Origin: Sphingomonas abietis
Lineage (GTDB): Bacteria > Pseudomonadota > Alphaproteobacteria > Sphingomonadales > Sphingomonadaceae
Reading direction: 5' to 3'
Assembly: GCF_027625475.1 (NCBI RefSeq)
Contig: NZ_CP115174.1
Span: 2,701,001-2,765,000, forward strand
DNA: 64,000 nt
Below, in pieces: positions 1 through 64,000 of the stretch. Position 1 is the stretch's first letter, and each line of letters opens with the position of its first letter. Both the position numbers and the translations under genes were made by a program. The notes beneath the pieces are model-generated. The model did no database searches, had not been told where the DNA came from, and saw only the letters and a list, made by a program, of their open reading frames with translations.

Positions 1-156
1 GGCGAAGGCGCCACCGGCCGCTCGCAGGCCGACGCGCCGGAGATCGACGGCGAGGTCCATCTGCGCGACGCCGGGCATCTGGCGGCGGGCGACATCGTGC
101 CGGTCACGATCGAGGATGCCGACGAGCATGACCTGTTCGGGGTGCCGCTGGCCTGA
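1..156 (+). CDS. rimO: Ribosomal protein S12 methylthiotransferase RimO, C-terminal end only
   Basis: The frame is open from the left edge and stops with TGA at 154-156, giving the last 51 residues of a protein cut by the window. The segment reads [16 protein letters not shown] and ends [11 protein letters not shown], which matches the C-terminal TRAM domain of RimO, the radical-SAM enzyme that methylthiolates an aspartate of ribosomal protein S12. The [4Fe-4S] and SAM domains lie outside the window, so the related MiaB cannot be fully excluded, but the [10 protein letters not shown] signature is typical of RimO. Confidence 0.75.
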
Positions 157-222
157 GGACCGCTTCTCCCCATTCTCATTTGAGGGTGACGAGGCGGCGC
201 TATCCGCGTTAACATCCTCATC

Positions 223-1626
223 ATGACCGATTTTGCCTCGCTACTCGTCCCCGATCGCGGCCAGCCCGCACATGTCCTCCACATCGTCCGCGCCGCCGGG
301 TTCGACGAATGGCTGAACGCCCAGCCCGAACGGGTGCGCGCTGCCGTGGCGGCCGCCAGCTTCAAGGCCAAGCCGGGCGAGTTCGCGCTGATCCCCGGCA
401 ACAAGGCGGACGACTGGTCGGCGGCGCTCGGCGTCGGCGACACGGCGACCCCATGGGATCTCGCGCCCGCCGCGGCCCGGCTGCCCGAAGGCCATTATCG
501 CCTGCCCGACGGCCACCCCGGCATCGCCGCGCTCGGCTGGCTGCTCGCCCAGCATCGCTTCGATCGCTACAAGCAGGCCGAGCCGATGCCCCAGCGGGTG
601 CTGCTGAGCGGCGATCCGGCGCGCATCGAGGAGAGCGTGGCGCTCGCCCGGGCCGTCGCGATGGTCCGCGATCTGGTCGATACCCCGGCCAACGACATGG
701 GGCCGGCCGAGCTTCAGGGCGCCGTCGAGGATGTCGCCAACCAGCATGGCGCCTCGACCCGCACCACGCGCGGCGACGGGCTGGAACAGGGCTTCCCGAT
801 GATCGCCGCCGTCGGCCGCGCGGCGGTGCCGGCGCGCGCGCCGCGCCTGGTCGAGCTGGAATGGGGCGATCCTGCGCACCCGCGCATCGCCATCGTCGGC
901 AAGGGGGTGTGCTTCGATTCGGGCGGCCTCGACATCAAGCCCGGCTCCGGCATGAGGCTGATGAAGAAGGATATGGGCGGTGCCGCCCATGCGCTGGCGC
1001 TCGCCGACCTGATCATGGCCGCCCGCCTCCCCGTGCGGCTCCATCTGCTGATCCCGGCGGTGGAGAATGCGATCGCCGGCGATGCGATGCGGCCCGGTGA
1101 CATCCTGCCTTCGCGCAAGGGGCTGAGCGTCGAGATCGCCAATACCGATGCCGAGGGCCGGCTGATCCTCGGCGATGCGCTGGCCAAGGCGGCCGAAGGC
1201 GATGGCGGCATCAGGCCCGAGCTGATCGTGGATTTCGCCACGCTGACCGGCGCCGCGCGGGTCGCGCTCGGGCCGGAGCTGCCGGCGCTGTTCGGCAATG
1301 ACGAGGCGCTCGTCGCCGCCTTGCTCGCCGCCGGCCGCGAGGTCCGCGATCCGCTGTGGCAGCTGCCGCTGTGGCCGGGCTATCGCGACATGCTGAAATC
1401 CGATGTCGCCGATCTCAACAATGCGCCGGATGGGGGATTCGCGGGCTCGATCACGGCCGGGCTGTTTCTGGAGAAATTCGTCCCCGCCGATCTTCCCTGG
1501 CTGCACCTCGATACGTTCGCGTGGAATCCCTCGGCCAAACCGGGTCGTCCGAAAGGTGGCGCGGCGCTGGGTTTGCGGGCGGTATGGGCGATGCTGGAGA
1601 ACCGTTACACGCCCGACCGAGATTAG
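223..1626 (+). CDS. Leucyl aminopeptidase family protein (peptidase M17)
   Basis: A 467-residue cytosolic dinuclear-metal aminopeptidase that removes N-terminal residues from peptides. The M17 signatures are present: GKGVCFDSGGLDIKP (lysine near residue 227), MKKDMGGAAHAL, and NTDAEGRLILGDAL starting near residue 307, which carry the metal ligands and catalytic residues. The N-terminal half is weakly conserved, as usual for the family. The length is close to that of short PepA/PepB-like proteins, so I give no symbol. The start at 223 is the first ATG after a 66-base gap from the upstream gene. The next gene, a MarR regulator, follows on the same strand. Confidence 0.9.
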   Translation: MTDFASLLVPDRGQPAHVLHIVRAAGFDEWLNAQPERVRAAVAAASFKAKPGEFALIPGNKADDWSAALGVGDTATPWDLAPAAARLPEGHYRLPDGHPGIAALGWLLAQHRFDRYKQAEPMPQRVLLSGDPARIEESVALARAVAMVRDLVDTPANDMGPAELQGAVEDVANQHGASTRTTRGDGLEQGFPMIAAVGRAAVPARAPRLVELEWGDPAHPRIAIVGKGVCFDSGGLDIKPGSGMRLMKKDMGGAAHALALADLIMAARLPVRLHLLIPAVENAIAGDAMRPGDILPSRKGLSVEIANTDAEGRLILGDALAKAAEGDGGIRPELIVDFATLTGAARVALGPELPALFGNDEALVAALLAAGREVRDPLWQLPLWPGYRDMLKSDVADLNNAPDGGFAGSITAGLFLEKFVPADLPWLHLDTFAWNPSAKPGRPKGGAALGLRAVWAMLENRYTPDRD

Positions 1627-1718
1627 CTTTTCATACGGTAAGGAAACGATCCGCGCTTTCGCGTGTTTCTCTAATGTCCAGCAGCAATGGCTGCGGCACA
1701 TTAGTAGGATGTCGACGC

Positions 1719-2081
1719 GTGAAGAACGATATGCTCAGCACATGGATGGAAGCCTTGGTGGCATACGTCCGCTCGGGCCAGCCGGATCTTACCAACCGTC
1801 AAATGGCTCTATTGCTCCTCGTCTACCGGACCAACGGACCACATACGGTACGCGGGCTGGCCAGCACCCTCGGCGTATCGAAACCTGTCGTCACACGCGC
1901 CTTGAATACGCTGGGCCGTCTCGGCTATCTGCGCCGCGAACGCGACGAACGTGATCGTCGCAACATCTTCGTGACACGCACCAGCCGGGGAGCGGATTTT
2001 CTTGAAGGCTTCAAAGGCCTCATCGCCGGCAAGGAACGCCGCCGGCCCCAGGCCGTCCCCGCCCAGTCGGCCGTCGCCTGA
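1719..2081 (+). CDS. MarR family winged-helix regulator
   Basis: A 120-residue protein with a winged helix-turn-helix: the segment HTVRGLASTLGVSKPVVTRA is the recognition region, followed by the wing LGYLRRERDERDRRN, with the DRR motif typical of MarR proteins. I chose GTG at 1719 because AGGAT lies 8 bases upstream; ATG at 1731 is the alternative. The frame stays open further upstream inside the aminopeptidase gene, but that part shows no family similarity. The 3' end overlaps the assigned start of the next ORF by 80 bases. The target genes are unknown. Confidence 0.75.
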   Translation: MKNDMLSTWMEALVAYVRSGQPDLTNRQMALLLLVYRTNGPHTVRGLASTLGVSKPVVTRALNTLGRLGYLRRERDERDRRNIFVTRTSRGADFLEGFKGLIAGKERRRPQAVPAQSAVA

Positions 2082-2931
2082 TCGTTTCAGCCTCGCGGGT
2101 CCGTCCGCGCGGTTGGACCCTCGCATCCATGCCGTCCGCAAGGACGTGGCGGACGTCGCGCTCGCCGATCGGGTGTTCGCCCCGCATTATGCGCTCCCAT
2201 TGCTGCACAGCGGCCTCGAGGCCGTCACCCCGATGCGCGCCGCGCCGGCGCATGACGCAACGGCGGTATCCGAACTGCTCGGCGGCGAAGGCTTCGCCGT
2301 GGTCGATGCCAGTGGCGACTGGGCGTGGGGTTTCAGCAGCCATGACGGCTATGTCGGCTATGTCCCGGCGGACCTGCTCGGCCCGGTGGTGGCGTCGACC
2401 CACATGGTCACCCAGCCCGCCGCCTTGCTGTTCGCCGATCGCAGCATCAAGGCGCCGGTCCTCGCCCGCCTGCCCTGGGGCGTGCGGCTGGCGGCCACCG
2501 GCGACGACGGCAGCTTCCTCGAAACCGCCGAGGGCTTCGTCCACCACCGCCATCTGAGCGCGATCGGCGCGATCGAGCCGGATTATGTCGCCGCCGCCGC
2601 GCGGCTGGCCGGCGCGCCCTATCGCTGGGGTGGACGATCGGGCGACGGGATCGATTGCTCGGGCCTCGTCCAGCAGGCGCTCGCGCTGGCCGGGATCGAG
2701 GCGCCGCGCGACAGCGACCTCCAGCAGGGCCTCGGCACCGCGATCGCCGCAGGGGCGCCGCTGCGACGGGGCGATCTCGTCTTCCTGCCCGGCCATGTCG
2801 GAATCATGGCCGACGACACCCATATGCTGCACGCCAACGCCTTCTGGATGCGCGTCGTGACCGAGCCGCTCGCCGACATTCTCGCGCGCCAGCCCGAAGG
2901 CGGCGGCATCACCGCGTTGCGGAGATTATGA
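2002..2931 (+). CDS. NlpC/P60 family C40 peptidase with bacterial SH3 domains
   Basis: A peptidoglycan endopeptidase of the NlpC/P60 type. The C-terminal catalytic domain shows YRWGGRSGDGIDCSGLVQ with the nucleophile cysteine (near residue 219), then GHVGIM with the catalytic histidine and a later LHANA histidine. About 150 residues upstream resemble the SH3-like domains of dipeptidyl-peptidase VI type enzymes. The start is uncertain: TTG at 2002 overlaps the MarR gene by 80 bases and has a poor ribosome site. TTG 2113 or GTG 2146 are alternatives that keep the domains. The stop is one base away from the argC start, so the two are probably co-transcribed. Confidence 0.82.
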   Translation: MKASKASSPARNAAGPRPSPPSRPSPDRFSLAGPSARLDPRIHAVRKDVADVALADRVFAPHYALPLLHSGLEAVTPMRAAPAHDATAVSELLGGEGFAVVDASGDWAWGFSSHDGYVGYVPADLLGPVVASTHMVTQPAALLFADRSIKAPVLARLPWGVRLAATGDDGSFLETAEGFVHHRHLSAIGAIEPDYVAAAARLAGAPYRWGGRSGDGIDCSGLVQQALALAGIEAPRDSDLQQGLGTAIAAGAPLRRGDLVFLPGHVGIMADDTHMLHANAFWMRVVTEPLADILARQPEGGGITALRRL

Positions 2932-2932
2932 T

Positions 2933-3874
2933 ATGACCGTGAAGGTTTTCGTCGATGGGGGCGCCGGCACGACCGGCATCGAGATCGTCGATCGGCTGTC
3001 GCAGCGCGGCGACGTCGCGCTGACCCTGCTGAGCGACGCCCATCGCAAGGATAGCGCCGCCCGTGCCGATGCGCTGGCCGCCGCCGACATCGCCATCCTG
3101 TGCCTGCCCGACGACGCTGCCCGCGAAGCGGTGGCGCTCGCCGCCGATTGGCCGACCCGCTTCATCGACGCCTCCACCGCGCACCGCACCGCGACCGGCT
3201 GGACCTATGGCTTCGCCGAGATCGAGCCCGATCGCCGCGCGGAACTGGCGGAGGCCCGCACCGTCTCCAATCCCGGCTGCTACCCGACCGGCTTTCTGGC
3301 GCTGGTCCGCCCGCTGGTCCGGGCCGGGTTGCTGGCGGCGACCACGCCGCTCGTCACCCACGCCACCTCCGGTTACTCCGGCGGCGGCAAGGCGATGGTC
3401 GCCGAATATGAGAATGGCACGCCACCCACCGCCTTCCGCGGCTATGGCCTGTCGCTCGAACACAAGCATGTGCCGGAGATGCAGCGCCACGCCGGCCTCG
3501 CGGTGCCGCCGATCTTCGCGCCCGCCGTCGCCAACACCTATCGCGGGATGCTGGTCGAGGTGCCGCTGCACCTCTCGCAGCTGAGCGGTGGCACGACAGT
3601 CGCGCAGGTCCATGCCGCGCTGGCCGACGCCTATGCCGGTTCGCCGCTGGTCGAGGTCGTGTCGCTCGCTGACAGCGCCGCGCTGTCCGCGCTGACCGTC
3701 GAGGACGTCGCCGGCACCGACCGGCTGAAGCTGTACGTGTTCGCCAATCCCCGGACCGGCCATCTCCGCCTAGCCGCCACGCTCGACAATCTCGGCAAGG
3801 GCGCGAGCGGCGCGGCGGTGCAGAATCTCAATCTGATGGCCGGCCTGCCCGAAACCGAAGGACTGCGCCTCTAA
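2933..3874 (+). CDS. argC: N-acetyl-gamma-glutamyl-phosphate reductase, type 2
   Basis: A 313-residue NADPH-dependent reductase of arginine biosynthesis that converts N-acetylglutamyl phosphate to the semialdehyde. The N-terminal nucleotide-binding start VFVDGGAGTTGIEIVDRL and the active-site segment SNPGCYPTGF (cysteine 116) are present, and LSLEHKHVPEM follows. The length identifies the short type-2 form found in many alphaproteobacteria rather than the ~345-residue type 1. It starts directly after the NlpC/P60 stop codon. Confidence 0.95.
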   Translation: MTVKVFVDGGAGTTGIEIVDRLSQRGDVALTLLSDAHRKDSAARADALAAADIAILCLPDDAAREAVALAADWPTRFIDASTAHRTATGWTYGFAEIEPDRRAELAEARTVSNPGCYPTGFLALVRPLVRAGLLAATTPLVTHATSGYSGGGKAMVAEYENGTPPTAFRGYGLSLEHKHVPEMQRHAGLAVPPIFAPAVANTYRGMLVEVPLHLSQLSGGTTVAQVHAALADAYAGSPLVEVVSLADSAALSALTVEDVAGTDRLKLYVFANPRTGHLRLAATLDNLGKGASGAAVQNLNLMAGLPETEGLRL

Positions 3875-3939
3875 AGGTCGTTGCGACTCGCCGGCGGCCG
3901 CCATAGCCTGCGGTTCGTCTGCTATACGGAGTCGCTCCG

Positions 3940-4365
3940 ATGACGATGACTGCCCGGCTTGCCTGCCTTCTTCCCCTCGCGCTGGCCTCCGCCGGCTGCA
4001 CGATGAGCCCGAGCCATGCGGTGATCGCCGCCGCCGAGCGGCCACAGGACGGGCAGCCCGGCATCTTCCGGCTGACCGTGCAGGCATCCGGCCGGCAGAA
4101 CGACATGCTGTTCCTCAATTCCGAGCCCGACTATCGCGACCAGCGCAACGTCTCGGTGGCGTTGACCCGCCCGGCCGCGGCGGTGCTGGCAGCGCGCTAC
4201 CATGCCGATCCCGGCGACTATCTGCTGGGCAAGCATCTGCACGTCTCGGGCGTCGCCCAGCGGGTCAGGATCTTCTTCCTCGCCGACGGCAAGCCGACCG
4301 ACAAATATTATTACCAGACCCACATCGTCGTGCGCGATCCCGATCAGCTGACGATCGTCAGCTGA
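3940..4365 (+). CDS. Putative lipoprotein of unknown function
   Basis: A 141-residue protein with a signal peptide ending LASAGC, a lipobox that would make Cys20 the lipidated residue. The mature part has no domain I recognise; it contains a QNDMLFLNSEPDYRDQRN segment and is probably anchored in the cell envelope. It sits 65 bases after argC and converges on mltG: its stop codon lies inside a 26-bp perfect palindrome that reaches the last base of mltG. Confidence 0.65.
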   Translation: MTMTARLACLLPLALASAGCTMSPSHAVIAAAERPQDGQPGIFRLTVQASGRQNDMLFLNSEPDYRDQRNVSVALTRPAAAVLAARYHADPGDYLLGKHLHVSGVAQRVRIFFLADGKPTDKYYYQTHIVVRDPDQLTIVS

Positions 4366-4367
4366 TC
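4342..4367. repeat. Perfect 26-bp palindrome at convergent gene ends
   Basis: The half-site GATCAGCTGACGA is followed directly by its exact reverse complement with no spacer. It encodes the final residues and the stop of the lipoprotein gene and touches the last base of the mltG stop on the other strand. No T-run follows, so a simple intrinsic terminator is not obvious. It could be a bidirectional attenuator or a protein-binding site. Confidence 0.9.
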
Positions 4368-5326
4368 TACATCTCGCCGCGGGCGTGGCGAATGGCGTAC
4401 CATTTCTTCACATTGGCATTATGCTCGGCCAGCGTGTCCGCGAAGACGTGGCCGCCCTTGCCGTTCGCCACGAAATAGAGCGCCCGGCTCACCGCCGGAT
4501 GCAGCACCGCATCGATCGAGGCGCGCCCGGGGTTGCAGATCGGCCCCCTGGGCAGCCCTGCTTCCGCATAGGTGTTGTAGCCGTTCTTCGCGTGCAGCTC
4601 GGATTCGAGGATGCGGCGGCCGAGCGGACGGCCCTGGGTGATCGGATAGATCACGGTCGGATCGGCCTGGAGCGCCATACCGAGCTTCAGCCGATTGCTG
4701 TAGACCGCCGCCACGGTGGCGCGCTCGGCGGCGAGGCCGGTCTCCTTCTCCACGATCGACGCGAGGATCAGCGCCTGCTGCGGCGTCGTGACGACCAGCC
4801 CCGGAGCCCGCCCAGCCCATTCGGCGGCGAGCGCCTTGTCCATCGCCTTCTGCATCCGCTGGACGACCGCCAGCCGCGCCTCGCCGTTGGAATAGGCATA
4901 GCTGTCGGGGAGCACCGTGCCTTCCGGCGGCACCGGCACCGTCCCGGTCAGCGCCGCCGTCGCCATCAGCCGATCATGCACGATCACCGAAGGCATGCCC
5001 TCCGGGATCGTCACCAGCTTGAGGGTCGGGCGCCCGTGCTGGAGCATGTCGAGGATCGCCTCGGCGCTGGCACGGGCCGGGATGCGGAACTCGCCGGCGC
5101 GGATCGGATCATGCGCGCCGAGCTTGCCGGCCAGGCCCCGGAACCATGTCGCGCTGCGGATGGCATGGGCATCGGCCAGCACCTTGCCGGCGGACGCGAT
5201 CGTCGCGCCCTCCGGGATGCGGACGATCGCGGGCTTGGCCAGCGGCCCCGGCCCGCGCCACATCCACATCGGCACGCCGATCGCCAGCGCCGCGAGCGCC
5301 AGCACCAGGATGAGGAGCCGGCGCAT
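4367..5326 (-). CDS. mltG: Endolytic peptidoglycan transglycosylase MltG (YceG family)
   Basis: A 319-residue inner-membrane protein with one N-terminal membrane segment (LLILVLALAALAIGVPMWMW) and a periplasmic YceG domain. MltG cleaves nascent glycan strands and is thought to terminate their elongation. The catalytic-region motif ILASIVEKETGLAAER with its glutamate is present, followed by VYSNRLKLGMALQADPTVIY and YNTYAEAGLPRGPICNPG, all typical of the family. It lies 7 bases downstream of fabF on the same strand, an arrangement found in many proteobacteria. Confidence 0.95.
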   Translation of the reverse strand: MRRLLILVLALAALAIGVPMWMWRGPGPLAKPAIVRIPEGATIASAGKVLADAHAIRSATWFRGLAGKLGAHDPIRAGEFRIPARASAEAILDMLQHGRPTLKLVTIPEGMPSVIVHDRLMATAALTGTVPVPPEGTVLPDSYAYSNGEARLAVVQRMQKAMDKALAAEWAGRAPGLVVTTPQQALILASIVEKETGLAAERATVAAVYSNRLKLGMALQADPTVIYPITQGRPLGRRILESELHAKNGYNTYAEAGLPRGPICNPGRASIDAVLHPAVSRALYFVANGKGGHVFADTLAEHNANVKKWYAIRHARGEM

Positions 5327-5333
5327 CGCGGCC

Positions 5334-6590
5334 TCAGATCTTGCGCATCACCAGGCTGGCGTTGGTGCCGCCGAACCCGAAGCTGTTGTTGAGCACCGCG
5401 CGCACTTCGCGCTTCTTGGCGACATGCGGCACCAGATCGACGCCCTCGGTGCCCTCGTCGGGATTATCGAGGTTGAGCGTCGGCGGCACGATCTGGTCGC
5501 GCATCGCGAGGATGCAGAAGATCGCCTCGACCGCGCCGGCGCCGCCCAGCAGATGGCCGATCGCCGACTTGGTGCTGCTCATCGAGGCGCCCGACAGATC
5601 GTCGCCGAGCACGCGCTTCACCGCCGCCAGCTCGATCGTGTCGGCCATCGTCGAGGTGCCGTGCGCGTTGACATAGTCGATGTCGCCCGGGCCCATGCCG
5701 GCCTTGCGCAGCGCCATCCGCATCGACAGTTCGGCGCCCTTGCCTTCCGGGTGCGGCGCGGTGACGTGATAGGCGTCGCCCGACAGGCCATAGCCCACGA
5801 CCTCGGCATAGATCTTGGCGCCGCGCGCCTTGGCATGCTCATATTCCTCGAGCACCAGCACGCCCGCGCCCTCGCCCATGACGAAGCCGTCGCGATCCTT
5901 GTCATAGGGCCGGCTCGCCTGCTCGGGGCGATCATTATAGCTGCAGTTGAGCGCGCGCGCCTGGGCGAAGCCGGCGACGCCGAGCGGGTTGATCGTGCTC
6001 TCCGCGCCGCCCGCCAGCATCACGTCGGCATCGTCGTCGCGGATCATCCGCGCCGCGTCGCCGATCGAGTGCGCGCCGGTCGAGCAGGCGGTGACGACCG
6101 CATGATTGGGGCCCATCAGGCCATATTTGATCGAGACCTGGCCCGAGATCAGGTTGATCAGCCGGCCATGGACGAAGTGCGGCGAGACGCGGCCCGGCCC
6201 CTTCTCGGCCAGCACGAGCGATTCCGCCTCGATCCCCGGCAGACCGCCAATGCCCGAGCCGATCGAGACGCCGGCGCGCAGCTTGAGATCCTCGTCCATG
6301 TCGACCAGCCCGGCATCCTCGAGCGCCTGGCCGGCGGCATCGATGCCATAGATGATGAAGGGATCGACCTGGCGCTGGACCTTGTGGTCGACGCGCTTGC
6401 CCGGATCGAAGCCATATTCATGCTCCGGCCCCTTCACCTCGCAGGCGATCTGGCACTTCTGGTTGGAGGCATCGAAGCGGGTGATCATGCCCGCGCCGGA
6501 CTTGCCGGCCAGCAGATTGGCCCATGCCGTCTCGACATCGGCGCCCAACGGCGTGACGAGGCCCAGACCAGTGACGACTACGCGGCGCAT
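5334..6590 (-). CDS. fabF: 3-oxoacyl-[acyl-carrier-protein] synthase II
   Basis: A 418-residue condensing enzyme that elongates acyl-ACP with malonyl-ACP in fatty acid synthesis. It starts with RRVVVTGLGLVTPLG and carries the active-site cysteine segment VTACSTGAHSIGDAA, the first histidine in NAHGTSTMADTIE and the second in SAIGHLLGGAGAVEA, ending FGFGGTNASLVM. All catalytic residues of a KAS II enzyme are present. It is downstream of acpP (136-base gap) and upstream of mltG. Confidence 0.97.
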   Translation of the reverse strand: MRRVVVTGLGLVTPLGADVETAWANLLAGKSGAGMITRFDASNQKCQIACEVKGPEHEYGFDPGKRVDHKVQRQVDPFIIYGIDAAGQALEDAGLVDMDEDLKLRAGVSIGSGIGGLPGIEAESLVLAEKGPGRVSPHFVHGRLINLISGQVSIKYGLMGPNHAVVTACSTGAHSIGDAARMIRDDDADVMLAGGAESTINPLGVAGFAQARALNCSYNDRPEQASRPYDKDRDGFVMGEGAGVLVLEEYEHAKARGAKIYAEVVGYGLSGDAYHVTAPHPEGKGAELSMRMALRKAGMGPGDIDYVNAHGTSTMADTIELAAVKRVLGDDLSGASMSSTKSAIGHLLGGAGAVEAIFCILAMRDQIVPPTLNLDNPDEGTEGVDLVPHVAKKREVRAVLNNSFGFGGTNASLVMRKI

Positions 6591-6726
6591 CGACGCCTCC
6601 TTCCTTGCATCTCTTTCGGGCGCTCAGCCGGCGCCCCATAGCGAAACGGCCCCCCGGCCCCGATGATCCCGGGTCGGGGAGCCGTCAATCTCTCGGCTCC
6701 ATGCGGAGCCTCGAAGCTGCCGTCGA

Positions 6727-6963
6727 TCAGCCCTTGTGGCTGTCGATATAGGTGATCGCATCCTTGACGGTCGCGATCTTCTCGGCGGCATCGTCGGGGA
6801 TCTCGACGCCGAATTCTTCCTCGAAAGCCATAACCAGCTCGACGATGTCGAGGGAGTCGGCACCAAGATCGTCGATGAAGGACGCGTCCTCGGTCACCTT
6901 CTCGGCTTCGACGCCGAGATGCTCGACGACGATCTTCTTCACGCGCTCGGCGGTCTCGCTCAT
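6727..6963 (-). CDS. acpP: Acyl carrier protein
   Basis: A 78-residue acidic protein that carries growing acyl chains on a phosphopantetheine arm. The attachment motif [15 protein letters not shown] places the modified serine at residue 37, and the C-terminal [13 protein letters not shown] is standard. The gene precedes fabF in the same direction. It is separated from fabG by a gene on the opposite strand, so it needs its own promoter in the region just upstream (6964-7086). Confidence 0.98.
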
Positions 6964-7086
6964 GTCTTCTCTTCCCGTTCGCTAAAGGGGTATGTCGTTG
7001 GCCGAATGCCCTAGACGGGGCGACGAAGGCTGGCAAGAGGGGCTGCGTTCACCTTTTGCTAGCCGTGCGCTGCTACCGACCAGCGG

Positions 7087-8304
7087 ATGCGGGACAAATG
7101 GGCAAGCGGTGACTGGGTGGATGCGCGGCGGGTGCAGCTGGTCTGCGCCCTGCTGCTGGCCGCCACGATCCTGTCCTATGCGATCCTGCTGCTGACCGGC
7201 CATGGTACGCTGGACAGCCGGGGGCGCCCGATCGGCACCGATTTCTCCGACGTCTATGCCGCCGGCTGGATGGCCGACCATGGCCGCGCCGCCGCCGCAT
7301 GGATCTGGCCCGAACATTATAAGGTCCAGCAGGCGCTGCACCATTCCCCGGCGGTGCCCTTCTATGGCTGGCATTATCCGCCGCCCTTCCTGCTGATCGC
7401 CGGCGCGCTCGCCTGCTTTCCCTATCTGGTGTCGCTGGCGCTGTGGCAGGGCACGACGCTGGCCGCGGCGACCGTGGTGGCGCAGCGCATCGTGCCGGGG
7501 CGGGCCACGGTGCTGGCGGTGCTGGCGGCGCCGGCCAGCTTCCTCTGCATCGGCCACGGCCAGAACGCCTTCCTGACCGCAAGCCTGCTGGCCGGCGGGC
7601 TGGCGCTGCTCGATCGGCGCCCCTGGGCGGCGGGGCTGCTGCTCGGCTGCCTCGTCTACAAGCCGCAATTCGCGGTGCTGCTGCCCGTTGTGCTGATCGC
7701 GACCGGCAACCGCCGCGCCTTTCTGGGCGCCGCCATCGCGTCGCTGGGGCTGGTCGCGCTGACGCTGGCGATCTGGGGCTGGCCGGTAGGGGCCGCCTTC
7801 CACGAGTCGCTCGCCATCACCCGCACGATCGTGATCGAGAGCGGCCAAACCGGCTGGCAGAAGATCGTCACCAGCTTCGCCACGGCGCGGGCGCTCGGCG
7901 CGCCGATCCCGCTCGCTTATGCGGTGCAGGCGGTCTCGACGCTCATCGCGATCGGCGGGGCGGCGATCGCCGCGCGCTGGGCCAGCCCGGCGCTGCGCGG
8001 GGCGGCGACCTGCGCAGCGGCCCTGCTCTCGACACCCTACGCGCTGGATTATGATCTGGTGATCCTCGGCGCCGCGCTGTGCTTCCTGGTCGCCGATGCG
8101 CGGGTGCGCGGCTGGCTGAGCCACGAGAAGAACATCCTCGCGCTGGCCTATCTCACGCCCCTGTTCGGCCGCCAGATCGCGGCGGCGACATGGATCCCGG
8201 TCGACTGGATCGCGATCGTCGCCCTGTTCGCGGTGACGATGCGGCGGGCCTGGTCGCTCGACCTGCGCGGGCGCATCCCGAAGATACGCCCCGCGCAGGC
8301 CTGA
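7087..8304 (+). CDS. Glycosyltransferase 87-type (DUF2029) polytopic membrane protein
   Basis: A 405-residue integral membrane protein with about ten hydrophobic segments. The periplasmic loop after the first segment contains GTDFSDVYAAGWMADHGRAAAAW, and YGWHYPPPFLLIAGALACFPY follows; both are hallmarks of the GT87/DUF2029 family, which uses polyprenyl-phosphate sugars. The substrate is not predictable. It is on the plus strand between fabG and acpP, breaking up a fab cluster that is contiguous in many bacteria, and its stop is 5 bases from the convergent fabG stop. Confidence 0.78.
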   Translation: MRDKWASGDWVDARRVQLVCALLLAATILSYAILLLTGHGTLDSRGRPIGTDFSDVYAAGWMADHGRAAAAWIWPEHYKVQQALHHSPAVPFYGWHYPPPFLLIAGALACFPYLVSLALWQGTTLAAATVVAQRIVPGRATVLAVLAAPASFLCIGHGQNAFLTASLLAGGLALLDRRPWAAGLLLGCLVYKPQFAVLLPVVLIATGNRRAFLGAAIASLGLVALTLAIWGWPVGAAFHESLAITRTIVIESGQTGWQKIVTSFATARALGAPIPLAYAVQAVSTLIAIGGAAIAARWASPALRGAATCAAALLSTPYALDYDLVILGAALCFLVADARVRGWLSHEKNILALAYLTPLFGRQIAAATWIPVDWIAIVALFAVTMRRAWSLDLRGRIPKIRPAQA

Positions 8305-8309
8305 GCGCC

Positions 8310-9050
8310 TCAGATCATCGCCATGCCGCCGTTGACGTGCAGCGTCTGGCCGGTGACGTAGCCCGCCTCGCGGCTCGCCAGATAGGCCACCGCCGCGCCG
8401 ATATCCTCGCCCTGGCCGAGATCGCCGGCCGGGATGCGACCGAGGATCGCGCCCTTCTGCGTGTCGTTCAGCGCATCGGTCATCGCCGAGCGGATGAAGC
8501 CCGGCGCGACGCAGTTCACCGTGATGTTGCGGCTGGCCAGCTCCTGCGCGAGGCTCTTGGACATGCCGATCAGCCCGGCCTTCGAGGCGGCGTAGTTGGC
8601 CTGCCCCGGATTGCCGGTGACGCCGACCACCGAGGTGATCGAGATGATCCGCCCGAAGCGGGCCTTCATCATCGGCTTGGCCGCCGCGCGGATCAGCCGG
8701 AAGGCGGCCTCGAGATTGACCGAGAGCACCTGCGCCCACTCGTCGTCCTTCATCCGCATGACCAGATTGTCGCGGGTGATGCCGGCATTGTTGACGAGAA
8801 TGTCGATCTTGCCGCCCAAAGCCTCCACTGCGCGCGGGATCAGGCCATCGACCTCGGCGCTGTCCGACAGGTTGCAGGTCAGCGTCACCGGATCGTGCGG
8901 CAGGCCGGCAGCGACCTCCGCCAGCACCGCCTCGCGCGTGCCGGAGAGCGCGACCTTCGCGCCCTGCGCCGCCAGCGCCTTGGCCGTCGCCGATCCGAGG
9001 CCACCCGAAGCGCCGGTCACCAGCGCGGTCATTCCTGTCAGGTCGAACAT
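8310..9050 (-). CDS. fabG: 3-oxoacyl-[acyl-carrier-protein] reductase
   Basis: A 246-residue short-chain dehydrogenase that reduces 3-ketoacyl-ACP with NADPH. The cofactor motif TGASGGLGSATAKALA, NNAG, the serine in ISITSVVG and the catalytic YAASKAGLIGMSK are all present. It ends ASREAGYVTGQTLHVNGGMAMI, a typical FabG C-terminus. The start at 9050 (MFDLTGMTALVTG) was chosen because the reading frame upstream is only the fabD gene out of frame. fabD ends 14 bases upstream. Confidence 0.97.
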   Translation of the reverse strand: MFDLTGMTALVTGASGGLGSATAKALAAQGAKVALSGTREAVLAEVAAGLPHDPVTLTCNLSDSAEVDGLIPRAVEALGGKIDILVNNAGITRDNLVMRMKDDEWAQVLSVNLEAAFRLIRAAAKPMMKARFGRIISITSVVGVTGNPGQANYAASKAGLIGMSKSLAQELASRNITVNCVAPGFIRSAMTDALNDTQKGAILGRIPAGDLGQGEDIGAAVAYLASREAGYVTGQTLHVNGGMAMI

Positions 9051-9064
9051 ATTCCGTCCTCTTC

Positions 9065-10000
9065 TCAGAGCGTCTTCGCGAGCGCTTCGATGTCGGCCAT
9101 CGACACGACGCTGGTGATGGTCGCGTCCGGCGCGATGCGCTTGACCATGCCGCCCAGCACCTTGCCGCCAAATTCCACGAAATCGGTGACCCCGGCCGCG
9201 AACATCGCCTCGATGCTCTCGCGCCAGCGTACCGTGCCGGTCACCTGCTCGACCAGCAGGGTGCGGATCGCGGCCGGATCGGCGACCGGGGCGGCGGTGA
9301 CATTGGCGTAGACCGGCACCAGCGGCGCGCGCAGATCGGCGCCGGCCAGCGCCTTCTCCATGGCGCGGGCCGCGGGCTCCATCAGCGAGCAATGAAAGGG
9401 CGCGGAGACCGGCAGCAGCATCGCGCGCTTGCCGCCACGCACCTTGGCGAGCTCGACCGCGCGCTCGACGGCGGCCTTCGATCCCGAGACGACGACCTGG
9501 CCCGGCGCATTGTCGTTCGCCGCCTCGCACACCTCATTCTCGGCGGCGTCGGCGGCGATCTGCTTGGCGGCGGCGAAATCGAGGCCGAGCAGCGCCGCCA
9601 TCGCGCCCTGCCCCACCGGCACCGCCGCCTGCATCGCCGCGCCGCGCACGCGCAGCAGCTTCGCGGTATCGGCCAGCCCCAGGGCCTCGGCGGCGCACAA
9701 GGCGGTATATTCGCCGAGGCTGTGCCCGGCGACGAACTCGGCCTTGTCGGCGAGGCGGATGCCGCCCTCGCGCTCGAGCACGCGCAGCGTCGCGATGGCG
9801 TTGGCCATGATCGCGGGCTGGGCATTTTCGGTGAGCATCAGCTCGTCGGCCGGGCCTTCGACCATCAGCTGGAAGAGATGCTGGCCCAGCGCATCATCCA
9901 CCTCCTGAAACACCTCGCGCGCCGACACGCTGGCGGCGGCGAGCGCCTGGCCCATGCCGATGGCCTGGCTGCCCTGGCCCGGAAAGATGAATGCGCGCAT
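9065..10000 (-). CDS. fabD: Malonyl-CoA:ACP transacylase
   Basis: A 311-residue enzyme that transfers malonate from CoA to ACP to supply FabF. It starts MRAFIFPGQGSQAIGMGQ and has the nucleophile elbow AGHSLGEYTALCA, with the later histidine in VSAPFHCSLMEPA. An AAGGAGAGG ribosome site just before the ATG at 10000 fixes the start. It is the first gene of the fabD-fabG pair. Confidence 0.96.
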   Translation of the reverse strand: MRAFIFPGQGSQAIGMGQALAAASVSAREVFQEVDDALGQHLFQLMVEGPADELMLTENAQPAIMANAIATLRVLEREGGIRLADKAEFVAGHSLGEYTALCAAEALGLADTAKLLRVRGAAMQAAVPVGQGAMAALLGLDFAAAKQIAADAAENEVCEAANDNAPGQVVVSGSKAAVERAVELAKVRGGKRAMLLPVSAPFHCSLMEPAARAMEKALAGADLRAPLVPVYANVTAAPVADPAAIRTLLVEQVTGTVRWRESIEAMFAAGVTDFVEFGGKVLGGMVKRIAPDATITSVVSMADIEALAKTL

Positions 10001-10076
10001 GATCCTCTCCTTATGCGGAAGCGCGCCGCGATAGAAAGCTGGACGACGGAGCGCAACCCATGGCATCGGCCCGGCC

Positions 10077-10865
10077 ATGCGCATCCTTCCCCTTGCCCGC
10101 CCGCTCCTGGCCCTCACTTTGGCCTCGGCCGCTCTCGCCACCACGCTCGGTGCCGAGAAACCCCATGGCTATCTGCCGGAGGGGGCGTTCGATCTGCTCC
10201 AGGTGCTGCCGCCGGCGCCGGTGAAGGGCGATGCCCGCTACAAGGCAGACCGGACCATCTTCAAGCAGACCCGCAAGATGATCGGCACGCCGCGCTACCA
10301 GCTCGCGACCAGCGACGTGAAGACCGACCAGCGCTCGCTGATGGCCGATTTCTCCTGTGCGGTCGGCGTGACGCTGACGCCCGAGAATGCGCCGCGCACC
10401 CAGGCGCTGGTCGCCCGCGCCCGCGTCGACACCAGCCGCCAGACCAATATCGCCAAGGATTTCTACAAGCGCCAGCGCCCCTTCCTGATCGATCATGGCG
10501 ACATCTGCGAACCCAAGGCGGAGCTGATGGACAGCTACGACTATCCCTCGGGCCACACCACGCTCGGCTGGACGTGGGCGAGCGTGCTGTCCGATCTGGT
10601 GCCCGATCGCGCGACCCAGATCATGGCGCGCGGCCGCGCCTATGGCGACAGCCGCTTCATCTGCGGCGCCCATAATGAAAGCGCGGTCGAAGGCGGCAAG
10701 CTCTCGGCCGGCGCCACCATGTCGGTGGTCCGCACCACCGCCGCCTATCAGGCCGATGCCGCCGCCGCGCGGGCGGAACTGAACGCGCTGCGCCGCGCGC
10801 CCAACACGGAGAAGCCGACCGGCTGCGAGATGGAAACCGCCCTGGTCGCCCAGCGGGTCCAGTAA
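10077..10865 (+). CDS. PAP2-superfamily (class A acid phosphatase-like) secreted protein
   Basis: A 262-residue protein with a signal peptide (MRILPLARPLLALTLASAALA). It has the PAP2 phosphatase core: KDFYKRQRPF, YPSGHTTLGW and GDSRFICGAHNESAVEGG. The lysine/arginine, the PSGH histidine and the SRX5H histidine of the active site are there, but the aspartate that normally follows four residues after the second histidine (HWQSD in PhoN) is alanine here (HNESA). It probably acts on phosphate esters in the periplasm; altered activity is possible. Confidence 0.8.
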   Translation: MRILPLARPLLALTLASAALATTLGAEKPHGYLPEGAFDLLQVLPPAPVKGDARYKADRTIFKQTRKMIGTPRYQLATSDVKTDQRSLMADFSCAVGVTLTPENAPRTQALVARARVDTSRQTNIAKDFYKRQRPFLIDHGDICEPKAELMDSYDYPSGHTTLGWTWASVLSDLVPDRATQIMARGRAYGDSRFICGAHNESAVEGGKLSAGATMSVVRTTAAYQADAAAARAELNALRRAPNTEKPTGCEMETALVAQRVQ

Positions 10866-10940
10866 CGGCGCCGGCCAACCCCGGCTGGCGCCCCCGCTGT
10901 CTCTTCCCCGCAGGTATCGTAGCGGACTGATTCACGGATA

Positions 10941-11030
10941 CCGTTCGTGCTGAGCCTGTCGAAGCACCATCCCTGCCCGCCTCGAACGGCAGGCGAAGGG
11001 CGACATTTCGACGGCGCGCGGCGCGAACGG
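10941..11030. repeat. Dispersed inverted repeat (CCGTTCG family)
   Basis: The left arm runs CCGTTCGTGCTGAGCCTGTC from 10941 and a degenerate inverted arm ending GCGCGAACGG lies at 11009-11030. Related arms occur at 27000-27027 and 55254-55286, so this is a dispersed intergenic palindrome. The rest of the 284-base gap before the next gene shows no coding sequence. Confidence 0.6.
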
Positions 11031-11149
11031 GCCGAAGAGCCATCCTGACCGTCGATCCGGCTTCGACCAATGTCCAAGCCCCGGATTAACCGCACCGAGA
11101 CTCCGCCCCGCTAGGGACGACGCCTTCCAGGGGTTGTCGGAAACGGGGC

Positions 11150-11761
11150 ATGATCGGTCGGACCAGCATCGGCCTTCTCTTATCGGTGTCGGGCGCCCTC
11201 TCGGCCGCCCCGTCGCTCGCCGACGCACCGGCACCGCGCCTGTCCTACACGCTGGTCGGGCTGGACAGCGCCGAGGCGTTGTCCTGGTCGCACGGCAGGG
11301 CCGCCGCGCCTTTCTCCGCCGCTGCCCCATCGCGAGCGCCTTCGCGCGCCGTCCGCGCCCCCACCGCGAGCGACGGCGACCTCGCCTGCCTCGCCACCGC
11401 CATCTATTATGAAGCCCGCTCCGAGGCCGAAGACGGCCAGCGTGCGGTCGCGCAGGTCGTGCTCAACCGGGTCAACCGGCCCTCGTTCGCCCGCAGCGTC
11501 TGCGGCGTCGTCCACCAGCGGGGGGCGACCGGATGCCAGTTCAAATTCTTCTGCGACGGCTCCTTGCGCGAGCCTCGGGAGAATCGCGCATGGTCCACCG
11601 CCCTGCGGATCGCGCGCTCGGCGCTGGGCGGCGACATCTTCCCGCGGATCGGCGCGGCCACCTTCTACCATACCGCCGCGGTATCGCCGGGCTGGTCCCA
11701 GCGCCTGACCCGCGTCGCGGTGATCGGCGCGCATATCTTCTATAGTGCCCGGATCGGTTGA
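11150..11761 (+). CDS. Cell wall hydrolase, SleB-like (Hydrolase_2)
   Basis: A 203-residue secreted protein: signal peptide at residues 1-24, a low-complexity linker, then a C-terminal hydrolase domain of about 125 residues. The domain starts LACLATAIYYEARSEAEDGQ, continues VAQVVLNRVNRPSFARSVCGVV and has GCQFKFFCDG, the conserved pattern of the SleB/CwlJ family that cleaves peptidoglycan; the glutamate in YYEARSE is the likely catalytic residue. The stop codon is the first of three TGAs in an 8-bp tandem repeat. Confidence 0.85.
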   Translation: MIGRTSIGLLLSVSGALSAAPSLADAPAPRLSYTLVGLDSAEALSWSHGRAAAPFSAAAPSRAPSRAVRAPTASDGDLACLATAIYYEARSEAEDGQRAVAQVVLNRVNRPSFARSVCGVVHQRGATGCQFKFFCDGSLREPRENRAWSTALRIARSALGGDIFPRIGAATFYHTAAVSPGWSQRLTRVAVIGAHIFYSARIG

Positions 11762-11776
11762 TCGGTTGATCGGCTG
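11753..11776. repeat. 8-bp tandem repeat spanning a stop codon
   Basis: Two exact copies of ATCGGTTG and one with a single change lie end to end. Each copy junction creates a TGA, at 11759, 11767 and 11775. Because the unit is 8 bp, the three TGAs fall in all three reading frames. Confidence 0.85.
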
Positions 11777-11804
11777 ACCGGCGGATCGCGCGCCGCCATC
11801 CCGC

Positions 11805-11833
11805 TTGCCTTTCCCCACCGATTCGCGCATAGG
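11805..11833 (+). promoter_or_regulatory. Possible promoter of the rpsF operon
   Basis: TTGCCT at 11805 and CATAGG at 11828 are separated by 17 bases, a modest match to a housekeeping promoter, 119 bases before rpsF. The region between them and rpsF holds no ORF and could be a leader RNA; I cannot demonstrate an S6:S18-binding motif by eye. Confidence 0.3.
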
Positions 11834-11951
11834 CCGCGGCATCCGGGGTGCCGAGCATCGTCTCTGCGCCCTCGATTGCATTGAAAGACAGCCGGAGGGG
11901 CGTCCACGCTGGGTGGGCGTCAGCGATCGGCCAACATGGAAGGACGGCCAC

Positions 11952-12377
11952 ATGGCTCTGTACGAGCATGTGTTTCTCGCGCGTCAGGATCTCGCCCAGG
12001 CGCAGGTCGACGCAATGGTGGAAAACGCCACGCAGATCATCGAAGGACTTGGCGGCAAGATCGTCAAGAACGAAGCCTGGGGCCTGCGCGGCCTGGCTTA
12101 CAAGATCGCCAAGAACCGCAAGGCGCATTATGTGATGCTCGAGATTGACGGCCCCTCCGCCGCGATCGCCGAGCTGGAGCGCCAGATCTCGATCAACGAG
12201 GACATCATCCGCTACATGACCGTCCGCGTGGACGAGCATGAGGCCGGCCCGTCGGCGATGATGCGCCGTAACGAGCGCGATCGCGGCGACCGTGGTGATC
12301 GTGGCAGCCGTGGTGGTGATCGTGGCGACCGTGGCCCCCGTCGCGACCGCGACGAAGCCCCGCGCGACGCCGCCTGA
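11952..12377 (+). CDS. rpsF: 30S ribosomal protein S6
   Basis: A 141-residue S6 protein, binding partner of S18 in the 30S platform. The core [14 protein letters not shown] through [19 protein letters not shown] is standard. It is followed by a low-complexity tail of about 35 residues made of repeated RGD/DRG units, encoded by degenerate repeats at about 12270-12350. E. coli S6 also has an unstructured acidic tail, but this one is mixed-charge and arginine/glycine-rich. First gene of rpsF-rpsR-rplI. Confidence 0.97.
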
Positions 12378-12406
12378 GCCCTCCAGAGAGATAGGAACCG
12401 ATAGAA

Positions 12407-12631
12407 ATGGCACGCCCATTCTTCCGCCGCCGCAAGAGCTGCCCCTTCTCCGCGAAGGACGCTCCCCGGATCGATTACAAGGACGTCCGTCTGCTCCAGG
12501 GCTTCGTGTCCGAGCGCGGCAAGATCGTCCCCAGCCGCATCACGGCTGTGTCCGCCAAGAAGCAGCGTGAGCTGGCCCGCGAGATCAAGCGCGCGCGCCA
12601 CCTCGGCCTGCTCCCCTACGTCGTCAAGTAA
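12407..12631 (+). CDS. rpsR: 30S ribosomal protein S18
   Basis: A 74-residue protein starting [15 protein letters not shown], with [19 protein letters not shown] and ending [13 protein letters not shown], a canonical S18. It lies 29 bases after rpsF and 12 before rplI, so the three genes form one operon. Confidence 0.98.
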
Positions 12632-12643
12632 GGAGACGCTCCC

Positions 12644-13240
12644 ATGGAAGTGATTCTGCTGGAACGCGTCGAGAAGCTCGGCGCCATCGGCGACGTCGTC
12701 ACCGTGAAGAACGGCTATGCCCGTAACTTCCTGCTGCCGAACAAGAAGGCGCTGCGCTCGAACAACGCCAACCGCAAGGTGTTCGAGGCGAACCGCGCGC
12801 ACATCGAGGCTGAAAATGCCAAGAAGCGCGAAACCGCCGTCACCGAGTCGAAGGACATCGACGGCAAGACCCTGACGCTCATCCGTCAGGCGTCGAACGT
12901 CGGCCAGCTCTACGGGTCGGTTTCGGCCCGCGATCTCGCCGAGCTGCTGCACGCCGATGGCGCGCATGTCACCAAGGCACAGATCGTGCTGGACAAGCCG
13001 ATCAAGTCGATCGGCCTGCACGACGTCCGCGTGACGCTGCACCCCGAGGTCTCGGTGACCGTCAAGGTCAACGTCGCCCGTTCGCCCGAGGAGGCCGAAC
13101 TCCAGGCCCAGGGCGTCGACGTGATGACCGAGATGTTCGAGCGTGACGAAGCCGGCTTCACTGAGGATTACGATCCCAACGCCGAGCCGGGCGCCACCGC
13201 CGAAGTCAGCCGCGACGAGGACGAGCAGGCCGAAGCCTGA
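12644..13240 (+). CDS. rplI: 50S ribosomal protein L9
   Basis: A 198-residue L9: N-terminal domain MEVILLERVEKLGAIGDVVTVKNGYARN, the long connecting helix, then the C-terminal domain with GLHDVRVTLHPEVSVTVKVNV. It carries an acidic extension of about 40 residues ending EVSRDEDEQAEA, longer than the ~150-residue enterobacterial protein. It closes the operon and is followed by a strong terminator. Confidence 0.97.
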   Translation: MEVILLERVEKLGAIGDVVTVKNGYARNFLLPNKKALRSNNANRKVFEANRAHIEAENAKKRETAVTESKDIDGKTLTLIRQASNVGQLYGSVSARDLAELLHADGAHVTKAQIVLDKPIKSIGLHDVRVTLHPEVSVTVKVNVARSPEEAELQAQGVDVMTEMFERDEAGFTEDYDPNAEPGATAEVSRDEDEQAEA

Positions 13241-13262
13241 TCGTTTCCGTCAGCCGGAACAG

Positions 13263-13297
13263 AAAGGGCCGTCCGCAGCGATGCGGGCGGCCCTTTT
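13263..13297 (+). terminator. Intrinsic terminator after rplI
   Basis: AAAGGGCCGTCCGC pairs with GCGGGCGGCCCTTT around a 6-base loop and the hairpin ends in a T-rich stretch (TTTTCTT), 22 bases after the rplI stop. Confidence 0.9.
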
Positions 13298-13390
13298 CTT
13301 ATGGCTCTTCTCATATCGAGGCCGTGTCGGTTCCGGCCGCTCGCTTCGGGGGCCGCGTCGCGCCGCGGCCCCCGATGCACCACCGTCGCC

Positions 13391-14155
13391 TCAACGATGG
13401 CGGGGCCGCGCGCGACCGGCTGCGGCGCCGGTCGATCGGCGCGCCACCCAGGGATAGCGGCGGGCCATCTCGGCGGTATAGCCGAGGTTGAACACCGTCG
13501 CGCTCTTCGGCCGGTCGGCGCGCGCATAGAGCGTGCCGAACAGGCGGTCCCACGCGAAATTGGTGATGCCGAAATTGCCGTCCTCGTCGTGAAAATGATG
13601 TTCCACATGGCGGACCTTCATCACCGCCAGCCATTTCACCCGCGGCTTGTAGGCGAGGTGCTGGATGCAGTGGAAGAATTCGTAGAAGCAGGTGACGAGG
13701 ATGCCGGTCGCGAAGCCCGCCGCCGCACCGCCGGTGCCGCCGATCAGATAGCCGGGCAGCGCCGACACGATCAGCAGGGTCGGCAGCGTCGTGTAGAGCG
13801 CGCCGAACAGCACTTCGAGATGATGCGGATCCTGGTGATGATCATAATGGATCCGCTTCCAGATGCCCGCGAGCGGCCGCACCTTGAACATCCAGTGGCA
13901 GTGCAGCAGCCAGCGGTGCAACGAATACCAGATCAGCGGATAGGCGAGCACGATCAGTGCGATCGTGGCGAGCGTCGCGCGCGGCGTCGCCGGCCGCCAC
14001 AGGAAGATCGCGACGCAGGCGACCACCAGGCCGAGATAGGTCAGGATGCCAGGATATTGGAAATAGGCGACCACCAGATCGCGGAACGTCATCTTGTCGA
14101 GATGATGCGACCGCCGCCAGAAGCGCTCGCCATCTGCTTTTTCTACTCTGCTCAT
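13391..14155 (-). CDS. Fatty acid hydroxylase / sterol desaturase family membrane protein
   Basis: A 254-residue protein with four or five membrane segments and the histidine clusters of the di-iron hydroxylase superfamily: HRWLLHCH, HYDHHQDPHH and HVEHHFHDEDGNFGITN. The last cluster and the WDRLFGTLY segment are typical of bacterial sterol-desaturase-like proteins. It probably hydroxylates or desaturates a lipid; the substrate is unknown. It lies downstream of the globin gene on the same strand, beyond a 114-base gap with a tandem repeat. Confidence 0.85.
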   Translation of the reverse strand: MSRVEKADGERFWRRSHHLDKMTFRDLVVAYFQYPGILTYLGLVVACVAIFLWRPATPRATLATIALIVLAYPLIWYSLHRWLLHCHWMFKVRPLAGIWKRIHYDHHQDPHHLEVLFGALYTTLPTLLIVSALPGYLIGGTGGAAAGFATGILVTCFYEFFHCIQHLAYKPRVKWLAVMKVRHVEHHFHDEDGNFGITNFAWDRLFGTLYARADRPKSATVFNLGYTAEMARRYPWVARRSTGAAAGRARPRHR

Positions 14156-14250
14156 CGCGCACCTCTCATTCGCCCTTGGTCTCGGGGGCGGTTAGCGGTG
14201 CGCGTCTCGGCACGATTTGATGGCCGTCAAACGCGATCAGCGAGCGCTCG

Positions 14251-14283
14251 CCGGACGATCACCGGACGATCACCGGACGATCA
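14251..14283. repeat. 11-bp tandem repeat (three copies) spanning the globin stop codon
   Basis: CCGGACGATCA occurs three times head to tail. The minus-strand globin stop lies in the middle copy, and the TGAs of the three copies are 11 bases apart, hence in all three frames. Confidence 0.9.
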
Positions 14284-14680
14284 TCGCGCTGCCCATGCGG
14301 GTCATCGCCTGTTGCATCTGCTGGCCGAGGTCCGGCTCCACCGCGGTTTCGACCATCGCCCGGCTCATCGCATGAAGCCATTGCCGCGCCGTCTCGCGCG
14401 AGACGTCCATGCTGCGGTGGGCGGACATGATGCAGGCACCCGGCCGCTCCTCGAACCATGTCCGCGGGCCGCCCAGCCACGCCGACAGGAATTGCGTCAG
14501 CGATACCCGCATGGGCGCGAGGTCCGGCGCGTGCATCGCGCGCAGTTCGGCATATTCGGGCTGCTGCTCCATCAGATCGTAGAAGCGATCGGCCAACAGG
14601 CGGGCACCCGCCTCGCCGCCGATCCGATCGAACAGGCTGGGCGGCTTCGCGGCGGTGGCGGGCGGCGTGGTGGTCGTCAT
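14270..14680 (-). CDS. Group II truncated hemoglobin
   Basis: A 136-residue 2-over-2 globin. Family hallmarks are FYDLMEQQPEYAELRAMH, FLSAWLGGPRTWFEE, the likely proximal histidine in SAHRSMDV, and the tryptophan in RQWLHAM. Group II globins bind O2 with high affinity and are linked to oxygen or NO handling. It starts 4 bases after the ubiM-like stop codon, so it is the last gene of hemN-ubiM-globin and probably shares the FNR box upstream of hemN. The C-terminus and stop lie in a tandem repeat. Confidence 0.88.
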   Translation of the reverse strand: MTTTTPPATAAKPPSLFDRIGGEAGARLLADRFYDLMEQQPEYAELRAMHAPDLAPMRVSLTQFLSAWLGGPRTWFEERPGACIMSAHRSMDVSRETARQWLHAMSRAMVETAVEPDLGQQMQQAMTRMGSAMIVR

Positions 14681-14684
14681 TCGA

Positions 14685-15860
14685 TCAATCCTGCATCAGC
14701 AACTGGGTGATACCGCCGCGGACCAGCGGGAGGCGGTTGCCGGCGCGCAATACCATGTGGCGGGCCAGCCGGGCCGGCGACCGCTCGTCGGTGTAGAGGC
14801 GGACGAGCAGATTGGTGGCGGCATAAAGCGGGCGGCTCGCCAGCCGGTGCGCCACCTCGTAGCGGCGCAGCAGCCAGGGCGAGGCGATGTCCCCGCCCCG
14901 CCCCGCCGCATCGCGGACCAGCGTGGCCAGCGTCTTCTGCCCGCGCAGGCCGAGATTGAAGCCATGGGCGGTGACAGGGTGCATCCCCACCGCCGCATCG
15001 CCAATCAGCGCCGCGCGGGTCGCCGCGAAATGCCGCGCCCAGGTCGTCGCCAGCGGATAGACATGCGGCCCGTCGACCACCCGCATGGTCCCCAGCCGGG
15101 ACTCGTAGCGGCGGGTGATCTCTCTCCCCAGGGTCTCGCGATCGAGCGTCTCGAGCATCCCGATCTCGTCGGCCGAGGCGGTCAGCACCGCCGACGAGGT
15201 GCGCCCGTTCAGCGGCAGCATCGCGATCGTCTGGCCATGGGCGAACCATTCGGTCGCGAGGCCCGCGTGATCGCGCTCATGATCGACACGACAGACCATC
15301 ATCGAGCGCCCGAGCCGGTTGATCTCCGCGCCGATGCCGAGTGCGGTGCGGACTGCGGAAAAGCGGGAATCGGCGGCGACCAGCAGCCGGGATCGCCAGC
15401 GCCGGCCGTCGCTGAGCATGACGGTCACGCCGGTACGGCCGGCCTTGACCGAGATCACCCCGGTCCCGGCGAGGAAATGCAGCTGCGGCTGCTCCACCAC
15501 GCTCCGGAACAGCGCCCGCCGGATATGGTGGTTGGAGACCAGCTGCCCCAATTCGCCACCGTCCTCCTCCGGATCGAACGACAGCGCGAAGGGTGAGCCG
15601 CCGTTCAGCACGCGGGCGCCGCGCAGCGGGGCGATGTCCGCCGGATCGATATGCTCCCATGCGCCGAGATCGCGCAGGATGCCGACCGAATGGTGGGTCA
15701 GCGCGATCTCGCGCCCGTCGCTCGCCGGATGCGCCAGGCCTGGCAGGCTCTGCCGCTCGATCAGCGCGACCGACAGGCCGCTCCCCGCGAGCGAGCGCGC
15801 AAAGGCGAGCCCGGCCGGCCCGGCGCCGGCGATGACGATGTCGCTTTCGATGGTCTTCAT
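14685..15860 (-). CDS. ubiM: FAD-dependent ubiquinone-pathway hydroxylase, UbiM-like
   Basis: A 391-residue flavoprotein monooxygenase. The N-terminal Rossmann motif is DIVIAGAGPAGLAFARSLAG and the second FAD motif is GDAAVGMHPVTAHGFNLGL, typical of the UbiH/UbiF/UbiM class that hydroxylates the ubiquinone ring using O2. The MHPVTAHGF version and the setting suggest UbiM rather than UbiH/F, but I cannot prove which carbon is modified. The ATG at 15860 shares one base with the hemN stop (TAATG), so translation is coupled. Longer upstream forms of this frame are only read-through of hemN. Confidence 0.75.
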   Translation of the reverse strand: MKTIESDIVIAGAGPAGLAFARSLAGSGLSVALIERQSLPGLAHPASDGREIALTHHSVGILRDLGAWEHIDPADIAPLRGARVLNGGSPFALSFDPEEDGGELGQLVSNHHIRRALFRSVVEQPQLHFLAGTGVISVKAGRTGVTVMLSDGRRWRSRLLVAADSRFSAVRTALGIGAEINRLGRSMMVCRVDHERDHAGLATEWFAHGQTIAMLPLNGRTSSAVLTASADEIGMLETLDRETLGREITRRYESRLGTMRVVDGPHVYPLATTWARHFAATRAALIGDAAVGMHPVTAHGFNLGLRGQKTLATLVRDAAGRGGDIASPWLLRRYEVAHRLASRPLYAATNLLVRLYTDERSPARLARHMVLRAGNRLPLVRGGITQLLMQD

Positions 15861-17203
15861 TATATTGCCTGGCTGAAACGCTGCCGATCCGGCTGCCGAT
15901 AGATGTCGAAGGCGCTGGCGACGAGCCGCGCATAGGCCCGCGCATCGGGCGGCACGCTCACCCGCCAGCCCGACAGCGTCGCGACGCCGAGCCGGCCGAA
16001 TTGCTGGAGCGCGGGCAACGCGCTGGCGAAGGCGCAGGGCTTCGCGCCATGCGCTATCGCGACCGCGGCGACGTCGACCGTCCCGTCGCACAGCAGCCGC
16101 TCGATGATCGTGCCGCGCAGCTGATCGTCGGCGGTGCGCACGATGCCGCGCACCCCGGCCAAGCCACCGGCACCGACGAGATCGCGATAATCGCCGACAT
16201 GCTTCTCATTCTGCACCAGCAGGCCGTCGAACTGGCTGATCGCGGATGCACCGAGGCCGATGATCGCATCGGCCGGTTCATCGGTGAAGCCCTGGAAATT
16301 GCGGCGCAAATGCCCGGCTTCGGCGGCAATGGCGATGCTGTCCGTCGGCCGCGCGAAATGATCGAAGCCGATCGCGACATAGCCGGCCTGCCCGAGCCGA
16401 TCGAATGCCAGCACGCTCTGGGTGAAGCGCGCCGCCGCATCGGGTAGCGCGGCGGTGTCGATCATCCGCTGGCGGCCGAGCAGGCGTGGCATATGCGCAT
16501 AGCCGAACATCGCGACACGGCTGGGGGAGAGGCCGAGCGCGAGGTCCAGCGTCTCCCCGATGTCGCGCAGGGTCTGGCCGGGCAGGCCGTACATCAGATC
16601 GAAGTTGATCTCGGCGATGCCGGCCGCGCGCAGATCGGCCACCACCTGCGCCACCGCCTCATAAGGCTGGATGCGGTTGATCAGCGCCTGCACGCGCGGC
16701 GCGAAGGTCTGCACGCCGAGGCTGACGCGGGTGACGCCGGCCGCCGCCAGGGCCTCCGCATAGGCCCGGTCCATGTCGCGCGGGTCGAGCTCGACCGCGA
16801 TCGTCGCGGTGGCCGCTCCACCGAAGTTCGCCCGAAGCGTAGCGACCAATGCCGCAAAGCCCGCCGGCGGCAGCGCATTGGGGCTGCCCCCGCCGAAATG
16901 GATGGTGACGACCTGCCCGCGCAACAGCGGCGCGACGGCCGCGATCTCCGCCTCCAGCGCGGCGAGATAGGCGGTCAGCCGCTGCCCGCGCCCGACCGGG
17001 CCGGTGTTGCAGCCGCAATACCAGCAGATCTGGCGGCAATAGGGGATGTGGACGTAGAGCGAGACCGGCGATCCGGGCGCGATCGCCGCGATCGCGTCGC
17101 GCTGCTGCGCGGCGCCGACATCGCCCCTGAACTCCGCCGCCGTGGGATAGCTGGTATAGCGCGGTACGGAGCGGCTCGCGAGATCGGGAATATAGCGCTG
17201 CAT
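15860..17203 (-). CDS. hemN: Oxygen-independent coproporphyrinogen III oxidase
   Basis: A 447-residue radical-SAM enzyme that decarboxylates coproporphyrinogen III in anaerobic heme synthesis. The cluster motif is YCRQICWYCGC, with cysteines 56, 60 and 63 for the [4Fe-4S] centre and the extra cysteine typical of HemN. FGGGSPNALP and the N-terminal VPRYTSYPTA are standard. The start at 17203 was chosen by homology; 36 more upstream residues are open but run into the regulatory region. A perfect FNR-type box lies 35 bases upstream. Confidence 0.95.
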   Translation of the reverse strand: MQRYIPDLASRSVPRYTSYPTAAEFRGDVGAAQQRDAIAAIAPGSPVSLYVHIPYCRQICWYCGCNTGPVGRGQRLTAYLAALEAEIAAVAPLLRGQVVTIHFGGGSPNALPPAGFAALVATLRANFGGAATATIAVELDPRDMDRAYAEALAAAGVTRVSLGVQTFAPRVQALINRIQPYEAVAQVVADLRAAGIAEINFDLMYGLPGQTLRDIGETLDLALGLSPSRVAMFGYAHMPRLLGRQRMIDTAALPDAAARFTQSVLAFDRLGQAGYVAIGFDHFARPTDSIAIAAEAGHLRRNFQGFTDEPADAIIGLGASAISQFDGLLVQNEKHVGDYRDLVGAGGLAGVRGIVRTADDQLRGTIIERLLCDGTVDVAAVAIAHGAKPCAFASALPALQQFGRLGVATLSGWRVSVPPDARAYARLVASAFDIYRQPDRQRFSQAI

Positions 17204-17237
17204 GGCGCTGTCTTCCGCCCGGATGCCCGCGCCGTCC

Positions 17238-17251
17238 TTGATCCCGATCAA
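17238..17251. promoter_or_regulatory. FNR-type operator before hemN
   Basis: TTGATCCCGATCAA is an exact match to TTGAT-N4-ATCAA. It is 35 bases upstream of the hemN start and 22 bases past the end of the fnr-like gene, in the short gap between the two. The neighbouring regulator has the E-SR recognition helix expected to read this site. Confidence 0.85.
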
Positions 17252-17273
17252 AGCCAGCAGCGTCCCCCAGGGA

Positions 17274-17987
17274 TCAGGACGCGGCCTCGGCACGCGCGCG
17301 CAGGGCGTCACGATCGCGCAGGGTGACCGCCCGCCCGCCCGGCAGGCTGATCACGCCGGCCGCCTTCAGCTTGGTCATCTGGCGGCTGACCGTCTCGATG
17401 GTCAGGCCCAGCACGTCCGCCACCTGGCCGCGGGTCAGCGGCAGATCGAAGGTCACGGGGCCGTCCGGCATCGCCCGGCAGCTGGCACTGCCCGCACGAT
17501 CCGCCATGCCGAGCAGGAAGCTCGCCACCCGCTCCTCCGCCGAGCTGCGGGCCAGCATCAGCATTCGCGACCGCGCCTCGCCCAGCGCCGCGAAGGTCCG
17601 CTGGAGCAACAGCCGCTCCATCCGCACATGATCCTCGAGCAGACCCTCGAAGGTCTTGCGGGGGAACACGCACAATTCGGCATCGGTCAGCGCCGTGACG
17701 GTGAAATCGGCATCGTCGGCATAAGGCCGGCCGACGAAATCGGCGGGGTAGAGCAAGCCGACGATCTGCTCGCGGCCATCGGAACTCGACGCGCTGAGCT
17801 TGAGCACGCCTTCCAGCAAATTACCGCAGATGATGCTTTCGTCGCCTGCCCAGATCACCGTTTCGCCGCGGGCGATGGTCTGTCGTCGGCCCAGCCGGTT
17901 GAGCGCGCCCAACTCGGCATCGGTGAGGCTTCCGCACAGGGCCTGATCGCGCACGGCGCAATCCACACATATCTCGGTGACTGCCAT
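17274..17987 (-). CDS. fnr: FNR-type oxygen-sensing transcriptional regulator (Crp/Fnr family)
   Basis: A 237-residue protein: N-terminal cysteines 7, 10 and 18 (CVDCAVRDQALC) plus cysteine 106 (ELCVFP) correspond to the four [4Fe-4S] ligands of FNR/FnrN. A cyclic-nucleotide-type beta-roll follows, then a helix-turn-helix with TIETVSRQMTKLKAAGVI; the E and SR match the FNR recognition helix for TTGAT sites. It sits between hemN and the cyd genes, each with a matching box, and is the obvious regulator. FixK-like homologues lacking cysteines are excluded by the four ligands. Confidence 0.92.
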   Translation of the reverse strand: MAVTEICVDCAVRDQALCGSLTDAELGALNRLGRRQTIARGETVIWAGDESIICGNLLEGVLKLSASSSDGREQIVGLLYPADFVGRPYADDADFTVTALTDAELCVFPRKTFEGLLEDHVRMERLLLQRTFAALGEARSRMLMLARSSAEERVASFLLGMADRAGSASCRAMPDGPVTFDLPLTRGQVADVLGLTIETVSRQMTKLKAAGVISLPGGRAVTLRDRDALRARAEAAS

Positions 17988-18054
17988 GACCTTGGCTATA
18001 GACCGAGATGACCGATTTGTCAGACAGCAATTTGCTGCGGCGCAAACAATCGAG

Positions 18055-18088
18055 CGGGAGCGGCCGATCGATCCGTCGGCCGCTCCCG
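18055..18088 (-). terminator. Terminator of the cydABX operon
   Basis: A perfect 13-bp inverted repeat (CGGGAGCGGCCGA with its complement) encloses an 8-base loop 22 bases after the cydX stop. On the minus strand it is followed by a T-rich stretch (CGATTGTTTG). It also separates cydX from the fnr promoter region. Confidence 0.7.
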
Positions 18089-18109
18089 TGATGCCCGCGG
18101 GCTGGTGGT

Positions 18110-18232
18110 TCAGTGGTGGTCGGGCGCGTCACCGCCCTCTTCGGCCGGCTGATCGAATTCATACCAGATGCCGTTGAGGACACCGAAGCCGACGGCGAGG
18201 CCCAGGCCCAATATCCAGGTGAAATACCACAT
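18110..18232 (-). CDS. cydX: Cytochrome bd oxidase small subunit CydX
   Basis: A 40-residue single-span membrane protein starting MWYFTWILGLGLAVGFGVLN, with the WYE segment and an acidic, histidine-ending tail. This is the CydX/YbgT pattern: a tyrosine/tryptophan-rich start, one helix and a short polar tail. CydX stabilises the CydAB heme site. It is 23 bases downstream of cydB, last in cydA-cydB-cydX. The longer ORF through this region is not real; the ATG at 18232 follows a GAAGGAGC ribosome site. Confidence 0.93.
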   Translation of the reverse strand: MWYFTWILGLGLAVGFGVLNGIWYEFDQPAEEGGDAPDHH

Positions 18233-18255
18233 GGCAGGTGCTCCTTCGCGAGAGG

Positions 18256-19395
18256 TCAGTAGAAATCGGGGTTGGTGCGGACATCGTCGCTGGTGATCCG
18301 GCTCCACATCACCCTGAACGCCCAGGCGGTGTAGGCCAGCACGATCGGCAGCAGCACGACGGTCACGAACAGCATGATCCCCAGCGTCTTCTCGCTCGAC
18401 GAGGCGTTCCAGACGGTCAGGCTGGAATGGGCGTCGATGCTCGACGGCAGGATGAACGGGAACATCGACAGGCCGACCGTCGCGATGATCCCCAGCGCCG
18501 AGGCGGACGATCCCGCCAGCGCCAGCGTCTCCTGCCGCCGGTTGATGCCGATCAGCGCGAACAGCGCGCCTGCGAAACCCAGCACCGGCGCGATCGTCAT
18601 CCACCGATAGGTGCCGTAATTGGCGAGCCATGCCCCCGCGCTCGCCGCGCTGGTCGTCCGCATCGGATTGGACGGGCCGAACGGATCGACCGGGCCGGCG
18701 ATCCGGAAGCCGAGATCGCCATAGGCGACGAACGCCCAGCCGATCGCGAACAGCAGGATCGAGGCGATCGCCGCGATCGTGCCGAAGCGGCGGGCGCGGT
18801 CATTGACCGGGCCATGCTCGGTACGGATCGCGATCCAGGCCGATCCATGCACCACCAGCATCGCTACCGAGAGCAGCCCGCACAGCAGGGTGAACGGCGT
18901 GAACAGCCCGAGGAAGCTGCCCTCGTAGAAGGTTCGCAGATCGCTATCGAGGCGGAAGGGCGCACCCGAGAGGACGTTGCCGACGGCGACGCCGAACACC
19001 AGCGCCGGCACGAAGCCGCCGACGAACAGCGCATAGTCCCAGCGGGTGCGCCATGCCGGATCGGGCCGCTTCGAGCGATATTTGAAGCCGACCGGCCGCA
19101 GGATGAAGGCGGCCAGCACCACGAACATGGCAAGGTAGAAGCCGGAGAAGCTGACCGCGTAGACGAACGGCCACGCCGCGAAGATCGCGCCGCCGCCGAG
19201 GATGAACCACACCTGGTTGCCCTCCCAATTGGGAGCGACGCTGTTGATCACCATCCGGCGCTCGGTGTCGGTGCGCGCCACCCAGGGCAGCAGCGCCGCG
19301 ACGCCGAGATCATAGCCGTCGGTGAGGGCGAAGCCGATCAGCAGGACGCCGAGCAGCGCCCACCAGATCAGGCGAAGGACTTCATAGTCGAACAT
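18256..19395 (-). CDS. cydB: Cytochrome bd ubiquinol oxidase subunit II
   Basis: A 379-residue membrane protein with about eight or nine helices. It starts MFDYEVLRLIWWALLGVLLIG and contains FALTDGYDLG and NWEGNQVWFILGGGAIFAAWP, signatures of CydB. With CydA it forms the high-affinity bd oxidase that reduces O2 at low oxygen. The start at 19395 was chosen by homology; the upstream open frame overlaps the cydA tail. Confidence 0.96.
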   Translation of the reverse strand: MFDYEVLRLIWWALLGVLLIGFALTDGYDLGVAALLPWVARTDTERRMVINSVAPNWEGNQVWFILGGGAIFAAWPFVYAVSFSGFYLAMFVVLAAFILRPVGFKYRSKRPDPAWRTRWDYALFVGGFVPALVFGVAVGNVLSGAPFRLDSDLRTFYEGSFLGLFTPFTLLCGLLSVAMLVVHGSAWIAIRTEHGPVNDRARRFGTIAAIASILLFAIGWAFVAYGDLGFRIAGPVDPFGPSNPMRTTSAASAGAWLANYGTYRWMTIAPVLGFAGALFALIGINRRQETLALAGSSASALGIIATVGLSMFPFILPSSIDAHSSLTVWNASSSEKTLGIMLFVTVVLLPIVLAYTAWAFRVMWSRITSDDVRTNPDFY

Positions 19396-19420
19396 GATTC
19401 CTGTTCCTTGTCCGAAGGGC

Positions 19421-21034
19421 TCAGGCGGTGAGCGGCGTGACGGGCGGGCTGGCGGGCGGGCTGGCGGGCGGGATGCCGGGTCCGAACCCGCCATCCTCGG
19501 CATGGTCCTCCCCATGCTCGAACGGCCCCTTGCGGATCGACGCCAGCATCAGCCGCACCTCGATCACCGCCATCGTGCCGTACAGCGCGGTGAAGCCGAC
19601 GATCGTCGTCCACAACATCCCGCGGGTGAGCGACGAACTCGCCAGGAAGGTCGGCAGCACGCCGTCGATCGCCCAGGGCTGGCGGCCGACCTCGGCCAGC
19701 ACCCAGCCCAGTTCGATCGCCACCCAGGGCAGCGGCAACGAGAACAAAGCGAGCTTCAGGAACCAGCGGGTGCGGTCATGCCGGCGGGTGCTGGCCAGCA
19801 CGAAGGCGGTGGCGAACAGCGCGATCATGTAGAAACCGATGAACGCCATGGTCCGGAACGCCCAGAACATCAGCGGCACGTTCGGCACCACGTCCCATGC
19901 GGTCGCGGCGATTAGCTGCGGGCTGGCCATGCGCGGATCGGCGACGTGGCGCTTGAGCAGCAGCGCATAGCCGAGATCGCGCTTGTGCAGCTCGAACCGG
20001 GCGCGCTCCGCGACATTGGCGGGATCGCGCTTGAGCTGCTGCACCGCATCATAGGCGATCACGCCCGAGCTGATCCGCTCCTGCGCCTTCAGCACCAGTT
20101 CGGACATGCCCGTCACCTCCTTGTCGAGGCTGCGGGTCGCGATCAGGCCGAGCACCCAGGGCACCTCCACCGAATAGCGGGTGGTGCGGGCATGGACGTC
20201 GGGCCAGCCGACCAGGGTGATGCCGGCCGGTGCCGGCGCGGTGTGCCAGGCCGCCTCGATCGCGGCGAGCTTCATCTTCTGGTTGTCGGTGAGCGCATAG
20301 CCGCTCTCGTCGCCGAGCACGACCACCGACAGCGAGGAGGCGAGGCCGAACGCGGCCGCCACCACCATCGAACGCCGGGCGACGTTCACCCAGCGGCCAC
20401 GCAACAGATAGAAGGCGGAGATCGCCAGCACGAACACCGAGGCGCAGACATAGCCGGCGCTGACGGTGTGGACGAACTTGGCCTGCGCGATCGGGTTGAA
20501 CAGCACCTGCCCGAAATCGCTCACCTCCATCCGCATGGTCTCGGGATTGAAGGTCGCGCCGACCGGATTCTGCATCCAGCCATTGGCGATCAGGATCCAT
20601 ACCGCCGACAAATTGGTGCCGAGCGCCACCAGGAAGGTGACGATCAGATGCGCGAGCTTGCTCATCCGGCCCCAGCCGAAGAACATCACGCCGACCATCG
20701 TCGCCTCCAGGAAGAAGGCCATCAGGCCCTCGATCGCCAGCGGCGCACCGAAGATGTCCCCGGCATAATGCGAGAAATAGGACCAGTTGGTGCCGAACTG
20801 GAATTCCATGGTCAGCCCGGTCGCGACGCCCAGCACGAAGTTGATGCCGAACAGCTTTCCCCAAAAGCGCGTGATGACGCGCCAGATCGGCCGATTGGTC
20901 ATCACATACACCGACTCCATGATGACGAGCATGAAGCTCATCCCGAGCGTCAGCGGCACGAACAGGAAGTGATAGAGGGCGGTCAGCGCGAACTGGAGCC
21001 GCGACAGGTCGATGACACCTGCTTCAATGGGCAT
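19421..21034 (-). CDS. cydA: Cytochrome bd ubiquinol oxidase subunit I
   Basis: A 537-residue heme-bearing subunit. It contains LSRLQFALTALYHFLFVPLT with the heme-ligand histidine, EGLMAFFLEATMVG, the long Q-loop form with a KRDPANV segment, and GWVLAEVGRQPW. The length and Q-loop place it in the E. coli-like long class. The C-terminus is a proline-rich tail (PPASPPASPPVTP) encoded by a 12-bp GC-rich repeat. The first gene of the operon; an FNR-type box lies 74 bases upstream, shared with divergent cydD. Confidence 0.97.
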   Translation of the reverse strand: MPIEAGVIDLSRLQFALTALYHFLFVPLTLGMSFMLVIMESVYVMTNRPIWRVITRFWGKLFGINFVLGVATGLTMEFQFGTNWSYFSHYAGDIFGAPLAIEGLMAFFLEATMVGVMFFGWGRMSKLAHLIVTFLVALGTNLSAVWILIANGWMQNPVGATFNPETMRMEVSDFGQVLFNPIAQAKFVHTVSAGYVCASVFVLAISAFYLLRGRWVNVARRSMVVAAAFGLASSLSVVVLGDESGYALTDNQKMKLAAIEAAWHTAPAPAGITLVGWPDVHARTTRYSVEVPWVLGLIATRSLDKEVTGMSELVLKAQERISSGVIAYDAVQQLKRDPANVAERARFELHKRDLGYALLLKRHVADPRMASPQLIAATAWDVVPNVPLMFWAFRTMAFIGFYMIALFATAFVLASTRRHDRTRWFLKLALFSLPLPWVAIELGWVLAEVGRQPWAIDGVLPTFLASSSLTRGMLWTTIVGFTALYGTMAVIEVRLMLASIRKGPFEHGEDHAEDGGFGPGIPPASPPASPPVTPLTA

Positions 21035-21107
21035 GGATAGTCTCCCCGGAGCCCGTTCATGGCTCCGTTTGCAGACGATTTCTTATGCGCGTGGCGCGTT
21101 TCCGACA

Positions 21108-21121
21108 TTGACCATCGTCAA
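21108..21121. promoter_or_regulatory. FNR-type operator between cydA and cydD
   Basis: TTGACCATCGTCAA is a symmetric TTGAC-N4-GTCAA, one base per half-site away from the FNR consensus. It is 74 bases from the cydA start and 36 from the cydD start in a 122-base divergent gap, so it could control both directions. Confidence 0.75.
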
Positions 21122-21156
21122 AGACGGGGCACGGGCGCATCAGCGAGACGTCGCCC

Positions 21157-22821
21157 ATGAACGCCATCCCTCTCGACAAGCGCGCGGCCCGCGCCCGCAC
21201 CCTCTGGCTGAAAACGGCAGCGGTTGGCGGCCGGACCCGCGGCACCGCCACGCTGCTGCTCGCCGACACCCTCGCCGCGATCGGCTTCGCCGCCGGACTG
21301 GCCACCGCGGTGGCACGGATTCCGCAGGGTTGGACGGCGTGCCTGCCCTGGGCCGGGCTGATGGTGGCGGCCGGTGGCGCGCGCGGCGTTTCGGCGATGA
21401 TCGCGGTGCGGATCGGCGCGGCCGGTGCGGAAACCACCAAACGCGCCATGCGGGGCCGCGTGATCGAGGCCGCGCTCCACCGGGCGCCCGGATCGGAGAT
21501 GACCGTCGGCGCGCTGATGACGGCGGCGGTCGACGAGGTCGATGCGCTCGACGGTCATGTGGCGCGCTTGCTGCCTGCCCGCCGCGCCGCCGCGCTGGCG
21601 CCGCTGCTGGTGATCGCCGCAACCGCGCCGGCCAGCCCGATCGCGGCCGGGATCATGATCGCCACGCTGGTTCCGTTCGTGCTCGCCATGGCGCTGGCAG
21701 GCGGCGCGGCGGCGGACGAATCGCGGCGGCAGTTCGATGCCCTGTCCCGCCTCTCCAGCCGCTTCGCCGACCGCATCCGGGCGCTGCCGATCCTGCTCGC
21801 TTATCGGGCCGAGGATCGCGAGGCGGCCGCGATCGGCCGGGCGGCCGACGAACTGGCCCGCCGCACGATGCGGGTATTGCGCGTCGCCTTCCTGTCGTCG
21901 GCCTCGCTCGAATTCTTCGCGGCGCTGTCAGTCGCGCTGGTCGCGGTCTATGCCGGGTTCAACCTGCTCCATCTGCTGCCCTTCCGCGTGTCTGAGCAGC
22001 TCGATCTCGGCCATGCCCTGTTCGTGCTGGCGCTGGCGCCGGAATTTTACGGGCCGATGCGGCGGCTGGCGGCGAGCTATCACGACAAGCAGGCAGCGGA
22101 GACGGCGGCCGATCGCCTCGCGCCGATCCTCGCCGAAATGCCCGCCGCATGTCCGCGCGCCACCCCCGCGCACGGGCCGATCCGCATCGATTATCGCGGC
22201 GTCACGATCCTCTATCCCGGCGAGGATCGCCCGGCGATCGAGCATCTGTATCTCGGTATCGCACCGGGCGAGACGGTGGCGCTGCTCGGCCCGTCCGGCA
22301 GCGGCAAGACCAGCCTGCTCCATCTGCTGCTCGGCCTCGCGCCGCTCAGCGCCGGCGATGTCGAGATCGACGGCACCAGCCTCGCCACCCTCGGCAGTGC
22401 CGCCGCCCTGGCGAGCTGGGCGGGCCAGCATCCGCTGCTCGTGCCCGGCACGATCCGCGACAATCTGCTGCTCGCCTGCCCGGACGCTCCCGGTGCCGCG
22501 ATCGACAGGGCGGTGCGCGGGGCGGGGCTGGAAGCGACGCTGGCCCAGCGCGCGCAGGGGCTCGACACCCCGATCGACGCGCGGGGTAGCGGCCTTTCGG
22601 GCGGTGAACGCCGCCGGATCGCGCTCGCCCGCGCGCTGCTCAAGCCGGCGCCGCTGCTGCTGCTCGACGAGCCGACCGCCCATCTCGACGGCCCCGCCGA
22701 GGCCGCGCTGGTCGCCACCATCGCCCAGGCGCGCAACGGCCGCACCACGATCATCGCCACCCACAGCGCGACACTGGCGGCGATCGCCGATCGCGTGATC
22801 CGGCTGGGAGAGGCGGCATGA
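21157..22821 (+). CDS. cydD: Thiol reductant ABC exporter subunit CydD
   Basis: A 554-residue half-transporter: six-helix ABC membrane domain, then an ATPase domain with Walker A GPSGSGKTSLL, the signature GLSGGERRRIALARALL and the Walker B LLLLDEPTAHLD. CydDC exports glutathione/cysteine (or heme-related cargo) needed to assemble cytochrome bd. Its stop overlaps the cydC start (ATGA), and it diverges from cydABX, so oxidase and assembly factor share a control region. Confidence 0.95.
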   Translation: MNAIPLDKRAARARTLWLKTAAVGGRTRGTATLLLADTLAAIGFAAGLATAVARIPQGWTACLPWAGLMVAAGGARGVSAMIAVRIGAAGAETTKRAMRGRVIEAALHRAPGSEMTVGALMTAAVDEVDALDGHVARLLPARRAAALAPLLVIAATAPASPIAAGIMIATLVPFVLAMALAGGAAADESRRQFDALSRLSSRFADRIRALPILLAYRAEDREAAAIGRAADELARRTMRVLRVAFLSSASLEFFAALSVALVAVYAGFNLLHLLPFRVSEQLDLGHALFVLALAPEFYGPMRRLAASYHDKQAAETAADRLAPILAEMPAACPRATPAHGPIRIDYRGVTILYPGEDRPAIEHLYLGIAPGETVALLGPSGSGKTSLLHLLLGLAPLSAGDVEIDGTSLATLGSAAALASWAGQHPLLVPGTIRDNLLLACPDAPGAAIDRAVRGAGLEATLAQRAQGLDTPIDARGSGLSGGERRRIALARALLKPAPLLLLDEPTAHLDGPAEAALVATIAQARNGRTTIIATHSATLAAIADRVIRLGEAA

Positions 22822-24449
22822 CCGCCTTCGACACCCTGATCGTCGCCGAACAGCGCGCGCAGCGCCCGATGCTGCTGCGGGCCGCGGCGATGGCCGGTCT
22901 GGTCGCCGCCGCCTCGGTGCTGCTGCTCGGTCTGTCCGGCTGGTTCATCACCGCGGCGGCGCTGGCCGGCTCGGCCGGCATCGTCGCGGCGCAGGGCTTC
23001 AACTACATGCTGCCGAGCGCCACGATCCGGCTGCTCGCCATCGTCCGCACCGGCGCGCGCTACGGCGAGCGGCTGGCCAGCCATCACGCCGCCTTCGCCG
23101 CCCTCGCCCGCATCCGCCCGGCGCTGTTCCGCGCGATCGCCGGCAGCCCGGTCGCCGACGCGCTGGCGCTCGGCACCGGCGAGGCGACGGCGCGGATGGT
23201 GGGCGATGTCGATGCCATCGAAGCCCGCTTCGTCCGCCTCTCCACGCCATGGGGCGCTGCGGCGGCGCTGGTCGCCGGACTGTGCCTGGCGCTGATCGGT
23301 GGATGGCAGCCGGCGGTGGCGACCGGGCTGTGCGCCCTCCTGCTGCTCGTCGCGGGCGACCGGCTGTCGCGCCGCCTCGGCGCGCCCGCCCGTGACGTCC
23401 AGACCAGCACCGGCGCGCTGAAGCAGGAGGTCGCGATGCTGCTCGACGCGACCGCCGAACTGCGCTGCTTCGGCCTCGAAGGCTGGGCCGAGGCGCGCAT
23501 CGCCGCCGCCAGCCGGATCGCGACGGAGGCCCAGCGCCGGCAGGCACGGGTATCGGGATGGTTCGAGCTGCTCCATGCCGGCGCCCTCGGGCTGGCGGCC
23601 GCCTCGGCGCTGATCCTGTCGATCCCGGCCGGGGCGCCGATCGCGGCGCTGGCGGCGCTCGCCGCCGCGATGACCATCGATGGCGCCGCGCCGCTGCTCC
23701 GCGCCGCCGCCGAACGCGGGCGGCTGATCGAGGCGGAGGCCCGGCTGGCGCCGATCTTCGCGACGGCGGCGGCCACCGCCCGGCCGGCCAGTTTCTCCTT
23801 CCTCGACGCCCCCGACATCGCGCTGCCCGGCCTCACCCCCGTCCTGCTGGAACCCGGCGAGCATGTCGCCCTGGTCGGCCCTTCGGGGGCAGGCAAGACG
23901 ACATTGATCGAGACAATGGTCGGCCTGCGCGACGCGGCGCCAGGGGCGATCCTGATCGACGGCATGGACCTCGCCACCGCGCCGGCGGGCGCCGCGCGGT
24001 GCTGCTTCGCCTGGGTGCCGCAGGATGCCGCCTTGCTGTCGGGAACGGTGCGCCAGAACCTGCTGCTCGCCAACCCGGCCGCCACCGAGGAGGAATTGTG
24101 GGTCGCGCTCTACACCGCGGCGCTGGACGACCGGGTGCGGGAGTTCGCGCTCGGGCTGGACGACTGGATCGGGGAGAATGGCGCGCGCCTGTCCGGTGGC
24201 GAGCGTCGCCGCCTCGCCCTCGCCCGCGCCTATTGTTCGACGGCGCCGTGGCTGCTGCTCGACGAGCCGACGGAGGGGCTCGACCCCGGCACGGAAAGCC
24301 TCGTCATCGAACGCCTGTTCCGTCGCGTCCACCTCACCGGCCAGGGCGTGATCGCGATATCCCATCGCCCGCAGCTCGTCGCATCGGCCGGGCGGACCCT
24401 GGCGATCACGGCAGCGACGATCTGCGCCCGCCATCAGGAAGCCGCCTGA
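22818..24449 (+). CDS. cydC: Thiol reductant ABC exporter subunit CydC
   Basis: A 543-residue partner of CydD, again membrane domain plus ATPase: Walker A GPSGAGKTTLIE, signature LSGGERRRLALARAY, Walker B WLLLDEPTEGLD. The N-terminal LLLGLSGWFITAAALAG is characteristic of CydC. The start codon overlaps cydD by 4 bases, so they are translationally coupled. kynA follows 52 bases later on the same strand. Confidence 0.95.
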   Translation: MTAFDTLIVAEQRAQRPMLLRAAAMAGLVAAASVLLLGLSGWFITAAALAGSAGIVAAQGFNYMLPSATIRLLAIVRTGARYGERLASHHAAFAALARIRPALFRAIAGSPVADALALGTGEATARMVGDVDAIEARFVRLSTPWGAAAALVAGLCLALIGGWQPAVATGLCALLLLVAGDRLSRRLGAPARDVQTSTGALKQEVAMLLDATAELRCFGLEGWAEARIAAASRIATEAQRRQARVSGWFELLHAGALGLAAASALILSIPAGAPIAALAALAAAMTIDGAAPLLRAAAERGRLIEAEARLAPIFATAAATARPASFSFLDAPDIALPGLTPVLLEPGEHVALVGPSGAGKTTLIETMVGLRDAAPGAILIDGMDLATAPAGAARCCFAWVPQDAALLSGTVRQNLLLANPAATEEELWVALYTAALDDRVREFALGLDDWIGENGARLSGGERRRLALARAYCSTAPWLLLDEPTEGLDPGTESLVIERLFRRVHLTGQGVIAISHRPQLVASAGRTLAITAATICARHQEAA

Positions 24450-24501
24450 GCGCCGGCAGAATTCGAACGCATTTCGGGCCGGCAGCGGATAAGATGCCGC
24501 G

Positions 24502-25311
24502 ATGGACCCTGCCGAACCGCCGACCGCAAAGATCACCTATCGCAGCTATCTGCGCCTGCCCGAGCTGCTCGATTGCCAGAGCCCGCTGTCGGACGCGCAT
24601 GACGAGCTGCTGTTCATTGCGATCCACCAGTCGTCCGAGATCTGGATGAAGCTGTGCATCCACGAACTGGAGGCGGCGCGATCGCATATCGCCCGCGATG
24701 CGATTCCCCCCGCGCTCAAGATGCTGTCGCGCGTCTCGCGCATCCAGGCGCAGATGATCCAGTCCTGGGAGATACTGGCGACGATGACGCCGGTGGATTA
24801 TGATCGGATGCGGGGCACGCTGGGCAGTTCGTCCGGCTTCCAGTCCGATCAATATCGGCGGATCGAGTTTCTGATGGGCAACAAGAACGCCCGGATGCTC
24901 GATGTCTTCGCCGACGAGCCCGCCGTCCATGCCAGCCTCGCCACCGCCCTGCACGAACCCAGCCTCTATGACGAGGCGCTGCGGCTGCTGGCGCGACGCG
25001 GCCTGCCGCTGTCGGAGGCGGTGCTGCGCCGCGACGTCAGCCAGCCCTATGTCCCTTCGCCGGAGGTCGAGGCCTGCTGGACGCGCGTCTATCAGCAGTC
25101 CGATACCTATTGGGATCTCTACGAGCTGGCCGAGAAGCTGGTCGATCTGGAATATCGCTTCCAGCTCTGGCGCTTCGGCCATCTCAAGACGGTGGAGCGG
25201 GTAATCGGCTTCAAGCGCGGCACCGGCGGCACGGCCGGCGTCGCCTATCTCGCCAAGGTGATCGAGCAGGTCTTCTTCCCCGAACTGCTCGCGGTGAGGA
25301 CGACGCTGTGA
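24502..25311 (+). CDS. kynA: Tryptophan 2,3-dioxygenase
   Basis: A 269-residue heme enzyme opening the indole ring of tryptophan to N-formylkynurenine. Conserved parts include ITYRSYLRLPELLDCQ, DELLFIAIHQSSEIWMK, SSGFQSDQYRRIEFLMGNKN and the substrate loop RGTGGTAGVAYL. The length fits bacterial TDO. Its stop codon overlaps the GTG start of kynU (GTGA), giving a two-gene tryptophan-degradation operon. The formamidase step (kynB) is not encoded nearby. Confidence 0.95.
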   Translation: MDPAEPPTAKITYRSYLRLPELLDCQSPLSDAHDELLFIAIHQSSEIWMKLCIHELEAARSHIARDAIPPALKMLSRVSRIQAQMIQSWEILATMTPVDYDRMRGTLGSSSGFQSDQYRRIEFLMGNKNARMLDVFADEPAVHASLATALHEPSLYDEALRLLARRGLPLSEAVLRRDVSQPYVPSPEVEACWTRVYQQSDTYWDLYELAEKLVDLEYRFQLWRFGHLKTVERVIGFKRGTGGTAGVAYLAKVIEQVFFPELLAVRTTL

Positions 25312-26558
25312 CCGCCGAACCGGCCTTCCCCTCGCTGGATGAAATGCACCGGCGCGACGCGGCGGACCCGCTGCGGCCGTTCCGCGCGCGCTTCGCGCTG
25401 CCCGACGGCATCCGCTATTTCGACGGCAATTCGCTGGGCGCGCTGCCTGTCGACACCGCCGCCGGCATCGCGCGCACTGTCACCGAGGAATGGGGCCAGG
25501 GCCTCGTCCGCAGCTGGAACGACGCCGACTGGATCGGCGCGCCGCAGCGGGTCGGCGCCAAGATCGCCCGGCTGATCGGTGCCCAAACGCATGAGGTGCT
25601 GGTGGCCGATTCGACCTCGGCCAATCTCTACAAGCTGCTCGTCGCCGCCGTGCGGGCACGGCCGGGGCGGCGCGTCATCCTCACCGAACCCGGCAATTTC
25701 CCGACCGACCTCTACATCGCGCAAGGGGTCGCCGATCTGCTGCCCGGTATCGAGGTGCGATCCGTCCCGCGCGAGCGAATCGCCGACGCCATCGACGCGA
25801 CGACGGCGGTGCTGATGCTCACCCATGTCCACTACAAGAGCGGCGCGCGCTTCGACATGGCGGCGCTGACCCGGCGCGCCCATGATCATGGCGCACTGGC
25901 GCTCTGGGATCTCAGCCACAGCACCGGCGCGGTGGCGCTCGACCTGCGTGCCGATCAGGTCGATCTGGCGGTCGGCTGCGGCTATAAATATCTCAATGGC
26001 GGCCCCGGCGCGCCGGCCTTCCTCTATGTCGCCGAGCATCTTCAGGCGACGCTGTCCTCGCCGCTGACCGGATGGATGGGCCATGCCGCCGGCTTCCGCT
26101 TCGAGGATGACTATGCGCCGGCGCCGGGCGTCTCGCGCTTCCTGTGCGGCACGCCGCCGATCCTCGGCCTGTCCGCGCTCGAAACCGGCGTCGATCTGAT
26201 GCTCGAGGCCGATCGGGCCGCGCTCTTCGCCAAATCGGAGGCGCTGACCACGCTGTTCATCGCTCTCGTCGAACAGCGCTGCGCCGGGCACGGGCTGGCG
26301 CTGGCGACGCCGCGCGATCCGGCCGCCCGGGGCAGCCATGTCTCGCTCCGCCACGCCGAGGCCCATGCGATCATGCAGGCGCTGATCGCGCGCGGCGTGA
26401 TCGGGGATTTCCGCGCCCCCGATATCCTGCGCTTCGGCTTCACGCCGCTCTATGTCGGCTATGCCGACGTCTGGCACGGCGTCGATATCCTGCGCGACGT
26501 CCTGCAAACCGGCGAATGGCGGCAAGCACGCTTCCAGCAGCGCGCCGCGGTCACCTGA
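25308..26558 (+). CDS. kynU: Kynureninase
   Basis: A 416-residue PLP enzyme cleaving kynurenine to anthranilate and alanine. The N-terminal IRYFDGNSLGALP and the PLP-lysine motif VGCGYKYLNGGPGAPAF (lysine near residue 227) identify it, with LTGWMGHA and the C-terminal RFGFTPLYVGYADVWHGVDIL. The GTG start at 25308 overlaps the kynA stop. It converges with the GFA gene; the two stops face each other in a CTGAGC/GCTCAG inverted repeat. Confidence 0.95.
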   Translation: MTAEPAFPSLDEMHRRDAADPLRPFRARFALPDGIRYFDGNSLGALPVDTAAGIARTVTEEWGQGLVRSWNDADWIGAPQRVGAKIARLIGAQTHEVLVADSTSANLYKLLVAAVRARPGRRVILTEPGNFPTDLYIAQGVADLLPGIEVRSVPRERIADAIDATTAVLMLTHVHYKSGARFDMAALTRRAHDHGALALWDLSHSTGAVALDLRADQVDLAVGCGYKYLNGGPGAPAFLYVAEHLQATLSSPLTGWMGHAAGFRFEDDYAPAPGVSRFLCGTPPILGLSALETGVDLMLEADRAALFAKSEALTTLFIALVEQRCAGHGLALATPRDPAARGSHVSLRHAEAHAIMQALIARGVIGDFRAPDILRFGFTPLYVGYADVWHGVDILRDVLQTGEWRQARFQQRAAVT

Positions 26559-26572
26559 GCCGGATATGGTGC

Positions 26573-26932
26573 TCAGCCCGGATATACGCCGTCGAACTTG
26601 ACGATGCTGGCGGTGAGGCCATGCCCTTCATCCAGGCAATGCCAGTGGATGCTGATCCCTTCCGGGTGCGAGCGCGGGCGATAGAAGCTCTTGATCCCGC
26701 ATTGCTTGCAGAAGATGTGGCGCGCGCGGCCGGTGCCGAAGCGATAGGTGGTGGTGTCGCGCTGGCCCTCGGTGAGCTTGAAGCGGTCGTCCGGCACGAT
26801 CAGGTGGAGATAGCCGGTCATCCGGCAAATCTCGCATTCGCAATCGAGCACCTCGACCTCGGGGCCATCCACCACCGCCTCGAAGCGAACCGTGCCGCAA
26901 TGGCAGCCGCCTTCCACCTTGATCATCTTCAT
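26573..26932 (-). CDS. GFA/CENP-V family zinc-binding protein
   Basis: A 119-residue protein with the zinc-binding cysteine pattern of the GFA family: GGCHCGTVRFEA, CECEICRMTG and FCKQCGIKSFYR. The family was named for glutathione-dependent formaldehyde activation, but most members have no proven activity, so I give no symbol. It is a single gene convergent with kynU. Confidence 0.88.
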   Translation of the reverse strand: MKMIKVEGGCHCGTVRFEAVVDGPEVEVLDCECEICRMTGYLHLIVPDDRFKLTEGQRDTTTYRFGTGRARHIFCKQCGIKSFYRPRSHPEGISIHWHCLDEGHGLTASIVKFDGVYPG

Positions 26933-26999
26933 GTCGGCGACCTAGCCGAGCGGACGAGATCGTGAAACCCCCGACACCGCCTTACCCTCGTCTTCTGCA

Positions 27000-27027
27000 C
27001 CGTTCGGGCTGAGGCCGTCGAAGCCCC
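27000..27027. repeat. Dispersed palindrome arm (CCGTTCG family)
   Basis: CCGTTCGGGCTGAGGCCGTC resembles the arm at 10941. A weak inverted counterpart (CCGTCGACGGGCTCATGG) follows at about 27058-27075. The 210-base gap here otherwise holds only the promoter region of the next gene. Confidence 0.5.
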
Positions 27028-27095
27028 CGCCCTTTCTTGGCGTAACGGTATCCAGCCCGTCGACGGGCTCATGGGAGCGGAAGAAGGAAGTCCGT

Positions 27096-27124
27096 TTGAC
27101 AGGCCGCAAACTGTGATCTTAGAT
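27096..27124 (+). promoter_or_regulatory. Putative promoter and operator half-site before the spermidine-dehydrogenase-like gene
   Basis: TTGACA (27096) and TTAGAT (27119) are 17 bases apart, a good promoter match. CTGTGATCTTAG at 27111-27122 overlaps the -10 region; its left half equals the palindrome at 33510 before the TonB receptor. The stretch TTGACAGGC...AAACTGTGATC recurs in both promoters. Confidence 0.5.
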
Positions 27125-27142
27125 TGCGGGCGACAGTCCGGG

Positions 27143-29052
27143 ATGGGGGCAGATATGCGCGGAACGATCACCCGGCGGACTTCGTCAACGGCGTCGCGGT
27201 CGGCACGGCAGGGATCACGGCGGCGGGCCTGGCGCCGGGCGGCGCGTCCGCCATCGCCGGCACCGGGACGGCATCGGCGGGCGGGATCGCCGCCACCTAT
27301 CCGCCGCTGCACACCGGGATGCGGGGATCGCATCCCGGCGCGTTCGAGCAGGCCCATGTGCTGCGCGACGGCGGCCATCCCGGCCGGGGCGAGCCGGTCG
27401 ATACCGGCGAGCGCTACGATCTGGTTGTCGTCGGCGGCGGGATCAGCGGACTGGCGGCGGCGCATTTCTTCCGCGAGGCCAAGCCCGGCGCCCGCATCCT
27501 GATCCTCGAAAACCATGACGATTTCGGCGGCCACGCCAAGCGCAACGAGTTCCGCCCGGCCGGTTCGCCGACTTTGCTCTGCAATGGCGGCACGCTCGGC
27601 ATCGACAGCCCCCGCCCCTACAGCCCGCAAGCCGATGGGCTGCTCAAGGCGATCGGGCTGGACGTCGAGGCGATGAAGGGGATCGAGAAGGAGGGCGCTT
27701 ACAGGTCGCGCGGGCTCGGCCACGCCGTCTTCTTCGACAAGGCGACCTTCGGCGCCGACTATCTGGCGACCGGCGCCGACCACAGGCCATGGCCCGAAGT
27801 GCTCGCCAAGGCGCCGCTGTCGGACAAGGCCAAGGCCGACATCGCCGCGATCGAAAGCGGCGGGGCGGACTGGATGCCGGGCATGACCTCGGCCGAGAAG
27901 AAGGACCGGCTCAGCCGCATCTCCTACAAGGCCTATCTCGCCGATTATGCGAAGGCCGATCCGGCGGCGCTGGCCTATTTCCAGCCGCGATCGCAGGGCT
28001 GGTGGGGGGTCGGCATCGACGGCATCACCGCGCTGGATGCGTGGGGCATGAACTTCCCCGGCTTCGCCGGGCTGAAGCTCGACAAGGGCAGCATCCCGCG
28101 CATGGGCTATACCCCGATGGGCTATGCCGACACCGGCGGCAGCTACGCGCTCCATTTCCCCGATGGCAACGCCACCATCGCGCGGCTGCTCGTCCGCGCG
28201 CTGATTCCCGAGGCGCTGCCCGGCCGGGACGCCGCCGACAGCGTGCTGGCGCAGGCCGATTACAGCCAGCTCGATCGGCCCGGCCAGCCGGTGCGCATCC
28301 GCCTCTCCTCGATCGCGCTCGCCGTCCACCATGTCGGAGATCCCGAGACCGCCAAGGCGGTGGCGATCACCTACGTCACCGGCATGGACCTGAAGACCGT
28401 CCACGCGGCGCGCGTGGTGATGGCCTCGTGGAACATGATGATCCCCTATATCGTGCCGGAACTGCCCGACGCGCAGCAGGCGGCGCTGCACGATCTGGTC
28501 AAGGCGCCTCTGGTCTACACCTCGGTCGAGTTGGCCAATCGGCAGGCGTTCGAGGCGCTCAAGATCTCGCGCGTCTATGCGCCGGGCTGCTTCTTCACCG
28601 ATTACGGGCTCAACGAGGTGGTCGATGTCGGCGGCTATGCGACGCCGCGCGATCCGTCCATGCCGACGGTGGTGCGGATGGAGCATATCCCATGCGAGCC
28701 CGGCCTTCCCGAATTCGACCAGAACCGCGTCGGCCGCATGGCCCTGCTCCAGACCCCGTTCGAGACCTTCGAACGGCATGTCCGCGCCGAGATGGGCGCC
28801 GCGCTGGCCGGCGGCGGCTTCGATCCCGATCGCGACATCACCGGCATCACCGTCAACCGCTGGCCGCACGGCTATGCGCCGGAATTCAACCCGCTGTGGG
28901 AGCCGGTGCTGCCTGAGGACGAGCAGCCCCATGTCGTCGCCCGGAAAAGATTCGGCCGCATCGCGATCGCCAATGCGGATTCCGGTCGCGCCGCTTATAC
29001 AAGCAGCGCAATCGACCAGGCGCACCGCGCCATCGGGGAGCTATTGAGCTGA
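27143..29052 (+). CDS. FAD-dependent oxidoreductase, spermidine dehydrogenase-like, with an apparent frameshift in the Tat signal
   Basis: The long frame (636 residues from about 27143) has the FAD motif YDLVVVGGGISGLAAAHFF, NGGTLGIDSPRP, and a large C-terminal domain resembling bacterial periplasmic spermidine dehydrogenases (SpdH). The start is anomalous. The frame opening at ATG 27143 or 27155 reads MRGTITRR, and the frame one base away continues DFVNGVAVGTAGITAAG. Joined, they give a classic twin-arginine signal TITRRDFVNGVAVG, so one base appears to be missing at about 27176-27178. In the single long frame the only start is TTG 27124, which gives no signal. This is either a real inactivating deletion or a sequence error. 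GntR follows directly. Confidence 0.68.
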
Positions 29053-29114
29053 TCAAGACCGACGACTCCAGGACCGACCGGGCGCAGCAGGGTGAAGTCA
29101 CGCTGCGTGCCGGC

Positions 29115-29732
29115 GTGTATGACGAGCTGCGCCACCGCCTGATCACCGGCCGGATCGCGCCCGGCGTCGGCATCTCGACGCGTGGGCTCGCCCAGCAGCT
29201 CGGCGTCAGCCAGATGCCGGTGCGCGACGCGCTCTCGCGCCTCGCCGCAGAGGGCGCGGTCGATATCCGCTCCAAGCGCAAGATCATGGTGCCGACGATG
29301 ACCGCCGAGCGGCTGGAGGAGGTGATGCACTGCCGCCTGCTGCTCGAACCCGAGGCCGCCGCGCTGGCGCTCCCCGCGATCGACGCGAAGCTGACGCGCG
29401 CGCTCCATGCCGCCGACGCCGCGATCGACGCGGCGCTCGAGAGCGGCGACGTCAACGCCTATATGGAGAATAACTACGCCTTCCACTTCCTGATCTACCG
29501 CGCGCGCGGCGATGGCGTGCTGACCCGGATGATCGAGACCCTGTGGATGCGCTTCGGCCCGCTGATGCGGGTCGTCTATGGCCGGGTCGGCACCGCACGG
29601 CTGGTCGACCAGCACCAGCAGGCGATGGACGCGATCGCGCGCGGCGACGCCGAAGGGCTGCGCGAGGCGATCCGGGCCGACATCGCCGACGGACAGGGGC
29701 TGATCGACGTCGAGACCAGCCCGAGCGCCTGA
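29115..29732 (+). CDS. GntR family regulator (FCD/FadR subfamily)
   Basis: A 205-residue regulator: an N-terminal winged helix (STRGLAQQLGVSQMPVRDALSRLAAEG is the recognition region) and an all-helical FCD ligand domain with FHFLIYRARGD and a histidine near DQHQQAMDAI that can bind a metal-held acid. GTG 29115 is the only standard start; homology may begin up to 22 codons earlier, at a CTG at 29049 that has GGGGAG upstream. It overlaps or abuts the dehydrogenase stop, so it probably regulates that gene and its neighbours. Confidence 0.82.
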   Translation: MYDELRHRLITGRIAPGVGISTRGLAQQLGVSQMPVRDALSRLAAEGAVDIRSKRKIMVPTMTAERLEEVMHCRLLLEPEAAALALPAIDAKLTRALHAADAAIDAALESGDVNAYMENNYAFHFLIYRARGDGVLTRMIETLWMRFGPLMRVVYGRVGTARLVDQHQQAMDAIARGDAEGLREAIRADIADGQGLIDVETSPSA

Positions 29733-29762
29733 GGCGCCCCGCAGCCGGCCGGGTTCAGGCGG

Positions 29763-30557
29763 TCATCGCTGGGATTGCAGATCGACGCGGGACAGATGAT
29801 CCTCCAGCCGCGCGTGGATGGCGGCGGTCAGCCGGAAACTCTTCGGCGCATAGGCGTCGGCCCGCCGGGTCTCGATCTCGATCACGCCCTGCCGCAGCAG
29901 GATCGCGATCCAGCGCCCGGCCCGGACCGGCGAGATATCGAGCTGGGCGGACAGCGCCGCCACGTCGATCGAGCGCCCCTCGGCCTCTGCGATATAGGCG
30001 GCGAGCATGGCGTCCCACGCGGTATCGGGGAACAGCGAGACGTCGCAGATCGACGCGCGATCATTCTTGCAGGTCACCAGGAAATGCGCCGACGACAGCA
30101 AGCGGGCCGGCGCCCGATCCTCGCCGGTATCGACGATCGGATTGATCGTGGCGACGATCAGCGCGGGGCCGACCGCGCCTTCGATCATCGACACCGAATT
30201 GGCCACCCACACCAGCGATCCATCGTCGCGCAGGAAGCGCTTGGAGATCTGGAAAGGCTTGCGCGTGGCGCGTAGCCTGGCGATGGCGGCAGCGCATTCC
30301 TCGCGATCGGCCGGCGCCGTCACATCCTGGACGAGGCGACCGACGACCGAGGCCGGCTCTGCCCTCAGAATATCGCAAAAACCCTGGTCGCAACTGAGCA
30401 GATGCCCTTCGGCATCGATCAGGACATGGCCGGGAACCATCATCGGGCGAGCATACAACGGCAGAACGTTCATCGCCAGCGGCAAGCGCCCGATTAGACC
30501 ATGCCCTGATCGCCGCGGGATAACTACGCTATCCAAAGCCCGAATCTTTGCTAACAT
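29763..30557 (-). CDS. PAS domain protein with C-terminal winged-helix DNA-binding domain
   Basis: A 264-residue protein. Residues of about 40-150 form a PAS sensor domain (VLIDAEGHLLSCDQGFCDIL ... FLRDDGSLVWVANSVSMIEG). The C-terminus has a helix-turn-helix (IDVAALSAQLDISPVRAGRW followed by IAILLRQGVIEIE). It should be a ligand- or redox-responsive transcription factor. It converges on the GntR gene. The start is uncertain: ATG 30557, 30473 and 30443 are possible and none has a clear ribosome site. Confidence 0.65.
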   Translation of the reverse strand: MLAKIRALDSVVIPRRSGHGLIGRLPLAMNVLPLYARPMMVPGHVLIDAEGHLLSCDQGFCDILRAEPASVVGRLVQDVTAPADREECAAAIARLRATRKPFQISKRFLRDDGSLVWVANSVSMIEGAVGPALIVATINPIVDTGEDRAPARLLSSAHFLVTCKNDRASICDVSLFPDTAWDAMLAAYIAEAEGRSIDVAALSAQLDISPVRAGRWIAILLRQGVIEIETRRADAYAPKSFRLTAAIHARLEDHLSRVDLQSQR

Positions 30558-30660
30558 GGTTAATAATCGGGCTGCGGACAGCTTTCACTGACGGAGAGCG
30601 CCGGAGATTGGTGTTGCGAGGAATGACGCACGATTCGGGTCGTGCCATCGGGAGTCTGCC

Positions 30661-30996
30661 ATGGTCGGGAGCGTGCTGTCGGATATCTCGCTCCTCGCCA
30701 TAAAACAGCAGATGCTCGGGATTCTCGGCCGACTCGATCATTATGGCGAGCATATCGCCGCCGCCCATCTCGTCGCCGCGCTGGATGCGCTGGACGATCG
30801 GCTGGAGGCCCGCCTCGGCGAGCAGCGCCCGGCATCGACGGAGGACCGGCCGCTCGATCATTTCGCACGCGCCATGATCGATCGGTTCGGCGATCGCGCA
30901 GAGGCGGTGGCGCGCGCCCAGCTCGTCGCGGCATCGGGCGACGCCATGCTCGCCTGGGCGACGATCATCGGCCATCTGGAAGCGCTCGTCGCCTGA
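30661..30996 (+). CDS. Small hypothetical helical protein
   Basis: A 111-residue ORF, mostly amphipathic helix (HIAAAHLVAALDALDDRLEA). I recognise no family. It has no signal peptide or membrane segment. The opposite strand is also open over most of this stretch, but its translation is arginine-rich and looks like a shadow. It sits between the PAS regulator and the potD-like gene; a link to either is not shown. Confidence 0.45.
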   Translation: MVGSVLSDISLLAIKQQMLGILGRLDHYGEHIAAAHLVAALDALDDRLEARLGEQRPASTEDRPLDHFARAMIDRFGDRAEAVARAQLVAASGDAMLAWATIIGHLEALVA

Positions 30997-31003
30997 GCCG
31001 CCG

Positions 31004-32095
31004 TCAGGCCGCGCGCACCCGTGTGATGATATCCTCATATTGGCGGGACAGCGCCTCGCCATTGTAGGTGGCGTAATCGCATTTCGAGAGGATCGACTGC
31101 GGCGGGAAGATCACCGGATTGTCGCGATAATCCGGGCCCATCAGCGCCTTGGCGGCGGCGTTGGGGGTCGGATAGCGGATCGTCTGCGAAATCTCCGCGC
31201 CGGCCTTGGCATCGAGCAGATAGTTGATGAACTCATGCGCCAGATCGGGGTTGGGTGCGCCCTTGGGAATGCACAGGCAATCGGACGAGATCTGGCTGCC
31301 CTGCCGGGGCACCACGAAATCGAGATCCTTGTCCTCCCGCATCACCTGCGCGATGTCGCCATTATATTCGATGACGATGTCGATATCGCCGGACAGCAGC
31401 AGATCCTGGCCATTATCGTCGTGGAACACGGCGATATTGGGCTTCTGCCGGATCAGCAGCTCCTCGACCTTCCTGAGCGCCACCGGATCGGCGGTGTTCA
31501 TCGGGTAGCCGAGATATTGCAGCACCAGCCGCACCAGATCGCCGGCTTCCGAAAGCAGGCCGATGCGGCCCTTATATTGCGGCGAATCGAACACCCATTT
31601 CCAGTCGTCCGGCACGCCCTGGATCTTCAACTTGCGATAGCCGAGGCCGAGCACCAGCCAGGTGTAAGGCATCGACCATTTCCGCCCCAAATCGAACGGC
31701 GGATTCAGGAAGTCGGGCGCGATATTCTTCAGGTTGGGGATCTTGGCGTGATCGAGCGGCTCCAGCATGTTGGCCGCCGCCATGCGCTGGACGAAATCAT
31801 TGGTCGGCACGATCACGTCATAGCCCTGGTTGCCGCCGCGCAGCTTGGCGAACAGCTCGTCATTGTTGGAGAACAGGCTCATGTCGACGGTGACGCCGCT
31901 CGCCGCCTTGAAATCCTGGAGCGTGGTCTTCCCGATATAGGTATCCCAATTGTAGAAATTGAGATGCTTGCCCGGCGGCGCGCGATGGCAGCCGGCGAGC
32001 CCGGTGAATGTCAGCCCGACCGCGGATGCCCCCACCCCGGCGAGGAAACCGCGCCGCGAGGGCGCGAAGGACGGCGGTGCGGCGGGCGGAGTCAT
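31004..32095 (-). CDS. PotD-like polyamine-binding periplasmic protein with a Tat/lipoprotein signal
   Basis: A 363-residue solute-binding protein of the spermidine/putrescine family: LNFYNWDTYIGKTTLQDFKA, FAKLRGGNQGYDVIVPTNDFV and MPYTWLVLGLGYRK are typical. The N-terminus has SRRGFLAGVGASAVG, a twin-arginine motif, ending LAGC, a lipobox, so it is probably exported folded and lipid-anchored. ATG 32095 puts the arginines at residues 14-15; ATG 32158 is less likely. No PotA, B or C genes are in the window. It diverges from the PuuB-like gene. Confidence 0.85.
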   Translation of the reverse strand: MTPPAAPPSFAPSRRGFLAGVGASAVGLTFTGLAGCHRAPPGKHLNFYNWDTYIGKTTLQDFKAASGVTVDMSLFSNNDELFAKLRGGNQGYDVIVPTNDFVQRMAAANMLEPLDHAKIPNLKNIAPDFLNPPFDLGRKWSMPYTWLVLGLGYRKLKIQGVPDDWKWVFDSPQYKGRIGLLSEAGDLVRLVLQYLGYPMNTADPVALRKVEELLIRQKPNIAVFHDDNGQDLLLSGDIDIVIEYNGDIAQVMREDKDLDFVVPRQGSQISSDCLCIPKGAPNPDLAHEFINYLLDAKAGAEISQTIRYPTPNAAAKALMGPDYRDNPVIFPPQSILSKCDYATYNGEALSRQYEDIITRVRAA

Positions 32096-32119
32096 GGCAG
32101 CGGGCTCCCGTATGAATAT

Positions 32120-32131
32120 CTGCGATCGCAG
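32120..32131. promoter_or_regulatory. Palindrome in the potD/puuB divergent promoter region
   Basis: CTGCGATCGCAG is a perfect 12-bp palindrome in the 74-base gap between two divergent genes. It matches CTGYGATCRCAG, as do the sites at 33510 and, in part, 27111. The core GCGATCGC is common in GC-rich genomes, so this copy alone is weak evidence. Confidence 0.4.
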
Positions 32132-32169
32132 GCTATGGTGCATCGGCGAAGCGGTCAACGGGAGGGCGT

Positions 32170-33495
32170 GTGCGGGCGAGCGATCGGATCAGCGACGATG
32201 CGGCGATATCGGCCAAGGGCCTCTATCCGCCGAGCTGGTACGCGGCGACCCGCGCCCCCGCGCCGGATGCACCACCGCTCGCCGGCGAGGCGGAGGCCGA
32301 GATCTGCGTCATCGGCGGCGGCTATGCCGGCCTGTCGGCGGCGCTGCATCTCGCCCGTGCCGGCCGCAAGGTCGTGCTGCTGGAGGCCGATCGGCTGGGC
32401 TGGGGCGCCTCCGGCCGCAATGGCGGCCAGGTCCATGTCGGGATGCGGCGCGAGCAGGAATGGCTGGAAAAGCATCTCGGCGCCGACGATGCCCACGCGC
32501 TGTGGCGGATGGCGCTCAATGCCCGCGCCCATCTCGATTGGCTGATCGCGGATCAGGGCGCCGCCTGCGATTTCACGCCCGGCTATCTCCACGTCGATCA
32601 TCGCGCCGGCTATGTCCGCCACACCCACGCCCATGTCGATCATCTACGTGAGCGCTACGGCTATGAGCATGTTCGGGCGATCGATGCCGAGGAGGCGCGC
32701 CACCTCGTCGGCTCGGCCGGCTATCATGGCGGGATGCTCGACATGCGCGGCGGCCACCTGCACGCGCTGAACTTCGCGCTCGGCATCGCGCGCGCCGCCG
32801 CCTCGGCCGGCGCCATCCTGCACGAGCATTCCCCGGCGCTGTCGTTCGCCCGCAAAGGTGATCGCTGGCGGATCGAGACGCCGCGCGGCCGCGTGACCGC
32901 AGATCGGGTGCTGATCGCCTGCAACGGCTATCTGCGCGGCCTCGCCCCCCAGGTCGAGCAGCGGGTGATGCCGATCAACAATTATGTCGCGGTCACCGCT
33001 CCGCTCGGGGCCGAACGCGCCGCCGCCATCGTGCGCGACGGCTATGCGGTCTCCGATTCCCGCTTCGTCGTCTATTATTTCCGGATGACACCCGATCATC
33101 GCCTGCTGTTCGGCGGCGGCGAAAATTATTCGTGGCGCTTCCCCGCCGACATCCCCGGCTTCGTCCGCCGCCACATGCTCGCGGTCTTCCCCCAGCTTGC
33201 CGATGTCGCGATCGATCATGGCTGGGGCGGCACGCTGGCGATCACGCCCAACCGCCTGCCCTTCGTGCGCGAGATCGAGCCGGGGATGACCGCAATCGGC
33301 GGCTTCTCCGGGCTGGGGGTGGTGATGGCGCCCTATGTCGGCAAGCTGGTCGCCGATGCGATGACCGGCGACGACGCCGATTATGCCCGCCTCGCCCGCC
33401 TGCCGATCCCGCGCTTCCCCGGCGGCCGGCTGATGCGCTGGCCGACCCTGGTCGCGGCGATGTCCTTCCTGGCGCTGCGCGACCGCCTCTATTGA
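32170..33495 (+). CDS. FAD-dependent amine oxidoreductase, PuuB/DadA-like
   Basis: A 441-residue DAO-fold flavoprotein. The FAD motif is EICVIGGGYAGLSAALHLA and GWGASGRNGGQVHVGMR follows, the pattern of gamma-glutamylputrescine oxidase (PuuB) and related enzymes. The C-terminal NRLPFVREIEPGMTAIGGFSGLGVVMAPY closes the FAD site. The probable role is oxidation of putrescine or a glutamylated derivative; the exact substrate is inferred from the neighbouring potD-like and spermidine-dehydrogenase-like genes. The GTG start at 32170 is preceded by GGGAGGG. Confidence 0.8.
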   Translation: MRASDRISDDAAISAKGLYPPSWYAATRAPAPDAPPLAGEAEAEICVIGGGYAGLSAALHLARAGRKVVLLEADRLGWGASGRNGGQVHVGMRREQEWLEKHLGADDAHALWRMALNARAHLDWLIADQGAACDFTPGYLHVDHRAGYVRHTHAHVDHLRERYGYEHVRAIDAEEARHLVGSAGYHGGMLDMRGGHLHALNFALGIARAAASAGAILHEHSPALSFARKGDRWRIETPRGRVTADRVLIACNGYLRGLAPQVEQRVMPINNYVAVTAPLGAERAAAIVRDGYAVSDSRFVVYYFRMTPDHRLLFGGGENYSWRFPADIPGFVRRHMLAVFPQLADVAIDHGWGGTLAITPNRLPFVREIEPGMTAIGGFSGLGVVMAPYVGKLVADAMTGDDADYARLARLPIPRFPGGRLMRWPTLVAAMSFLALRDRLY

Positions 33496-33509
33496 CAGGC
33501 GCGCGAAAT

Positions 33510-33521
33510 CTGTGATCACAT
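33510..33521. promoter_or_regulatory. Palindromic operator candidate before the TonB receptor gene
   Basis: CTGTGATCACAT contains the perfect palindrome TGTGATCACA, 18 bases downstream of a TTGACA (33492). The arrangement TTGACAGGC ... AAATCTGTGATC resembles the promoter at 27096. A GntR-type or Crp-like regulator could bind here. Confidence 0.5.
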
Positions 33522-33589
33522 CATGATAGGCGCACCAAGACGCCAATAGCAGGAGGCACCAACGAGGCGAAGACCAAGGGGGTTGGGGC

Positions 33590-36049
33590 ATGATCGCGAC
33601 ACGACATATTGCACGCCATCATCCGGCCGTGCGCGGATTTTGGGCGTCCGGCGGCCTGCTGCTCGCTGCGCTGCCCGCACCTTCGATCGCGCAGGCGACC
33701 ACCGCCGCGCCGCCTGCCGCTTCGGCCACGCCACCGCCCAAGGCCGGGCCGCCCGAACCGGCGCCGTTCGGCGAGATCGTCGTCACCGCGACCCGCACCG
33801 AACAATCGATCTCCAAGGTGCCGATCAGCATCAGCGCGTTCAACCAGCAGGCGCTCGACCTCAAGGGCGCCAAGACGCTGGCCGACGTCGCCCGCTTCAC
33901 GCCGGGCCTCCAGTTCGACAACGGATCGAACCAGATCGCCATCCGCGGCATCTCGTCCAACGCCGGCGCCGGCACCACCGGCATCTATATCGACGACACG
34001 CCGATCCAGATCCGCAATCTCGGCTTCGATTCCGACGATACCCTGCCCGCCATCTTCGATCTCGATCGCGTCGAGGTGCTGCGCGGGCCGCAGGGCACGC
34101 TGTTCGGCGCCGGCTCGGAGGGCGGCACGGTGCGCTACATCACGCCGCAGCCGGGGCTCGACCAATATACCAGCTACAGCCGCGCCGAAGTCTCCAGCAC
34201 CGCGCATGGCGGGATGAGCTGGGAGGTCGGCTCGGCGATCGGCGGCCCGATCGTGGACGACAAGCTCGGCTTCCGGATCAGCGCCTATCACCGCCACGAC
34301 AGCGGCTGGATCGACAAGACCGACTATGACGGCAATGTGCTCGACAAGAACACGAATTACGCGAACGTCACCGTGATCCGCGGCGCGCTCACCTGGGCGC
34401 CGGCCGAGAATTTCAAGATCACCCCGTCGGTCCAGTATCAGCAGCGGCTCACTGCCGACGACGATTTCTACGTCGAGGGCCAGTCCGATCCCGGCCGGGG
34501 CGTGTTCAAGGATTCGAGCCCCGAATATCGCCGCAACCCCGATCATTTCGTGCTGCCGGCGCTCAAGCTCGACTGGAAGGCCGACGCTTTCGAGGTGGTC
34601 AGCAACAGCAGCTACTTCAAGCGCCGCAACGTCTCGGGCTATGACGGCACGGTCTACGACCTGTCCTACTACCAGACGCTCGACGGCCGGCTGCCCGACG
34701 CAAATGGCGACACCCCGCCCTTGCTGACCGCGAAAGGCATCGATCCCAGCGTCGATTATTATCTGAGCCCCAGCGTCGTCACCAACAAGCAGCGCATCTT
34801 CACCCAGGAGGTGCGTATCCAGTCGACCAATCCCGGCGCGCCGATCACCTGGGTCGCCGGCATCTTCTACCAAGACCAGCATCAGCTGAGCCGCGAGGAG
34901 CTGGTCGATCCCAAGGGCAACCAGTTGTTCGAGCAGCTGTTCGGCATGTCGCTGGAGGATTATTTCGGCGCCGCGGCGGACAATGACGGCCCGCTGCCGC
35001 TCTATGACGGGCGCGACAGCTACATCAACCAGTCGAAGAGCCGCGAGAAGCAGATCGCCGGTTTCGCCGATGTGACCTGGCACATCACCCCCACGCTCTC
35101 GGTCACCGGCGGCGGCCGCTTCGAGAAGGTGACCTACAGCTTCGTCAACTTCGCCGACGGCCCGCAGAATTACGGGCGCACCGATGCGTCGGGCCACACC
35201 AGCTCCACGCCGTTCCTGCCCAAGGCCAATATCTCGTGGCAGATCGACCGCGACGACCTGCTCTATGGCACCTATTCGCGCGGCTTCCGGCCCGGCGGCG
35301 CCAATGCGCCGGTGCCCTATGACGCCTGCTCGGACGATTTCGACGGGCTCGGCATCAAGGGCGCGCCGTCCTCCTACAAGTCCGACACGGTCGACAGCTT
35401 CGAGGTCGGCACCAAGAACAAGCTGTTCGATCGCAAGCTCTCGATCGAGGCGAGCGCCTTCACCATCCAGTGGAAGGGCATCCAGCAGTTCGTCACCCTG
35501 CCCGAATGCGCGATCATGTATATCGACAATCTCGGCAAGGCGCGGGCGCGCGGCTTCGACATCCAGCTGACCGGATCGCCGCTGCCCGGCGTCACCCTCG
35601 ACATGGCGATGGGCTATACCGACAGCCGCTACACCAAGACCGCGCAATATGAATCGCCGACCTCGATCCTCGCGGTGAAGGGCGACAGCCTCGGCGGGGC
35701 ACCGTGGACGGTCAGCCTCGGCGCGCAATATGATTTCCCGGCATTCGGCGAACGGGGCTATGCCCGCGTCGACTATCAATATGCCAGCCGCAGCAAGCGC
35801 ACCAAGGAAATGGATCCGAACGCGATCGCCAGCTACGACCCCGGTATCGTCAGCTCGGACGCCACCCACTTCGTCGGCCTGCGCGCCGGCGCGCTCGTCG
35901 GCGGCATGAACATCTCGCTGTTCGTCGACAATCTGCTCGATTCGGCGCCTTTGCTCGATCGCACCCATCAGGGCATCGACACCCTGCTCTACACCGATCG
36001 CACCTGGCGCCCGCGCACGGTCGGCCTCACCGCCAGCTATCGGATGTAG
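33590..36049 (+). CDS. TonB-dependent outer membrane receptor
   Basis: An 819-residue receptor: signal peptide ending SIAQA, a TonB-box-like EIVVTATR, the plug domain (VPISISAFNQQALDLKGAKTL ... LRGPQGTLFGAGSEGGTVRYI) and a 22-strand barrel ending RTVGLTASYRM. Receptors of this CirA/Fiu-like class are numerous in sphingomonads and import siderophores, glycans or aromatics. Context suggests a substrate linked to amine catabolism, but that is an inference. Confidence 0.9.
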   Translation: MIATRHIARHHPAVRGFWASGGLLLAALPAPSIAQATTAAPPAASATPPPKAGPPEPAPFGEIVVTATRTEQSISKVPISISAFNQQALDLKGAKTLADVARFTPGLQFDNGSNQIAIRGISSNAGAGTTGIYIDDTPIQIRNLGFDSDDTLPAIFDLDRVEVLRGPQGTLFGAGSEGGTVRYITPQPGLDQYTSYSRAEVSSTAHGGMSWEVGSAIGGPIVDDKLGFRISAYHRHDSGWIDKTDYDGNVLDKNTNYANVTVIRGALTWAPAENFKITPSVQYQQRLTADDDFYVEGQSDPGRGVFKDSSPEYRRNPDHFVLPALKLDWKADAFEVVSNSSYFKRRNVSGYDGTVYDLSYYQTLDGRLPDANGDTPPLLTAKGIDPSVDYYLSPSVVTNKQRIFTQEVRIQSTNPGAPITWVAGIFYQDQHQLSREELVDPKGNQLFEQLFGMSLEDYFGAAADNDGPLPLYDGRDSYINQSKSREKQIAGFADVTWHITPTLSVTGGGRFEKVTYSFVNFADGPQNYGRTDASGHTSSTPFLPKANISWQIDRDDLLYGTYSRGFRPGGANAPVPYDACSDDFDGLGIKGAPSSYKSDTVDSFEVGTKNKLFDRKLSIEASAFTIQWKGIQQFVTLPECAIMYIDNLGKARARGFDIQLTGSPLPGVTLDMAMGYTDSRYTKTAQYESPTSILAVKGDSLGGAPWTVSLGAQYDFPAFGERGYARVDYQYASRSKRTKEMDPNAIASYDPGIVSSDATHFVGLRAGALVGGMNISLFVDNLLDSAPLLDRTHQGIDTLLYTDRTWRPRTVGLTASYRM

Positions 36050-36164
36050 CGGAACGAGCGGTTCCAAAGGGGGGCGCCGGATGGCATGAGGCGGGGATGA
36101 CGATCCAGCCCCCCGCCCCGTCCGCAGCTGCCTTGCCACGCCCGTTCCGCGCGAGGATCCTCGC

Positions 36165-36929
36165 ATGGCGGGTCTCGGCATGACCGCGATCGGCATCCTC
36201 GGCGGCACCGGCCGCATGGGCCGCGCGATCGCCGACGCGGCCACGGCAGCGGGCGTCGCGATCGCCGGAACGACCGCGCGGGACGGCACGACCAGCATCG
36301 CCACGCTCGCCGGGGCGGCCGACGTGCTGGTCGATTTCACCACGCCCGATGCCCTTGCCGGCCATCTCGACGCCGCCGTCGCGGCGGGCACCCCGCTCAT
36401 CATCGGCACCACCGGCCTGCTGCCCGATCATCACGCGCTGATCGACGCGGCCGCGGCGCGCATCCCGCTGATCCAGACCTACAACACCTCGCTCGGCGTC
36501 AACCTGCTGCGCGGCCTGGTCGAGGAGGCGGCACGCCGGCTCGGGCCGGACTGGGACATCGACATCGTCGAGATGCACCATCGCCACAAGCTCGACACCC
36601 CATCGGGCACCGCGCTGCTGCTCGGCGCCTCGGCGAATATCGGGCGGGGTGCGGCGGACGGCCACGCGCTCAACCGCTTCGATCGGATGCAGGATGGCCC
36701 CCATGGCCGCGAGGAAGGCGGCATCTATTACGCCTCGCTGCGCGGCGGGTCGGTCGCCGGCGACCATCAGGTGATCTTCGCCACCGACGGCGAGCGGATC
36801 GAGCTCGGCCACCGCGCCGAAAGCCGTGCGATCTTCGCCAAGGGGGCGGTGAAGGCGGCGCTGTGGCTCGCCGAACCGGGCCGCGCGCCGGGCCGCTACA
36901 CCATGGCCGACGTGCTGGGCCTCGCGTGA
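36165..36929 (+). CDS. dapB: 4-hydroxy-tetrahydrodipicolinate reductase
   Basis: A 254-residue NAD(P)H-dependent enzyme of lysine and diaminopimelate synthesis. The cofactor motif GILGGTGRMGRAI and the catalytic segment EMHHRHKLDTPSGTALLL are present; the C-terminus has GDHQVIFATDGERIELGHRAESR. ATG 36180 is an alternative start. The stop overlaps the GTG start of nth (GTGA), so the two are coupled. Confidence 0.96.
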   Translation: MAGLGMTAIGILGGTGRMGRAIADAATAAGVAIAGTTARDGTTSIATLAGAADVLVDFTTPDALAGHLDAAVAAGTPLIIGTTGLLPDHHALIDAAAARIPLIQTYNTSLGVNLLRGLVEEAARRLGPDWDIDIVEMHHRHKLDTPSGTALLLGASANIGRGAADGHALNRFDRMQDGPHGREEGGIYYASLRGGSVAGDHQVIFATDGERIELGHRAESRAIFAKGAVKAALWLAEPGRAPGRYTMADVLGLA

Positions 36930-37579
36930 AGAAGGCCGACATCTTCGAATTCTACCGCCGCCTCGCCGAGCATGATCCGGCGCCGGAGACGGAGCTGCAA
37001 TGGACCAACCCCTATACGCTGCTGGTCGCGGTGGCGCTGTCGGCGCAGGCGACCGATATCGGCGTCAACAAGGCCACCAGGCGGTTGTTCGCGGAGGTGG
37101 ATACGCCGGCCGCGATGCTCGCACTCGGCGAAGCGGGCCTGAAGGCGCATATCAAGACGATCGGCCTGTTCAACACCAAGGCCAGGAACGTCATCGCCGC
37201 CGCACAGATGCTGGTCGATCGCCATGGCGGGGTGGTGCCCGAGGATCGCGCCGCGCTGGAGGCATTGCCCGGCGTCGGCCGCAAGACCGCCAATGTCGTG
37301 CTCAACGTCGCGTTCGGGCATGAGACGATCGCGGTCGACACCCATATCTTCCGCGTCGCCAACCGCACCGGCCTCGCCCCCGGCAAGGATGTCCGCACCG
37401 TGGAGGACAAGCTCGAGAAGGTGACGCCCCAGCCCTTCCGCTCGCACGCCCACCACTGGCTGATCCTGCACGGCCGCTACATCTGCAAGGCGCGAAAACC
37501 GGAATGCTGGCGCTGCCCGGTCGCCGACCTGTGCCGCTTCCGACCCCAGACGCCCCCGCCGGCGGCCGCGAAGGTATAG
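36926..37579 (+). CDS. nth: Endonuclease III
   Basis: A 217-residue DNA glycosylase/AP lyase that removes oxidised pyrimidines. It contains LLVAVALSAQATD, the helix-hairpin-helix LPGVGRKTANVVL with the catalytic lysine, the DTHIFRVANRTGL aspartate, and the C-terminal [4Fe-4S] motif with spacing C-x6-C-x2-C-x5-C (CKARKPECWRCPVADLC). The GTG start at 36926 overlaps the dapB stop by 4 bases. Confidence 0.97.
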   Translation: MKKADIFEFYRRLAEHDPAPETELQWTNPYTLLVAVALSAQATDIGVNKATRRLFAEVDTPAAMLALGEAGLKAHIKTIGLFNTKARNVIAAAQMLVDRHGGVVPEDRAALEALPGVGRKTANVVLNVAFGHETIAVDTHIFRVANRTGLAPGKDVRTVEDKLEKVTPQPFRSHAHHWLILHGRYICKARKPECWRCPVADLCRFRPQTPPPAAAKV

Positions 37580-37630
37580 ACCGGCCGACTGGTGCGTTAT
37601 GGTCGTCTCGATCAGCCGGAGCCATTTGCC

Positions 37631-38011
37631 ATGATCCGCCCCCTCGCCGCCGCCCTTATCCTCGTCGCGCTGGTCGGCCCCGCCGACGCCCGCCCGCTCA
37701 AGCCCGAGCAGGAGGCGAAGATCCAGCCGGCCGGCAAGGCGGTGAACTGCATCTCCGCCCACAGCATCCGCGAAACCCGCGTGCGCGACGACCGCACGAT
37801 CGATTTCTACATGGCCGGCGGCAAGGTCTACCGCAACCGGCTGCCCAACAGCTGCCCCGAACTCGGCTTCGAGGAGCGGTTCGGCTACGAGACCAGTATC
37901 GACCAATTGTGCAATGTGGACATCATCCATGTCCTCCACGATGGCCCGTCGGCCGGGGGCGCGGCGTGCGGGCTCAGCCCGTTCCAGCCGATCTCGGGTG
38001 CGCCCCGCTGA
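37631..38011 (+). CDS. Secreted protein of the DUF6491 type
   Basis: A 126-residue protein with a clean signal peptide ([20 protein letters not shown]). The mature part has four cysteines and the pattern [21 protein letters not shown] ... [20 protein letters not shown] ... [11 protein letters not shown], which I associate with DUF6491, a small periplasmic family of unknown role in sphingomonads. ATG 37631 was chosen over 37592 because it starts the signal peptide. Confidence 0.7.
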
Positions 38012-38064
38012 TTATCACGGAAGGGCTGGCGGTCGCGAAAAGCCTCTGCTAGGCGTCCGCGCAG

Positions 38065-38141
<77 letters not shown>

Positions 38142-38196
38142 CTTCCCCTGATATGAGCGCCCCGGTTTTCCGGCCGCTTCCGCCCTCGCCACGCGA

Positions 38197-40581
38197 TCAG
38201 CTCCGCTTGGGCAGGGCGAAGGCGATCGTCTCGTCGCCATAGCGCGTGCCCAGCGCACCGTGGCCGCCGGCGGTGATGACGACATATTGGCGGCCGTCGC
38301 TGGCGGTGTAGCTCATCGGTGTCGCCTGGGCGCCGGCCGGCAAGCGCGCCTTCCACAGCTCCTGGCCGCTCGCAATATCGTAGGCGCGCAGATATTGATC
38401 GGTGGTCGCACCGACGAACACGAGCCCGCCCGCGGTGATGATCGATCCGCCGAGGTTCGGCGTGCCGGTCTTGAGCGGCAGATTATATTTCAGGCCGAAC
38501 ACGTTGGTGTCGCGCGCGGTGCCGAACACCTTCTGCCACAGGATCTTGCGGGTCTTGAGATCGATGGCGACGAGCTTGCCCCACGGCGGCGCCACGCACG
38601 GCGTCATGAACGGGCTGAGCCACGCCCGCACGCCGCCAAGATAGGGCGTGCCACGTTGGGCATAGGCCTGCAACGCCGCGGCATTCTCGCCGCCGGTGGT
38701 GCCCTGCGCGGCGAGCTTCTTGCCCCACGCGGTCTTCTTGTCGATCAGTTGCGTGTAGAAGGGCATCTGCATCGTGTTGATCGTCATGACATGGCGATCG
38801 GTATCGATCGCGGCGCCGCCCCAGTCGGTCACGCCGTCGAAGGCCGGGTTGCCGATCGCCGGCGTCGGGCCGGTGGGCGTGAAGATGCCATCGTTGCGGG
38901 CCTTGGCGAACTCGACCCGGCACACCAGCATGTCGATCGGCGTGGCGCCCCAAATATCCTGCGGGGTGAGCTTGGCGGGCGTCAGGCTCGGCATACCGAC
39001 CGAAAAAGGCTGGGTCGGCGATACGAATTCGCCCGGAGGTCCGCCGCGGGTGCTGACCGCGCGCTCCTGTACCGGGGCGATCGGCTTGCCAGTCACGCGG
39101 TTGAGCATGAACAGCTGGCCGGTCTTGGTGGTCTGGATCAGCGCGGGGGTGCCGTCCGGCATGTCGAACAGCGAGGGCGCGATCGGCAGATCGAAGTCCC
39201 ACATGTCGTGGTGGACGGTCTGAAACGACCAGCGCAGCTTGCCGGTCGAGGCGTCGAGCGCGACGATCGACGAACCGAAGCGGTTGTCGAACGGCCGGCG
39301 CTGGGCGTTGTAATAGTCCGGGGTGGCGTTGCCGGTGCCGAAATAGACCATGTTGAGCTTGGCGTCGCCGGTGATCGCGCCCCAGCTGTTGGGCGTGCCG
39401 CGGGTGTAGACCTGCCCTGCCGGGAGCGTACCGGCAATGCCGTCCGGCGAACGGCCGATATCCCAGAACCAGATCTGGTGGCCGTCGATCGGACTATAGG
39501 CGCGCACCACGCCGGACGGCTCGTCGACCGACTCATTGTCGATGATGCGGCTGGCGACGATCACATTGCCGTTGACGATCGCCGGTGGCGACGTCTCGAT
39601 CTGGTAGGCCGGCGGCGAGGCACCGGCATGATCGCGCAGGCTGATCGCGCCGTTGGTGCCGAACCCGGCGCAGACCTTGCCGGTGTCCGCGTCGAGCGCG
39701 ATCAGTTCGGCGTTGAAGGTCGGCAGGAACAGGCGATGCTTGCAGGCCGTCGCGGCGGGGGTGGCGGTCGAGGCGTCGTAATAGGAAAGGCCACGGCAGA
39801 CGAGATAGCCGTTGCCGGTCGGATCGAAATGCGGATCGAACTTCCATTTCACCCGGCCGGTGGTCGCATCGAGGGCGAGCGCGGTGGAATGTGGCGTGCA
39901 GGTGTAGAGGGTATCGCCGATCTTCAGTGGCGTCGCCTCGGAATGATATTCGCGGACATGCTTCTGTTCGGCGCTATCGGCCTTGTCGCCGGTATGCGCG
40001 ACCCAGGCGAGCGTGAGCTGGCCGACATTGGCGGGGGTGATCTGGTTGACCAGCGCGTAGCGATCGCCGGCCGAGGTGTTGCCATAAGCGGGCCAGTCGG
40101 TCGGCTGGCCGGCCGCGATCGGCGGAATGGGGCCCTGCGCGATCGCACCCGGCGTGTGCAGCGCGAGCATCGCGGCACTCCCCGCGACCACGACGAGCGC
40201 GGCGCCGCCGGCATAGACGGCGCGGTCACGCGGGCCGCGCGGCGTGGTGCGGGCGGTTCGGCCGGGGCGGAACCAGGGGATCAGATAGAGCAGCATCAGC
40301 ACCGACGGCGCGAACAGCCGCGCCTCCAGCTTCCAGACATCGCTGCCGGATTCGGCGATCGACCAGATCAGGGTGAAGAGCCACACCGCGCCGTAGATCC
40401 AGACACCGTGACGCCGGTCGCGGATCGTCTCGATCCCGGCGGCCACCATGCCGATACCGGCGATGACATAATAGACCGAGCCGCCCAGCAGCGCGAGTTC
40501 GCCCCCCTCGATCGCGAAGAACACGCCCAGCAAGGCGACGAGCAGGCCCAATAGACGGGCTGGCCAAGGTGCTACGTGCAT
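38197..40581 (-). CDS. gcd: Membrane-bound PQQ-dependent glucose dehydrogenase family protein
   Basis: A 794-residue protein: about five N-terminal membrane helices (ARLLGLLVALLGVFFAIEGG onward) and a large periplasmic PQQ beta-propeller with repeated tryptophan-docking segments (WKFDPHFDP, LRWSFQTVHHDMWDFDLP, GATTDQYLRAYDIASGQELWKA). This is the GCD layout: it oxidises glucose to gluconolactone and passes electrons to ubiquinone. ATG 40581 gives the usual length; 29 extra open codons lie upstream. Related quinoprotein dehydrogenases cannot be ruled out. Confidence 0.88.
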   Translation of the reverse strand: MHVAPWPARLLGLLVALLGVFFAIEGGELALLGGSVYYVIAGIGMVAAGIETIRDRRHGVWIYGAVWLFTLIWSIAESGSDVWKLEARLFAPSVLMLLYLIPWFRPGRTARTTPRGPRDRAVYAGGAALVVVAGSAAMLALHTPGAIAQGPIPPIAAGQPTDWPAYGNTSAGDRYALVNQITPANVGQLTLAWVAHTGDKADSAEQKHVREYHSEATPLKIGDTLYTCTPHSTALALDATTGRVKWKFDPHFDPTGNGYLVCRGLSYYDASTATPAATACKHRLFLPTFNAELIALDADTGKVCAGFGTNGAISLRDHAGASPPAYQIETSPPAIVNGNVIVASRIIDNESVDEPSGVVRAYSPIDGHQIWFWDIGRSPDGIAGTLPAGQVYTRGTPNSWGAITGDAKLNMVYFGTGNATPDYYNAQRRPFDNRFGSSIVALDASTGKLRWSFQTVHHDMWDFDLPIAPSLFDMPDGTPALIQTTKTGQLFMLNRVTGKPIAPVQERAVSTRGGPPGEFVSPTQPFSVGMPSLTPAKLTPQDIWGATPIDMLVCRVEFAKARNDGIFTPTGPTPAIGNPAFDGVTDWGGAAIDTDRHVMTINTMQMPFYTQLIDKKTAWGKKLAAQGTTGGENAAALQAYAQRGTPYLGGVRAWLSPFMTPCVAPPWGKLVAIDLKTRKILWQKVFGTARDTNVFGLKYNLPLKTGTPNLGGSIITAGGLVFVGATTDQYLRAYDIASGQELWKARLPAGAQATPMSYTASDGRQYVVITAGGHGALGTRYGDETIAFALPKRS

Positions 40582-40809
40582 AGGCGCGCAATCTCCGATC
40601 ATCTCGTGCAGAGAGACGTTCATCGGAGAGAAAGGTTTCCTGATCGCAAGATCAGGATCGCGCTTCACTGCGGCACGCCCGAGATTGCGCCGTGAAACGG
40701 GTGCTGCGGCGCGGCGCGGCGCACTTTGACCAAGCCAGTCGCGACCTTGCCCGTCGATTGCGCATCTGCCTCAAAAAAGGCCTGAATTGACGCTTTACCA
40801 GGGTTGATC

Positions 40810-40834
40810 GGAACCTTGCGACGACGTTACGGTT
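40810..40834 (+). promoter_or_regulatory. EcfG-type general-stress promoter before the bacteriophytochrome gene
   Basis: GGAAC at 40810 and GTT at 40832 are 17 bases apart, fitting the GGAAC-N16/17-GTT pattern read by EcfG sigma factors in alphaproteobacteria. The GTT is 42 bases before the chosen start codon. GGAACC and GGTTCC also form an inverted repeat, so a binding site for another protein is possible. Confidence 0.55.
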
Positions 40835-40875
40835 CCCTACGCAAATTCTGCAATTCCGCACATGATGGGAACATA

Positions 40876-43434
40876 GTGGCCGACGTCGAACCCCAGGTTG
40901 ATCTGACCAACTGCGATCGGGAACCCATCCATCTGCTTGGCGCGATCCAGCCGGTCGGGTTTCTCGTCGCCGTGAGCACCGACTGGATCGTGGCGCGGAC
41001 CTCGGCCAATATCGGGAGATATCTCGGTCACGAACCCCAGGCGATGATCGGCAATCCGCTGGCCGACTTCGTGCCGCCGAAACTGCTTCACGACCTGCGC
41101 AACCGCCTCGCCTATCTGAACGCGCCGGACATGGTGGAACGGATCTTCGGCTGCCTGCTGCAGGAAGATGGCGGCCCGTTCGATATCGCCATCCATTTGT
41201 CGGGCAGCCAGATCATTCTCGAGGCCGAGCCCGGCACGCCCGAAAACGGTGACTCCAACGGATCGGTTCGGGCGATGATGGCGCGGCTGGACGGCCAGGC
41301 CGACATGCAGGGCTTCTACCGGGAGGGCGCGCGCCAGGTCCGGGCCTTGCTCGGCTATGATCGGGTCATGGTCTACAGGTTCGCGCCGGACGGCTCCGGC
41401 GAAGTCGTGGCCGAAGCCGCCAAACCCGGAATCGGCTCGTTCAAGGGGCTGCATTATCCGGCCAGCGACATCCCGCAACAGGCGCGGGCCCTCTACAAGC
41501 GCAATCTGATCCGGCTGATCCACAATGTGGACGCAGACCCCGTCGGCATCGTCCCCGCGCTCGACGAGAACCGCAAGCCCCTCGATCTGTCCTTGTCGGT
41601 GCTCCGGTCGGTGTCGCCGATCCATATCGAGTATCTCCGGAATATGGGCGTCGGGGCGTCGCTCTCGATCTCGATCATCGTCGACGGTGCGCTGTGGGGG
41701 CTGTTTTCATGCCACCATTATTCCCCCCGCTCGCCGACCATCGAGCGGCGTTCCACCGCGGAACTGTTCGCGCAGATGTTTTCCATGCGGCTCGAAAGCC
41801 GTGAACGCCGGGCGCTGGTCGAATATGAGCGGCGCGCGCGCGACATCTCGGACCAGCTGCTCGGCGCGGTCGCTTCGGACGAGACGCTGCTCAACGATCC
41901 CGACTGGCTGGCGGACATCCTCACCAGCACGATCCCGGCCGATGGCGTCGGCGTATGGATCAACGGCAATTACGCCTTCTCCGGCCGGACGCCGCCGACC
42001 GACGATTTCCGTCGGATCGTCCGGGCACTGAACGGCACCGCCGCCGGGCGCGTCTATGCGACCGATCATATCGGCTCGTTGGTCGAGCGGGCGGCCGCCT
42101 TCGCCAGCGAGGCGTCGGGGTTGCTGGCGATTCCGATCTCGCGCAGCCCGCGCGACTATGTCGTGCTGTTCCGCTCGGAGCTGCGCGAATCCGTGCGCTG
42201 GGCGGGCGATCCGCACAAGCCGCTGGAATATGGCCCGAACGGCCCTCGCCTGACGCCGCGCGAGAGCTTTGCCGAGTGGCAGGAGCAGGTCGAAGGCCAT
42301 TCCAAGCCCTTCTCGCCGTCCGAACTCCGCGTCGCCGAAACGCTGCGCGCCACCCTGATCGAGGTGGTGTTGCGGCTGGCGGACGAGGCGGCGGCGCACC
42401 GTCATGCCGCCAATGCCCGCCAGGAATTGCTGATCGCCGAGCTCAACCACCGCGTGCGCAACATCCTCGGCGTCATTCGCGGGCTGATCCGCCAGTCACA
42501 GCCCGACGAGGCGGCGGTCAAGGGCTTCGTCAAGGTCGTCGACGGACGCATCCACGCGCTGGCGCGCGCGCACAACCAGATCACCGACGACCATTGGGGG
42601 CCTGCGCCGCTGCAGGCGCTGATCGACGCCGAAGCCGGCGCGTTCGCGCAGCACAAGGAGAGCGCGATCATCGCGGAAGGGCCTCCCGTCCTGCTCAACC
42701 CGCAAGCCTATTCGACGATGGCGCTGGTGCTGCACGAACTCGTCACCAACTCGACCAAATATGGCAGCCTGTCCGGCAATGGCGAAGTCCATATCCGCTG
42801 GCACCGCAACCACGCCGACGATCTCGAACTGAGTTGGCAGGAGAGCGGCGGCCCGCCCGTCCGCAAACCGACCCGCAAGGGGTTCGGCACGACGATCGTG
42901 GATCGCTCGGTGCCCTATGATCTCGGGGGGGCGGCCAGCATCGATTATGATCCGGCGGGCGTCCGCGCCAAATTCTCGATCCCGGCGCGCCATGTGTCCG
43001 AGCGCCGGGACCATAAGGGGCCGAGGATCCAGCTTCCCAGCTCCAAAAACCCCCATGCCGCCCCGGTGAAGCCGAACCTGCTCGAAGGCCGCTCGGTGAT
43101 CCTGGTCGAGGACAGTCTCATCATCGCGCTGGACGCCGAGGATATCATCACGCGCTTCGGCGGCGAGATCATGACGGCGTCGACGCCCGAGGCCGCGCAT
43201 GACATGCTCGATGCGACCAAGCCGGATTTCGCGATCCTCGACATCAATCTCGGCGACAAGACCAGCTTCGGGATCGCCAATCGGCTTCTGGACATGGGCG
43301 TGCCGTTCTTCTTTGCGTCCGGCTATGGCGAGCAGGCGAAGCTGCCCGACGAGCATCGCGGCCGGATCGTCGTGCAGAAGCCGTACACGACCCACAATAT
43401 TGCCCGCGCGGTGGAGGATCTTCTGGACCTGTGA
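40876..43434 (+). CDS. Bacteriophytochrome HWE histidine kinase with a C-terminal receiver domain
   Basis: An 852-residue light sensor: PAS (biliverdin Cys13 in TNCDREPIHLLGAIQPVGF), GAF with FKGLHYPASDIPQQARALY, PHY, then an HWE kinase with H525 in ELNHRVRNILGVIRG, the N-box LVLHELVTNSTKYGSLS and the W-x-E motif SWQESGG, and a receiver with D789 (FAILDINLGD) and conserved lysine (VQKPY). It should sense red/far-red light through biliverdin and phosphorylate its own or separate receivers. IQPVG replaces the usual IQPHG. I chose GTG 40876, with TGGGA upstream; TTG 40804 is unlikely. HWE kinases often feed the PhyR-EcfG stress pathway, consistent with the promoter. Confidence 0.92.
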   Translation: MADVEPQVDLTNCDREPIHLLGAIQPVGFLVAVSTDWIVARTSANIGRYLGHEPQAMIGNPLADFVPPKLLHDLRNRLAYLNAPDMVERIFGCLLQEDGGPFDIAIHLSGSQIILEAEPGTPENGDSNGSVRAMMARLDGQADMQGFYREGARQVRALLGYDRVMVYRFAPDGSGEVVAEAAKPGIGSFKGLHYPASDIPQQARALYKRNLIRLIHNVDADPVGIVPALDENRKPLDLSLSVLRSVSPIHIEYLRNMGVGASLSISIIVDGALWGLFSCHHYSPRSPTIERRSTAELFAQMFSMRLESRERRALVEYERRARDISDQLLGAVASDETLLNDPDWLADILTSTIPADGVGVWINGNYAFSGRTPPTDDFRRIVRALNGTAAGRVYATDHIGSLVERAAAFASEASGLLAIPISRSPRDYVVLFRSELRESVRWAGDPHKPLEYGPNGPRLTPRESFAEWQEQVEGHSKPFSPSELRVAETLRATLIEVVLRLADEAAAHRHAANARQELLIAELNHRVRNILGVIRGLIRQSQPDEAAVKGFVKVVDGRIHALARAHNQITDDHWGPAPLQALIDAEAGAFAQHKESAIIAEGPPVLLNPQAYSTMALVLHELVTNSTKYGSLSGNGEVHIRWHRNHADDLELSWQESGGPPVRKPTRKGFGTTIVDRSVPYDLGGAASIDYDPAGVRAKFSIPARHVSERRDHKGPRIQLPSSKNPHAAPVKPNLLEGRSVILVEDSLIIALDAEDIITRFGGEIMTASTPEAAHDMLDATKPDFAILDINLGDKTSFGIANRLLDMGVPFFFASGYGEQAKLPDEHRGRIVVQKPYTTHNIARAVEDLLDL

Positions 43435-43466
43435 CCCCGCTACGCCAGCAGGGATGAAATAACGAG

Positions 43467-43916
43467 ATGGAGATAGATCCGATTTGGCTATCGCGGCAAA
43501 ACGAGATGATCGAGCTTTGCCGATACTTCTTCCGCGCCAACGTCATGAAGAAACATCTCGATAAGATGGTGATGGATCACGACGGCATCGATGGCGCCAT
43601 TGCAGAAGACTGGGACGCCTTTTGGGCCTATCACAATTTTTGGCTAGCTGGTCTGTGGGTGGCCTGTGAGGGATTTGACAGGTTGAAGCTTTCTGATGCC
43701 GAGATATGTAATCTTGCGAAAGCCACACGTTCTTACCTTCACCCGCTGCGTCAGGCCACATTCCATTTCAAAGCTGATGTGAGCCAGATGGCACGGTATT
43801 TTGACGGCCATCCGCATAACATCAACGCCGCCGCCCAGCTTCACGACGCGATGAAAAATTATCTCGGCACCTTTTTACAGACCCTTCCCGAAGGATTTGA
43901 TCCTCAGCATCTGTGA
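43467..43916 (+). CDS. AT-rich orphan hypothetical protein
   Basis: A 149-residue soluble protein with many aromatic and histidine residues (DAFWAYHNFWLAGLWVACEG). I recognise no family. Its base composition is clearly less GC-rich than all its neighbours and its codon use differs (frequent TTT, AAA, GAT, ATA). It lies 32 bases after the phytochrome gene and is followed by an AT-rich stretch that runs to the 3' end of tRNA-Gln. Signs point to horizontal acquisition; the function is unknown. Confidence 0.6.
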   Translation: MEIDPIWLSRQNEMIELCRYFFRANVMKKHLDKMVMDHDGIDGAIAEDWDAFWAYHNFWLAGLWVACEGFDRLKLSDAEICNLAKATRSYLHPLRQATFHFKADVSQMARYFDGHPHNINAAAQLHDAMKNYLGTFLQTLPEGFDPQHL

Positions 43917-44005
43917 TGAATATGTAGAGAGAAGCCACACACGCCTGTCACACGTGGCCTGTGGATTTCCACCTAACACTTTGATTTAACCGTTGAATTT
44001 ATAAC

Positions 44006-44080
44006 TGGCTGGGGCGGCAGGATTCGAACCTGCGCATGGCGGCATCAAAAGCCGCTGCCTTACCGCTTGGCGACGCCCCA
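44006..44080 (-). tRNA. tRNA-Gln (TTG)
   Basis: Read on the minus strand: acceptor TGGGGCG/CGCCCCA, anticodon stem GCGGC/GCCGC with loop TTTTGAT (anticodon TTG), T-arm GCAGG TTCGAAT CCTGC, discriminator G and an encoded CCA at 44008-44006. Its 3' end faces the AT-rich stretch at 43917-44005. Confidence 0.97.
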
Positions 44081-44149
44081 ACGAGCGGGCTCCCTTAGCG
44101 GGCCGAAGCCGCAGAGGGAAGCCTGCTCATGCACCCGGTCGCACCAATT

Positions 44150-44872
44150 TCATGCCACGCCGGCGCTGGCCTCGATCAGCGCCGTCGCCGTCAGCAGATC
44201 GGGCAGCACGGCGTGGGCCAGCGCCGCCATGTCGGCGCTCGCGGCGATCAGATCGGGCACCAGCAGCGCCATCGTCCCCGCCGCCGCCGCCGCGCGCAGA
44301 CCGTTGGGCGAATCCTCCAGCGCCACGCACTCGGCCGCCGGCACGCCGAGCCGCGCCGCCGCCAGCAGATAGGGCTCCGCGTGCGGCTTGGGCTGGGCGA
44401 CGTCGCTGCGGGTCACGATCGCCGCGAAGAAATGCGCCAGCCCCGCCTCGGCGAGATGGCCCTGCGCCAGCGGCGAGACGGTCGAGGTGCAGATCGCCAG
44501 CGGCAGGCCCAGCGCCGACAGCCGTTCGAGCGTCTCGCGCGCGCCGGGGCGCAGCGGCGTGTCTTCGCGCCACAGCGCCAGGAAGCGCGCATCGGCGTCG
44601 GCATAGAAGGCGTCGGCCGGGAAGTCCGGGCCGAAATGGCCGAACAGCCGCTCGGTGTTGAGATCGCGATGGACGCCGACCATGTCGAACAGCAGCGCAT
44701 CGGTGAAATCCAGCCCGAGCGCACGCCCGGCGGCCTGCATGGCGCTGAGATGGACGGATTCGGTATCGAGCAGGGTGCCGTCCATGTCGAAGATCACCGC
44801 GCGGGCGCGGCGCGGCAGCGGGGGAACGGATGCGGTCAGGGGAGTCTCCGGATGACGGGCGTGGCCGGACAT
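44150..44872 (-). CDS. HAD-superfamily phosphatase (beta-phosphoglucomutase-like)
   Basis: A 240-residue HAD hydrolase, subfamily IA. Motif I is FDMDGTLLDTESVH, motif II ICTSTVSP, motif III lysine in VAQPKPHAEPYLLAA, and motif IV ALEDSPNGLRAA. The helical cap after motif I is that of phosphoglucomutase-like and gph-like phosphatases; the substrate is unknown. ATG 44872 was chosen; GTG 44899 is also open. It diverges from a MarR gene 43 bases away. Confidence 0.88.
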   Translation of the reverse strand: MSGHARHPETPLTASVPPLPRRARAVIFDMDGTLLDTESVHLSAMQAAGRALGLDFTDALLFDMVGVHRDLNTERLFGHFGPDFPADAFYADADARFLALWREDTPLRPGARETLERLSALGLPLAICTSTVSPLAQGHLAEAGLAHFFAAIVTRSDVAQPKPHAEPYLLAAARLGVPAAECVALEDSPNGLRAAAAAGTMALLVPDLIAASADMAALAHAVLPDLLTATALIEASAGVA

Positions 44873-44915
44873 GGCCGCTTGCGTCCGCCTAGGAGGCACG
44901 CCTAATCAGGTCAAC

Positions 44916-45404
44916 ATGGCCGCCCCGCAGAGCCCCGCCTCCCCGCTCTTCCTGCGCGAAGCCGAGATTCGGCGCGGGATCGAGCTGATGCATTTCGGCC
45001 ATGGCCGGCTGTTCGACGCGCTCGATGCCCGGCTGGAGGCGCATGGGCTGGGCCGTGCCCATCATCGCGCGCTCTATTTCGTTGCCCGCCAGCCCGATCT
45101 GATGGTCAGCCGGCTGCTCACCCTGCTGGGCATCACCAAGCAGTCGCTCGGGCGGGTGATCAACGAGCTGGCGGCGCGCGACATGATCGAGACGCGGGTC
45201 GGCCGCGACGACCGGCGACAGAGATTGCTGCGGCTGAGCCCGGCCGGAATCGCGCTGGAGGGCGAATTGTTCGAGATCCTGCGCGCGCGCATGTCGGCCG
45301 CCTATGTCGATGCAGGGCCGGCGGCGGTGGCGGGATTCTGGCTGGTGCTGGAGGGGCTGGTGCCGGCCGCCGATCGGCCGATGCTGCACATGCTGCGCGG
45401 CTAG
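44916..45404 (+). CDS. MarR family regulator
   Basis: A 162-residue winged-helix regulator with SRLLTLLGITKQSLGRVINELAARDMIE as the recognition region and VGRDDRRQRLLRLSPAG as the wing with the DxR motif. It resembles the PetP-like branch of MarR proteins (GRAHHRALYFVARQPDL). ATG 44916 begins right after a short AATCAGG site; an upstream ATG at 44871 would overlap the divergent HAD gene. Confidence 0.82.
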   Translation: MAAPQSPASPLFLREAEIRRGIELMHFGHGRLFDALDARLEAHGLGRAHHRALYFVARQPDLMVSRLLTLLGITKQSLGRVINELAARDMIETRVGRDDRRQRLLRLSPAGIALEGELFEILRARMSAAYVDAGPAAVAGFWLVLEGLVPAADRPMLHMLRG

Positions 45405-45430
45405 GACTGCCGGCCCGGCGCGCACCGGGG

Positions 45431-45456
45431 TTCAGCGCGCACCGAGTTCAGCGCGC
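45431..45456. repeat. Direct duplication around the proC stop codon
   Basis: TTCAGCGCGC occurs at 45431 and again at 45447, with the segment GCGCACCG also repeated upstream. The second copy contains the proC stop (minus-strand TGA); the first gives another TGA 16 bases downstream, in a different frame. Confidence 0.6.
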
Positions 45457-46284
45457 GGCGGCCGCCATTTCCTCGTTGCGGCGCGCCGAGGCGGCCAGCA
45501 CGTCGGCCATCAGCCGATCGAGCGCCTCGCCATCGTCGATCACGTTGAGCCCGGCCCGCGTCGATCCGCCCGGGCTGGCGACCCGATCGGCCAGCGTCGC
45601 GGGGCTCTCCTCCGATCCCGCCGCGAGCTGCGCCGCCCCCTGCACCGTCGCCAGCGCGAGCCGCGCCGCCTGATCGGGGGCGAGGCCCTGCCCCTCCCCG
45701 GCCCTGGCCATCGCGTCGATGAAGCGGAACAGGAAGGCGGGGCCGCAGCCCGACAGCGCCGAGGCGCGCCCGAACAGCGCCTCGTCATCGAACCATTCGC
45801 ACAGGCCGAGCGGCGCCACCAAGGCCTCCGCATCGCCCTTCGCGGCGGCATCGGCGTCGGCGCCGGCATGGAGCAGCATCACGCCCTGGCCGATCCCGGA
45901 CGGCGTATTGGGCATGACGCGGACGATCGCGCGATGCTGCGGGAAGCGCTTCGCCAGCGACGGCACCTCGACGCCGGCCAGCACCGATACGATCAGCGTC
46001 CCCTCCCCGGTCAGCGGCGCCAGCGCGGGCACCGCCTCGTCGAGCTTCTGGGGCTTCATCGCCAGCACCAGCACGGCCGGCATCTCGCCGTCGATCGGCG
46101 GCGCGGTCAGCACGGTAACGCCGGCGATCGGCGTGCCGGAGGGACGGATCACGGTGATGCGGGCGGGATCGATCCCGCCATCCAGCCAGCCGCGCAGCAT
46201 CGCGCCGCCCATATTGCCGGCGCCGACCAGCCAGATCGGGCCATCGCCGGCAATCGTGCCGGCGATCTTCGAACTATCCGCCAT
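45448..46284 (-). CDS. proC: Pyrroline-5-carboxylate reductase
   Basis: A 278-residue enzyme making proline. The cofactor motif is IWLVGAGNMGGAMLRGWLDGG; VLAMKPQKLDE, RVMPNTPSGIGQG and the C-terminal SPGGSTRAGLNVID are the family signatures. The start ATG shares one base with the stop of the YbjN-like gene upstream (TGATG), so they are coupled; longer versions of the frame are read-through. The stop lies in a short direct duplication (45431-45456). Confidence 0.95.
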   Translation of the reverse strand: MADSSKIAGTIAGDGPIWLVGAGNMGGAMLRGWLDGGIDPARITVIRPSGTPIAGVTVLTAPPIDGEMPAVLVLAMKPQKLDEAVPALAPLTGEGTLIVSVLAGVEVPSLAKRFPQHRAIVRVMPNTPSGIGQGVMLLHAGADADAAAKGDAEALVAPLGLCEWFDDEALFGRASALSGCGPAFLFRFIDAMARAGEGQGLAPDQAARLALATVQGAAQLAAGSEESPATLADRVASPGGSTRAGLNVIDDGEALDRLMADVLAASARRNEEMAAAAR

Positions 46285-46796
46285 CAGGCTTCTCCGCGCG
46301 TCTCGATCAGTGCCGAGGCGATCGCGTCGGCCGGTGCCTTGTCGCCCCACAGCACGAACTGGAAGACCGGGTAGAAGCGCTCGCACTCGTCGATCGCGGT
46401 CTCGATCAGGGTTTCGGCCTGGTCGAGGCTGAGCACGCTGTCGTCGTCCCCCTCGATCAGCGTCGCATTGCGGTACAGCGCGAGGCCGGAGGCCGCCCAC
46501 AGCTCGAAATGGCCGAGCCAGAGCTGCTCGTTGATCAGGCCGATCGTCTCGTAGACGGTGATCCGCTTCTCGGCCGGCACGCGGATATCGGGCAGGCAGA
46601 GGAATTGGAGGACGCGATCCTCCGGGCGCCAGACGCCGCGCAGCTCATATTGCGTCCAGCTGCCCTGCACGGTGGCGACGATCTCGTCGTCGCCCATCCG
46701 CTCGCAGGTCCAGCCATGCGCCTGGAAATAGCTTTCGAGCATGTCGATCGGCGCGCTCGCATCGTTGCGCGCCTCTTCGAGATCGTCGAGGTTCAT
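46284..46796 (-). CDS. YbjN domain-containing protein
   Basis: A 170-residue cytosolic protein with the YbjN / type III chaperone-like fold: MLESYFQAHGWTCERMGDDEIVA, LQFLCLPDIRVP, and INEQLWLGHFELW. YbjN proteins influence stress and motility in enterobacteria, but a molecular role is not established. It is directly upstream of, and overlapping, proC. A longer start at 46832 is less likely than MNLDDLEEARND. Confidence 0.85.
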   Translation of the reverse strand: MNLDDLEEARNDASAPIDMLESYFQAHGWTCERMGDDEIVATVQGSWTQYELRGVWRPEDRVLQFLCLPDIRVPAEKRITVYETIGLINEQLWLGHFELWAASGLALYRNATLIEGDDDSVLSLDQAETLIETAIDECERFYPVFQFVLWGDKAPADAIASALIETRGEA

Positions 46797-46890
46797 GAAA
46801 CGCCCCCTACCGCACCCACAGCGGCGCGCCAAGCTGTGGCGCGCCCGCCGCCGGGCGGCAAGGCCGGGCGATGCGAAATCTGTGGAGGAA

Positions 46891-47163
46891 TCAGGCGCCC
46901 TCGGCCGGCGTCGCGGCGCCGTTCAGGCGCGCCTCGATCGCATCGATCCGGGCCTTCAGCGCATCGGCCTCGTCACGCGCGGCGGCGGCCATCGCCTTCA
47001 CCGCGTCGAATTCCTCGCGGCTGACGAAATCCATCCCGCCGAACAGGCCCTTGGCCTTCTCGCGCATCTGCGCCTCGGCCTCGCGCCCGGCGCCGGCGAC
47101 GGTGCCGGCCAGGCCGTTCATCATCTTGGCGAAATCATCGAAGAAACGGTTTTCGGACTGCAT
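46891..47163 (-). CDS. UbiK/BMFP-family accessory protein
   Basis: A 90-residue protein, mostly a C-terminal coiled coil (SREEFDAVKAMAAAARDEADALKARI), with an N-terminal amphipathic helix FFDDFAKMMNGLAG. This is the layout of YqiC/UbiK, a membrane-fusogenic, trimer-forming factor that supports ubiquinone synthesis. In this window it may act with the UbiM-like enzyme, though the genes are 30 kb apart. Confidence 0.8.
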   Translation of the reverse strand: MQSENRFFDDFAKMMNGLAGTVAGAGREAEAQMREKAKGLFGGMDFVSREEFDAVKAMAAAARDEADALKARIDAIEARLNGAATPAEGA

Positions 47164-47205
47164 GGCTCTGTTTCCCTGGCGACGCCCCTTGCGGCGATGC
47201 GCGTA

Positions 47206-47760
47206 TCAGAGTTGCACTTGGGTGCTCGACGCCGTCGGTGCAAGCGTTTCCGCATTCGGGTTGAGCGCCTCGATCGCATGATTGAGGTACGCCGCAAAGC
47301 ACAGCCACAGCAGATAGGGCAGCATCAGCACGGCCGCGCGGGAGCGGATGCGGGCAAAGGCCAGGATCGTCGCGATGGTCAGCAGGATCATCAGCAGGAT
47401 GATCGCGAAGGCCACGCCCATCTTGTGGGCGGCGAAGAAGGTCGGCGACCAGGCGAGGTTCAGCACGAACTGCGCCACGAACAGGCCGATCGCGATACCG
47501 CGCCCGCCCGCCCCCTTCGCCCGGATCACCATCGCCAGCGCGAAGCCGATCAGGATGTAGAGGATCGTCCACGCCACCGGGAAGGCCCAGCCCGGTGGCA
47601 TCGCCGCCGGCTTGGCCAGTGCCGCGAACCACGAATTGGAGAAACCGGAGCCGGCGGCCGCGCCGGATAGAATGCCAAGGAAGAGGATCAGCGGCACCGT
47701 CACCAGCGCGACGCGCAGGAACGACATCCGCAACTGCCCTTGTGATGCCAGTACGCTCAT
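47206..47760 (-). CDS. TspO/MBR family membrane protein
   Basis: A 184-residue protein with five membrane helices. Typical parts are WFAALAKPAAMPPGWAFPVAWTILYILIG and VLNLAWSPTFF. Bacterial TspO proteins bind tetrapyrroles and take part in oxygen, light or stress responses. ATG 47760 was chosen; five more codons are open upstream. Confidence 0.9.
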   Translation of the reverse strand: MSVLASQGQLRMSFLRVALVTVPLILFLGILSGAAAGSGFSNSWFAALAKPAAMPPGWAFPVAWTILYILIGFALAMVIRAKGAGGRGIAIGLFVAQFVLNLAWSPTFFAAHKMGVAFAIILLMILLTIATILAFARIRSRAAVLMLPYLLWLCFAAYLNHAIEALNPNAETLAPTASSTQVQL

Positions 47761-47823
47761 CTCATCACGCCCCAAGCCACCCCGAACCGATAGGTTAACG
47801 AGGTATAGGGTTGGTGCCTCGCG

Positions 47824-48579
47824 TCAACCGTTCGTAGCGGGCGACTGTTTCATTGCGGTAACGAGAAACTCGATATTGCCCTCCGGCCCCTTGATCGGAC
47901 TGGTGGTGACGCCCTCCACCGCCCAGCCGATGGTGCCGAGCCAGGCGACCACATCGTCGCACACGCGCTGGTGGACGGCCGGATCGCGGACCACCCCGCC
48001 CTTGCCGACCTCGCCCTTGCCGGCCTCGAACTGCGGCTTGATCAGGGCCGCCAGCCGCGCCCCCTCGCGCGCCAGATCGAGCGCCGCGGGCAGCACCTTG
48101 GCGAGCGCGATGAAGCTCGCATCGCAGACCACCAGATCGATCGTGTCGGGCACCTGATCGCGGGTGAGATGGCGGGCATTGGTGCGTTCCAGCACGACGA
48201 CGCGGGGATCCTCGCGCAATTTCCAGGCGAGCTGGCCATGGCCGACATCGACCGCATAGACCTTGGCGACGCCGCGCGTCAGCATCACGTCGGTGAAGCC
48301 GCCGGTCGAGGAACCGACGTCGATCGCGGTCAGCCCGGTGACGTCCCAGCCGAATTCGGCGAGCGCATGATCGAGCTTGAGGCCGCCGCGCGATACCCAC
48401 GGATGATCCTTGCCCTTCACCTCGAGCGGCGCATCGGCCGGCAGCGCCTGCCCGGCCTTATCAACCTTGCGATCGCCGCTATAGACCAGACCCGCGAGAA
48501 TCAGCGCCTGGGCGCGCGTCCGGCTTTCGGCGAGGCCACGATCGGCGAGCAGCTGATCGGCGCGAATCCCTTTACTCAT
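47824..48579 (-). CDS. tlyA: TlyA family rRNA methyltransferase / hemolysin-like protein
   Basis: A 251-residue protein: an N-terminal S4 RNA-binding domain (IRADQLLADRGLAESRTRAQALI) and an FtsJ-like SAM domain (TAIDVGSSTGGFTDVMLTRGVA, then VVCDASFIALAKVLPAAL). TlyA enzymes 2'-O-methylate 16S and/or 23S rRNA; the hemolysin label is historical. It is a single gene here. Confidence 0.9.
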   Translation of the reverse strand: MSKGIRADQLLADRGLAESRTRAQALILAGLVYSGDRKVDKAGQALPADAPLEVKGKDHPWVSRGGLKLDHALAEFGWDVTGLTAIDVGSSTGGFTDVMLTRGVAKVYAVDVGHGQLAWKLREDPRVVVLERTNARHLTRDQVPDTIDLVVCDASFIALAKVLPAALDLAREGARLAALIKPQFEAGKGEVGKGGVVRDPAVHQRVCDDVVAWLGTIGWAVEGVTTSPIKGPEGNIEFLVTAMKQSPATNG

Positions 48580-48732
48580 GCTGCGTCCCGATATTGCAGT
48601 TTATGCAATCGCGCGATGATTACAAGCACTTGAAACATTATTTCGTCGCGCATATCTGACGTTTCGTCGCAGGGCAACGTCCGTCCCCCTCCCCTCAGGC
48701 GTTGCCCTGCGCGTTCACACAAGGAAACCAAT

Positions 48733-48816
48733 ATGCGGACCCTCGAGAACGTGGCCATGGCCGCGGCGATCCTCGGCGCCCAGTCGCTCGCCATCGCCAC
48801 CATCCTGATCCACTAA
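48733..48816 (+). CDS. Possible 27-residue membrane miniprotein
   Basis: ATG 48733 is preceded by AAGGAAA at an ideal distance, and the 28-codon frame encodes a hydrophobic helix (AAAILGAQSLAIATILIH). A terminator-like hairpin follows at 48867. Nothing identifies the function; the ribosome site and the hydrophobic, uncharged core are the only support. Confidence 0.45.
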   Translation: MRTLENVAMAAAILGAQSLAIATILIH

Positions 48817-48866
48817 GCGGAATGCGGCAAGCCGCCGCGTCCACCCGGCTTTCACACCGGATGTCC

Positions 48867-48894
48867 AAGCCGCCCAGGGCAACCTAGGCGGCTT
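48867..48894 (+). terminator. Terminator-like hairpin
   Basis: AAGCCGCC pairs exactly with GGCGGCTT over a 12-base loop, followed by CTTC. The T-run is short. Further on (48940-48999) there are short GC-rich repeats and an exact 10-bp inverted repeat (GGCCGCCCCT/AGGGGCGGCC) just downstream of the dxs stop. Confidence 0.5.
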
Positions 48895-49005
48895 CTTCAT
48901 GTCCGGCGCAGGTCGGATCGCCAGAGCGCCTCTCCAACCGCCCCTCTCCGGCCGCCCTCTCCGGCCGCCCCTCTCCAGCCACGCCGAAAAGGGGCGGCCG
49001 CAGGA

Positions 49006-50931
49006 TCAGGCCCGCGCGCCGCCGATGACGCCGACCGAATTGTGGCGCAGCGCCTTGAGCACCGCGTCGACGATGCCGTCGGCATCGAGGCCGGCCTCGG
49101 CATATTGCTTCTCGGGCTTGTCATGCGCCTGGAAGATATCGGGCAGGCGCAGCGTGCGGATCTTGAGCCCCGCATCGGTCAGCCCCTCGTCCGACGCCAG
49201 CGTCAGCACATGCGCGCCGAGACCGCCGACCGCTCCTTCCTCCACCGTCACCACGACCTCGTGGCTGGTGCAGAGCTTGCGGATCAGCGCCTCGTCGAGC
49301 GGCTTGGCGAAGCGGAGATCGGCGACGGTGGCGGACAGACCCTGCGCGTCGAGCCGGTCGGCCGCCTTGAGCGCCTCCTCCAGCCGGGTGCCGAGCGACA
49401 GGATCGCCACCTTCTTGCCGCTGCGGACGATCCGGCCCTTGCCGATCTCGAGCTGCTCGGGGGTTTCGGGCAGCGCCACGCCGACGCCGTTGCCGCGCGG
49501 ATAGCGCAGCGCGATCGGGCCGGCATCGTAGAGCGCGGCGGTGTGGACCATGTGGACCAGTTCCGCCTCGTCGGCCGCCGCCATCACCACCATGTTCGGC
49601 AGGGTGGCGAGATAGGTGATGTCGAACGAACCCGCATGGGTCGATCCGTCGGCACCGACCAGCCCGGCGCGATCGATCGCGAAGCGCACCGGCAGGTTCT
49701 GGATCGCGACGTCGTGGACGACCTGGTCATAAGCGCGCTGGAGGAAGGTCGAGTAGATCGCGCAGAACGGCCGCATCCCCTGCGCCGCCAGGCCGGCAGC
49801 GAAGGTGACGGCGTGCTGCTCGGCGATGCCGACGTCGAAGATGCGATCGGGGAAGGCCTGCTGGAACTTGTCCAGCCCCGTCCCCGTCGGCATCGCCGCG
49901 GTGATCGCGCAGATCGTCGGATCGCGCTCGGCCTCCGCGACCAGCGCCTTGGCGAACACGCCGGTGTAGCTCGGCGGGCCGGGCTCGGGCTTGATCTGGC
50001 CGCCGGTCAGCACGTCGAACTTCTGCACCGCATGCAGCTTGTCCGCCGCCGCTTCCGCCGGGGCATAGCCATGCCCCTTCTTGGTGACGACGTGGATCAG
50101 GATCGGCCCCTGCGCGGCATCGCGCACATTCTCAAGCACCGGGATCAGGTGATCGAGATTATGGCCGTCGATCGGGCCGACATAATAGAAGCCGAGCTCC
50201 TCGAACAGCGTGCCGCCCATCGTCATGCCGCGGGCGAACTCGTCGGTCTTGCGGGCGGCGTCGGCGAGCGGGCGCGGCAGGCGGTTGGCGAAGCGCTTGA
50301 GCACCTCGCGCAGGCCGAGGAACGGCCCGCTCGACACCATCCGCGCCAGATAGGCGGACAGACCACCCACCGGCGGCGCGATCGACATGTCATTGTCGTT
50401 GAGGATCACGACCAGCCGGTTGCCGGCGATCTCGGCATTGTTCATCGCCTCATAGGCCATGCCCGCCGACATCGATCCGTCACCGATCACGGCGATACCC
50501 TTGCCGGGCTTGCCGGCGAGCTTGTTCGCCACCGCGAAGCCGATCGCGGCCGAGATCGAGGTGGACGAATGCGCCGCGCCGAACGGATCATATTCGCTCT
50601 CGGCACGCTGGGTGAAGCCGGACAGGCCGCCGGCCTGGCGGAGCGTGCGGATACGATCGCGGCGGCCGGTCAGGATCTTGTGGGGATAGGCCTGGTGGCC
50701 GACATCCCAGATCAGCTTGTCGTCGGGCGTATTGAACACATAGTGAATCGCGGTGGTCAGTTCGACAACGCCGAGCCCGGCACCGAGATGGCCACCCGTG
50801 ACGGACACCGCGGACACCATCTCGGCGCGCAGTTCGTCCGCAAGCTGGGCCAGCTGCTCAGGCTTGAGCGTGCGCAGGTCGGCGGGGGTATCGATCTTGT
50901 CCAGAAGGGGGGTAACAGGACGTTCGGACAC
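49006..50931 (-). CDS. dxs: 1-deoxy-D-xylulose-5-phosphate synthase
   Basis: A 641-residue TPP enzyme that starts the non-mevalonate isoprenoid pathway from pyruvate and glyceraldehyde 3-phosphate. It contains [17 protein letters not shown], the TPP site [31 protein letters not shown], and the pyrimidine-binding [15 protein letters not shown]. It supplies precursors for ubiquinone and carotenoids. A single gene here; the long ORF on the opposite strand is a shadow. Confidence 0.97.
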
Positions 50932-51053
50932 TCAGCATCTCCTTGGATCGCGCTGATTACGCCAAGCCATTCGCCCTGTCGAACGGTGAACATATCTTAA
51001 TGCGCCACCCGACCCTCATGGCGCAGCTTTTCGGCAAAAATCGGGCACTCTTG

Positions 51054-51539
51054 TCAGGCGGCTGTGGCCTTTGAAGCACAGTCCGCGCACAATCCCTGGA
51101 CCTCGATCACCGGGCGTTCGGGAACGAATCCGGCTTTCTCGGCCGCCTCGCGCACCTTCGCGGCGACCGCGTCGTTATCGACATGCGTGGCATGGCCGCA
51201 GCGATCGCAGACCAGGAAGATGCAATCGTGGCGGCAACCCGGATGCGGATTGGCGATGAAGGCGTTGGCGCTCTCGATCCGCTGGGCGAGGTTGCTCTGC
51301 ACGAACAGGTCGAGAATCCGGTAGACGCTGTTGGCCGCGACCCGGCGCCCCTGCGCGGCGGAGAGCTGCTCGGTGATGTCATAGGCCGACGCCGGCCGAT
51401 CGAAGCCGCTGAGGATATCGAAGACGGCCGAGCGCAGCGCCGTCCACTGCTCCCCTTTCGCCTCCAGAACGCCCTGGGCGGCGGCGACGAGTTCGGCACC
51501 ATGATGGTGCGCATGGGCGTGTTTCGAGGCAGTGGCCAT
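51054..51539 (-). CDS. zur: Fur-family regulator, Zur-like
   Basis: A 161-residue Fur-type repressor with a histidine-rich N-terminus (KHAHAHHHGAE), a winged helix (YDITEQLSAAQGRRVAANSVYRIL) and two structural-zinc pairs, CDRCG and CADCA. HDCIFLVCDRCGHATHVD is closer to Zur than to Fur. It would repress zinc-acquisition genes. A MerC-domain gene follows 10 bases upstream on the same strand. Confidence 0.82.
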   Translation of the reverse strand: MATASKHAHAHHHGAELVAAAQGVLEAKGEQWTALRSAVFDILSGFDRPASAYDITEQLSAAQGRRVAANSVYRILDLFVQSNLAQRIESANAFIANPHPGCRHDCIFLVCDRCGHATHVDNDAVAAKVREAAEKAGFVPERPVIEVQGLCADCASKATAA

Positions 51540-51549
51540 GCGCTCTCAA

Positions 51550-51975
51550 CTAGGCGTGCCGATGCCCCCCCGCAAGGCCGCCGCGCGCGTTCAGACGATG
51601 CGCCGCCGCCAGCAGCACGACGCCGGCCATGGTCGCCAGGATCTCGGGCAGGCCTTCGGCGCGGATCAGGCCCATGCCCATCAGCGACAGCCCGGCAGCA
51701 CCGATCGCCACCGGCCGCCAGTCGCGATGCATCGCATAGCCGCGCCCCAACGCCACCGCGCCGATCAGCATCGCGAGCGAGAAGCCGATCTCGTGCCACG
51801 CCGGATTGGCGAGCGCCGCGCCGGCCGAGGCCAGCGTCGCCGCCAGCAGCACCGTCGCGATGCAATGGACGAGGCACAGGCTCGACAGCCCGATCGCGAT
51901 CCGGTCGAGCCGCCCGCCGGTCGGCGTTCGATCGCGGGCCCGCGGCGGCGGGGACTCGGGGAAATGGGTCGCCAT
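51550..51975 (-). CDS. MerC domain-containing membrane protein
   Basis: A 141-residue protein with four hydrophobic helices. The first carries SLCLVHCIATVLLAA with a conserved cysteine-valine-histidine-cysteine pattern, as in MerC. Chromosomal MerC-domain proteins are often next to zur and thought to handle metals rather than mercury. ATG 51975 was chosen; ATG 52011 is open but would place the palindrome at 52000 inside the gene. Confidence 0.8.
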   Translation of the reverse strand: MATHFPESPPPRARDRTPTGGRLDRIAIGLSSLCLVHCIATVLLAATLASAGAALANPAWHEIGFSLAMLIGAVALGRGYAMHRDWRPVAIGAAGLSLMGMGLIRAEGLPEILATMAGVVLLAAAHRLNARGGLAGGHRHA

Positions 51976-51999
51976 CGGCGGGGCTATGCCATCGCCGAT

Positions 52000-52015
52000 G
52001 ACATGATACAATGTC
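52000..52015. promoter_or_regulatory. Palindrome upstream of merC-zur
   Basis: GACAT-GATACA-ATGTC is an exact 5-bp inverted repeat in AT-rich sequence 25 bases before the merC start. Its size and place fit an operator for autoregulation by the Zur-like protein, but it is not an obvious match to published Zur boxes. Confidence 0.4.
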
Positions 52016-52108
52016 TCATTTTGAAGGGCGATCGGGCGGCCGAAAGGTCACGGCGACGGAACGAGACCGGTTGTCGAGCAGCCCGGCGGCGCGCTACATC
52101 CGCGCGCC

Positions 52109-53230
52109 ATGTCCGACCCCCTCGCCCCCGCCGACGCCGCCCCCGACCGGGCCCCCGCCATCCGGCTCCCCGGCCGCCCCGCCGCACCGCGCCCGGCGCC
52201 GCGCGCCCTCGGGCTGTGGCTGCTCGCGATCGCGGCGCTGGTGCTGGCGATCGTGGTCGTCGGCGGCATCACCCGACTCACCGAAAGCGGCCTCTCGATC
52301 GTCCAGTGGGATCCGATCCTCGGCGCGATCCCGCCGCTCACCCACGCCCAGTGGCAGGCGGCGTTCGATGGCTACAAGGCGATCCCCCAATATAAGGCCT
52401 TCAACACGGGGATGACGCTGGCCGGATTCCAGCACATCTATTTCTGGGAATTCCTCCACCGCCTGATCGCGCGCGGGATCGGCACCCTGCTGGCGGTGGT
52501 GCTGCTGGCCTTCTGGTGGCGCCGCGCGATCCCGGCCGGCTATGGCTGGCGCGGCCTGCTGACCCTCGCGCTGATCGGCTTCCAGGGCGTGATCGGCTGG
52601 TGGATGGTGTCGTCCGGCCTCGCCTACCGCACCGAGGTCAGCCACATCCGCCTCGCCATCCACCTGCTCTCGGCGCTGATGATCTACGGCTATGCGATCT
52701 GGACGGCGCTCGACCTGCTCGCCCTCGCCCGCGATCCGGCCGCCCGCCCTGCCCGGCTGGTCGCGCTGAGCACGGTCGCGATCGTCATCCTCGCGCTCCA
52801 GATCATGCTCGGCGCCTTCACCGCGGGCTTGCGCGCCGGCTATGCCTTCGCCAGCTGGCCGAAGATGGGCGACGACTGGTTCCCCGCCGGCGGCTGGGAC
52901 CGGGACTGGTCGACGCTGCGCAACCTCGTCGACAACCCCATCGCGGTGCAGTTCGTGCATCGCTGGTGGGCGTGGGTCGCCCTCGTCGCCGTCGTCACCG
53001 TCGCGCGACTGGCGATGAAGGCCGGCCACCGCCCGGCCGCGATCGCGATCGTGGTCGCGGTGGTCGCCCAGATCCTGCTCGGCATCGCCACCCTACTCAC
53101 CGGCGTCGATATTCCGATCGCGGTCGCGCACCAGGCGATGGCGACGATCCTGCTCGGCGCGCTGATCTGGGGCAGCCACGCCCTCGGCCGCGCCGGAGCC
53201 ATCGCCCCTGCAAGCGACAAGCGCGGCTGA
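52109..53230 (+). CDS. ctaA: Heme A synthase (COX15/CtaA family)
   Basis: A 373-residue membrane protein with eight helices that oxidises heme O to heme A for aa3-type oxidases. It contains VVVGGITRLTESGLSIVQWDP and the heme-binding histidines in FWEFLHRLIAR, HIRLAIHL, FVHRWWAW and VAHQAMAT. The start is 97 bases beyond the divergent palindrome. rplM follows after a 176-base gap. Confidence 0.95.
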   Translation: MSDPLAPADAAPDRAPAIRLPGRPAAPRPAPRALGLWLLAIAALVLAIVVVGGITRLTESGLSIVQWDPILGAIPPLTHAQWQAAFDGYKAIPQYKAFNTGMTLAGFQHIYFWEFLHRLIARGIGTLLAVVLLAFWWRRAIPAGYGWRGLLTLALIGFQGVIGWWMVSSGLAYRTEVSHIRLAIHLLSALMIYGYAIWTALDLLALARDPAARPARLVALSTVAIVILALQIMLGAFTAGLRAGYAFASWPKMGDDWFPAGGWDRDWSTLRNLVDNPIAVQFVHRWWAWVALVAVVTVARLAMKAGHRPAAIAIVVAVVAQILLGIATLLTGVDIPIAVAHQAMATILLGALIWGSHALGRAGAIAPASDKRG

Positions 53231-53273
53231 AACGCCCCTCCCGCACCCCGTCGCGCGCCGCGATTTTCGCCAT

Positions 53274-53287
53274 GGTATTATAATACC
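53274..53287. promoter_or_regulatory. AT-rich 14-bp perfect palindrome
   Basis: GGTATTATAATACC reads the same on both strands. It lies 43 bases after ctaA and 119 before rplM and contains TATAAT. It may be a -10 element of the rplM promoter or an operator; a TTGACT at 53311 offers a second possible -35. Confidence 0.45.
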
Positions 53288-53406
53288 TCTCACGAAACCG
53301 CCCGCATTGCTTGACTTTCCGGGGCCGAATCGTCATTGGGGCGGCCGTGGCGCGGCTCAGCGATGGGCCGCGCTCTTGCGTTTCTCGCATTTCGGAGTTT
53401 GGGGCC

Positions 53407-53886
53407 ATGAAGGCGCTCATGAAGACCACCAAGTCGGCAACGCCGTTCACGGTGGAGAAGAAATGGCATCTGATCGATGCCGAAGGCCTCGTCGTCGGGC
53501 GTCTCGCCTCGCTCGTCGCCAATATCCTGCGCGGCAAGACCAAGCCGAGCTACACCCCGCACATCGATTGTGGTGACAATGTCATCATCATCAATGCCGC
53601 GAAGGTGCGTTTCACCGGCAAGAAGCTGACCGACAAGATCTACTACAAGCACACCGGCTATGCCGGCGGCATCAAGGAGATCACCGCGGGCAAGGTGCTC
53701 GAGGGTCGCTTCCCGGAGCGCGTTCTCGAGAAAGCCGTCGAGCGCATGATCCCGCGTGGCCCGCTGGGCCGCCAGCAGATGCGCAACCTGCGCATCTTCG
53801 CCGGTGCCGAGCATGATCACACCGCGCAGAACCCCGAAGTCCTCGATGTCGCGGCGATGAACCGCAAGAACAAGGTGGGCGCCTGA
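53407..53886 (+). CDS. rplM: 50S ribosomal protein L13
   Basis: A 159-residue L13: [41 protein letters not shown], and [20 protein letters not shown] are canonical. ATG 53407 follows a GGGGCC stretch; the frame is open a further 32 codons upstream but these are not conserved. The stop TGA shares its last base with the rpsI ATG. Confidence 0.97.
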
Positions 53887-54431
53887 TGTCCGACAATCGC
53901 CAGTCCCTTTCCGATCTCGCCACGCTGACGGGTGGCGAGGCTCCGGCCCCGGCCGCTGCGACGGATGCCGGCACCGAGGGTGGTTTCGCCCCGGTCCAGG
54001 CGCCGGTCTCGACCATGCCGCTGCGCGAGAAGATCATCGACGCCCAGGGCCGCGCCTATGCGACCGGCCGTCGTAAGGATGCGGTTGCCCGCGTCTGGAT
54101 CAAGCCGGGCTCCGGCAAGATCACGGTCAACGGCCGTGACCAGGAGGTGTATTTCGCCCGCCCGACGCTGCGCCTCGTCATCAACCAGCCGTTCGGCGTG
54201 TCCGATCGCGAAGGCCAGTATGACGTGATCTGCACCGTCGCCGGTGGCGGTCTCTCGGGCCAGGCCGGTGCGGTCAAGCACGGCATCGCCCAGGCGCTGA
54301 CCCGCTTCGAGCCGATCCTGCGCGCGCCCGTCAAGGCCGCCGGCTTCCTGACCCGCGACAGCCGCGCGGTCGAGCGCAAGAAGTACGGCAAGGCGAAGGC
54401 CCGCCGCAGCTTCCAGTTCTCGAAGCGCTAA
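53886..54431 (+). CDS. rpsI: 30S ribosomal protein S9
   Basis: A 181-residue S9. The conserved body runs from [18 protein letters not shown] to the basic end [11 protein letters not shown], whose last arginine contacts P-site tRNA. It carries an extra N-terminal stretch of about 50 residues, alanine/proline-rich and acidic ([18 protein letters not shown]), longer than the ~130-residue E. coli protein. Such extensions occur in sphingomonads. Confidence 0.97.
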
Positions 54432-54452
54432 GCTTCTCGAGCGAGCTTGCCG

Positions 54453-54487
54453 AAAGGGCGGTCCCGGACATCCGGGGCCGCCCTTTT
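54453..54487 (+). terminator. Intrinsic terminator after rpsI
   Basis: AAAGGGCGG and CCGCCCTTTT form the stem, with a CCCGG/CCGGG inner pairing, 21 bases after the rpsI stop, ending in a T-run. Confidence 0.9.
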
Positions 54488-54557
54488 GCTATGGTGCGAA
54501 GGGGATGGGGTGCGAAGGGGTGGAAAGCCGCTGCTCTTTGCCTGCCATCCTCTGATC

Positions 54558-54638
54558 GTCATCCCGGACTTGATCCGGGATCCAGAGCCGCCATCGCCGA
54601 CGCCCGAGGCTCTGGATCCTGACTGTCGTCAGGATGAC
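54558..54638. repeat. REPIN-like palindromic doublet 1
   Basis: Two short palindromes in inverted orientation. The left one has the core ATCCCGGACTTGATCCGGGA; the right one is ATCCTGAC/GTCAGGAT. The outer ends GTCATCC and GGATGAC are exact inverted copies, and the inner edges GGATCCAGAGCC and GGCTCTGGATCC are also exact inverted copies. Confidence 0.85.
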
Positions 54639-54671
54639 GGGACGTGGTGGACAGCGGTCGATCTCGGTCGC

Positions 54672-54700
54672 GTCACCCCGGGCTTGACCCGGGGTCCAGC
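54672..54700 (+). repeat. Left palindrome of a pair bracketing the GIY-YIG gene
   Basis: The core CCCCGGGCTTGACCCGGGG is a palindrome. Its outer end GTCACCCCGG and inner end GGGGTCCAGC are exact inverted copies of the ends of the element at 55031. It ends 35 bases before the GIY-YIG start. Confidence 0.85.
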
Positions 54701-54735
54701 TTGTCTTCGCTTTCCATGCGAGGATGGGAACGGAT

Positions 54736-55025
54736 ATGACGACCGGCGGCTGGGTCTACATCATGGCAGTCGTTATCGCGGCACGATCTACGTCGGCGTC
54801 ACAGCCGACCTTCGTGCGCGGGTCGGCCAGCATCGTAGCGGTGACGGATCCGATTTTTGCAGACGCTACGACCTCACTCGCCTCGTCTGGGCCGAGCGTG
54901 GCGACGACATAATGGCCTGCATCGCACATGAGAAACGGCTGAAACGCTGGCGGCGAGACTGGAAGTTTGCATTGATCGAAAGCGGGAATCCAGACTGGCA
55001 AGATCTGTTCGCCACGCTCGCCTGA
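54736..55025 (+). pseudogene. GIY-YIG endonuclease gene disrupted by a frameshift
   Basis: From ATG 54736 the frame reads MTTGGWVYIMA, then the similarity jumps to another frame at 54771: RYRGTIYVGVTADLRARVGQ, DFCRRYDLTRLVWAE, CIAHEKRLKRWRRDWKFALI, ending at TGA 55025. Together these make a ~96-residue single-domain GIY-YIG nuclease (VYI and YVG halves, catalytic arginine in ADLRARV and glutamate in AHEKRLK). One base seems lost at 54768-54770, so the two halves of the GIY-YIG motif are in different frames. It is bracketed by inverted palindromes 35 bases before and 5 bases after. Either recent decay or a sequence error. Confidence 0.82.
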
Positions 55026-55030
55026 AAGCA

Positions 55031-55059
55031 GCTGGACCCCGGCTCAGGGCCGGGGTGAC
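55031..55059 (-). repeat. Right palindrome of a pair bracketing the GIY-YIG gene
   Basis: The core CCCCGGCTCAGGGCCGGGG is a palindrome. It begins GCTGGACCCC and ends CCGGGGTGAC, the inverse of the element at 54672. It starts 5 bases after the GIY-YIG stop codon. Confidence 0.85.
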
Positions 55060-55109
55060 GAGATAATCAAATGTCCGCATCTGGGCGGAAGCCGTCATTC
55101 CATTGTTAC

Positions 55110-55196
55110 GTCATCCCGGACTTGGTCCGGGATCCCGCTTCTTCCGCGTCCAGCGGAAATCCAAGGAGCTGGACCCCGGATCAAGTCCGGGGTGAC
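55110..55196. repeat. REPIN-like palindromic doublet 3
   Basis: The left arm (55110-55138) has the core ATCCCGGACTTGGTCCGGGA; the right arm (55168-55196) is CCCCGGATCAAGTCCGGGG followed by TGAC. The arms are inverted relative to each other with 29 bases between, the same design as doublet 1 but without a gene inside. Confidence 0.85.
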
Positions 55197-55253
55197 GAGA
55201 TAGGGCGAAAGGGCGCCTCTTGGGCGAAACCCGTCGTTCCGCAACCCCTCAAA

Positions 55254-55286
55254 CCGTTCGGCCGTCGACAGGCGCAGGCCGAACGG
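55254..55286. repeat. Inverted repeat of the CCGTTCG family
   Basis: CCGTTCGGCC (55254) and GGCCGAACGG (55277) are exact inverted copies around GTCGACAGGCGCA, related to the arms at 10941 and 27000. Confidence 0.7.
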
Positions 55287-55314
55287 TGAAAGAGGAACGA
55301 ACCTCTCATCCATC

Positions 55315-55640
55315 TTGACAAATATCACCATATAGGTTACAGACCTTTCCGTCGCCCACACCCTTGATCAAGGCGCGCGGTGACAGGAGGGGATGGCGGC
55401 GGTTTCGGCCACCGTGCATCCAGCGGCCGGCGCGCCGGGCATCCGGGTGGATTCCCGCAACCCTACCGTCCACCAGGCCAGCGTGAAGCTCGCCGCGCCC
55501 GTGCCATGGGCGCGTCCGGCCCACGTCCGCCCCAACCGGGACTGCTCCACCCCAGCCGCGCAATGGCCGGGGAGTGGGAGCACAGGCCCTCGGAGGGTAA
55601 CTGAGACACCTCCAAACCCCCGCGATGCAACGAGGCACGC
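55315..55640 (+). other. Promoter-led, strongly structured region; candidate non-coding RNA of unknown family
   Basis: TTGACA at 55315 lies in unusually AT-rich sequence, with TACAGA 17 bases on. A perfect palindrome CCTTGATCAAGG follows at 55362. Downstream are several strong hairpins on the plus strand: GGTGGA/TCCACC (55447-55475), CGCGCCC/GGGCGCG (55496-55516), TGCTCC.../...GGAGCA (about 55543-55581), GGAGG/CCTCC (55593-55614) and CCCGCG/CGCGGG. No plausible protein is encoded on either strand. I do not recognise RNase P, tmRNA, SRP RNA, 6S RNA or a common riboswitch in it. It converges on prfC. Confidence 0.4.
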
Positions 55641-55706
55641 GCGGGGCGCCGGCCGCCTTCCCTGCCCCCAAGCGGCGGGAGAATTGTGCCCGCAAATCCT
55701 ACAGGA

Positions 55707-57281
55707 TCAGCCCGACACCCGCTCCTTGATCGCCGAGAAGCGGACCTTGGGCGCGCGCTCAGCGACATAATTCACCTCCCACGCGTCGCGCGCGAGGAAG
55801 ACGGGCGCGCCGTCGCGGTCCTCGGCCATGGCGCCGCCGCGGCCTTCCACGAACGCCTTGAGGTCGGCGGGGTCGTCGGCGGAGATCCAGCGCGCCGTCT
55901 CGAACGGCGCCGGCTCGAACTCGGCGGCGACGTTATATTCAGCCTGGAGGCGCGAGATCAGCACCTCCAATTGCAGCTGGCCGACCACGCCGACGATCCA
56001 TTGCGAGCCGACCAGCGGCTTGAACAGCTGGGTGACGCCCTCCTCCGCCATGTCGACCAGCGCGGTGCGCAGCTGCTTGGTCTTGGTCGGGTCGAGCAGC
56101 CGGATCCGGCGCAGGATCTCCGGCGCGAAGTTGGGAATCCCGGTGAAGGTGATCGCCTCGCCCTCGCTCAGCGTGTCGCCGACGCGCAGCACGCCATGGT
56201 TGGGGATGCCGATGATGTCGCCGGGCAGCGCCGTCTCGGCCAGCTCGCGGTCCTGCGCGAAGAAGAAGATCGGCGAATTGATCGCGATCGTCTTGCCGGT
56301 CTGCACCTGCTTCAACTTCATGCCGCGCTTGAACTTGCCCGAGCAGACTCGCAGGAACGCGATGCGATCGCGATGCTGCGGGTTCATATTGGCCTGCACC
56401 TTGAAGATGAAGCCGGAGACGTTGGGCTCGTCGGGGGTGATCGCGCGCGGCTGGGCGGGCTGGGTGCGCGGCGGCGGGGCATAGTCGCCGATCGCGGTGA
56501 TCAGCGCCTCGACGCCATATTCGCGCAGCGCCGAGCCGAAGAACACCGGGGTCTGGTCGCCATGGCGATAAGCGGTGAGGTCGAAATGGCCATAGCCGCC
56601 GAGCGCCAGTTCGGCCTCCTCGCGCAACCGCGCAGCCCCTTCGGGCGAGACCAGCGTGTCGAGCCGGGGATCGTCCAGCCCGTCGAGCTGCTCGTCGGGT
56701 TTGTCGGGCCGCGACAGGGTGTTGCGCTGGAAATCGAACAGGCCTTCGTAGAGCCCGCCCATGCCGACCGGCCAGTTCATCGGGGTGACGTCGAGGGCGA
56801 GCTTGTCGGCCACCTCGTCGATCAGCGCGAACGGATCGAGGCCCTCGCGATCGACCTTGTTGATGAAGGTGACGATCGGCACCGAGCGCAGCCGGCACAC
56901 CTCGAACAGCTTGCGGGTCTGCGCCTCGATGCCCTTGGCGGCGTCGATCACCATCACCGCCGAATCGACCGCGGTCAGCGTGCGGTAGGTATCCTCGGAG
57001 AAATCCTCATGGCCCGGCGTATCGAGCAGGTTGAAGGTCAGCGGCTCGCCGGATCGGCCGGGCCGCTCGAAGGTCATCACCGAGGAGGTGACCGAGATGC
57101 CGCGCTGCTGCTCGATCTTCATCCAGTCGGAGCGCGCCCGCCGGTTGTTGCCGCGCGCACGCACCTCGCCGGCCTGGTGGATCGCGCCGCCGGCGAGCAG
57201 CAGCTTCTCCGTCAGCGTGGTCTTGCCCGCGTCCGGGTGGGAAATGATCGCGAAGGTGCGGCGGCTCTCGGAAGGATTCAT
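55707..57281 (-). CDS. prfC: Peptide chain release factor 3
   Basis: A 524-residue GTPase that recycles RF1/RF2. GTP motifs are SHPDAGKTTLTEKLL (G1), DTPGHEDF (G3) and FINKVDREG (G4). The body includes FIFKVQANMNPQHRDRIAF and ends with the RF3-type C-terminal domain (QLFKPLVGSQWIVGVVGQLQLEVL). ATG 57281 (MNPSESRRTFAI) was chosen; nine more codons are open upstream. The neighbour on the right is a secreted protein gene. Confidence 0.95.
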   Translation of the reverse strand: MNPSESRRTFAIISHPDAGKTTLTEKLLLAGGAIHQAGEVRARGNNRRARSDWMKIEQQRGISVTSSVMTFERPGRSGEPLTFNLLDTPGHEDFSEDTYRTLTAVDSAVMVIDAAKGIEAQTRKLFEVCRLRSVPIVTFINKVDREGLDPFALIDEVADKLALDVTPMNWPVGMGGLYEGLFDFQRNTLSRPDKPDEQLDGLDDPRLDTLVSPEGAARLREEAELALGGYGHFDLTAYRHGDQTPVFFGSALREYGVEALITAIGDYAPPPRTQPAQPRAITPDEPNVSGFIFKVQANMNPQHRDRIAFLRVCSGKFKRGMKLKQVQTGKTIAINSPIFFFAQDRELAETALPGDIIGIPNHGVLRVGDTLSEGEAITFTGIPNFAPEILRRIRLLDPTKTKQLRTALVDMAEEGVTQLFKPLVGSQWIVGVVGQLQLEVLISRLQAEYNVAAEFEPAPFETARWISADDPADLKAFVEGRGGAMAEDRDGAPVFLARDAWEVNYVAERAPKVRFSAIKERVSG

Positions 57282-57335
57282 GCCCGGCCCTGTAGCGTGT
57301 CGGCCCAAAAAAGCGAGAGAGGCGTGATCGGCGCC

Positions 57336-58262
57336 TCACGGCTGCTGGCAGACCAGCCCGATCTCGTTCGTCTCGCGATAGACGCTGATCTGCGGGCAGC
57401 GATCGAGCAGGTCGCGGCCGACGGCGATCGCCGCCCAGCGGAATTGCGGCGGCAGCGGGCGATGGCGCACGACGATATCGTCCTTGCCCGGCGCGGGGGA
57501 TGGCGGCTGATCGGCATCCGGCAATTGGCTGTCGCCGGCATAATCCACGATCCGCACCGCGACATGGCTGAGCGGGAAGCCGAGCAGCGTGGCCGGCTGG
57601 GCCAGCGTCATGTCCCACACCGGGCGGGCGACGCCATAGGCGATCGGCAGCGTCCGCGCCTCCCGGCCGAGGCGGCCGCCATAGGCCTTGGACAGGATCG
57701 CGGCGGCGGCCGCCGTCGCCACCGTCTCCGGCGCATCGGGGGCGAGCAGGATGGCGATCCGCTGCCGGCCGACCTTCCACTCGAGATGGAAGCCGCTCTG
57801 CACGTCGTTGAGCGCCGGATAGCGATGCTCGCGGCTGCTCTCGCCGGTGCCGATGCGGACGATCGGCCAGGGCAGGTCGATCGCCCCGATCGTGCCGGAC
57901 TGGCCGTTGCAGCAGGGCTGATCCTGCGTCCTGATCGTCATCGGCACGGCCACCCCCGCGATCGCGACCTCGCCATTGGCCTGACGATGCGGGATCACGA
58001 CCCGCCCGATATATTCGCTGGGGCCGGGCTGCCAGGCGACGGGCAGACGGCCGGCCAGGTCCGGCGCGACGTCCAGCCCGTCATCCAGCGCCACGCCGAT
58101 CGTGGCCAGTACGCCGGCGATCGTCGTCTCGACCACCGGATGCGCCCGGTCCAGCGTGATCGGGCCGAGGGCCGGCCCCGCGCTCCTGCGTGCATCGGCG
58201 GCCGAGGCGAGGCCGATCGCGGCCGCGCCCAGCAGCAGCAGGCGTCGCGCCGCGCCGCTCAT
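57336..58262 (-). CDS. Secreted hypothetical protein
   Basis: A 308-residue protein with a signal peptide (LLLLGAAAIGLASAADA). The mature part shows no family I recognise; QDQPCCNGQSG and RCPQISVY contain its few cysteines. Its start overlaps the stop of the upstream M1 peptidase gene by 4 bases (ATGA), so the two are made from one transcript, and a joint extracytoplasmic role is possible. Confidence 0.6.
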   Translation of the reverse strand: MSGAARRLLLLGAAAIGLASAADARRSAGPALGPITLDRAHPVVETTIAGVLATIGVALDDGLDVAPDLAGRLPVAWQPGPSEYIGRVVIPHRQANGEVAIAGVAVPMTIRTQDQPCCNGQSGTIGAIDLPWPIVRIGTGESSREHRYPALNDVQSGFHLEWKVGRQRIAILLAPDAPETVATAAAAAILSKAYGGRLGREARTLPIAYGVARPVWDMTLAQPATLLGFPLSHVAVRIVDYAGDSQLPDADQPPSPAPGKDDIVVRHRPLPPQFRWAAIAVGRDLLDRCPQISVYRETNEIGLVCQQP

Positions 58263-60217
58263 CCGCCGATCGCGATCCGGTTGTTGCTGCGATCGCGATC
58301 GGGCAGGCGGTGATCGGGATCGAGCGTCGCCGCGACGACGTGCCGCCCCGCCGGAATCGCGATGTCGCCGGCCGTCTGGCGAATCCAGGTCTCGGCCGGC
58401 AGCCGGATATCCTCATGGCTCCCGTCGGCATAATCGACCCGCAGCGTCACCGGCATCACCAGCGGATCGCGATTTTCCACCGTGATCGCGGTGCCACCGT
58501 TGGGCGTGGCCGCGATCTTCGTCACCGCGACGTCATAGGTCGCGTTGGTCAGATACCAGCCGCGCCACCACCAGCTCAGATCCTCGCCGGCCTCGCTGTC
58601 CATGAACCGGAAGAAGTCGGAGGGCTTGGGATGCTTGAACGCCCACAGCGCGATGAAGCGGCGGAAGGCGGGATCGAAGCGCTCCGGCCCGAGGATCTCG
58701 TCGCGCAGCAGCACGAGGCCGAGCGCCGATTTGAAATAGGTGACGGGATGGCGATAGGTCTCGGTCACCGTATCGGCGCGGCTGAGGATCGGCGGCGCTT
58801 GCGGGTCGGCGAGGATCGGCAAGATCTCGTCGACCGGATTGCCGCCGCCGGGCGCGAACTCGCTGTCGCGCTTGGGGGCATATTCGCCGTGGTGGAAATC
58901 CTCGGACTCGAAGGTGTCGATGAAGGTGTTGAAGCCCTCGTCCATCCACGCATCGCGCCGCTCGTCGAAGCCGACGATCATCGGGAACCAGCTGTGGCCG
59001 ATCTCGTGCGCGGTGATCCAGAACAGGGGCTTGCCCTTGTCGGTGATCCCGTCGAACACGATGCCCGGATATTCCATGCCCGATGCCGGCCCGGCGATGT
59101 TGATCGCCGCCGGCCACGGATAGGGATACCAGCGCTTCGACATGGTCTCGACCGTGTCCTTCACATATTGGGTCGAGCGATCCCAGGCCTGCGCGCCGGC
59201 GCTCTCGGCCGGGTAATAGGACATGGCGAGCGACGTCCTGCCGCCGGGCAGGGTGATCCGTGCTGCATCCCAGGCGAAGGCGTCGGAGGCCGAGAAGGCG
59301 ACGTCGCGCGTATTCTCCATGCGATAATGCCAGGTCTTGGTGCCGGTGCCCGCCCTGGTGCGATCGCCTCCGATCTCGGCCGGCGCCACGATCTTCACGG
59401 TGCTGTCCGACGCGGCGGCCTGCGCCAGCCGGCTGCGCTCGGTCGCGGTCAGCACCTCCTGCGGATTCTGGAGCGCACCCGATCCGGCGACGATCATGTC
59501 CGCCGGCACCGTCACCCAATAATCGAAGTCGCCATAGTCGAGATAGAATTCCTGCGCGAGGTAAGGGAGCGTGTCCCACCCGCGCACATCGTCATAGACC
59601 GCCATGCGCGGATACCATTGGGCGAGATCGTAGATCGCCCCATCCTTCACCTTGCCCCACGCCATGCGCCCGCCGAAGGCGCCGGGAATGACGAAGCGGT
59701 AGCTGAGATGGACGGTGATCTTGCCGCCCTTCCCCGCCAGCGGCGCCGGCAGCCGGATCTGGAGGCGGGTGTCGCTCTCCACCGTCGGCACCGCCACGCG
59801 CCGGCCGCCCTGCTCCACCTCGACGCGCTCGATCGTGTAGCCGTCGGTCGATCCGTCGCCCCGGCGCGGCACGGCGCCGTCGGCGGCATGGCTGCGCGAA
59901 TGGGGACGGTACATATTCTGGTCGAGCTGGAGCCACAGCACATCCAGCGTGTCCGGCGAATTGTTGGTGTAGCTGATCGCCTCCTCGCCCGAGAGGGCGT
60001 GCGCCGCCGTGTCGAGGGTGGCGTGGATCTGATAGTCGGCGCGGTTCTGCCACCAGGACGGGCCGGGCTGGCCGCTGCCCGAACGGACGGCGTTGATCGG
60101 CCCCGGCAGATCGAGCGGCGCGAACGCAGCACGCGGATCATAGGAAGGGGTGGCCGCGACGGCCGCGCTCCCCGTCATCAACAGCGCCGTCATTCCCGCC
60201 AGCCGCCCGATCCGCAT
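58259..60217 (-). CDS. M1 family zinc metallopeptidase, secreted
   Basis: A 652-residue protein with a signal peptide (GRLAGMTALLMTGSAAVAA). The gluzincin motif is WITAHEIGHSWFP (H404, E405, H408) with the third ligand glutamate in WMDEGFNTFI, and the substrate motif GMEYPGIVF precedes it. This is the aminopeptidase N-like M1 family, probably periplasmic or outer-membrane associated. The frame continues open upstream through the HAD gene region, but the signal peptide at 60217 marks the real start. Confidence 0.88.
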   Translation of the reverse strand: MRIGRLAGMTALLMTGSAAVAATPSYDPRAAFAPLDLPGPINAVRSGSGQPGPSWWQNRADYQIHATLDTAAHALSGEEAISYTNNSPDTLDVLWLQLDQNMYRPHSRSHAADGAVPRRGDGSTDGYTIERVEVEQGGRRVAVPTVESDTRLQIRLPAPLAGKGGKITVHLSYRFVIPGAFGGRMAWGKVKDGAIYDLAQWYPRMAVYDDVRGWDTLPYLAQEFYLDYGDFDYWVTVPADMIVAGSGALQNPQEVLTATERSRLAQAAASDSTVKIVAPAEIGGDRTRAGTGTKTWHYRMENTRDVAFSASDAFAWDAARITLPGGRTSLAMSYYPAESAGAQAWDRSTQYVKDTVETMSKRWYPYPWPAAINIAGPASGMEYPGIVFDGITDKGKPLFWITAHEIGHSWFPMIVGFDERRDAWMDEGFNTFIDTFESEDFHHGEYAPKRDSEFAPGGGNPVDEILPILADPQAPPILSRADTVTETYRHPVTYFKSALGLVLLRDEILGPERFDPAFRRFIALWAFKHPKPSDFFRFMDSEAGEDLSWWWRGWYLTNATYDVAVTKIAATPNGGTAITVENRDPLVMPVTLRVDYADGSHEDIRLPAETWIRQTAGDIAIPAGRHVVAATLDPDHRLPDRDRSNNRIAIGG

Positions 60218-60324
60218 TCGACACCTCCGCAACAGATGGTGGCGATCCTGCAACACTCTGCCGCCAGATGCGAGAGCGGGCGACGGCAAAACTTTTGCGA
60301 CGCTCTGCAATGGCTGACAAGTTC

Positions 60325-60401
60325 GTGCTCCTGCGTAGGCAGGAGCCCAGGTGAGGAATTGCACCGCCTGGGGCTCTGGGCTCCTGCCTTCGCAGGAGCA
60401 C
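60325..60401. repeat. REPIN-like doublet of a second family
   Basis: Left arm GTGCTCCTGCGTAGGCAGGA (60325 on) and right arm CTGGGCTCCTGCCTTCGCAG (60376 on) are inverted copies of a 26-base palindromic unit with a single mismatch, 25 bases apart. It fills most of the gap between the M1 peptidase and HAD genes; nothing else is seen there. Confidence 0.85.
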
Positions 60402-60435
60402 CGAAGGGTCGGATGTCGAAAAGGGCGTGAGACGG

Positions 60436-61185
60436 TCAGCCCAGGCAGTAGATGATCGCCTGGATCGCGCGCTTGGTCTCGTCGATCGAGCCGACCGGGA
60501 TGGTGTCCACCCCCGCCTTGGCCGGGACGGGATGATCGTTGCCGCCCGGATAGGTCGCATCGCCCATGAAGATCATGTCGGCGGTGGCGATGCCGGATTC
60601 CTTCGCCAGCCGCTCGATCCCATAGGCCTTGTCGACCCCTTCGCGGGTGACGTCGATCGAGGTCGATCCGCCGATGTTGACCGACAGGCCGGGCAGCTCG
60701 GCCTGCGCCGCCTGCTGCATCGCCTCGCGCTTCTTGCGATCGGGATCCCACGCCTTCTTGGCGTCGAGCGGCGCCTCCTGGCCGAGGCCGGAGAAGGTGA
60801 TCTGGCTGCCGCGATCCTCGATCTGCGCGCCCCATATCTTCTCGCCGCGGAAGCCCGCGGCATCGACCGCCTTGTCGAGCGCGTCGAGGATATGGCGGCG
60901 CTCGTCCGCCGAGAAATCCTCCTTGTAGACCGCCTGCCAATGCCCGTCGGTGCAGCGGTACAGCTTGGTGCCCGAGGTCGGCATGATCCACAGATTGGCG
61001 CGAACCGCATGGCGCGGCAGCCGGCCGATCACCTGCTTCTCGAACTGCGGCCAGTCGCCGCCCGAGATCACGCAGACCTGCGCGACTTCGCTCAGCCCCG
61101 CCAGCAGATCGGCCATCTCGGCGTCGATCGCCGCCTTGCTCTCGGCCAATGTGCCATCGAGATCGAATGCCACGAGTTTCTTCAT
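60436..61185 (-). CDS. HAD-IIB hydrolase resembling eukaryotic-type phosphomannomutase
   Basis: A 249-residue HAD protein. Motif I is VAFDLDGTLAESKAAID, motif II VISGGDWPQFE, and motif IV IFMGDATYPGGNDHPV; the cap segment SVNIGGSTSIDVTREGVDKAYGIERL resembles alpha-phosphomannomutases of eukaryotes. The second aspartate of the DxDGT motif needed for phosphosugar chemistry is present. It may interconvert mannose 6- and 1-phosphate or act as a sugar phosphatase. ATG 61185 was chosen over GTG/ATG sites upstream. Confidence 0.82.
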   Translation of the reverse strand: MKKLVAFDLDGTLAESKAAIDAEMADLLAGLSEVAQVCVISGGDWPQFEKQVIGRLPRHAVRANLWIMPTSGTKLYRCTDGHWQAVYKEDFSADERRHILDALDKAVDAAGFRGEKIWGAQIEDRGSQITFSGLGQEAPLDAKKAWDPDRKKREAMQQAAQAELPGLSVNIGGSTSIDVTREGVDKAYGIERLAKESGIATADMIFMGDATYPGGNDHPVPAKAGVDTIPVGSIDETKRAIQAIIYCLG

Positions 61186-61211
61186 GCGCGCGCCCTTCAC
61201 TGTCGAAGCCA

Positions 61212-61988
61212 CTACTCGCGAAACGAGGGATCGATCCGATCGAGCTTACGCAAAAGCGCGGGCCACGCCAGCATGTCGGCACCGGCACGGGTGATGCTGG
61301 GATGGGTCTGCACCGCGACCTTCTCGGGCGTGCCCTGCGGCGGGGTGTTGAGATGCTCCCTGCCCGCGCTCAGCATGTGGACCTGCGCCTCGCAGGCCCG
61401 CTCCAGGAAATACATCCGCAGGAAGGCGTGGCCGACCGTCTCGCCCACCGTCAGCGTGCCATGGTTGCGCAGCAGCATGACGGTCTTCGCGCCGAGATCG
61501 GCGACCAGCCGCTCGCGCTCCTCCATGTCGGTCGCGATGCCCTCATAGTCGTGATAGGCCAGTTCGTGCGCGGCGATCATCGCGGTCTGGGTGTGGGGCA
61601 GCAGCCCGAAGTCCATCGCCGACACCGCCTGGCCATAGGGCGTGTGGAGATGCAGCACCGCCTTGGCATCGTCCCGCGCCATGTGGACCGCCGAGTGGAT
61701 CACGAAGCCCGCCGCATTGACCATCGCCGGGGCGAGCACCGGCTTGCCGGCCGGATCGATCTTCACCAGCGACGAGGCGGTGATCTCCTCGAACATCAGA
61801 TGATAGGGGTTGATCAGGAAGTGATGGTCCGGCCCCGGCACGCGGGCGGACAGATGGGTGAAGATCAGATCGTCCCACCCATAAAGCGCGACCAGCCGGT
61901 ACGCGGCGGCCAGATCGACGCGGATCGCCCACTCCTCTGCCGAGACCTGATCTCGGATGGTCGGTTCTTGCGTGGCTGTTGCCATCAT
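61212..61988 (-). CDS. Class II aldolase/adducin family protein
   Basis: A 258-residue protein with the zinc-binding segments AVLHLHTPYGQAVSA and LLRNHGTLTVGETVGHAF and the N-terminal YGWDDLIFTHLSARVPG. Bacterial members act on sugar phosphates or related aldols; adducin-like ones are poorly understood, so the substrate is open. The ATG pair at 61985-61988 follows an AAAAGGAGA ribosome site. It is divergent from the Nudix-DUF47 gene. Confidence 0.85.
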   Translation of the reverse strand: MMATATQEPTIRDQVSAEEWAIRVDLAAAYRLVALYGWDDLIFTHLSARVPGPDHHFLINPYHLMFEEITASSLVKIDPAGKPVLAPAMVNAAGFVIHSAVHMARDDAKAVLHLHTPYGQAVSAMDFGLLPHTQTAMIAAHELAYHDYEGIATDMEERERLVADLGAKTVMLLRNHGTLTVGETVGHAFLRMYFLERACEAQVHMLSAGREHLNTPPQGTPEKVAVQTHPSITRAGADMLAWPALLRKLDRIDPSFRE

Positions 61989-62079
61989 GCTCTCCTTTTT
62001 TAAGAGAATAGGCCTATCTGGTCTCCGGGCCAAGCAGCCGGATTCTGCCCCCGCCCCGCTTGCAATCATCGCGCGCTTG

Positions 62080-63240
62080 GTGTTGGAACGCGCTCCATTC
62101 AACGTCACAAATCTGTCATGGAGACGTCCCATCCGTCAGGTCGCTGCCCTTCCCTATCGCGTCGAGCCGGATGGCAGCATCCGCGTGATGCTGATCACCA
62201 GCCGCGAGACGCAACGCTGGGTGATTCCGAAGGGCAATCCGATCAAGGGTCTCAACGCGCATGAGGCTGCCGCGCAGGAGGCCTATGAGGAAGCCGGCGT
62301 GGAGGGCATCCCCTGCCCGACCGTGATCGGGGCCTATAGCTATCCCAAGCGCCGCAAGAACGGCGTGACGCGCACCATCATGGTGGATGTCTTCCCGTTC
62401 GCGGTCACCGGGCAGGCCGAGGAATGGCCCGAGCAGGACGAGCGCACGACCAACTGGTTCACCTTGCCCAACGCCGCCGCCGCCGTCGACGAGCCGGAGC
62501 TCAAGGGCATCATCGCCGGCTTCCGCGAGCCGCCGCCCACCCCCGGTCTGGCGGATCGCGTGCCGGCCATCGGCCAGGAAATCGGAAGGAAGATGCCGTT
62601 GCTGCGCTGGTTCCAATCGCTGATGCCCACCGGCGGCCGCTTCTTCGAGCTGTTCGAGGCGCACACCGCCACGCTCGTCGCCGGGGCCGACGCGCTCGCC
62701 CGGATGATGCAGGGCGGCCCGGAGCTCCACCAGCACATCCGCGAGATCGTGACGCAGGAGCAGACCGCCGACGATATCGCGCGCGAAGTGTTGCAGGATG
62801 TCCGCCGCACCTATGTCACGCCGTTCGATCGCTCGGCGATCACCGGCCTGATCGGGGTGATGGACGACGCCATCGACCAGATGAACCAGACCGCCAAGGC
62901 GGTGCAGCTGTTCGAGCTCCAGGAATTCACCCCCGAGATGCGCGACATGACCGGCATCATCGTCGAGGCGGCGCGGGTGACCGAGGAAGCGATCCCGCTG
63001 CTCCGCTCGCTCGCCAACAATGCGGGCCGCCTCCACACCCTGACCGCGCGGCTGGTCGAGCTGGAGGGCCATGCCGACGAGATCCACGACGCCGGGCTGA
63101 AGGCGCTGTTCCGGGCGAGCAAGGACAATCCGATGGAGTTCGTCGTCGGCCAGGAAATCTACGCGCATCTCGAGAAGATCACCGATCGGTTCGAGGATGT
63201 CGCGAACGAGATCCAGGGTCTCGTGATCGATCACGCCTGA
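62080..63240 (+). CDS. Nudix hydrolase domain fused to DUF47 (PhoU-like) phosphate-transport regulator
   Basis: One open frame encodes two domains. The N-terminal part (to about residue 165) is a Nudix domain like DIPP/diadenosine polyphosphate hydrolases: WVIPKGNPIKGLNAHEAAAQ followed by EAYEEAGVEG, with a relaxed Nudix box (R to Q). The C-terminal ~215 residues are DUF47: PLLRWFQSLMPTGGRFFELF, NPMEFVVGQEIYAHLEKITDRFEDVANEIQ. DUF47 partners Pit phosphate carriers, and pit starts 13 bases after the stop. An internal ATG at 62593 with GGAAGGA before it could also give DUF47 alone. The start is uncertain: GTG 62080 or TTG 62083 precede the domain. Confidence 0.8.
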   Translation: MLERAPFNVTNLSWRRPIRQVAALPYRVEPDGSIRVMLITSRETQRWVIPKGNPIKGLNAHEAAAQEAYEEAGVEGIPCPTVIGAYSYPKRRKNGVTRTIMVDVFPFAVTGQAEEWPEQDERTTNWFTLPNAAAAVDEPELKGIIAGFREPPPTPGLADRVPAIGQEIGRKMPLLRWFQSLMPTGGRFFELFEAHTATLVAGADALARMMQGGPELHQHIREIVTQEQTADDIAREVLQDVRRTYVTPFDRSAITGLIGVMDDAIDQMNQTAKAVQLFELQEFTPEMRDMTGIIVEAARVTEEAIPLLRSLANNAGRLHTLTARLVELEGHADEIHDAGLKALFRASKDNPMEFVVGQEIYAHLEKITDRFEDVANEIQGLVIDHA

Positions 63241-63253
63241 CGATCGCCCGACC

Positions 63254-64000
63254 ATGGCCCATCTCGCTTTCCCGCTGCTCGCCGCGCTGATCGGCGTGGC
63301 GCTGCTGTTCGACTGGCTGAACGGCCTGCACGACGCCGCCAACTCGATCGCCACCATCGTCTCGACGCGCGTGCTCAAGCCGCATTACGCCGTCGCCTGG
63401 GCCGCCTTCTTCAACTTCATCGCCTTCCTGTTCTTCGGCACCCATGTCGCCTCGACCGTCGGCAAGGGCATCGTCGATGCCCATGTGATCGATGCCGGCG
63501 TGATCTTCGGGGCGCTGATGGGCGCGATCATGTGGAACGTGACGACCTGGGTGCTGGGCATCCCCTCCTCCTCGTCGCACGCGCTGGTCGGCGGGCTGAT
63601 CGGCGCGGGCACGGCCAAGGCCGGCGTCTCGGCGGTGGTGTGGAGCGGCGTGATCAAGACTGCGCTCGCCATCGTGCTGTCGCCGACGCTCGGCCTGCTG
63701 CTGGCGCTGGTGCTGACCCTGATCGTCGCGTGGAGCTCGATCCGCTCGACCCCGCTCCAGGTCGATCGCCGCTTCCGCAAGCTCCAGCTGGTCTCGGCCT
63801 CGCTCTATTCGCTCGGCCATGGCGGCAACGACGCGCAGAAGACGATGGGGATCATCGCGGTGCTGCTCTATTCGCAGGGGCTGCTCGGCGGCGATTTCCA
63901 CATCCCGCTGTGGGTGGTGCTGGCCTGCCAGACGGCGATGGGGCTCGGCACGCTGATGGGCGGCTGGAAGATCGTCCACACCATGGGATCGAAGATCACC
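63254..64000 (+). CDS. Inorganic phosphate transporter, Pit family (cut by the window end)
   Basis: The first 249 residues of a polytopic carrier. Family marks are FDWLNGLHDAANSIATIVST and later SLGHGGNDAQKTMGIIAV, the two GxNDA repeats that form the transport site, and IPSSSSHALVGGLIGAG. It imports metal-phosphate by proton symport. It is coupled to the Nudix-DUF47 gene, a common DUF47-pit pairing. Confidence 0.93.
   Translation, partial: MAHLAFPLLAALIGVALLFDWLNGLHDAANSIATIVSTRVLKPHYAVAWAAFFNFIAFLFFGTHVASTVGKGIVDAHVIDAGVIFGALMGAIMWNVTTWVLGIPSSSSHALVGGLIGAGTAKAGVSAVVWSGVIKTALAIVLSPTLGLLLALVLTLIVAWSSIRSTPLQVDRRFRKLQLVSASLYSLGHGGNDAQKTMGIIAVLLYSQGLLGGDFHIPLWVVLACQTAMGLGTLMGGWKIVHTMGSKIT

What the first reader, a model, noticed from the sequence alone, without database searches (positions are those of the whole stretch)
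54672..55059. GIY-YIG nuclease gene enclosed by inverted palindromes: a possible mobile palindrome system
A small GIY-YIG gene lies between two copies of a ~29-base palindrome in inverted orientation, 35 bases before the start and 5 after the stop. Outer ends (GTCACCCCGG/CCGGGGTGAC) and inner ends (GGGGTCCAGC/GCTGGACCCC) match exactly. Two doublets of the same design without a gene sit on either side (54558-54638 and 55110-55196). This parallels REP/REPIN sequences spread by RAYT transposases, but with a nuclease of another class as the candidate partner. That the nuclease spreads or maintains these palindromes is inference.
Basis: partly seen in the sequence, partly recalled or inferred. Interest (0 to 1): 0.8.

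Follow-up and report, generated by a model that had tools for sequence, protein, structure and literature searches.

The report
Nuclease partner of CGTC palindromes
Small GIY-YIG nuclease genes are usually bracketed by short repeated palindromes of a kind reported to have no enzyme of their own, which makes the nuclease the best candidate for the enzyme that spreads or maintains them; the copy in this window looks broken.

Summary
A GIY-YIG gene lies between two inverted CGTC-tagged palindromes (54671-54697, 55034-55060). This copy is frameshifted; the genome holds five more units of the same kind (one internally deleted), of which one has an intact ORF. The palindromes belong to the CGTC-REP superfamily, described in 2013 as apparently lacking a dedicated transposase. 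In the host family, 87 of 108 examined GIY-YIG loci (74 genomes) have such a hairpin on both sides and 105 on at least one (displaced controls 1 and 11 of 108). Among 77 usable named loci from several phyla, 49 have both and 71 at least one. Palindrome class follows protein clade across genera and differs between paralogues in one genome. Over 149 genomes, three palindrome classes total a median of 26 copies where the nuclease is detected and 1 where it is not; 14 of 17 within-genus contrasts agree. Y1 (RAYT-type) transposases occur in 24 of 149 genomes, none in this one, and 0 of 20 tested Y1 genes are bracketed on both sides. I read this as a REP/partner system built on a GIY-YIG nuclease. 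The coupling is shown; mobilisation, probably by structure-specific cutting plus host repair, is inferred.

The parts
54671..54697 (+). left CGTC-tagged palindrome of the GIY-YIG element (class A), tag CGTC at 54671-54674
54736..55025 (+). GIY-YIG nuclease gene, frameshifted copy: ATG and first strand in one frame, the rest of the catalytic domain in another
   Evidence: intact sister copy at G000:C1:3305937-3306224 (-)
55034..55060 (-). right CGTC-tagged palindrome of the GIY-YIG element, inverted
54557..54583 (+). class A palindrome, left half of the upstream heterodoublet
54616..54639 (-). different palindrome class (TGACGNNNGTCA core), right half of the upstream heterodoublet
55109..55135 (+). 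class A palindrome, left half of the downstream 89-bp doublet
55171..55197 (-). class A palindrome, right half of the downstream 89-bp doublet
55061..55108 (.). outer sequence shared with other copies of the element and with other doublets
55198..55228 (.). outer sequence shared with the right flank of other doublets and of the GIY copy in L010

Best explanation
The feature is one broken copy of a small mobile unit: CGTC palindrome, GIY-YIG nuclease gene, inverted CGTC palindrome. Small stand-alone GIY-YIG nucleases are the dedicated partners of CGTC-tagged REP palindromes, as RAYT (HUH) transposases are of GTAG-tagged REPs. Each nuclease lineage goes with its own stem-loop sequence (shown by association). 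Most likely the nuclease recognises its palindrome as a hairpin or cruciform with the CGTC tag at its foot and cuts there. Host repair or recombination then copies the palindrome, the doublet, or the whole gene-bearing unit into a new site, so that gene-less doublets spread in trans like REPINs (inferred). Some lineages sit at one conserved locus across genera; others, as here, multiply into several copies and decay.
For: Bracketing: 87 of 108 loci on both sides, 105 of 108 on at least one; displaced control 1 and 11 of 108 (strict detector 58 and 88 against 0 and 3). Named loci from several phyla: 49 and 71 of 77, control 1 and 8 of 69. Specificity: both ends of one locus share a class in 73 of 87 (shuffled mean 16.4, maximum 28); 20 class changes on the protein tree of 103 loci against a mean of 61.2 shuffled and 37.6 shuffled within genomes (minima 53 and 30 of 300 shuffles each); nearest homologue in another genome shares the class in 82 of 103, divergent paralogues in the same genome in 6 of 84 ordered pairs; named loci 10 changes against 28.7 (minimum 25). 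Dosage. Mobility: six units of the same kind in this genome, five each in G129 and G066. Not RAYT: no Y1 match in this genome, 24 of 149 in the family, 0 of 20 tested Y1 loci bracketed on both sides. Y8, R29, E66 and N85 invariant in 42 of 42 rows. Nearest solved folds are Slx1 branched-DNA nuclease and BH0048.
Against: No transposition or cleavage was observed, and no clean empty site or target duplication was found. Sequence outside the palindromes is shared between copies, so the palindromes are not always the exact ends. GIY-YIG enzymes are not known (recalled) to rejoin strands, so a host-repair step must be assumed. Three of 44 genomes without a detected gene have 10 or more palindromes (G035, G065, G126), and 2 of 17 within-genus contrasts go the other way. 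Genomes with a sampled B-type gene but no sampled A-type gene are not clearly poorer in A palindromes (p = 0.08). Three of 108 loci have no detected hairpin (L110, L118, L127) and 6 of 77 named loci have none. The palindrome classes were defined after seeing the sequences, the protein tree is poorly resolved, and the loci are not a random sample.
Confidence: 0.74

Rival explanations
1. The GIY-YIG gene is a free-standing homing-type gene that uses pre-existing palindromes as landing sites; the palindromes are spread by something else.
For: GIY-YIG homing endonucleases are known mobile genes (passages of PMC1564403). Palindrome doublets exist without the gene.
Against: Genomes without a detected gene have few palindromes (median 1 in 44 genomes). 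The palindrome class follows the protein clade rather than the genome's other palindromes. The 14 same-class doublets listed all measure 87-91 bp. No Y1 transposase was found in this genome; other transposase classes were not searched.
Confidence: 0.14
2. The nuclease is a maintenance or processing enzyme (cruciform or hairpin resolvase) that tolerates or trims palindromes and is kept beside them; it does not move them.
For: Nearest solved folds are Slx1 branched-DNA nucleases. Some lineages stay at one locus across genera (L002 with L058, L059, L069; L004 with L077; both flanks align).
Against: Multiple similar palindrome-gene-palindrome copies at different sites in one genome indicate that the unit is mobile.
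Confidence: 0.08
3. Palindromes collect around these genes only because both sit in intergenic DNA (terminator-like or REP hotspots).
For: REPs are mostly intergenic (PMC3733652, abstract and passages).
Against: Displaced windows and Y1 genes of the same genomes are rarely bracketed (1 of 108 and 0 of 20); the displaced windows are probably largely coding, so they are an easy control. The nearest hairpins point outward on both sides in 102 of 188 loci. Class matching between ends and with clades.
Confidence: 0.02
4. RAYT/HUH transposases mobilise the CGTC palindromes and the GIY-YIG gene is a passenger.
For: A weak, not significant excess of class A+B palindromes in genomes with Y1 genes (p = 0.058).
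Against: 43 of 84 genomes with a GIY-YIG match and no Y1 gene hold 10 or more class A+B palindromes; this genome has no Y1 match; 0 of 20 tested Y1 loci are bracketed on both sides and the hairpins at 4 of 20 do not look like CGTC REPs; the 2013 survey found no CGTC-flanked tyrosine transposase.
Confidence: 0.02

Closest known systems
CGTC-tagged REP superfamily (Di Nocera et al. 2013, PMC3733652)
   Same: CGTC at one foot of a GC-rich stem-loop, CC(A) tail, inverted dimers, mostly Alphaproteobacteria, dRS3 of Neisseria included
   Different: That paper reports no dedicated transposase and, in the passages read, no link to a GIY-YIG gene; here a GIY-YIG gene sits between them
RAYT (TnpA-REP) / REP-REPIN systems
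   Same: Tagged hairpins plus a small single-domain enzyme gene flanked by them; gene-less doublets of near-fixed size; cognate enzyme-hairpin pairs; some lineages kept at one locus
   Different: RAYT is a HUH tyrosine transposase with a GTAG tag and strand transfer; this enzyme is a GIY-YIG nuclease with a CGTC tag, and some lineages are multi-copy
GIY-YIG homing endonucleases (I-TevI type)
   Same: GIY-YIG catalytic fold in a mobile unit
   Different: No second domain seen in 96 aa; bracketed by tagged palindromes; gene-less palindromes multiply as well
Stand-alone Slx1-like/UPF0213 GIY-YIG proteins (BH0048, 1zg2) and Slx1
   Same: Nearest solved relatives by sequence and fold
   Different: Invariant C-terminal Asn (N85), which PMC1564403 describes as absent in Slx1 (passage); that N85 is the equivalent position is my inference

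Membership tests
GIY-YIG nuclease superfamily | Domain match with two motif tyrosines, Arg and Glu | tested here: met
   Y8, R29, E66 invariant in 42 of 42 rows, Y19 at least 90%; AlphaFold mean pLDDT 94.3; GIY-YIG proteins lead the fold lists, though no Foldseek match reaches E 0.001. The window copy itself is frameshifted.
CGTC-tagged REPs | Unpaired CGTC at one foot of the stem-loop | tested here: met
CGTC-tagged REPs | High copy number and inverted dimers | tested here: met
   43 class A sites and 45 class D sites in this genome; 14 same-class doublets of 87-91 bp, and 12 of 13 other class A sites paired with another class (read by eye)
RAYT/REPtron | Y1 HUH transposase gene flanked by REPs | tested here: not met
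   No Y1_Tnp match in this genome
RAYT/REPtron | GTAG tag | tested here: not met
   The tag is CGTC
GIY-YIG homing endonuclease | Cuts the uninterrupted target allele, not the element | not testable with these tools
   No cleavage assay; no clean empty site found
GIY-YIG homing endonuclease | Extra DNA-binding domain such as NUMOD | tested here: not met
   Single 96-aa domain in the model; only PF01541 matched in the window ORF
Insertion sequence | Fixed ends and target site duplication | tested here: inconclusive
   Six copies share flanks of different lengths beyond the palindromes; direct repeats near TTGGGGCG seen by eye but not shown to be duplications

The most novel reading that the evidence does not exclude
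Stand-alone GIY-YIG nucleases are the missing enzymes of the whole CGTC-REP superfamily across bacterial phyla (Neisseria dRS3 included): a second, independently evolved class of REP-mobilising system that uses a sequence- and structure-specific nuclease plus host repair instead of a HUH transposase, with enzyme and stem-loop co-diversifying.
Probability: 0.66. Interest if true: 0.93.

Novelty: new variant of a known kind. Interest (0 to 1): 0.88.

Why it matters
REP palindromes are common repeats in bacteria. For the CGTC superfamily the 2013 survey stated that a dedicated enzyme is apparently lacking and left open whether RAYTs or other transposases move them. A nuclease coupled to them clade by clade, in several phyla, gives a concrete protein to test. 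It would also mean that two unrelated enzyme classes converged on the same tag-plus-hairpin parasite design. Natural cognate enzyme-hairpin pairs would be a resource for studying hairpin recognition.

Tried and rejected
RAYT as mobiliser: rejected for this genome (no Y1 match) and unlikely in general. Target-repeat idea: the conserved outer flanks looked like a separate repeat into which the elements insert. All 9 matches to the right-flank motif lie beside palindromes or doublets, and so do the 8 left-motif matches with 0-2 mismatches; of the 9 left-motif matches with 3 mismatches only 3 do, and the reversed control gives 11 matches against 17 in all. I therefore treat the flanks as travelling with the element. 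Clean empty site: the rpsI-downstream region of 9 congeneric genomes was fetched. tblastn finds a GIY relative at none of the 9 loci. For 8 of them the downstream kilobase was readable (the L250 locus is cut short) and shows no CGTC palindrome cluster, but gene content there also differs in most, so this is weak evidence of a recent insertion. Rfam gave no match for 54400-55500. The promoter/terminator scan found 0 promoters and 3 terminator-like sites against 0.9 expected, not pursued. The inverted-repeat test passes 26 of 30 loci at 16.5 or more (my notebook says 27, which is wrong; control maximum 13.0). The same test passes 16 of 18 at 16 or more, but 2 of its 18 controls also reach 16 because other copies lay in the control window; the hairpin detector replaced it. 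The detector does not flag L001; its palindromes were seen by eye.

Rows dropped or limited: the 108 family loci are a chosen part of the rows listed (which itself lists only the best matches), not a random draw; L062 and L063 were 10-base placeholders and not used. 103 of 108 could be given a class. 20 of the 26 Y1 rows were tested. Absence of the gene means no match to one query protein at E 1e-3, so divergent relatives may be missed. Class membership of a genome rests on sampled loci only; this genome's own D-type gene (L003) was not counted among the D-type genomes.

Literature: looked for GIY-YIG together with REP, RAYT, REPIN, dRS3, Sphingomonas transposon or MITE terms, in the held open-licence library only. 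Searches returned no paper; some searches returned papers whose titles and abstract starts are on other subjects (listings only, not opened). Papers read in part: PMC3733652 (abstract, outline, passages), PMC8266576 (passages), PMC8049555 (passages), PMC1564403 (passages). Gene names rplM, rpsI, prfC, sucB and lpd are recalled from the sequence and come from no call. The catalytic roles of GIY-YIG residues are recalled.

Full report
WHAT IS THERE. In the window a GIY-YIG gene lies between two inverted copies of a CGTC-tagged palindrome, 54671-54697 and 55034-55060. The right-hand doublet (55109-55197) is an 89-bp pair of the same palindrome class; the left-hand doublet (54557-54639) pairs it with a different class. 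The gene is frameshifted: its ATG and first strand are in another frame than the remainder of the domain. By sequence the neighbours are rplM and rpsI upstream and prfC downstream (recalled names).

SAME GENOME. The window lies in one 4,429,509-base contig, in which PF01541 matches ten places. The palindrome occurs 43 times with up to 2 mismatches, against 0 for the reversed control. Six palindrome-gene-palindrome units of the same kind were found (L005, L006, L008 = window, L009, L010 and the internally deleted L011). L005 has an intact 96-aa ORF; the others carry stops, frameshifts or the deletion. Fourteen same-class doublets measure 87-91 bp, and 12 of 13 other class A sites pair with another palindrome class (read by eye). 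Three other small GIY-YIG genes of this genome are flanked on both sides by other palindromes (L002, L003, L004). L001 is flanked by yet another palindrome by eye that the detector does not flag, and the UvrC gene (L007) has none. The genome has no Y1 (RAYT-type) match.

HOST FAMILY. A search of 149 genomes with the intact protein found a match in 105. For 108 loci from 74 genomes, chosen from the listed matches, a hairpin with a CGTC-like tag lies within 200 bp on both sides in 87 and on at least one side in 105. The same detector 420-620 bp away finds 1 and 11 of 108; a stricter detector gives 58 and 88 against 0 and 3. Applied to 20 of the 26 listed Y1 matches of the same genomes it gives 0 and 4. 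Over 188 loci the nearest hairpins point outward on both sides in 102, inward on both in 20.

OTHER PHYLA. Of 77 with enough flank, 49 have a tagged hairpin on both sides and 71 on at least one (control 1 and 8 of 69). The commonest palindrome type, CGTCATTCCCGC...GCGGGAATCCAG, has the form of CGTC-1/dRS3 repeats (dRS3 = CGTC-1 in PMC3733652). The Neisseria locus is one of the six that the detector scores as empty; by eye its flanks hold several such repeats, in the inward orientation or further than 200 bp.

ENZYME AND PALINDROME GO TOGETHER. I sorted stem-loops into nine classes by their inner stem and loop. The two ends of one locus share a class in 73 of 87 (shuffled mean 16.4, maximum 28). 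On the protein tree of 103 loci the class changes 20 times, against a mean of 61.2 (minimum 53) when labels are shuffled and 37.6 (minimum 30) when shuffled only among paralogues of one genome, 300 shuffles each. The nearest homologue in another genome has the same class in 82 of 103; divergent paralogues in the same genome share it in 6 of 84 ordered pairs. In the named set there are 10 changes against 28.7 (minimum 25; 62 loci). The tree has few columns and many unresolved forks, and I chose the classes after seeing the data.

NUMBERS FOLLOW THE GENE. Class A: with a GIY-YIG match, 50 of 105 genomes hold 4 or more palindromes; without, 3 of 44 (p = 5.7e-7). All 20 genomes with a close relative (E < 1e-36) hold at least 2, a count that includes the gene's own flanks. 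Class B: the 19 genomes with a sampled B-type gene have a median of 41 after subtracting the flanking pair (minimum 1); the other 130 have 1. Class D: median 25 in 9 genomes against 0 in 140, and against 3.5 in the 96 other genomes with a GIY-YIG match (p = 0.002 and 0.013). Three classes summed: median 26 in 105 genomes with the gene and 1 in 44 without (p = 3e-13); of 17 genera holding both kinds of genome, 14 have more palindromes with the gene, 2 fewer, 1 equal (sign test p = 0.002). Against: G126 (48), G065 (24) and G035 (15) carry palindromes without a detected gene; 5 of 105 genomes with the gene carry none of the three classes; genomes with only sampled B-type genes are not clearly poorer in class A (p = 0.08). 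Y1 genes do not explain the numbers (24 of 149 genomes, p = 0.058).

KNOWN AND NEW. The palindromes are known: Di Nocera et al. 2013 (PMC3733652; abstract and passages) define the CGTC superfamily, state that it apparently lacks a dedicated transposase, and found only a few fortuitous associations with transposase genes. I found no paper that links them to GIY-YIG genes, within an open-licence library only. The new part is the partner and its clade-by-clade match to the palindromes.

Noticed in passing
L001 (G000:C1:2905378-2908593): A GIY-YIG gene of another type in the same genome is flanked, by eye, by a different inverted palindrome (CGTCCCGAGCGAAGTCGAGGGAC), so a second GIY subfamily may have the same habit. 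The hairpin detector does not flag it.
   Followed up: partly
L066, L067, L085-L087 (G129) and L078-L081 (G066): Elements of two different palindrome classes in one genus share an outer motif around CTGTCAGGACACGCCGACATTGCGGAC near the palindrome, in opposite orientations (by eye).
   Followed up: partly
54557-54639 and 11 similar sites in G000: Heterodoublets that pair a class A palindrome with a TGACGNNNGTCA-type palindrome; 12 of 13 class A sites not in same-class doublets have this form.
   Followed up: partly
L163 and L178 (Hyphomicrobiales): GIY-YIG genes flanked by repeated palindromes with longer stems and loops, missed by the hairpin detector.
   Followed up: no
L152 (Neisseria gonorrhoeae): A GIY-YIG gene lies among dRS3-like repeats (by eye; not flagged by the detector).
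   Followed up: partly
55253-55287: Inverted repeat ACCGTTCGGCC ... GGCCGAACGGT between the last doublet and prfC, possibly a terminator.
   Followed up: no
54493-54504 and 54509-54520: Direct repeat GGTGCGAAGGGG, two copies with starts 16 bases apart, after the rpsI terminator-like hairpin.
   Followed up: no
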